Shown one piece after another: positions 1-22,153 of a stretch of 22,153 bases of DNA. Each line of letters starts with the position of its first letter. The stretch's first letter is position 1. This DNA is from a virus: the IMG/VR virus record IMGVR_UViG_3300034061_001074, positions 1 through 22,153 of that record; one strand, 5' to 3'. The notes beneath the pieces are model-generated. The model saw only the letters and a list, made by a program, of their open reading frames with translations, searched no databases and was not told the DNA's origin. Position numbers and translations under genes: made by a program.

Positions 1-35
1 GGAATCACTGGGCATTCCGTAGTTGGGAGGGCTGC

Positions 36-68
36 GGTGAGGCTGACACCTCGTGAGGATCAGCCACC
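36..68. other. Hairpin-forming dyad downstream of the minus-strand operon
   Basis: GGCTGA (41-46) pairs with TCAGCC (60-65), and an inner CCTC/GAGG pair (49-52, 55-58) closes a two-base loop. GGT (36-38) and ACC (66-68) can extend the stem. It lies just past the stop of the last minus-strand gene, so it could end or stabilise that transcript. No T-tract follows on either strand, so a classical intrinsic terminator is not supported. No gene is seen in positions 1-74. Confidence 0.35.
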
Positions 69-74
69 TTCCCC

Positions 75-311
75 CTAATCCTCCTCGGGATCGCAGTGGT
101 CGAAGTAGAACCCCTGCAACCGCTCCACAATATCGTGCGCTGCCACGAGTTGCTGGAAAAACTTCTCGCTTACAACATACGAAGTCATGCGGTGCTTGCA
201 GATGTAGCACTCGTTACGTCTGCGCTTTGCCCTGCGGTTGTATGTGGCCTCCTGCATGACCAGGCGCATCGCCCCGTTGCATTCAGGGCAACGTTGCTCG
301 CCTAAATTCAC
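75..311 (-). CDS. Small zinc-ribbon protein, NrdR-like metal-binding fold
   Basis: A 78-residue protein with two cysteine pairs, CPEC (C8, C11) and CYIC (C35, C38). A basic stretch (RRAKRRR) lies just before the second pair, and a hydrophobic/aromatic segment (SYVVSEKFF) follows it. The spacing, the basic run and the position of T and Y after the second pair resemble the N-terminal zinc ribbon of the NrdR repressor, but the ATP-cone domain of NrdR is absent. A role as a small DNA- or RNA-binding phage regulator is therefore an inference. The start is GTG at 311, overlapping the TGA of the upstream gene by four bases (GTGA), which fits coupled translation as the last gene of the minus-strand operon. 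The C-terminus is acidic (DPEED). Confidence 0.75.
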   Translation of the reverse strand: MNLGEQRCPECNGAMRLVMQEATYNRRAKRRRNECYICKHRMTSYVVSEKFFQQLVAAHDIVERLQGFYFDHCDPEED

Positions 312-511
312 AGGGCCTCCAGCTCGGCGGCGATGGCGTAGATGTCATCGACATCAATCACCAAGCTGTACCAGCCTTCTCCTTCGACTTCATAGGCGTT
401 GGCACCGACTAAAGCGCGAAGAGCACCGGCAATAGACGGTGCATCCATAAGAGTTGGCACAGCGCGAAACCCATTTAGGACAGCCTGCGCTTGTGGTGAG
501 AGCTCAGTCAT
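308..511 (-). CDS. Small acidic hypothetical protein, copy A of a duplicated gene
   Basis: A 67-residue acidic protein that I do not recognise beyond its paralogue at 923-1132. The frame is open upstream of 511, but the ATG at 511 is preferred because it matches the paralogue's start (MTELSPQAQAV against MTDLSPAAQAV). It also overlaps the stop of the upstream gene in the octamer ATGACTGA. The shared core includes an Ala/Leu-rich helix (SIAGALRALVGA) followed by a two-strand-like segment (YSLVIDVDDIY), suggesting a small folded alpha/beta protein. The 94% DNA identity between copies indicates a recent duplication. Function unknown. Confidence 0.7.
   Translation of the reverse strand: MTELSPQAQAVLNGFRAVPTLMDAPSIAGALRALVGANAYEVEGEGWYSLVIDVDDIYAIAAELEAL
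317..511. repeat. 195-bp direct duplication, copy A
   Basis: Aligned without gaps to 938-1132 at a constant offset of 621 bases, with about 12 mismatches (roughly 94% identity). Half of the mismatches cluster near the start-codon end (about 487-504). The repeat covers nearly all of the small gene at 308-511 and includes its start codon. Confidence 0.9.
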
Positions 512-689
512 CAATCGGCTCCATGTAGACGCGAACATTGCGGCCGAAGCCACAGGTGCCCCAGCGGATGCACCACTTGTTGACCCAAGGCGAGACATTC
601 CCCATCCAGAGGCGTTCAACGTTGTTGGAGTTGAACCACCAGAGCTGGCCGATGCGGCCGATCTCTGAGTCGATATGGAAGTCAGTCAT
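504..689 (-). CDS. Hypothetical Trp-rich small phage protein
   Basis: A 61-residue protein that I do not recognise. It is rich in tryptophan, asparagine and glycine (QLWWFNSNN, WMGNVSPWVNKWCIRWG) and has an acidic C-terminus (EPIDD). No membrane segment or metal site is evident. It starts at ATG 689 in the recurring context ATGACTGAC and ends inside the start octamer of the next gene, an 8-base overlap. Its position between the two copies of the duplicated small gene suggests the duplication flanks it. Confidence 0.6.
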   Translation of the reverse strand: MTDFHIDSEIGRIGQLWWFNSNNVERLWMGNVSPWVNKWCIRWGTCGFGRNVRVYMEPIDD

Positions 690-720
690 TGGGCAGAGAG
701 TAGTTTTTGATAAAGGGTTG

Positions 721-930
721 TCATCGATTTGTCAGAAAAACAAGCAGTTTTGCAATCAAAATCACAGTCAGACCAATAGGGCCCATAAGGACGAAGCAAG
801 TGTAAAAAATTATCAACATCACCGCGTCTGCAAGTTCCATGCCTCTGATCAAATGACGCTCGCTATGTGTGAAAATCAGGCACGTAGGAATACCAGAAGC
901 GATCCAGAAGGCCATAAAACACTCAATCAT
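721..930 (-). CDS. Small two-pass membrane protein
   Basis: A 69-residue protein with two hydrophobic stretches: one near the N-terminus (CFMAFWIASGIPTCLIF) and a long one at the C-terminus (VMLIIFYTCFVLMGPIGL, then VILIAKLLVFL). A polar linker (HSERHLIRG) separates them. The ATG at 930 is chosen over more upstream in-frame starts because it overlaps the previous gene's TGA as ATGATTGA, the same arrangement as at neighbouring junctions. A 31-base gap with no gene separates it from the next gene. Its function is unknown; membrane-acting phage peptides such as holin-like or superinfection-exclusion proteins are possible, but nothing specific supports either. Confidence 0.55.
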   Translation of the reverse strand: MIECFMAFWIASGIPTCLIFTHSERHLIRGMELADAVMLIIFYTCFVLMGPIGLTVILIAKLLVFLTNR

Positions 931-1132
931 TGGTGTTCTCCAGCTCGGCGGCGATGGCATAGATGTCATCGACATCAATCATCAAGCTGTACCAGCCTTC
1001 TCCTTCGACTTCATAGGCGTTGGCACCGACTAAAGCGCGAAGGGCACCGGCAATAGACGGCCCATCCATAAGAGTTGGCACAGCGCGAAACCCATGTAGG
1101 ACAGCCTGCGCGGCGGGAGAGAGGTCAGTCAT
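923..1132 (-). CDS. Small acidic hypothetical protein, copy B of a duplicated gene
   Basis: A 69-residue paralogue of the protein at 308-511. The two are nearly identical from VLxGFRAVPTLMD through YAIAAELE and differ mainly at residues 3-8 and at the C-terminus (ENTND here, EAL in copy A). It starts at ATG 1132, sharing one base with the upstream TGA (TGATG); an alternative GTG at 1135 would give a 4-base overlap. Both copies keep full-length frames and most substitutions are conservative, so both are probably expressed. Function unknown. Confidence 0.7.
   Translation of the reverse strand: MTDLSPAAQAVLHGFRAVPTLMDGPSIAGALRALVGANAYEVEGEGWYSLMIDVDDIYAIAAELENTND
938..1132. repeat. 195-bp direct duplication, copy B
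   Basis: Counterpart of 317-511, without indels. The unit between the two copies carries the Trp-rich gene and the membrane-protein gene. Recombination between the copies would remove about 621 bp containing both. Confidence 0.9.
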
Positions 1133-1458
1133 CACTCAGCCTCCTGCTGCGGCACCGGCTCGATGGCGGGGCGGCCCCAGCGGGCAAGGGCGGCACGGGC
1201 AAACCCCATTGCATTAACACGCTCTCCATGCCCCGTGCTAGTTGTGAACTCGTAGTACAGCAACTTACCTAGCTCCTCATCCGTCGGCCCCTGCGGCTCG
1301 GGCTGGGCCAAGGCGGCATCAGCCTTTGCAATCGTGGGATCGGCAGTGCTGATGTGCTTAGTACCGTCTTCGTTGTAAACAACGCGGATGGCATTTTCCA
1401 GCGCCTCCAGCAGCTCAGCGCACAGCGCTCGCCAGTCGGTGGGGGTCGGGTCAGTCAT
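1132..1458 (-). CDS. Hypothetical protein of a cyanophage-type family (TDWRALCAELLEALE / ARAALARWGRP)
   Basis: A 108-residue protein with an N-terminal helix (DWRALCAELLEALENAI), a variable Pro/Glu-rich linker (ALAQPEPQGPTDEEL) and a C-terminal signature (FARAALARWGRPAIEPVP). I recall this mosaic architecture as common in phages and genomes of picocyanobacteria, but no biochemical role is known to me. The start ATG at 1458 lies in ATGACTGA, overlapping the upstream stop by 8 bases. Downstream, its TGA overlaps the next ATG by one base. Soluble, acidic and probably helical. Confidence 0.7.
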   Translation of the reverse strand: MTDPTPTDWRALCAELLEALENAIRVVYNEDGTKHISTADPTIAKADAALAQPEPQGPTDEELGKLLYYEFTTSTGHGERVNAMGFARAALARWGRPAIEPVPQQEAE

Positions 1459-1801
1459 TGGGCAGGGCCTCCAGTGCTAAACGAATGGTGTCCACCTCAG
1501 CTTCACTCCAAAAATCTTTTGGATACTTCAGTGTTTCCAGCGCCTGCTCCTTCAAGCTCTTTGGCTTGGGGCGGCGGGCGGCGCGGAGCTGCGTTTTCAA
1601 AGTATTTGGAACCCACGATGGAATCGTTTTCTCAACCCACTCACAACACGCCTCCAGCTCTTGGTCGGCGCCCCAGCGGGCGGCTTGGGTGGCGATGTGT
1701 TCGTCGCTAAGTGCAACTCGAACTGGGGTCCCTTCGTGCCAGATTTCGGCTACCCACTGCTGCACCAGCTCCGGCGGTGGGGTGATCGGGTGGTCAGTCA
1801 T
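1451..1801 (-). CDS. Hypothetical protein of a cyanophage-type family (HPITPPPELVQQW / RRPKPKSLKEQALETL)
   Basis: A 116-residue protein with segments I recognise as recurring in cyanophage hypotheticals: HPITPPPELVQQW at the N-terminus, ATQAARWGADQELEACCEW in the middle, and LRAARRPKPKSLKEQALE near the C-terminus, ending in IRLALEALPND. It shares the modular look of the next gene at 1132-1458. The start ATG at 1801 follows TTGGAG and AGGAG in the 20 bases upstream, giving a plausible ribosome-binding site that is rare elsewhere in this arm. Function unknown. Confidence 0.75.
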   Translation of the reverse strand: MTDHPITPPPELVQQWVAEIWHEGTPVRVALSDEHIATQAARWGADQELEACCEWVEKTIPSWVPNTLKTQLRAARRPKPKSLKEQALETLKYPKDFWSEAEVDTIRLALEALPND

Positions 1802-1832
1802 CTCCTAATTTGCTCCAAATTGGGAATAAAGA

Positions 1833-2051
1833 TTACGCCTCTGCCTCCAGCAGCAGGCGCCGCATGTACCAGTCGGCTTTACCGAGGTCTTCTACGGCAT
1901 TGCCTTTGTGTTCAGCGCGCCATAGGTACTTGAACACCTGGCCCTTGCAATATGCCTTAAAGCCTTCAGAGCCAAGGGCAGCTTTTATGGCTTGGATGCA
2001 TTCGATGTCGCCTTGTTTGTAATGCGGCGGATGGTTAACGAGATCCGTCAT
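1833..2051 (-). CDS. DUF3310 family protein (nucleotide-kinase-associated type)
   Basis: A 72-residue protein with the DUF3310 signature almost throughout: NHPPHYKQGDIECIQAI, then GFKAYCKGQVFKYLWRAEHKG, then EDLGKADWYMRRLL. The family is widespread in phages as a free-standing protein or fused to other domains, and its molecular role is not settled. The HPPHY motif and the conserved YLWR...K..D core are intact, and the length is normal for the free-standing form. It starts at ATG 2051, inside the end of the small gene at 2035-2178 (17-base overlap). Confidence 0.9.
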   Translation of the reverse strand: MTDLVNHPPHYKQGDIECIQAIKAALGSEGFKAYCKGQVFKYLWRAEHKGNAVEDLGKADWYMRRLLLEAEA

Positions 2052-2178
2052 TTTTCATTAGTTCAAGGATGTACGCTGCAAATCCAGCGTGGGTCATGAC
2101 TGCATGGGTGCCGGGAGGGCGCCCGTAGGACGCCTCCCACCACTCCTTGAATGCAGCTTCAAGGGCGGTTTGATCCAT
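2035..2178 (-). CDS. Short conserved-looking phage protein (47 aa)
   Basis: A 47-codon gene read directly from the minus strand: ATG at 2178, TAA at 2035-2037. The protein begins MDQTALEAAFKEWWEASYG and continues RPPGTHAVMTHAGFAAYILE. The combination of a WW-containing helix, a PP(G/S)TH turn and a THAGF..Y helix resembles short phage proteins I have seen, but I cannot name a function. It fills the gap between SSB and DUF3310: its ATG shares one base with the SSB stop (TAATG) and its end overlaps the DUF3310 start by 17 bases, so the operon has no real gap here. Confidence 0.7.
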   Translation of the reverse strand: MDQTALEAAFKEWWEASYGRPPGTHAVMTHAGFAAYILELMKNDGSR

Positions 2179-2522
2179 TAGAAAGCAGGCTCCTCGGTTT
2201 GTGCGGCACGAGGCAGAAACTCAAACCGCTGTACATTCAACACATGCTTGCTGCGCTTATCGCCAGTGGTCTTGTCGTTCCATTCTTGGCGGCGGACATT
2301 ACCTGTCACCATGATGGAATCACCCTTTTTGCAGCGGTCCGCAACAAGCTCTGCAGACTTGCCCCACATTTCAATGTCAATTACATTGTTGATGTAATTG
2401 CCGTCTTTGTCTTTACCCTCTTGGATGCCACCTGCGAAGTTGGCAACCATACTGCCGCTTTCAAAAGCACGCAGTTGGGGATCGGAAATGATGCGAACGA
2501 TGCCGGATGCGTAAAGGCTCAT
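2178..2522 (-). CDS. ssb: Single-stranded DNA-binding protein
   Basis: A 114-residue OB-fold SSB. Seen: GIVRIISDPQLRAF at the N-terminus, NVIDIEMWGKSAELVADRCKKGDSIMVTGNV in the middle (the usual W/G-K..E/KGD...V.G pattern), and a last strand HVLNVQRFEFL. It would coat ssDNA during replication and during exonuclease/annealase recombination, matching the annealase gene two genes upstream. The C-terminus is very short and ends EEPAF, only faintly like the acidic DDDIPF tip that recruits host partners in bacterial SSB. It overlaps the upstream HTH gene by ATGA. Confidence 0.9.
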   Translation of the reverse strand: MSLYASGIVRIISDPQLRAFESGSMVANFAGGIQEGKDKDGNYINNVIDIEMWGKSAELVADRCKKGDSIMVTGNVRRQEWNDKTTGDKRSKHVLNVQRFEFLPRAAQTEEPAF

Positions 2523-2728
2523 GTCAGTGGCGTGATGTTATTGGCCTTTTCAAAGGCCAGGACTTGGGATAGCGGATACCGCACCCGTGGCGTACCGGCT
2601 GGAAAGCCGATGCGCGGGATGGTGTAATACTTAGGACCAATGCCGCGTGCGCGTTGGTTTTTAATAGCGGCTGGCTTTAGCCCCCAACGCGCTGCTAGTT
2701 GGTCATTGGTCAGATACGGTTCAGTCAT
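2519..2728 (-). CDS. Small HTH protein, excisionase/AlpA-like
   Basis: A 69-residue protein with the pattern of excisionase-type winged helix-turn-helix proteins (MerR/HTH_17 class). TNDQLAARWGLKPAAIKNQRARG forms the helix-turn-helix, and a wing-like segment ends RVRYPLSQVLAFEKAN. Family members bind DNA as excisionases or transcriptional regulators. No integrase is in the window, so a regulatory role within the recombination operon is as likely as excision. It overlaps RecT upstream through ATGACTGA and SSB downstream through ATGA. Confidence 0.8.
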   Translation of the reverse strand: MTEPYLTNDQLAARWGLKPAAIKNQRARGIGPKYYTIPRIGFPAGTPRVRYPLSQVLAFEKANNITPLT

Positions 2729-3479
2729 CAGCGAATGGATCCTCGGTTGCAGGTACCGCTAGCTCGGTTTCCTTGGCTAGTGCCAATCCCAGCAGTTTGC
2801 TGTGCTGCTCATCGCTTAGGTCAGCCTTGCGCACTTCCATGCGGTCGGTTACCTCTTGCAGCTTGGCCATGGTATCGGCCTTGGCGATAGCAGCCTTGCC
2901 AGCTTGGAACAGCTTGGCATCGCCCTTGGCAGGCAGTGCAGGCGCTGCGGTCACAGTGACAGGCTCAACCTCGGCTTGGTGCATTTCATCGGTGCTGTAC
3001 ACACCGGACATGTCAGCAGGGAATGCCTTGCGCAGTGCCAATGCTTCAGAGCATTTGGCAATCATCGCAGCGCCCATCTTGGACCAAAGCCCCTGGCCGG
3101 CGTTGTAATCCGCAAAGCGCGCCACACCAGTGAATGGATGCGTGCTGCCCTTGCGATGGATGATGGTTTTGGCCGCAGCGGGTGGCTTGCTGCCAAGCCA
3201 TACATCAGTCCACTGGCCGTCGTCACCACACCAGTACGTCTCACTGCCGTCCAATTGTCCGGTGCGCTCAGCAATGGCGCGCAAGCCATCAATGCCGGCC
3301 TGAATGGTCATGCGCCCACTACGTCGGATGGCGTAGATCTGCTTGGAGAACGGATCTAGCCCAGTGCGCTGGCAGGCATAGGCAAACAGGCGCAGTTCAT
3401 CGTTGCTGCAGCCTGGGGCAATAGTCGTGCTGATCAGTTGGGTTTGCTCTGGGGTCCAGAGCGTGATACTAGAAGTCAT
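2721..3479 (-). CDS. bet: Phage recombination protein Bet (RecT/Red-beta-type ssDNA annealase)
   Basis: A 252-residue annealase. Diagnostic segments run in order: NDELRLFAYACQRTGLDPF, KQIYAIRR, MTIQAGIDGLRAIAERTGQ, a W-rich region (YWCGDDGQWTDVW), then WSKMGAAMIAKCSEALALR with KAFPADMSGVYSTDEM. These match the Bet branch of the RecT family, which anneals complementary ssDNA. The Ala/Lys-rich C-terminal third is variable, as is usual. It lies directly downstream of a RecE-like exonuclease (11-base overlap) and upstream of SSB, forming a complete end-processing and annealing module. Confidence 0.93.
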   Translation of the reverse strand: MTSSITLWTPEQTQLISTTIAPGCSNDELRLFAYACQRTGLDPFSKQIYAIRRSGRMTIQAGIDGLRAIAERTGQLDGSETYWCGDDGQWTDVWLGSKPPAAAKTIIHRKGSTHPFTGVARFADYNAGQGLWSKMGAAMIAKCSEALALRKAFPADMSGVYSTDEMHQAEVEPVTVTAAPALPAKGDAKLFQAGKAAIAKADTMAKLQEVTDRMEVRKADLSDEQHSKLLGLALAKETELAVPATEDPFADD

Positions 3480-4263
3480 CGGAAGTGATGGTTGGGTTGG
3501 CAGTCAATGCCCATGAAGGCAGGCTGAGCGTTTGGCAGTCATCGCCGTAGCCAGGCCACTCGCTAGTAGCGCGGCAGTCGGCAATCATGCGTAGGTCACG
3601 TTGCCGTAGCTCGTTGCCGGCAGCCAAGGCCGCAGCGTCAAGCTCGTAAACGGCAACCGCGTACGGTGCAGTCTTCTCGACAGCAATGAACACAAAACGC
3701 TCAGCACCATGCAGACCAGACAGGTAATGACTGGCTTGAGTATGGTAGCGGAAGGTGGCCACGCTTTTGGCAAAGCCCGCTGGTGATGCGTCCGTAGTGG
3801 TTTTGAGGTCAACCACAGTGGTGCCGGAGTACCAGTCGGGGCGGCATTTGCACCGCAAGCCGGTAGCTGCATCATCCCACCAGAACGACTGCTCAGCCTT
3901 GCCATAGGCAAGCAATGCAGATGCTGCAGGGTGACTGCGGACGCTATCTGCCATGCAGTTAGCAGTAAGCATGTCGCTAGGCGTGACAGCTTCAATGCCG
4001 CGTGCAGCCATGTCGGCAGCCTGCTCTTTGCCAGCCTTGGTATTGCGTGGACCGCAAACGCCAAAACGCTTGCTTGCCTCATCAGGCTCTAGCACTACGC
4101 AATGCACCAGCGTGCCAAGCCGCATGGCAGCAGTTGGCTCAACTGGTATCCGGAGTGGGTTGATGTATCGCGCCCAGTAGTGGTATGGGCTGCGTGCGAT
4201 GGCGTGCAGATGCGAAGCGCTGACGGCAGGGTCAGCGTGGTACTGCTCGTTGCCAATGGTCAT
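3469..4263 (-). CDS. RecE-like PD-(D/E)XK exonuclease, partner of the annealase
   Basis: A 264-residue protein of the exodeoxyribonuclease VIII/YqaJ-like superfamily (DUF3799-type). Seen: N-terminal YHADPAVSASHLHAIARSP, then LGTLVHCVVLEPD (H54), AEQSFWW (E124), KCRPDWY (D143) and VVDLKTT (D152, K154), which make up the nuclease core. Such enzymes resect dsDNA 5' ends to feed the annealase encoded next. The ATG at 4263 is preferred over an upstream in-frame start because it overlaps the previous TGA by ATGA and begins at the family's usual N-terminus (MTIGNEQYH). Confidence 0.88.
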   Translation of the reverse strand: MTIGNEQYHADPAVSASHLHAIARSPYHYWARYINPLRIPVEPTAAMRLGTLVHCVVLEPDEASKRFGVCGPRNTKAGKEQAADMAARGIEAVTPSDMLTANCMADSVRSHPAASALLAYGKAEQSFWWDDAATGLRCKCRPDWYSGTTVVDLKTTTDASPAGFAKSVATFRYHTQASHYLSGLHGAERFVFIAVEKTAPYAVAVYELDAAALAAGNELRQRDLRMIADCRATSEWPGYGDDCQTLSLPSWALTANPTITSDDF

Positions 4264-4451
4264 GCTGCCCTCAGCTGGCGATGCAAGTGCGTCTGTGGGC
4301 CGTAGCACTGCTGCAACTCTGGAAATGCAAGCATCACGCGCTGTTTGTTATCAGGGTCGGCGTGCAGCGTCGCCTCAGCCAAGCGGCGGTAGAAACCGCC
4401 GCCGTGGTTAATAGCTGTCTGCAGCGTCCAATACGTGTCGTTTGTGGTCAT
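4260..4451 (-). CDS. Small hypothetical phage protein (TLQTAINHGGGFYRRLAEA...AFPELQQCYGP)
   Basis: A 63-residue protein. It has an aromatic N-terminus (TYWTLQTAIN), a glycine turn and helix (HGGGFYRRLAEATLHADPDN), and the motif RVMLAFPELQQCYGP. I recall this pattern from short phage proteins found next to recombination genes, but no function is known to me. ATG 4451 is chosen because it overlaps the previous TGA (ATGA). Helical and soluble, with no metal site. Confidence 0.7.
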   Translation of the reverse strand: MTTNDTYWTLQTAINHGGGFYRRLAEATLHADPDNKQRVMLAFPELQQCYGPQTHLHRQLRAA

Positions 4452-4573
4452 GGCTTCAGCTGCTCTTGGCAAGCGTGATGAGCCTGCACCCGTTGCTTGC
4501 CGGTGTCATATGCCATGGCAGCAATGCCAAAGATGATGACGAGCACAGCAAGGCGGTCAATGATCTTGATCAT
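4448..4573 (-). CDS. Single-pass membrane peptide (41 aa)
   Basis: A 41-codon gene read directly from the minus strand: ATG at 4573, TGA overlapping the next start (ATGA at 4448-4451). The protein begins MIKIIDRLAVLVIIFGIAAM, one hydrophobic segment at about residues 8-21, followed by a short soluble tail rich in Q, H, K and containing one Cys. It is too short for an obvious function. Its start region is nearly identical to that of the gene at 4677-4868 (17 of 20 bases including the ATG), which supports translation and possibly shared regulation. Confidence 0.6.
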   Translation of the reverse strand: MIKIIDRLAVLVIIFGIAAMAYDTGKQRVQAHHACQEQLKP

Positions 4574-4590
4574 GGTTCTCGGGTTGGGTT
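4571..4590 (-). promoter_or_regulatory. Repeated translation-start box, copy 1
   Basis: On the minus strand the start codon is preceded by AACCCAACCCGAGAACC. The matching stretch at 4866-4885 is identical at 17 of 20 positions, including GAGAACCATG. It contains no clear Shine-Dalgarno, so it may be a protein-binding or RNA element that sets translation of these two small membrane proteins. Confidence 0.45.
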
Positions 4591-4676
4591 GATGCCGGAT
4601 TGGGTGCGGCTCCGGCGGGCCGCGTGGGGGTCAGGCGGCTAGGCGTTTGGCGCGGGCTGCCATTGCGCCGCCCCGC
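4574..4676. other. Intergenic stretch with a remnant-like 10-codon ORF
   Basis: No credible gene is seen. A 10-codon minus-strand ORF (MAARAKRLAA) begins at 4663 and ends at 4631; it is too short to support. The part next to the downstream start carries the C/A-rich box also present ahead of the 4677-4868 gene. G+C is high and no T-tract terminator is evident. Confidence 0.4.
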
Positions 4677-4868
4677 TCAACCGTGGGCGGTCACAATCCG
4701 TTGTACACGGCTGCGGCTGATGCCCATGTGCTCAGCAATGCGGCGCTGGGTCCAGCCATAGCTGCGCAACCGCTTGGCGCGTTGTTCGGTGGACTCAGTG
4801 GCCCACAGCAGGATGATGATCGGCAGGAGTAGCAGCGCTGCGATCAGGGCAAGTGTCGTAGTCGTCAT
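4677..4868 (-). CDS. Membrane-anchored helix-turn-helix protein
   Basis: A 63-residue protein with two clear parts. Residues about 5-22 (TLALIAALLLLPIIILLW) form one strong transmembrane segment. Residues about 33-60 (LRSYGWTQRRIAEHMG, then ISRSRVQRIV) form a homeodomain-like helix-turn-helix resembling resolvase or sigma-type HTH motifs. A DNA-binding head tethered to the membrane is the direct reading; what it regulates is unknown. ATG 4868 is preferred over the upstream in-frame start because the hydrophobic segment begins right after it. It overlaps the end of the gene at 4795-5103 by 74 bases. Confidence 0.65.
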   Translation of the reverse strand: MTTTTLALIAALLLLPIIILLWATESTEQRAKRLRSYGWTQRRIAEHMGISRSRVQRIVTAHG

Positions 4869-5103
4869 GGTTCTCGGTTTGGGGCTTACGGAGCGTACCA
4901 CCCACTGCTGCCGTGGTCAACCGTTGGGCGGCCATGCGCAGGCGGTTCCACTCGCGGCCAGCAGGCGACAGACGCCAGCAGCGGGAGCAGAGCGGCGCCG
5001 TACGGGTGCTGCGTGCCTGACGGCTGCAGGTGGTGCATGTGGCCAGGTCAGGCAGCAGGCCAGCACGTCGTAGGCGGTGGCGGCGCATGGCGTCAGCAGT
5101 CAT
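4795..5103 (-). CDS. Small zinc-finger protein with a low-complexity tail
   Basis: A 102-residue protein whose first 60 residues look genuine. They comprise a basic helix (ADAMRRHRLRRAGLLPDL), two cysteine pairs (C23/C26 in CTTC, C39/C42 in CSRC) and a following basic segment (SPAGREWNRLR). This fits a four-Cys zinc finger for nucleic-acid or protein binding. The last 25 or so residues are Pro/His/Asp-rich and lie in the region that overlaps the next gene out of frame, so the tail may be only loosely constrained. ATG 5103 is chosen; an in-frame GTG at 5172 would add 23 residues. Confidence 0.55.
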   Translation of the reverse strand: MTADAMRRHRLRRAGLLPDLATCTTCSRQARSTRTAPLCSRCWRLSPAGREWNRLRMAAQRLTTAAVGGTLRKPQTENHDDYDTCPDRSAATPADHHPAVGH

Positions 5104-5121
5104 GGGTGTCGTGTCGTGAGT

Positions 5122-5171
5122 GGGGCCTGTGTGGCCCTGCAAGGGGCCTGTGATGCGTGATGCGTGATGCA
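5122..5171 (-). promoter_or_regulatory. Leader with alternative hairpins and a 7-bp tandem repeat
   Basis: GGGGCC (5122-5127), GGCCC (5133-5137) and GGGGCC (5143-5148) form two mutually exclusive stems, because the middle arm can pair with either neighbour. Directly beyond lies a threefold 7-bp tandem repeat, TGATGCG TGATGCG TGATGCA (5151-5171). This sits in the 93-base gap ahead of the zinc-finger gene. An attenuator-like or protein-responsive leader is possible, but high G+C alone can produce such arms. Confidence 0.35.
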
Positions 5172-5196
5172 CAGCGGGTGAGGGAGGCCGGGCCCC

Positions 5197-5376
5197 TCAA
5201 GGACCCGTGACCGTGTAGCCGTGCTGCTCAAGCAGGGCGATGGCGGCCTGGATGTCGGCCTGTGTGGCGGGTAGCGCCGGCGCCTGCGTTGCGGCGGTGA
5301 TCTCGCCCAGCCCGCGATACAGGCGGGCGTCGCTCTCGGCCAGATCCCGGAGGGTGGCGCGGAGCGTGTCGGTCAT
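5197..5376 (-). CDS. Small hypothetical protein, first gene of the distal minus-strand block
   Basis: A 59-residue protein with a helical N-terminal half (TLRATLRDLAESDARLYRGLGEI), an Ala/Pro linker (ATQAPALPAT) and a C-terminal helix ending ALLEQHGYTVTGP. I do not recognise a function. The frame is open far upstream, but the ATG at 5376 is where the sequence becomes protein-like; a second ATG lies nine bases further upstream. It is the first gene after the repeat-rich non-coding region and so the likely first product of the promoter there. Confidence 0.6.
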   Translation of the reverse strand: MTDTLRATLRDLAESDARLYRGLGEITAATQAPALPATQADIQAAIALLEQHGYTVTGP

Positions 5377-5444
5377 GAGGCCCATGGGGTGTGGTGCGTG
5401 GTGCCCCACCACTGTCGGTGATATGCGGTGCACATACCAGACCC

Positions 5445-5457
5445 GACCCACTGGGTC
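5445..5457. promoter_or_regulatory. 13-bp perfect palindrome
   Basis: GACCCA-C-TGGGTC, a perfect dyad in the non-coding region and a candidate operator. It is 69 bases upstream of the ATG at 5376, a suitable distance for controlling the distal minus-strand block. Confidence 0.4.
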
Positions 5458-5476
5458 AGGCGTACCACTCCCGGCC

Positions 5477-5505
5477 AGATCGACTGCGCCGCAAGGGATC
5501 TGGGG
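5477..5505. repeat. Dispersed GCGCAAGGGATCT-type element, copy 1
   Basis: It agrees with 5787-5815 at about 24 of 29 positions. Its CCGCAAGGGATCT core (5489-5501) recurs exactly at 13008-13020. In this copy the ends also form an inverted repeat, CCAGATC (5475-5481) and GATCTGG (5497-5503). Confidence 0.55.
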
Positions 5506-5600
5506 CAGTATGTGACAACCAGCAAGTGGCACTATAAGGAGAAACTGGCACACTCGCTGCACACGGGTTGGCCCCGAACTGGCACAAGGCCAGCCGGTTC

Positions 5601-5619
5601 TGGTATCAACTTGATACCA
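5601..5619. promoter_or_regulatory. 19-bp perfect palindrome (operator candidate)
   Basis: TGGTATCAA-C-TTGATACCA: nine-base arms around one central base. Size and symmetry are typical of operators for dimeric helix-turn-helix repressors. It lies in the middle of the 463-bp non-coding region. The cognate regulator cannot be identified from this window; the small HTH at 2519-2728 or a repressor outside the window are options. Confidence 0.6.
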
Positions 5620-5660
5620 AACACCACCCGCTAGTACAGGCAAACCACCGCCCAAATACA

Positions 5661-5683
5661 TTGCGGCGCAAGGGATCTCGGCA
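5661..5683. repeat. Dispersed GCGCAAGGGATCT-type element, copy 2
   Basis: It shares the 14-base core CGCAAGGGATCTCG with the intergenic region at 13009-13022, and its outer TTGC and GCAA (5661-5664, 5680-5683) are inverted. It is spaced about 180 bases from copy 1 and about 130 from copy 3. Confidence 0.5.
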
Positions 5684-5698
5684 ATCTGGTACAGCCGT

Positions 5699-5726
5699 AC
5701 CTGTGAAGAAATCGTTTTCCACAGGT
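5699..5726. promoter_or_regulatory. Inverted repeat carrying a DnaA-box-like TTTTCCACA
   Basis: ACCTGTG (5699-5705) and CACAGGT (5720-5726) are perfect inverted arms. The inner sequence partly continues the dyad, and TTTTCCACA spans 5715-5723. Cyanobacterial DnaA boxes are, as I recall, of this form rather than TTATCCACA. One box alone is weak evidence for an origin. Confidence 0.4.
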
Positions 5727-5743
5727 GGCACAGAGCACTGCGT

Positions 5744-5777
5744 TACATCCGTTCACAATTGAGGGTGAGCGGATGTA
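5744..5777. promoter_or_regulatory. 13-bp stem hairpin
   Basis: TACATCCGTTCAC (5744-5756) pairs with GTGAGCGGATGTA (5765-5777) over 13 positions with one G-T wobble, around the 8-base loop AATTGAGG. No T-tract follows on either strand, so it looks more like an operator or origin structure than an intrinsic terminator. It lies 63 bases beyond the end of the VRR-NUC gene. Confidence 0.5.
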
Positions 5778-5786
5778 CTACAAGGC

Positions 5787-5815
5787 TAGATCGACTGCAG
5801 CGCAACGGGTCTGGG
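5787..5815. repeat. Dispersed GCGCAAGGGATCT-type element, copy 3
   Basis: It begins with the same AGATCGACTGC as copy 1 and continues CGCAA-GG-TCTGGG with scattered changes. It sits 25 bases past the stop of the VRR-NUC gene, in non-coding DNA. Confidence 0.5.
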
Positions 5816-5839
5816 TGATAAGTGGTGCACACGTTCTAG

Positions 5840-6187
5840 TCAACTGAGCAGATCCAGTGCGTCATCCACCGACCGCGCCACACCGGCAATGCCACCTGCC
5901 GCTTGCACCGCATCTAGCCACTGCTGCTGCTCAGGGCGCAGCCTGCCGGTAGCGGTCTTGACCTCTATGGAGGTGAACACCGCCACTTGGGTGCCGACCA
6001 TCTCTGGCGTCACTGTCACCGTGCGCCAGCCAAGCAAATCACCCGCGCCTTTGCCGCCAACGCCAAACTCAACCCATCGACCAGTGCGAGGGTCGGGCAA
6101 TCGACCAACGTTATTGCGGAACAGCCTGGTAGCGCCGGTGCTGCAGGTCAAGCGGATGTGTTGCTGAATTTGCTGTTCAGATGGCAA
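5840..6187 (-). CDS. VRR-NUC domain nuclease
   Basis: A 115-residue protein matching the free-standing VRR-NUC branch of the PD-(D/E)XK nucleases. Seen: an N-terminal helix SEQQIQQHIRL, FRNNVGRL, FGVGGKGAGDLLGW with D50, and IEVKTATGRLRPEQQQWLDAV with E75 and K77. Phage members often sit beside SNF2-like helicases and may cut branched DNA during replication or recombination. The start is TTG at 6187: an in-frame stop (TAG) lies two codons upstream and the family's N-terminus begins right there. It overlaps the upstream gene by 11 bases. Confidence 0.85.
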   Translation of the reverse strand: MPSEQQIQQHIRLTCSTGATRLFRNNVGRLPDPRTGRWVEFGVGGKGAGDLLGWRTVTVTPEMVGTQVAVFTSIEVKTATGRLRPEQQQWLDAVQAAGGIAGVARSVDDALDLLS

Positions 6188-6768
6188 GGGCTAGCTGCTG
6201 CATCGGTGGTGGCAGCGTAACTGTGCCCCATTGCTTGGCCATCGCCTCGGCTACACCTATATATGTACGGCTGCGATTTTTCCAACGGTCTGGGCCGCTC
6301 ATCATCCACACCTTCGGCTCGCGGCCTTTAACCACGTTGGTGGGCTTTAACCGCGGAAGGTTCTTAAGCCATAAGCAGGTGGCCTTAGTTTCACCATGCC
6401 CAAACTGCCACGGCTGGATGATCTGAGTGGGGGGGGGCAATGGCAGTGCTGATCACGCTGACCGGGTTCTCAATGCACCAACGGTCGATGGGCGCCGCCA
6501 TCAGCAAGCGCACGAAATCCAGCGCTTCCGCTTGTTCACGCTGCTTGCGGTGGAAATGCCTGCTACCAGATACCGCCAAATGCGTGCACGGCGGATGGGC
6601 AATCATCAGATCCCATCCATCACCCAGCACATTCTCTACCGGCTGCTGCAAGTGCCATTCCGGGTCACCTTCGCATGGCAGCAGGTCACAGCTCCACGCG
6701 TCATGGCCTCGGCTGCGGAACGCATCACGAACGCGAGCGCTGTATTCGCAAGCGACTAAAACCCTCAT
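6177..6768 (-). pseudogene. DNA cytosine methyltransferase-like gene split by a 1-base shift in a G9 run
   Basis: Two frames together make one intact protein. The first (from ATG 6768) starts MRVLVACEYSARVRDAFRS, carries AHPPCTHLA (PPC at 59-61) and IENP (100-102), and derails after STAIAPP. The second resumes with TQIIQPWQFGHGETKATCLW and ends near 6177. The PPC and ENP motifs resemble motifs IV and VI of cytosine-5 methyltransferases, a family common in phages without a neighbouring endonuclease. The break is in a run of nine Gs on the plus strand (6429-6437). Eight would restore a 196-residue frame. Whether this is a real mutation, a slippage switch or a sequencing error cannot be told here. 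It overlaps the helicase stop by ATGA. Confidence 0.8.
6429..6437. repeat. G9 homopolymer at the frameshift point
   Basis: Nine consecutive Gs on the plus strand (C9 in the coding direction). This is exactly where the methyltransferase-like reading frame changes. Removing one base joins both halves in frame at APPTQIIQPW. Confidence 0.85.
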
Positions 6769-8327
6769 CCGCCTTGCCTTTTAAGCAACCTAGCCTGATA
6801 CACCCTCTCAGCCCATCCGCGTTTGTAGCCGCGTTGCTGCGCTAGCTGGCGGAGATCGTCGAGGCTTTGCGCACCGCCTTGCTGGCGTTTTGCTCCTTGG
6901 CTGTCCGGTCTAACGCGTGATCTGTCGACATCCATTTTATCTCCAGGTCCAATCAATCCAGCCTGGGTAGCTTCTACGGTAATAGTTTTTTCTACCCATT
7001 GACCATTAACTTTTTCAGCGGAATATCTACACACCTCGAATCCACTCATCCACCCGTAGTCTGAACCAAAATAAACTTCTACGGGGCTTCGATATCTAAG
7101 CCACGATTGATCCAGAGATTTTACCTCCACCAACTCACCATCCACCTGCTGCAGCTCGCGTGCCTCTGGTGCAAAGCGATGCCCGCATTCACCGCATTGC
7201 TTGGCCTGGCTGGCCATGGCGGCAAAGCAGCTGGGGCAGACCTTGACGCTGGGCGCTGCCTCGCGGTCGCGCTTTTTAAGGCCGTCTAGCGTCCACTCAC
7301 GCGGTTCGAGGTGATGGCCCAGCCGCAAGGTGTTGCCGACATGATCCAGCACCACTGCAGCAGCCTTGCCAGGTGATGGCCTAAGGCACCGGCCGATCAT
7401 CTGCAGGTGCAGGCTGGTAGATGCAGTAGGCCGTAGCAGGATGCAGCCGCCGACCGAGGGCACGTCCACGCCTTCGCCGATGAGTGCGCACGAGGTGAGC
7501 ACGCGTATCCGACCGGTGCCTAGCGCCTGCAGCAGGTCACGCCGTTGCTCGCTGGTCATGCTGCCGTCAATGCTGGCGGCTGGGATGCCGGCACCCATGA
7601 ACAGCCTTGCTACTGCCTCGGCATGGGCTACGCTGCAGCAGAAGGCGATTGCCGTCTGCCCATCAAGGTGTTTGCGGTAGTGGCTTAAGCAGTCGCCCAT
7701 GATCGTGCCGACACGGTGCTCTGCCTCTTTGGTGTCGAAGTCACCCATCCGTTTGCGCAGGCCGGTGGTATCGAAGCCCGGTGGTGCCAGCACCTTGGCC
7801 GCGGCGAGGTAGCCGTTGTCGGTTAGCCAGGCAGCGCTTGGCCCCTCCACCATGACCTGATAGTGCTCGCCAAGGCCGCGGCCGTCAAGGCGGACTGGGG
7901 TTGCAGTGACACCCAGCAGGTGCGCTTGGTGGAAATGCTCCAGCGTTTTTGCCCAGGTGCCGGCATTGCTGTGGTGCGCCTCGTCGATGATCACCAGCTG
8001 AAAGAAATCACGCGGCAGTTTGTGCAGCCTGCGGGCAAGCGTTTGGACTGATGCCACTTGCACTGCATGGCTGAGATCCATGCCGCGGTTGGCGGCAATC
8101 ACGCCATGCGGCATCGGCAGCGCGCGGCACGCTTGATCCAGTAGCTCCTGACGGTGTACCGCGATCAGCACGCGGTTGCCCTTGCGGGCGGCGAATTGGG
8201 CAATGTGGCTGAAGCACACGGTCTTGCCAGCGCCTGTGGGCAGTACGGCTAGCACTTTGCGATGGCCTAGCTGGTATTGCAGGCGGATGTCGGTTATTAG
8301 CTGTTGCTGGTAGGGGCGGAGGTTCAT
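6765..8327 (-). CDS. SF2 DEAD/DEAH-type helicase with zinc ribbon
   Basis: A 520-residue superfamily 2 helicase. Motif I is LPTGAGKT (29-36), motif II DEAH (115-118), motif III TAT (141-143) and motif VI QMIGRCLRP (309-317). A four-Cys ribbon, CPSC and CGEC (C364, C367, C378, C381), follows. The C-terminal region (about 405-460, WLRYRSPVEVYFGSDYGW) is of a type found in phage helicases. The organisation resembles RadD and phage UvsW-like branch-migration enzymes. Roles in replication-fork repair or recombination are likely but unproven. It overlaps the upstream and downstream genes by ATGA. Confidence 0.9.
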   Translation of the reverse strand: MNLRPYQQQLITDIRLQYQLGHRKVLAVLPTGAGKTVCFSHIAQFAARKGNRVLIAVHRQELLDQACRALPMPHGVIAANRGMDLSHAVQVASVQTLARRLHKLPRDFFQLVIIDEAHHSNAGTWAKTLEHFHQAHLLGVTATPVRLDGRGLGEHYQVMVEGPSAAWLTDNGYLAAAKVLAPPGFDTTGLRKRMGDFDTKEAEHRVGTIMGDCLSHYRKHLDGQTAIAFCCSVAHAEAVARLFMGAGIPAASIDGSMTSEQRRDLLQALGTGRIRVLTSCALIGEGVDVPSVGGCILLRPTASTSLHLQMIGRCLRPSPGKAAAVVLDHVGNTLRLGHHLEPREWTLDGLKKRDREAAPSVKVCPSCFAAMASQAKQCGECGHRFAPEARELQQVDGELVEVKSLDQSWLRYRSPVEVYFGSDYGWMSGFEVCRYSAEKVNGQWVEKTITVEATQAGLIGPGDKMDVDRSRVRPDSQGAKRQQGGAQSLDDLRQLAQQRGYKRGWAERVYQARLLKRQGG

Positions 8328-10582
8328 ACCAGCTCTCCCTGCTTATGCGACTCCACCATGCTTAGGTTTTTGGCGGCGCAATTGAAATAACTAGGCTTCA
8401 GTTCGAAGCCTACAAACCGGCGCTGCATCTGCAAACTGACGTAGCCCTCGCTGCCGATGCCAGCAAACGGCGACAGCACCAGATCGCCGGGATTGCTCCA
8501 TAGCTGCAGGCCGCGGCGGATCACCTCCAGCTGCAGCGGGCAGATGTGACGTTCATCCTCATTGGCGCGGGCGCTGCGGTATTGCAGCGTGTCTGATGGG
8601 TTAATGTCCATCCACACCGGGCTGGCGTAACGCTGCCAAATGTTGATGCTGTCTTTGACCGCATCGCCCGTTTTGGCCGGTGCATTCTCGCCGGCAAACT
8701 CAGTGAATGGCCCCGCGCATGGCTCAAGGTTGTCGCCCAGCTTGCGCACCGTTACCAGATAGTCAGGAATGCCCTGACGGCTAAGCGCTGAGTCCTTACG
8801 CACTTGCTTATGCAGCAGCCCGATCGCCTTGGTGCGCTGCATTGCGGTGACCGGATCTTTCCAGATGCACACCTCGCTATGGAATACGAAGCCCGCAGCT
8901 TGGAATATCCGCAGCATGTCGCCACGAAAGTCCTTCACGCCGATGAAACCATCGCGTTCCTTGCTGCTGGGCAGATTCATGCAGTGGAAGCTGATCAACC
9001 GGCCCGGCATCAGCACGCGATGCAGCTCCTTGGCTAGGTAAACGAAGTGATCGAAGAACTCCTGGTCGTTGCGGCTGTTGCCCATGTCGCGGTCGCTGTT
9101 GCTGTAGGTGTAAAGCGACGCGAATGGCGGACTGAAGATGCTGTAATGGATGGAGTCGCTGTCGAGTTGCTTAATGCTCTCCACGCAGTCGCCCATGTAC
9201 AGGTCCCAGTTGTCGCCGGACTTGTGCTCTGTAATGTGCGGTGCAACCTGACGCTGGATCTTTTTGAGTTGTTCCATTGTTTGTTGCTTCATGATTTCAA
9301 CCATTGATTGGGCCATCTGGATGCTGTCCGCCTCTTTGCGGCGGATGTTTTCAATGACGCGGCCTTCGGCTATGTCGTAGACAATGTGCGCATTAACCGG
9401 TTGCTCTTGCCCAAACCGCCAGCACCTACGGATGGCTTGATAAAAAGCCTCATAGCTGTGACTCAAGCCAACAAATGCGACGTTGTGGCAGCGCTGGAAG
9501 TTGAGGCCAAAGCCAAAGATGCTCGACTTGCTGACCAGTACGCGAATCTTGCCATCCTGAAAGTCGATGGCAGCTTGCCGCTTGTGGTCGTCGCTGTCAG
9601 AACCAGACACCTCAACCGCGCCATTGATGGCAGCCGTTAGCGCTTTGCTCTCATCGTTGAGATCACACCACACCATCCATTGCTCAGTGTTGCTGTTGGC
9701 AAGTTTGGCAGCAGCAGCCACGCGGAGGGCGAGGGATGCCTTGCGCACTTGCCGTTGATCGCTCAGCGTCCGCGCTTCCATGGCAAACAGCGCCATCTGG
9801 CCGGCATCGTCCGCCACTGCCTCGCGTGGCGTTTCAACAGTGCAGTCTTGAATCTGCAATGCCGGCAGGATGAAGTTGCCATCGTCGTAGCCAAGGTCTG
9901 ATGGCTTGCGGATGGTCACCGCCCAACTGCAGACCCATTCCCAGAACTTGCTCTTGGCGTGTCCTTTGATGCGCCACTTAGCAGTGTCGCCACCGTCATG
10001 CACAAAGAACATTGCCAGCATCTCGGTCCTAGTCATCACGCCAATGAACTCAGCATGGTTGCCAAGCTCCATGTGGTCGTTTGGTGCTGGTGTCGCTGAG
10101 CATGCCAGACGGAATGGCGTTTGGCTAAAGCTGGAGATGATCTGATTGCGGATCTTGCCGGTATAGGCCTTGAGAATGCTGGACTCGTCGAGCACCACGC
10201 CTTGGAAGGCGGATGAATCGAAGTGGCCGAGCTTTTCGTAGTTGGTGATCGTGATGCCGGGCTTCACCTCATCTTGCGTTGCGGCAAAGCTGCATTGGAT
10301 GCCGAACTTGGCGCCCTCGCGCACGGTCTGGTGCGCCACGGCTAGCGGTGCCAACACCAGCACGTTGCCACCAGTGCGCTTATGCACTTGATGCGCCCAC
10401 TCAAGCTGCATGGCGGTTTTGCCCATGCCGCAGTCAGCCCAGATGCAGAACTTGCCGACGCGGCAAGCCATGGTCACGATGTCCTGCTGAAACGGGAACA
10501 GCGGCGCCGTGAACTGGTCGGGGTCAAAGCCCGCAGGTGCGCAGGCTGTGGATTTGGAGGCTAGGAAGTCTTTGTAGGTCAT
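8324..10582 (-). CDS. SNF2-type helicase fused to a beta-class N4/N6 DNA methyltransferase
   Basis: A 752-residue fusion. The N-terminal part (1-450) is a SNF2-like ATPase: CGMGKT (51-56), LDES (131-134), SAT (162-164), SIFGFGLNFQ (354-363) and RRCWRFGQ (385-392). The C-terminal part (about 455-752) is an amino-methyltransferase: MGDCVESI, catalytic SPPF (484-487), then SAM-binding SPFAGIGSEG (704-713) and FVGFELKPSYF. Catalytic motif before SAM motif defines the beta class, which methylates adenine N6 or cytosine N4. The product could translocate along DNA while modifying it. ATG 10582 is preferred to a start ten codons upstream because MTYKDFLASK fits the family's N-terminus. It is the first gene of the proximal minus-strand block. 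Confidence 0.9.
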   Translation of the reverse strand: MTYKDFLASKSTACAPAGFDPDQFTAPLFPFQQDIVTMACRVGKFCIWADCGMGKTAMQLEWAHQVHKRTGGNVLVLAPLAVAHQTVREGAKFGIQCSFAATQDEVKPGITITNYEKLGHFDSSAFQGVVLDESSILKAYTGKIRNQIISSFSQTPFRLACSATPAPNDHMELGNHAEFIGVMTRTEMLAMFFVHDGGDTAKWRIKGHAKSKFWEWVCSWAVTIRKPSDLGYDDGNFILPALQIQDCTVETPREAVADDAGQMALFAMEARTLSDQRQVRKASLALRVAAAAKLANSNTEQWMVWCDLNDESKALTAAINGAVEVSGSDSDDHKRQAAIDFQDGKIRVLVSKSSIFGFGLNFQRCHNVAFVGLSHSYEAFYQAIRRCWRFGQEQPVNAHIVYDIAEGRVIENIRRKEADSIQMAQSMVEIMKQQTMEQLKKIQRQVAPHITEHKSGDNWDLYMGDCVESIKQLDSDSIHYSIFSPPFASLYTYSNSDRDMGNSRNDQEFFDHFVYLAKELHRVLMPGRLISFHCMNLPSSKERDGFIGVKDFRGDMLRIFQAAGFVFHSEVCIWKDPVTAMQRTKAIGLLHKQVRKDSALSRQGIPDYLVTVRKLGDNLEPCAGPFTEFAGENAPAKTGDAVKDSINIWQRYASPVWMDINPSDTLQYRSARANEDERHICPLQLEVIRRGLQLWSNPGDLVLSPFAGIGSEGYVSLQMQRRFVGFELKPSYFNCAAKNLSMVESHKQGELV

Positions 10583-10592
10583 GGCTGCCGTT

Positions 10593-10635
10593 TGGCATTG
10601 CCACCGTAGCAACCGTTGCTACGCTTGGCAAGCGT
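10593..10635. promoter_or_regulatory. Triple-palindrome operator hub between divergent operons
   Basis: Three perfect dyads run almost end to end: TGGCA-T-TGCCA (10593-10603), CGTAGCAAC-C-GTTGCTACG (10605-10623) and ACGCTTG-G-CAAGCGT (10621-10635). They fill the gap between the methyltransferase-helicase start (10582) and the RHH gene start (10649), so they can control both directions. The outer two share a TGGCA/TTGGCAA core. No convincing -35/-10 pair could be assigned by eye. Confidence 0.65.
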
Positions 10636-10648
10636 CCACCCCAAACTC

Positions 10649-10786
10649 GTGCGTCTCGTCCATCCAACCCATATACGGCTGACGCCAGACCTATTGCAGC
10701 GGCTTGATTCTTGGCGCGGTGATCGCATGAATCGCGCAACCGCTATCCGATTGCTGCTAGAGCAGGCGCTCAAGGAGATCAAGTGA
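10649..10786 (+). CDS. Ribbon-helix-helix (CopG/Arc-type) regulator, 45 aa
   Basis: Read directly from the plus strand; the frame is open from 10610 to the TGA at 10784-10786. From a GTG at 10649 it encodes 45 residues. THIRLTPDLLQRLDSW gives a beta strand plus first helix, and RATAIRLLLEQALKEI gives the second helix. This is the classic RHH layout (strand, amphipathic helix, loop with polar turn, hydrophobic helix). RHH dimers bind short operator repeats, and the palindromes just upstream make autoregulation of this divergent promoter a natural inference. The start codon is uncertain (a TTG at 10616 is also in frame, and no Shine-Dalgarno is clear). Its stop overlaps the next GTG by four bases. 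Confidence 0.65.
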   Translation: MRLVHPTHIRLTPDLLQRLDSWRGDRMNRATAIRLLLEQALKEIK

Positions 10787-12852
10787 CCCTTGCCCAAGAG
10801 CTAAACCGCCTGCCCGATGGGTGGGGATACGTTGCTGTTGACGGCCAGAAGCGGCCGTATCAACTCAAGTGGCAGGACAACCCACTAGACAAAGCCAAAC
10901 TGCAGGCCGAGCTTGACTCCGGTCGCGCTCGTGCTATTGGCGTGTGCTGTGGCGTGCCATCGGGTGGTTTGCTGTTCCTTGATCACGACGGCCGCAGCGC
11001 CAGCACCATCCTTCGAGACTGGGGTTGCCCCATGTCGTCGTTGCCGCGCTCGTGGACTGTTACCTCCGGTCGTGATGGCAGGTTTCAAGTCATCTACCGC
11101 GTGCCAGAGGAGTACTGGTCTGGCATCGCCACACGCAAATACAAGTCAGGTGTCACCGACTCCGACGGCAAACCGGAGCAGGTGGAACTCCGTTGGACCG
11201 GCTGCCAGTCTGTTGTAGCCGGCGCGCACCCAACCACCAGCGGCTACCGCTGGGTAGCCAAATACAGCCCCGAAGATCTCGACCTAGCCGAAGCGCCGCT
11301 TTGCCTGATCGAGCGGATGCTCAAACCAGTAGCCGAGCCGGTGGTCTTGCCGCCAGTGATAAATGGTGCTGACGATGCCACCAGGGCGCGCTCTTACCTA
11401 GACGCCCTCGCCAGCAGTCGCGCTGATGACTACGACGACTGGCTAGCCGTTGGCATGGCGCTCCATAGCGTTGGCGATGATGCCTTGCTAGACGAGTGGG
11501 AGCAGTGGTCAGCGCAATCCGGCAAGCACAAGCCCAGTGATTGCCAGCGCAAGTGGAAGAGCTTCAAGAAGTCCGGCATCAGCCTTGGCACCCTTGGCGA
11601 CATGGCCAAAAAAGACGGCTGGCAGCCGCGGCGTCGCGAGCCGCAGCGCAGGGTGGCGACAGGTGACGGCAGTGGTGACGGCGATGCCAAACCGCCGATC
11701 ATCACGAAGCCGGAAAAACTGGAAACCGCAGAGCTGTTAGCCCTGCTGCGCAGCCAAACCGATGAGATCCGCTACAACGTTTTCACCCAGCAGATCGAAA
11801 TCAAGGGCAAGGTCATCGATGGCGCCGATCGCTTTTACCTGAAGCTGGCAGAGATGGGTTACAAGGTCGGCAAGGAGCTGGCTATTGACTGCCTTGTGCA
11901 GGTCGCCAACGAGAACCCTTACGACCCCGTAACCGAGTACCTGAACCATTGCGAGCAGCACGTCCAGCCGGCTTACATCGACGGCCTCGCTACCGCATAC
12001 CTTCGCCCAGAGGACCAAGGCGGTGAGGCCACGATCTACGACGAGATGCTTAAGCGCACCTTGATCGGCGCTGTTGCTCGTGCCTTTGATCCTGGTTTCA
12101 AGCATGACACCGCCTGCGTGATCATGGGCGATCAAGGTGCATACAAATCCAGCTTCTGGGGCTGTTTAGGTGGTCCATTTTACTCAGATGCATTGGGTGA
12201 CATCAGCACCAAGGACGATGTAATGGTGCTTCACCGCTCGTGGATCATGGAATGGGCAGAGCTTGATCACATCACCAATCGTAAGCACGCTGGGCAAGTC
12301 AAGGCGTTTTTATCGCAGGCGGTAGATCTACTCCGTGTGCCATATGGCAAGGCCGTTGAAGCATTCCCAAGGCGTGGCATCATTGTTGGCACCACTAATA
12401 AAACCGCTGGCTTTCTCGTGGATGAAACCGGAAACCGTCGTTTCTGGGTGATACCTACGACTAGGACACAGGTGGATCAAATCAACACTGCGATGCTCTT
12501 AATGGAGCGTGACGCCATCTGGTCTGCAGCGGTTCATGCCTACCGCAACGGTGAAACCAGCCGCCTTCCTGCAGCCATGGAGCTAGCCGTTCAGCAGGAA
12601 AACGATGCCTACATGATCGAGTCGCCATGGCGCGCCGCCATCCTTTCCTACCTCGCCGAACGCCGCAGCACTGACCTGTTGACCTCCGAGGAGATCCTTG
12701 CCAAGGCCATCCAGAAGCCTATGGAGCGCCAGTCCAAGGCCGACCAGATGCAAGTGGCTTCGATCCTGAAGGAGCTGGGTTGGGCGAAACGCCGCGAATC
12801 GACCGGCAAGAGGCGCTGGTACTACCAGTTGGACGGCCAACATGTCGGCTAG
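10783..12852 (+). CDS. Primase-polymerase / VapE-type helicase replication protein
   Basis: A 689-residue multidomain replication protein. The N-terminus (1-190) is a bifunctional primase-polymerase domain: GGLLFLDHDG with D67 and D69, TVTSGRDGRFQVIYR, and VELRWTGCQSVVAGAHPTT. The middle (about 200-262) is a PriCT-2-like helical domain (DDYDDWLAVGMALHS, then LDEWEQWSAQSGK). The C-terminal part is a VapE/VirE-type SF3-like ATPase with Walker A GDQGAYKS (449-456), an acidic segment WIMEWAELD and FLVDETGNRRFWVIP (from about 543). It should prime and unwind phage DNA. The start is GTG at 10783 with AAGGAG five bases upstream, and it is coupled to the RHH gene by GTGA. Confidence 0.92.
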   Translation: MTLAQELNRLPDGWGYVAVDGQKRPYQLKWQDNPLDKAKLQAELDSGRARAIGVCCGVPSGGLLFLDHDGRSASTILRDWGCPMSSLPRSWTVTSGRDGRFQVIYRVPEEYWSGIATRKYKSGVTDSDGKPEQVELRWTGCQSVVAGAHPTTSGYRWVAKYSPEDLDLAEAPLCLIERMLKPVAEPVVLPPVINGADDATRARSYLDALASSRADDYDDWLAVGMALHSVGDDALLDEWEQWSAQSGKHKPSDCQRKWKSFKKSGISLGTLGDMAKKDGWQPRRREPQRRVATGDGSGDGDAKPPIITKPEKLETAELLALLRSQTDEIRYNVFTQQIEIKGKVIDGADRFYLKLAEMGYKVGKELAIDCLVQVANENPYDPVTEYLNHCEQHVQPAYIDGLATAYLRPEDQGGEATIYDEMLKRTLIGAVARAFDPGFKHDTACVIMGDQGAYKSSFWGCLGGPFYSDALGDISTKDDVMVLHRSWIMEWAELDHITNRKHAGQVKAFLSQAVDLLRVPYGKAVEAFPRRGIIVGTTNKTAGFLVDETGNRRFWVIPTTRTQVDQINTAMLLMERDAIWSAAVHAYRNGETSRLPAAMELAVQQENDAYMIESPWRAAILSYLAERRSTDLLTSEEILAKAIQKPMERQSKADQMQVASILKELGWAKRRESTGKRRWYYQLDGQHVG

Positions 12853-12970
12853 ACGGTCAGACGCCTTGCGCTGCAGTCGATGTCAGCCGCCTAACCAGCG
12901 GACCGACCCACTTCCCTTACAGAGTTACCCCGTACCCCCCCCCTACTCCTCTTTTACTTACTTACTACTA

Positions 12971-13035
12971 GAGGTTAGGAGGTTAGACGGTTAGGAGAAG
13001 CCTTGGCCCGCAAGGGATCTCGCCGTCCTAACCTC
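12971..13035. repeat. 8-bp tandem array (GGTTAGGA) with an inverted copy
   Basis: Three units lie in perfect 8-bp register: GGTTAGGA (12973-12980), GGTTAGAC (12981-12988) and GGTTAGGA (12989-12996). GAGGTTAGGA (12971-12980) recurs inverted as TCCTAACCTC (13026-13035), and a further CCTAACC lies at 12890-12896. RHH repressors are known to bind short tandem units of this size, and an RHH gene follows immediately. Confidence 0.65.
13008..13022. repeat. Dispersed CGCAAGGGATCT-type element, copy 4
   Basis: CCGCAAGGGATCT (13008-13020) is identical to 5489-5501, and CGCAAGGGATCTCG (13009-13022) is identical to the core of the copy near 5661. It lies between the two halves of the TTAGG inverted repeat in a different control region of the phage. 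Confidence 0.5.
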
Positions 13036-13070
13036 AAAACCTTGGTTGGACGTATGCTGCCGCCTCACCC

Positions 13071-13364
13071 ATGGAACAAATGCAAGAAATCAAAGTCCGT
13101 TTCCAGCCCGAAGACCTCACCGCCTTGGATCAGCAGGCCGCATCACTCGGCACCAGCCGCGCGCAGCTGATCCGTGACCGTTCCTTAAGCAGTGCGGTTG
13201 CAAGGTTGACCACAGCCGACTACCATCGCCTCGTGTCCGGTGCTGCTGCCCACATGCGGGGTGATCTGTCGCACCGACACGTTGAGCATCTCGTTGCGTA
13301 TGTCATCACAAGACTCGATCAGCATTCCCGCCAAGCAGTCGCCGGTGATCAACCGGCTTCATGA
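13071..13364 (+). CDS. Ribbon-helix-helix protein with C-terminal extension
   Basis: A 97-residue protein. Residues about 5-42 form an RHH unit: QEIKVRFQPEDLTALDQQA, then TSRAQLIRDRSL. The rest (about 43-97) is a helical extension (LTTADYHRLVSGAA, HVEHLVAYVITRLDQH) that I do not recognise. RHH proteins dimerise and bind DNA through the paired strands. The TTAGG array directly upstream is the obvious candidate target. It starts at ATG 13071 or at the next in-frame ATG, 13080; no Shine-Dalgarno is visible. It overlaps the next gene and lies two genes before dnaN in the same operon. Confidence 0.75.
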   Translation: MEQMQEIKVRFQPEDLTALDQQAASLGTSRAQLIRDRSLSSAVARLTTADYHRLVSGAAAHMRGDLSHRHVEHLVAYVITRLDQHSRQAVAGDQPAS

Positions 13365-13512
13365 CTGCATCACGCAGGCATTGGCTTACGCCCATGCCAT
13401 CCGCGACAACGCACAGGACGACAGCCAGCCGATCCCGCTCGAACTCGTCGGTTCGTTTCAAGTCGATTGCGACGCCATCATCAACGCCCTAGCCGAAGCT
13501 GCTGCACAATGA
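13300..13512 (+). CDS. Small hypothetical protein upstream of dnaN
   Basis: A soluble acidic protein of 70 residues from ATG 13300, or 55 residues from the in-frame GTG at 13345. The shorter form is more likely the core, because NRLHDCITQALAYAHAIRD onwards looks protein-like while the first 15 residues look like an out-of-frame reading of the RHH gene. The C-terminus (DCDAIINALAEAAAQ) is helical. Its stop overlaps the dnaN start as ATGA, so it is translationally coupled to the clamp. No known family recognised. Confidence 0.55.
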   Translation: MSSQDSISIPAKQSPVINRLHDCITQALAYAHAIRDNAQDDSQPIPLELVGSFQVDCDAIINALAEAAAQ

Positions 13513-14555
13513 AATTCACCTGCTCACAGTTCGACCTGTCCCATGCCCTCCGCGCTGTATCCCGCGCTGTAGGCACCGGACGCTCTGGTCATCCGATCCT
13601 TGCTGGCGTGCTCCTTGCTGCTGATGACGGCGCCGTGCGCATCACCGCATATGACCTTGACCTTGGCATCAGCACCGCCATCACTGCTGCCGTAGACACC
13701 GTTGGCGCTTGCGTGGTGCCCCATCGGCTGCTAGCGGACATCACAGGCCGCCTAGACGCTTCTGAGGCGCTGTCGCTGGCCGTGGACGGTACACGCGTCA
13801 CGCTGACCGCTGCAGGCGGCTCCTACAGCCTCTCCGTGGCCTCTGCGGAGGATTTCCCTGCATTGCCCGTGGTGGATGCTGCTGCAGGCGTTGCTGTGGA
13901 CCTCACAGCGCCATTGGCGGCCGTATTGCCTGCTGCAGCCACCGATGCGTCCAAGCAGCTGCTGACCGGCGTGCATGTCACCATCGCAAGCGGCGCCCTG
14001 CGCCTTGAGGCCACAGACGGTCATCGCCTTGCCGTGCGTACCGCCGACACCGATGCCGCAGACCTCGATCTCGTGCTGCCTGCGCGCACCCTGCAGCAGA
14101 TCCGCCAGCCGGCCACCATCACCGCAGACAAGCATCAAGCCGCTATCGCCCTTGCTGATGGCACCATGATCGTTTCGCGGTTATTGGACGGCACCTACCC
14201 GAACGTGCAAGCGCTGATCCCTCCCAGCTACGAGCACACGGCTATTGTCAGCCGCCTTGCCATGCTGGCTGCCCTTGAGCGCGTAGCCGTTATCGCCGAC
14301 AGCCACAACAGCGTCGTCAAGCTCACCGCGAAATCCAAGCGGCTTACCATTGCCGCCGAGGCTGAAGCCAACAGCGGGTCAGAGTCCATTGCCATGGATG
14401 GCACGCTGCCAACCCTTGCCTTCAACGTGCATTACCTCATTGATGCCTTCAAGCATCTAGACGGTGATACTGCTACCATCAGCGGCAACAGCTCAACTAC
14501 TCCTGTAGTATTTGAGCCTGGTCTTACACTGGTAATGCCAGTTCAGGTACGCTGA
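13509..14555 (+). CDS. dnaN: DNA polymerase III beta subunit (sliding clamp), phage-encoded
   Basis: A 348-residue beta clamp, close to but somewhat shorter than cyanobacterial DnaN (about 370-390 residues), which it resembles from the first residues (MKFTCSQFDLSHALRAVSRA). Three-domain landmarks are present: DASKQLLTGVH, LEATDGHRLAV (H172), LLDGTYPNVQALIP, NVHYLIDAF (N306, Y309) and the C-terminal MPVQVR (343-348). These positions form the partner-binding pocket of the clamp, so it should still bind polymerase clamp motifs. It tethers polymerase to DNA for processive synthesis. ATG 13509 overlaps the upstream stop by ATGA; an in-frame start at 13467 is unlikely because the DnaN N-terminus is at 13509. 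Confidence 0.95.
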   Translation: MKFTCSQFDLSHALRAVSRAVGTGRSGHPILAGVLLAADDGAVRITAYDLDLGISTAITAAVDTVGACVVPHRLLADITGRLDASEALSLAVDGTRVTLTAAGGSYSLSVASAEDFPALPVVDAAAGVAVDLTAPLAAVLPAAATDASKQLLTGVHVTIASGALRLEATDGHRLAVRTADTDAADLDLVLPARTLQQIRQPATITADKHQAAIALADGTMIVSRLLDGTYPNVQALIPPSYEHTAIVSRLAMLAALERVAVIADSHNSVVKLTAKSKRLTIAAEAEANSGSESIAMDGTLPTLAFNVHYLIDAFKHLDGDTATISGNSSTTPVVFEPGLTLVMPVQVR

Positions 14556-14559
14556 TCAC

Positions 14560-14883
14560 ATGGCACGCAAAAGCACTAAAGATGAAATCCAGGCCCGTGT
14601 TAATGAGGTCTATGGGTTGCTTTTGCGTGCCTACAATCATAACCAAATCGTTCAATACGGTTCCGAAAAGTGGAATGTAAGCGAACGCCAAGTAAGGGAT
14701 TACTTAGCTGAAGCGCGCAAACTACTATCAATTGATGCTGAAATTGCTAGACCGCAGTGGCTGGAAGCTGCGCTTGCGCGGTTGCAAGATTATGAGCGCA
14801 TCGCGCGCGAAAATGGACAGGTTGGTCTTGCAATGACTGCTATTGAAAAACAGGCACGGTTGCTGCGATTTGAAATGTCGTGA
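14560..14883 (+). CDS. terS: Terminase small subunit (probable)
   Basis: A 107-residue basic/helical protein with an N-terminal helix-turn-helix-like region (VYGLLLRAYNHNQIVQYG, then WNVSERQVRDYLAEARK). A long helix follows that could drive oligomerisation (RLQDYERIARENGQVGLAM). Small terminases recognise the packaging site and hand DNA to the large subunit. The identification rests on size, HTH and its immediate position before terL with a GTGA overlap. Only four bases separate it from dnaN. Base composition is less G+C-rich than dnaN, suggesting a module junction. Confidence 0.8.
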   Translation: MARKSTKDEIQARVNEVYGLLLRAYNHNQIVQYGSEKWNVSERQVRDYLAEARKLLSIDAEIARPQWLEAALARLQDYERIARENGQVGLAMTAIEKQARLLRFEMS

Positions 14884-16229
14884 GCATCGTTGCTGGCATC
14901 TGTGAAGATGCCCCGCTGCTTAACTTCATGGAGATGCCAACGGCGGAGCACACAGGCGATCTACTGGCCCGCATTCGCGCAGATCTGCACCCTGGGCAGC
15001 TTGCGTTTGTGGATGACACCGCAACGCAGATCCTTGGTATCTCGGCCGGGTATGGCGCTGGCAAGACCAGGGCATTGTGCGCCAAGGCTGTGATGCTGGC
15101 CGCAGCCAATCAAGGGTTTATCGGCGCCGTGATGGAACCCACCGGCCCATTGATTCGTGACATCTGGCAGAACGACTTTGATGATTTCCTAGAGGCGTAT
15201 GACATCCCGTACACATTCAGGGCATCACCGCTGCCGGAGTACACGCTGCACCTGCCAGGTGGTGACACCAAGATCTTGTGCCGATCGTTTGAGAACTGGT
15301 CACGCATCATTGGTTTGAACCTTGCATGGGTGTTAGCGGACGAGATCGACACCGTGACGCCAGCCATTGCCAACAAGGCATTTCCTAAGATCCTTGGTCG
15401 CTTGCGATCAGGTAATGTCCGGCAGTTTGCAGCGGCCAGCACGCCAGAAGGCTTTCGCTGGATGTGGAATACGTTTGGCAGTGATGATGCCAAGGCGCGC
15501 GCAGATCGGCATCTGATCAAGATGCGCACCGTGGACAACCCGCACCTGCCGCCAGATTTCATTGAGCGACTGCAGGCCAACTACGATCCAAGCCTCCTCA
15601 AGGCATACCTAGACGGTGAATTTGTCAACCTCACCACTGGCCAAGTGTATGACCGCTTTGATCGCGCTAAGCACATTGTCACCGACCTACCAGACATCAG
15701 CCGCGAACCATTGCGCGTTGGCGTTGACTTTAACGTGGGCAACATGTCTGCCGTCATCGCCATCAGGCAAAGCAACACCCTGCTAGTAGTTGATGAGATC
15801 TCTGGCGCCCATGACACCGACGCCCTAGCGCAGTCGATCAAATCCAGATACCCAACGCATCGTATCTATGTTTACCCTGACGCCAGCGGCGGCAACCGCA
15901 GCACCAATGCTGCGCAAACAGACATCCAGATCCTTGAATCGTATGGCATGTCAAACCAATCGCCGCGCAGCAATCCTCCCGTCCGTGATCGCGTGGCTGC
16001 TGTTCAGGCTTTGCTGGAAAACGGCAAAGGTCAAGTGCGGCTGCAGGTAACAGACGGCTGCCGCAAGGTAATCGAGTGTCTTGAGCTGCAGTCTTACAAC
16101 GAGAAAGGTGAGCCTGACAAGGACGCAGGCTACGACCACATGAACGATGCGCTTGGGTACATCATCTGGCGTGAGTTCAACCCGCTGCACGCCAATGCTG
16201 GACGAAGCACTGGCATTAGGTTATATTAA
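14880..16229 (+). CDS. terL: Terminase large subunit
   Basis: A 449-residue packaging motor. The N-terminal ATPase has Walker A GYGAGKT (57-63), Walker B VLADE (151-155) and the coupling motif AASTPEG (185-191). The C-terminal RNase H-like nuclease has acidic residues in GVDFN (D283), VYPDAS (D334) and DHMNDALGY (D423), the normal three-site layout. It cuts concatemeric phage DNA and pumps it into the prohead through the portal. The start is GTG at 14880, overlapping the small-subunit stop as GTGA. Length is ordinary for the family. Confidence 0.95.
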   Translation: MSIVAGICEDAPLLNFMEMPTAEHTGDLLARIRADLHPGQLAFVDDTATQILGISAGYGAGKTRALCAKAVMLAAANQGFIGAVMEPTGPLIRDIWQNDFDDFLEAYDIPYTFRASPLPEYTLHLPGGDTKILCRSFENWSRIIGLNLAWVLADEIDTVTPAIANKAFPKILGRLRSGNVRQFAAASTPEGFRWMWNTFGSDDAKARADRHLIKMRTVDNPHLPPDFIERLQANYDPSLLKAYLDGEFVNLTTGQVYDRFDRAKHIVTDLPDISREPLRVGVDFNVGNMSAVIAIRQSNTLLVVDEISGAHDTDALAQSIKSRYPTHRIYVYPDASGGNRSTNAAQTDIQILESYGMSNQSPRSNPPVRDRVAAVQALLENGKGQVRLQVTDGCRKVIECLELQSYNEKGEPDKDAGYDHMNDALGYIIWREFNPLHANAGRSTGIRLY

Positions 16230-16253
16230 ATCCGCCATCCATTTACTGCACTC

Positions 16254-16571
16254 ATGCTGACCGGCGCTGAGCTACTGTCGAAAGTCAAAGAATCCGCTCA
16301 CCTGAACAAGACCGAACTGGTCCGCGAGTGCGGCTACATCAAAGGCGAAAAGCTTTGCTTCACCGCGTTTTACGAAGCGCTCCTCGATGCCAAGGGCATT
16401 GCACTGGCTGGCCCTAAAAAGGCAGGTCGCACCTTGACCTACAAAACCAAGGTGCAGTTCAACGGCAAGCTGTCCATTGGTGAAGGGTACGTCAAAGAGA
16501 TGGGTTTCAACCCCGGTGATGAGTTTGAAATTAAGGTAACCCGCAACAGCGTTACACTGACTGCAGCTTGA
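16254..16571 (+). CDS. cyAbrB-type (cyanobacterial AbrB-like) transcriptional regulator
   Basis: A 105-residue protein following the cyanobacterial AbrB-like pattern. It begins LTGAELLSKVKESAHLNKTE, then has VRECGYIKG, FYEALLDAKGIAL, a linker, and a C-terminal AbrB-like segment (LSIGEGYVKEMGFNPGD, then EFEIKV). In cyanobacteria this family has swapped-hairpin DNA-binding domains and controls carbon, nitrogen and hydrogenase genes. A copy inside a phage head operon is out of place functionally and could act on phage late genes or on host metabolism; neither is shown. There is no strong Shine-Dalgarno. TATATTAAAT just upstream (16220-16230) could serve as a -10 element, but no -35 is evident. 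Confidence 0.85.
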   Translation: MLTGAELLSKVKESAHLNKTELVRECGYIKGEKLCFTAFYEALLDAKGIALAGPKKAGRTLTYKTKVQFNGKLSIGEGYVKEMGFNPGDEFEIKVTRNSVTLTAA

Positions 16572-16579
16572 CGTAGAGC

Positions 16580-18025
16580 ATGTACACGGGTTTTAACTAC
16601 TACGACCGGCCTACGGCAGAGCGTAAGGTCACCCGTGTGCAGGATGCAAACTCTGCATGGTACGCGCAAGAAACGCATTGGATCCTGATTGAGGATTTAC
16701 TGCAAGGCACATACGGTATGCGGCGGAAGCACCGCCGCTACCTGCCGCAAGAGCCACGCGAGCAGGACGAGTCTTATGACAACCGCCTTGCGCGCAGCGT
16801 GGTGCCGCCGTACTACCAACGCCTTGAGCGCTTGCTGGCTGGAATGCTGACCCGCAAGCCGGTGAGACTAATCGATACCAGCGACACCATCCGCGAGCAG
16901 TTGTTTGACGTAGACCTCAACGGCAACGACCTCAACGTGTGGACCTACGAGACTGCACGTAAGATGGTGCGTTATGGCCACATCGGCACGCTGGTGGATG
17001 CACCATCTGATGGCGGCAGGCCGTATTGGGTGACCTACACACCACGCGACATTCTTGGCTGGCGCACTGAAACAAAGGAAGGCAAGCAACAGCTGACTAT
17101 GCTGCGCCTACAGGAATTAGCCAGCGTGCCTGATGGACTGTACGGCGAGAAGGTGGTAGAGCAGGTGCGTGTGCTAACGCCTGGCGAGTATCAGATCCAC
17201 CAGAAGGATGACAAGGGCGACTTCCGCATCGTGGACGAAGGTCGCACCAGCCTGAGCGAAATCCCGTTTAGCGTTGCATACTCCAACCGTGTCGGATTCA
17301 TGGAATCACGGCCACCACTAGAGGACATTGCCGAGCTAAACCTAAAGACCTACCAGATCCAGTCTGATCTCGACAACCAGTTGCACATTTCAGCAGTGCC
17401 GATGCTGGCGTTCTATGGATTCCCTAGTAGCGCCGAAGAGGTATCAGCAGGCCCCGGTGAAGCCATTGCATTTCCTGCAGAAGGCCGCGCTGAGTACATC
17501 GAACCTGGCGGCACTAGCTTTCAGTATCAGTTTCAGCGACTAGAGCAGCTTGCTTTGCAGATTAATGAACTTGGCCTATCAGCAGTGCTAGGCCAAAAGC
17601 TGACAGCTGAAACCGCTGAAGCAAAGCGCATCAATCGCAGTCAAGGCGACAGCACCATGATGGTAATTGCGCAAAATATGCAGGATATGATCGACAACTG
17701 CCTGCAGTTCCATGCGCAGTACCTCGGCCAGAATGAAGCGGCCGGTAGTTGCCATGTCAACCGCGACTTCATGGGTATCAGGCTTGACCCGCAGGAGATT
17801 ACCAGCCTGCGCGAGCTTTACACTGCTGGCACCATCACCCAAGAAACCCTGCTGCAGCAACTGGCTGATGGCGAGGTCTTAGGCGATGACTTTGACGTTG
17901 AACAAGAACTGGAGGCCACAGCTAATGCGGGAATGGACCTACAACCTGCTGGACAGGTTGACCGACTGGCTAGTGGATCTGATGATAATGATGGAACCGA
18001 AGAGGCCACGTTGCCAAGAGCTTGA
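16580..18025 (+). CDS. Portal protein (DUF4055 family)
   Basis: A 481-residue portal. Seen: YDNRLARSVVPPYYQRLERL with LAGMLTRKPVRL near the N-terminus (about 68-99), GHIGTLVDAP and PYWVTYTPRDILGWR in the middle, ADLNLKTYQIQSDL-like helical segments (ELNLKTYQIQSDLDNQLH), and a C-terminal crown-like region with LTAETAEAKRIN. These match the DUF4055 portal family. It forms the dodecameric DNA channel at one vertex. Position between terminase and MuF is canonical. The last 101 bases are also read in another frame by the small gene beginning at 17925. Confidence 0.88.
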   Translation: MYTGFNYYDRPTAERKVTRVQDANSAWYAQETHWILIEDLLQGTYGMRRKHRRYLPQEPREQDESYDNRLARSVVPPYYQRLERLLAGMLTRKPVRLIDTSDTIREQLFDVDLNGNDLNVWTYETARKMVRYGHIGTLVDAPSDGGRPYWVTYTPRDILGWRTETKEGKQQLTMLRLQELASVPDGLYGEKVVEQVRVLTPGEYQIHQKDDKGDFRIVDEGRTSLSEIPFSVAYSNRVGFMESRPPLEDIAELNLKTYQIQSDLDNQLHISAVPMLAFYGFPSSAEEVSAGPGEAIAFPAEGRAEYIEPGGTSFQYQFQRLEQLALQINELGLSAVLGQKLTAETAEAKRINRSQGDSTMMVIAQNMQDMIDNCLQFHAQYLGQNEAAGSCHVNRDFMGIRLDPQEITSLRELYTAGTITQETLLQQLADGEVLGDDFDVEQELEATANAGMDLQPAGQVDRLASGSDDNDGTEEATLPRA

Positions 18026-18245
18026 TTATCACGTCAGCGTGCTGCCAGGCGAAATCCTGGCAATCATTCGCATTAGCTGGTACAAAGATGGCAAGCCCGA
18101 TGCAGTGGACGAGGTGGTACTAATGGAAGACGGCCAAGATGGTTATGACGCATTTGCAGAAGTTGTAACTGATGCCCTGCAGCATGGCGCCAACTTAAGT
18201 ATTCGTTCTGGCTATAGCGCAACAGACTTGGGCATCATGCAATGA
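17925..18245 (+). CDS. Small hypothetical head-operon protein overlapping the portal gene
   Basis: A 106-residue acidic protein. ATG 17925 is chosen because GGAGG (17911-17915) lies nine bases upstream, one of the clearest ribosome-binding sites in the window. That places the first 33 or so codons inside the portal gene in another frame. The N-terminal part is hydrophobic/aromatic (TYNLLDRLTDWLVDLMIMM) and the rest looks like a compact alpha/beta fold (IRISWYKDGKPDAVDEVVL). It stops in ATGA overlapping the MuF start. No family recognised; a head-completion or assembly role is only suggested by position. Confidence 0.7.
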   Translation: MREWTYNLLDRLTDWLVDLMIMMEPKRPRCQELDYHVSVLPGEILAIIRISWYKDGKPDAVDEVVLMEDGQDGYDAFAEVVTDALQHGANLSIRSGYSATDLGIMQ

Positions 18246-19432
18246 CAACACCAGCCAAGCTATACCGCAACGCGATTGACCTGAATCGCTACAGCAATAG
18301 CGTGGCTCGGCGTGTGATCAATGCTTATAACGACATCATTATTGATGCAGTGAATCAACTGCGCGCCATTGATGATCTAACTGCACCAGTTAAGGCTGCT
18401 AGGTTGCGCGCCATTTTGGCGCAACTTAAGGATTCGTTAGCTGGCTGGGCTGGTGACGCGACAGAGCTAACAGCCACAGAACTGCAGGGATTGGCTGAGC
18501 TGCAGTCTGAATTTGTAGCCGAAGAGCTACGCAAAGCGCTGCCTGCCGGTGCGCGCACTGCGGTTAATACCGTAGAAATCAGCCCGCAGTTTGCGCAATC
18601 AGTTGTAACTACTGATCCAACGCAGATCAATGTAGTCGCATTGTCGGACGACCTATTCGCGGCAGTGCAAGGCGCACCGCAAACATTCAGCCTTACCGCA
18701 GCGCAGGGTGCAACCATCACGCTGCCCAACGGTGAGGTAGTCAGCAAAGCGTTTCGCGGTATTGCGGTGGATCAAGCTGAGCGGTTTTCGCAGGTGGTAC
18801 GGCAAGGATTGCTAACAGGTGAAACCACGCCAGATATTGCCAAGCGGTTGATTGGCAGCCTGCAATTTGGCGAGCAGGCCAAGACCGTAGGGCAGCTCGT
18901 GGCAGCAGGTGGCCAAGCAACTGCCGTGGCCGATAACCAAGTTATGGCGCTAGTGCGCACCAGCATCAATCAAGTGGCCAACAGCGCCAGCCAGCAGGTG
19001 TATGAAGCCAATCAGGACATCACCAAGAAATACCGTTACATTGCCACACTTGATACCCGCACCAGTGCTATTTGCCGTGCGTTAGATGGCCGTGAGTTTG
19101 AATACGGCAAAGGCCCAATGCCGCCACAGCACTTCAACTGCCGCTCAACGACTGTGCCAATCATTGATCCAGACATCCTGCCGCCGTCTACCACCGCAAC
19201 CCGCGCTAGCAAGGATGGCCAAGTGCCAATCAACCAAAGCTATGGCGAGTGGCTAGCCAAGCAACCACGCAGCGTGCAAGCTGAGGCACTAGGACCAGAA
19301 AAGGTGCCGTACTTCAACCGGCTTGCCAATAAATACGGCCCACGCGATGCAATTGCAAAGCTAGTTCGTGATGATGGCTCAGAGGTAACCTTAGAGCAGC
19401 TACGCAAACGATATGGACCTGCCAAGCCTTAG
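18242..19432 (+). CDS. MuF-like head morphogenesis protein
   Basis: A 396-residue protein. The C-terminal third carries the Mu gpF-type signature: YIATLDTRTSAICRALDGRE (about 267-286), then GPMPPQHFNCRSTTVPI, with two conserved Cys and the P-x-H-x-N-C-R motif. The N-terminal two thirds are helical (AVDQAERFSQVVRQGLL, then TTPDIAKRLIGSL), as is usual. Family members associate with the portal and are packaged as minor head proteins. Its ATG overlaps the upstream stop by four bases. Confidence 0.9.
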   Translation: MTTPAKLYRNAIDLNRYSNSVARRVINAYNDIIIDAVNQLRAIDDLTAPVKAARLRAILAQLKDSLAGWAGDATELTATELQGLAELQSEFVAEELRKALPAGARTAVNTVEISPQFAQSVVTTDPTQINVVALSDDLFAAVQGAPQTFSLTAAQGATITLPNGEVVSKAFRGIAVDQAERFSQVVRQGLLTGETTPDIAKRLIGSLQFGEQAKTVGQLVAAGGQATAVADNQVMALVRTSINQVANSASQQVYEANQDITKKYRYIATLDTRTSAICRALDGREFEYGKGPMPPQHFNCRSTTVPIIDPDILPPSTTATRASKDGQVPINQSYGEWLAKQPRSVQAEALGPEKVPYFNRLANKYGPRDAIAKLVRDDGSEVTLEQLRKRYGPAKP

Positions 19433-19715
19433 GCATTTCCAAAATGGCCTGATCGTCAGCGATCCTGTCGAAGCCTTTATTGACGGCAATTGGATTGCTG
19501 CAGTGCTATGCCAGCGTGATGATGGCATCCAATACTGGGCAACGCTTGACATGGCTAAGCTTGCATCAGTAACTGAGTGGCGCGATGCCGTTAAAGAAGG
19601 GCAAGTCACAGGCTGCAGTATCAGCCAACATCAAGACCGAGATGAAAAAGGGCAAACCGCAAAAGCAAGCCGTGGCAATCGCGCTGTCAAAAGCCGGAAA
19701 AGCAAGGAAGCGTAA
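19413..19715 (+). CDS. Hypothetical small protein, 3' half overlapped by another gene
   Basis: A 100-residue frame starting inside the end of the MuF gene (20-base overlap). The first 57 residues look genuine ([20 protein letters not shown], then [20 protein letters not shown]): mixed beta/alpha with aromatic residues. The last 43 residues are polar, basic and low complexity, and lie over the well-supported small gene at 19585-19719 in another frame. The tail is probably a by-product of that overlap. No family recognised. It could be a remnant whose 3' end was replaced when the downstream gene arrived. Confidence 0.5.
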
Positions 19716-19719
19716 GTGA
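19585..19719 (+). CDS. Small basic phage protein (MPLKKGKSQ.../[17 protein letters not shown])
   Basis: A 44-codon gene read directly: ATG 19585, TGA 19717-19719. The protein begins [20 protein letters not shown] and continues with [21 protein letters not shown] recognise this as a widespread short phage protein found in head or internal-protein regions: a KGKSQ...I..NI.TEM.[13 protein letters not shown] pattern related to DUF6496-type sequences. It is very basic, so nucleic-acid binding or packaging with DNA is plausible; the function is unknown. It shares one base with the next gene (TGATG). Confidence 0.8.
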
Positions 19720-19889
19720 TGGCTAAGAAACCTGGGCTTTACGCCAACATCAATGCCAAGCGCGAGCGCATTGAGCGTGGCAGCAATGAACGCATGGCAC
19801 GCAAGGGTGAAGAGGGCAGGCCATCTGCTGCTGCATTTAAGGCTGCAGCTAAGACTGCCAAGAAACGCAAGCGCAAAGGCGTAAAGTAG
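19719..19889 (+). CDS. Small basic phage protein (GLYANINAKRERI..., DUF6321-like)
   Basis: A 56-codon gene: ATG 19719, TAG 19887-19889. The protein has KPGLYANINAKRERIERGS, NERMARKGEEGRPSAAAFK, and a Lys/Arg-rich tail. The GLYANI.AKR.RI..GS.E.M...G..G.P...AF pattern recurs in many unrelated phages as a short, highly basic protein, often next to the preceding family. Function unknown; DNA condensation or virion packaging is speculation. It lies just before the scaffold gene. Confidence 0.8.
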   Translation: MAKKPGLYANINAKRERIERGSNERMARKGEEGRPSAAAFKAAAKTAKKRKRKGVK

Positions 19890-19917
19890 GAGCGCACTCT
19901 ATCCCTGCGGGATACGC
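19888..19917 (+). promoter_or_regulatory. Shine-Dalgarno plus hairpin spacer ahead of the scaffold gene
   Basis: AGGAG (19888-19892) is 25 bases from the ATG at 19918, too far for normal use. Between them TATCCC (19900-19905) and GGGATA (19909-19914) form a perfect 6-bp stem with loop TGC. If folded, the effective spacing falls to about 10 bases. The hairpin could therefore bring the ribosome-binding site into place and tune scaffold synthesis. Confidence 0.5.
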
Positions 19918-20589
19918 ATGTCTGACGAAAACCAGACCCAGGAGCCTGCGGCAACTGGTGACACTGAAGCGCTGCAACGTAGCGTTGAAGCGCTAGAACG
20001 CAAGAATCAAGAATTGATCGCCGAGCTGCGATCAGCAAAGAAATCACCGAAGCTACCCGATGGCGTCAACATCGACGAGCTGCTTGATTTCAAGCGCAAA
20101 GCCGAACAAGCCGAACTTGAGCAACAAGGAAAATACTCCGAAGCAAGGCAAGCTTTGGAGCAGCAGTACCGCGAGGCGACGGCGCAGAAGGACCAGCGCA
20201 TCGCAGAACTCGAGTCCCGTGTCCGTGAGTTGGAGCTGGTCACACCAGCCGTGACCGCATTGGCGGACATCGTGCATGACCCCGACTTGGTGCTCAAGAC
20301 CAAGCTGAGCAGTGATCAGATTGAGCGTGACCCTGATGGCACGGTGGTAGTCGTCGATGGCTACCAGCGCACACCTGTTAGCGAATGGGCCAAGACGCTA
20401 CCCGCCTGGATGCAAAAGCAACCCAAGCCGCAGGGTAGTGGCGCACCATCTGGCCGCAGTAACGGTGACGCCACTTTTGGCATCAAAAACCCGTTCCTGC
20501 AAGAGTCATTCAATTTGACCGAGCAATCACGCCTGTTCCGCACCGACCGTGATATGTACAACCGATTGAAAGCTGCAGCAGGACGTTAA
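19918..20589 (+). CDS. Scaffolding protein
   Basis: A 223-residue acidic protein. It has a disordered start (SDENQTQEPAATGD) and a long coiled coil (about 15-108: ALERKNQELIAELRSA, then QLEL-type heptads around RIAELESRVRELE). A short folded segment (DIVHDPDLVLKTKL) and a low-complexity linker (PQGSGAPSGRSNGD) precede a C-terminal helical tail (NLTEQSRLFRTDRDMYNRL). This is the usual plan of capsid scaffolds, whose C-terminus binds the coat protein during prohead assembly. Its place immediately before the major capsid gene supports the call. Confidence 0.85.
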   Translation: MSDENQTQEPAATGDTEALQRSVEALERKNQELIAELRSAKKSPKLPDGVNIDELLDFKRKAEQAELEQQGKYSEARQALEQQYREATAQKDQRIAELESRVRELELVTPAVTALADIVHDPDLVLKTKLSSDQIERDPDGTVVVVDGYQRTPVSEWAKTLPAWMQKQPKPQGSGAPSGRSNGDATFGIKNPFLQESFNLTEQSRLFRTDRDMYNRLKAAAGR

Positions 20590-20661
20590 TATATTTGCAA
20601 CCGGCTGCGCTGGGTATCTAAGGGCTGCGCCCACAATCAACCAATCCCCTGAGGTTTCATC
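20590..20661 (+). promoter_or_regulatory. Leader of the major capsid gene with GC hairpin and strong SD
   Basis: An AT-rich start (AATATATTT, about 20588-20596) could hold a -10 element. GGCTGCGC occurs at 20603-20610 and 20623-20630, and GGGC-TGC-GCCC (20622-20632) is a perfect hairpin. GAGG (20651-20654) is seven bases before the ATG. A separate promoter or an RNA-stabilising hairpin for the most abundant virion protein would fit. No terminator T-tract. Confidence 0.4.
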
Positions 20662-21684
20662 ATGGCGACCCTTCGCTCTGATGTCATCATCCCCGAGATT
20701 TTCACGCCTTACGTCATTGAGCAAACCACACTGCGTGATGCCTTCTTGGCATCCGGCGTGGTGCAGCCCATGGCTGAGCTGAACGCTGCAGAGGGTGGTG
20801 ACTACATCAACGTTCCCTTCTGGAAGGCCAACCTGTCCGGCGATTTTGAAGTGCTGACTGACAGCACCTCGCTGACGCCTGGCAAGATCACTGCCGACAA
20901 ACAAGTTGGCGTGATCCTGCACCGCGGCCGCGCCTTTGAGTCCCGTGACCTTGCAGCCCTTGCTGCTGGCGCTGACCCGATGGCTGCCATCGGCGCCAAG
21001 GTTGCCTCTTATGTGGCCAACCAGCGCCAGAAGGACCTGATCAAAACGCTGGAAGGCGTGTTTGGCGGTCTGACCTCCAACTCCGGCGCTGCTTTTGCTC
21101 CGCTGTCGTTTGACCTGAGCGGCATGACTGCCCTTGGCCCCCGCCAAGTGGCCAAAGCTCGTGCGCTGTTGGGCGATCAAGGCGACAAGCTCACCGCCGT
21201 TGCCATGCACTCTGCGGTCTATTACGACCTCGTTGAGCGCAAGGCCATCGACTACGTGACCAACACCGAAGCACGCGGTGGCGGCACTGTGGCTACCACT
21301 GGCATTGCTCCTGTGTTTGCAGGCAGCATCGCTGGTGCTTACGGCGGCGACAACCCCGTGCCCGCCTACATGGGCCTGCGTGTGATCGTCTCTGACGACC
21401 TGGCGCCCACCAGCACCAACTACCCCGTCTATTTCTTCACCCAAGGCGCTATCGCCAGCGGTGAGCAAATGGCGATGCAGACCGAAACCGACCGTGACAT
21501 CCTCGCCAAGAGCGATGCCATGTCCATCGACCTGCACTACTGCTACCACCCTGTGGGCGCTAAGTGGGCCGTCACGACCCCCAACCCCACCCAAGCTCAG
21601 CTTGCCACCGTCGGCAACTGGACCAAGGTGTACGAAACCAAGAACCTTGGTATCGTCCGTGGCACCGTCACTTCTAACTTCTGA
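20662..21684 (+). CDS. Major capsid protein
   Basis: A 340-residue coat protein. Seen: ATLRSDVIIPEIFTPYVIEQ at the N-terminus, GDYINVPFWKANLSGD, a long helix-rich segment (DPMAAIGAKVASYVANQ), and a C-terminal beta-rich part (AYMGLRVIVSDDLAPTSTN, YPVYFFTQGAIASGEQ). The sequence type fits an HK97-fold major capsid protein without a long cleaved N-terminal domain, consistent with a separate scaffold gene. The G+C-rich, C-ending codon use differs from the neighbouring head genes, as expected for a highly expressed gene. It has a good Shine-Dalgarno. Confidence 0.88.
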   Translation: MATLRSDVIIPEIFTPYVIEQTTLRDAFLASGVVQPMAELNAAEGGDYINVPFWKANLSGDFEVLTDSTSLTPGKITADKQVGVILHRGRAFESRDLAALAAGADPMAAIGAKVASYVANQRQKDLIKTLEGVFGGLTSNSGAAFAPLSFDLSGMTALGPRQVAKARALLGDQGDKLTAVAMHSAVYYDLVERKAIDYVTNTEARGGGTVATTGIAPVFAGSIAGAYGGDNPVPAYMGLRVIVSDDLAPTSTNYPVYFFTQGAIASGEQMAMQTETDRDILAKSDAMSIDLHYCYHPVGAKWAVTTPNPTQAQLATVGNWTKVYETKNLGIVRGTVTSNF

Positions 21685-21695
21685 GGTAACTAACC

Positions 21696-22097
21696 ATGGC
21701 GCAACCCTCCCAGTTTGAAATCAGCACTGAGCAGTACATCACTGCCAGTCATTTCATCGCCTCTTCTGTGGCTGACGTGCAGTTCTTCACCGCTCCGGTG
21801 AAGTGCGAAGTGGTAGCAGTGCGCGAGATCCACACTGTTGCTGGCACCGATGGCAGTGCCGTCACTGGCACCATCCGCCGCTGCCAAGGCACCGAAGCTG
21901 CTACAGCTGGCGATGATCTCCTCGGCGATACCAAGCTCGACCTCAAGGGCACTGCCCTGACCGAGCAGGCTCCTGCCCTGACCGCCACTAATGGCAACTT
22001 GGTGCTGGAAGCCGGCAACCGCTTGGCACTTGACGTGACAGGCACCACCACATCTCTGGCTGGTGTGATCCTGACCGTGCTGCTCAAGCGCGTCTGA
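21696..22097 (+). CDS. Probable capsid-associated (head decoration-like) protein
   Basis: A 133-residue protein rich in Thr, Ala and Val with repeated short beta-strand stretches (VKCEVVAVREIHTVAG, then TALTEQAPALTATNGNLVLE, RLALDVTGTTTSLAGV). It begins like many phage proteins found just after the capsid gene (MAQPSQFEISTEQYITASHF). The composition suggests an all-beta fold such as a decoration or head-fibre protein, but I cannot assign it to a named family. GAGG (21683-21686) lies nine bases before the ATG. Confidence 0.65.
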   Translation: MAQPSQFEISTEQYITASHFIASSVADVQFFTAPVKCEVVAVREIHTVAGTDGSAVTGTIRRCQGTEAATAGDDLLGDTKLDLKGTALTEQAPALTATNGNLVLEAGNRLALDVTGTTTSLAGVILTVLLKRV

Positions 22098-22153
22098 TGG
22101 GGCTGTTCGCTTTCCGGCGACTGCGTGATCAAGAGGCTGCCTCTTCGGAGGTG
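22097..22153 (+). CDS. Partial small phage protein cut by the window end
   Basis: ATG 22097 shares one base with the preceding stop (TGATG). The frame stays open to the last base, 19 codons: MGLFAFRRLRDQEAASSEV. The basic FRRLR motif followed by an Ala/Ser-rich stretch recurs in short phage head-region proteins, in my recollection. Nothing further can be said without the downstream sequence. Confidence 0.55.
   Translation, partial: MGLFAFRRLRDQEAASSEV

Follow-up and report, generated by a model that had tools for sequence, protein, structure and literature searches.

A bacterial-type sliding clamp in cyanosiphoviruses and its possible service to the host polymerase

Introduction

Why would a phage encode the sliding clamp of a bacterial replicase when no polymerase of its own is in view? 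The question is raised by a dnaN-type gene at positions 13509-14555 (plus strand; 348 aa) of a 22,153-bp virus record, hereafter the window. The record covers part of the genome of a cyanosiphovirus whose relatives include KBS-S-2A and S-H1, two phages from Synechococcus WH7803 whose major capsid proteins share 74-75% identity with that of the window. Phages of this size are usually assumed to use the host replisome, and the clamp of phage T4, gp45, works with a phage polymerase and a phage loader. In the open literature that we searched, we found nothing on the function of DnaN-type clamps in phages without a polymerase. The reading that we favor, with a probability of about 0.6, is that the clamp, once captured, is loaded by the host and works for host Pol III on phage DNA.

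Results

The gene product is a three-domain β clamp

The reading frame starts with ATG, and its product ends in MPVQVR. The three β-clamp domains (residues approximately 1-120, 121-237, and 238-348) were recognized in order and over the Pfam cut-offs (PF00712, 82 bits; PF02767, 56 bits; PF02768, 50 bits), and the full-length match to PHROG_947, "DNA polymerase processivity factor", covered residues 1-347 on profile positions 3-365 of 368 (E=6.8e-67). A PDB search returned 55 distinct sequences at E<0.001, all of them DNA polymerase III β clamps, including some fusions. The AlphaFold2 model, computed from a 36-row alignment, had a pLDDT of 94.0 and a pTM of 0.86, and among its 50 best Foldseek matches the TM scores to solved bacterial clamps were 0.82-0.94, with 0.92 for the Clostridioides difficile clamp 7ybd; many phage β clamps were matched as well. 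These results confirm that the product is a three-domain bacterial β clamp with a predicted clamp fold, as the original prediction of a full bacterial-type DnaN had it. The residues H172, N306, and Y309 and the C-terminal MPVQVR named in that prediction are all present, the last within the C-terminal segment of the partner-binding pocket (residues 341-348, LVMPVQVR; 14529-14552, plus strand).

The prediction that such a clamp is unusual in phages did not hold: a bacterial DnaN matched 131 phage records, the S-H1 gene is already annotated, and PHROG_947 exists as a family. A first scan of IMG/VR found 21 loci with the clamp or close relatives, most of them 93-100% identical, and a wider scan found 366 stretches encoding a related clamp. 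Searches of a phage collection with two other clamps gave 111 and 131 matching records, the latter with the bacterial DnaN, although these counts are approximate because some records (e.g., Salmonella) resemble bacterial sequences misassigned to phages. DnaN-type clamps occur in records of phages of Arthrobacter, Mycobacterium, Nodularia, Microcystis, Salinibacter, Thermus, and Rhizobium. No clamp was detected in the related phages KBS-S-2A and MED4-184, indicating that the clamp is not indispensable to the group.

No polymerase or clamp loader was found in longer relatives

Because the window is a fragment covering only part of its own genome, the absence of a polymerase was tested on longer relatives, on which the argument rests. 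PF00476 was absent from 14 records and from 32 more related records, PF07733 from 41 related records, PF00136 from 40, and the clamp-loader family PF13177 from 16, with positive controls in every case. These searches, in which family B was represented by PF00136 rather than by the protein-primed PF03175, thus detected no polymerase of family A, B, or C across up to 46 related records. The relative G002 (45,032 bp) carries a 109-bp terminal repeat and was therefore taken as complete. Every reading frame above 300 aa in it either has another assignment or is antisense to an assigned gene, leaving no polymerase; those in sense encode a helicase, an ectoine-synthase-like/ParB protein, a PAPS-reductase/DUF3440 protein, the primase-helicase, the clamp, and terminase, portal, head, tail, and lysis proteins. 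The claim that no polymerase is in view thus stood for the window as well as for the long or apparently complete relatives searched, suggesting that the clamp is most likely lent to the host polymerase.

G002 also differs from the window in other genes. An ectoine-synthase-like domain fused to ParB_N (L026:3090-5347, minus strand) lies beside the PAPS-reductase/DUF3440 gene where the window has an SNF2 helicase-methylase, and G002 further carries a dCTP deaminase-like gene (L027:17715-18233, plus strand) and a sigma-70 gene (L027:18613-19500, minus strand).

The clamp stays constant while the primase-helicase changes

In most loci, the gene order is primase-helicase, NikA-like gene, clamp, TerS-like gene, TerL, and portal. 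In the window (all on the plus strand), the primase-helicase (10783-12852) is followed by a small NikA-like protein (13071-13364; PF21983 at 24.8 bits, below the cut-off of 27, but conserved in position), the clamp, a possible small terminase subunit assigned by position only (14560-14883; phrog_34910, of unknown function), and the large terminase subunit TerL (14880-16229; by PHROG). The upstream gene had been described as a primase-polymerase/VapE protein; Pfam recognized VapE and PriCT_2 and PHROG a DNA primase/helicase, whereas no Prim-Pol domain was present. Three unrelated types of primase-helicase interchange at this one site (10783-12852 in the window; loci L127-L188) next to a constant clamp. 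Among the 53 loci with enough upstream DNA, 20 had the VapE type, 16 Toprim, 14 D5, and three none of these; as a few contigs are represented twice, such counts refer to loci and not to independent phages. When mapped onto a tree built from 66 clamps, the type of primase-helicase changed about 22 times, and one set of identical clamps carries two primase types. A clamp that remains constant while the initiator changes suggests a constant partner, i.e., the host machinery.

The SSB announced by the original prediction was found at 2178-2522 (PF00436), adjoined by a RecT-type annealing protein (2721-3479; PF03837) and an ExoVIII-type exonuclease (3469-4308; PF12684, phrog_412). A superfamily 2 helicase (6765-8327; PF04851/PF00271, phrog_16) and an SNF2-helicase/DNA-methylase fusion (8324-10612; 84% identical to S-CBS3 gp40) follow, all five genes being on the minus strand. 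At the left end, within short minus-strand reading frames, a 203-nt direct repeat (317-519 and 938-1140) was observed, its copies 93% identical and 621 nt apart. Rather than being a processivity factor for Pol III, the clamp could chiefly support phage recombination and repair, as a platform for RecT/ExoVIII, nucleases, and methylase, or the coupling of replication to packaging. RecT, ExoVIII, SSB, and a VRR nuclease are encoded by the same phage, the clamp adjoins terminase genes with TerL downstream in 70 of 79 loci, and T4 gp45 is described as doubling as an activator of late transcription (PMC2988020). However, the upstream gene is a primase-helicase in 50 of the 53 loci, and none of the phage proteins was found to carry a binding motif specific to the clamp. 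The sole match in a strict search for clamp-binding motifs was QMALF at residue 272 of the SNF2 helicase-methylase, with 0.19 matches expected by shuffling, and we rejected it as a clamp-specific pairing because the corresponding site in S-CBS3, a phage without a detected clamp, reads QMGLF. We therefore consider a recombination or packaging platform unlikely.

The clamp descends from a picocyanobacterial lineage

The window clamp is 44-48% identical to its best-matching DnaN proteins from Cyanobiaceae and 38-44% identical to the better-matching ones from other cyanobacteria. In a maximum-likelihood tree of 79 clamps, 22 cyanophage clamps formed one clade (100/100) within the Cyanobiaceae node (99/100), whereas the clamps of Rhizobium and Aurantimonas phages grouped with that of Escherichia coli. 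A single common clade of all compared phage clamps was rejected (AU p=3.5e-5). A position strictly inside Cyanobiaceae was favored by the best tree, but placement outside was not rejected (AU p=0.235). The predicted host-like, picocyanobacterial character is consequently well placed, with the cyanophage clamps as one clade inside or beside Cyanobiaceae DnaN. A scan of bacterial genomes gave matches of at most 36% identity and no close prophage relative. The best explanation is that an ancestral cyanosiphovirus captured dnaN once from a picocyanobacterial (Cyanobiaceae) lineage, after which the gene was inherited and remodeled in phages.

Domain II is reduced

The remodeling is most visible in domain II. 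The segment from the start of the domain through its first inner helix (residues 124-142; 13878-13934, plus strand) is about 3 aa shorter than its counterpart in every bacterial clamp of the comparison, and the region of the second inner, channel-lining helix (residues approximately 191-201; 14079-14111, plus strand) is reduced to one predicted turn (residues 192-195). The spacing from DFP to LxG is 40 residues in 100 of 100 bacterial clamps, 35-37 in 38 cyanophage clamps, and 37 in the window clamp, and that from TDGHR to DGxYP is 64-84 residues in bacteria versus 55-61 in cyanophages. Shortened inner helices of domain II were thus found in 38/38 cyanophage clamps measured and in 0/100 bacterial ones, the latter being mostly from cyanobacteria or Firmicutes and hence not a broad sample. 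In the AlphaFold2 model (DSSP), the two helices span residues 133-142 and 192-195 (10 and 4 residues), compared with residues 135-148 and 212-222 (14 and 11 residues) in a model of Prochlorococcus DnaN. The window clamp is therefore below the usual bacterial length in domain II, with domains I and III as usual; two inner helices of bacterial length per domain are usual for DnaN but not strictly defining.

Short domain II segments were also observed in independently captured phage clamps (loci L254, L255, and L281), namely those of Rhizobium phages 16-3 and TM3_3_14B and, for one segment only, of Salinibacter phage M1EM-1. The two Rhizobium phages have 37 and 59 residues in the same two segments, and an alignment of the 16-3 clamp with related bacterial clamps reveals both of the gaps seen in the cyanophage clamps; other phage clamps vary. 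Phage-captured clamps might convergently slim down domain II and yet keep the partner pocket unchanged (in cyanophages, Rhizobium 16-3-type phages, and partly in the Salinibacter phage), a tentative idea that we regard as doubtful. If true, it would imply a phage-specific clamp design in which altered loading or sliding gives an advantage at the phage fork or keeps phage rings apart from host rings. The slimmed domain could also reveal which parts of the β clamp are dispensable.

The partner pocket is retained under purifying selection

We scored 19 pocket positions that are well established for the E. coli clamp. Their retention across 22 phages was 97.4%, compared with 57.6% over all 176 host-conserved columns, and 0 of 20,000 random sets of columns attained the pocket value; the predicted retention of the partner-binding pocket is thereby substantiated. 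At the dimer interface, 46% of host-conserved columns were kept, and 1406 of 20,000 random sets were equally low. Some host-invariant interface positions are altered in 22/22 phages (Arg at E. coli position 109, a one-residue deletion at 297, and Gly at 300). A selective change of the interface to avoid mixed rings with the host clamp was not upheld, since the divergence of the interface as a set was not significant. Arg24 (E. coli numbering), a DNA-facing residue, is present in 27 of 30 Cyanobiaceae and replaced by Gly in 18 of 22 phages. Together with the short helices of domain II, this replacement suggests that loading or DNA contact could be altered. Comparison with five relatives gave a dN/dS of 0.05-0.13, indicating purifying selection and contradicting the idea of a neutral relic.

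The same observations bear on whether the clamp could act as a decoy, sequestering the clamp partners of the host (Pol III, proteins of mismatch repair, translesion polymerases, or DnaA regulators) and thereby stopping host replication or repair. Near-perfect retention of the pocket amid drift is what a decoy would need too, and the alteration of DNA-facing and domain II channel elements would suit it. A pure decoy, however, would have no need of a whole three-domain ring subunit held at a dN/dS of about 0.1 with conserved length and predicted fold, which makes this explanation quite improbable. It is highly improbable that the clamp is a spare copy rendering replication insensitive to clamp inhibitors of competing phages or host defenses, because, although phage clamp inhibitors exist (the Gp168-β-clamp complex 7evp was among the structural matches) and the surface beyond the pocket has strongly diverged (about 40% of all clamp columns agree with the host consensus), inhibitors usually act on the DNA channel or on the pocket, which is unchanged in the phage clamp, and no inhibitor gene was identified.

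Discussion

The complete ring subunit is under purifying selection, its pocket is fixed, neither a phage polymerase nor a phage loader turned up in the searches, and the clamp persists irrespective of the primase type. All of this fits a clamp that the loader and Pol III of the host would use. The clamp would form a dimeric ring, which the host clamp loader would place on phage DNA. Through its unchanged peptide pocket, the ring could then tether host Pol III to forks started by the neighboring phage primase-helicase, of whichever type, and the phage would thereby add to the host clamp supply and bias synthesis toward its own genome. That the clamp dimerizes, is loaded by the host, binds host Pol III, and benefits the phage is inferred from the anatomy of the protein and from knowledge of its family. 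The new element is the evidence that the clamp was captured a single time from this group of hosts, that the neighboring primase was exchanged, and that one domain was partly lost. A clamp-only phage that keeps its clamp and pocket through changes of primase-helicase offers a simple, testable case of possible takeover of the host polymerase, and with the relative S-H1 from Synechococcus WH7803 the idea is open to test in culture.

The closest known system is S-H1 (MK105819), isolated on WH7803, whose AZB50554.1, annotated as "DNA polymerase III beta subunit", is 49-51% identical to the window clamp. The order of small gene, clamp, TerS-like gene, and TerL is the same in both and no polymerase is annotated in S-H1, but the upstream primase-helicase is of the Zn-ribbon/Toprim type in S-H1 and of the VapE type in the window. 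Rhizobium phage 16-3 (p081) and its relatives likewise have a bacterial-type β clamp with a short domain II in a mid-size phage. Their clamp was captured independently, however, as it groups with the E. coli clamp, unlike the cyanophage clamps, and 16-3 has a gene annotated as "DNA polymerase/primase", whereas no polymerase was detected in the relatives of the window. The DnaN of picocyanobacteria (Cyanobiaceae) shares with the phage clamp the fold, the pocket, and 44-48% identity in the best matches, but it is 376-390 aa long with full inner helices in domain II, in contrast to the phage clamps of about 346 aa with short helices. T4 gp45 is described as a trimer of two-domain subunits (PMC4858162). 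Both it and the window clamp are phage-encoded, but the window clamp has three domains and belongs to phages in whose searched relatives neither a phage polymerase nor a loader was detected.
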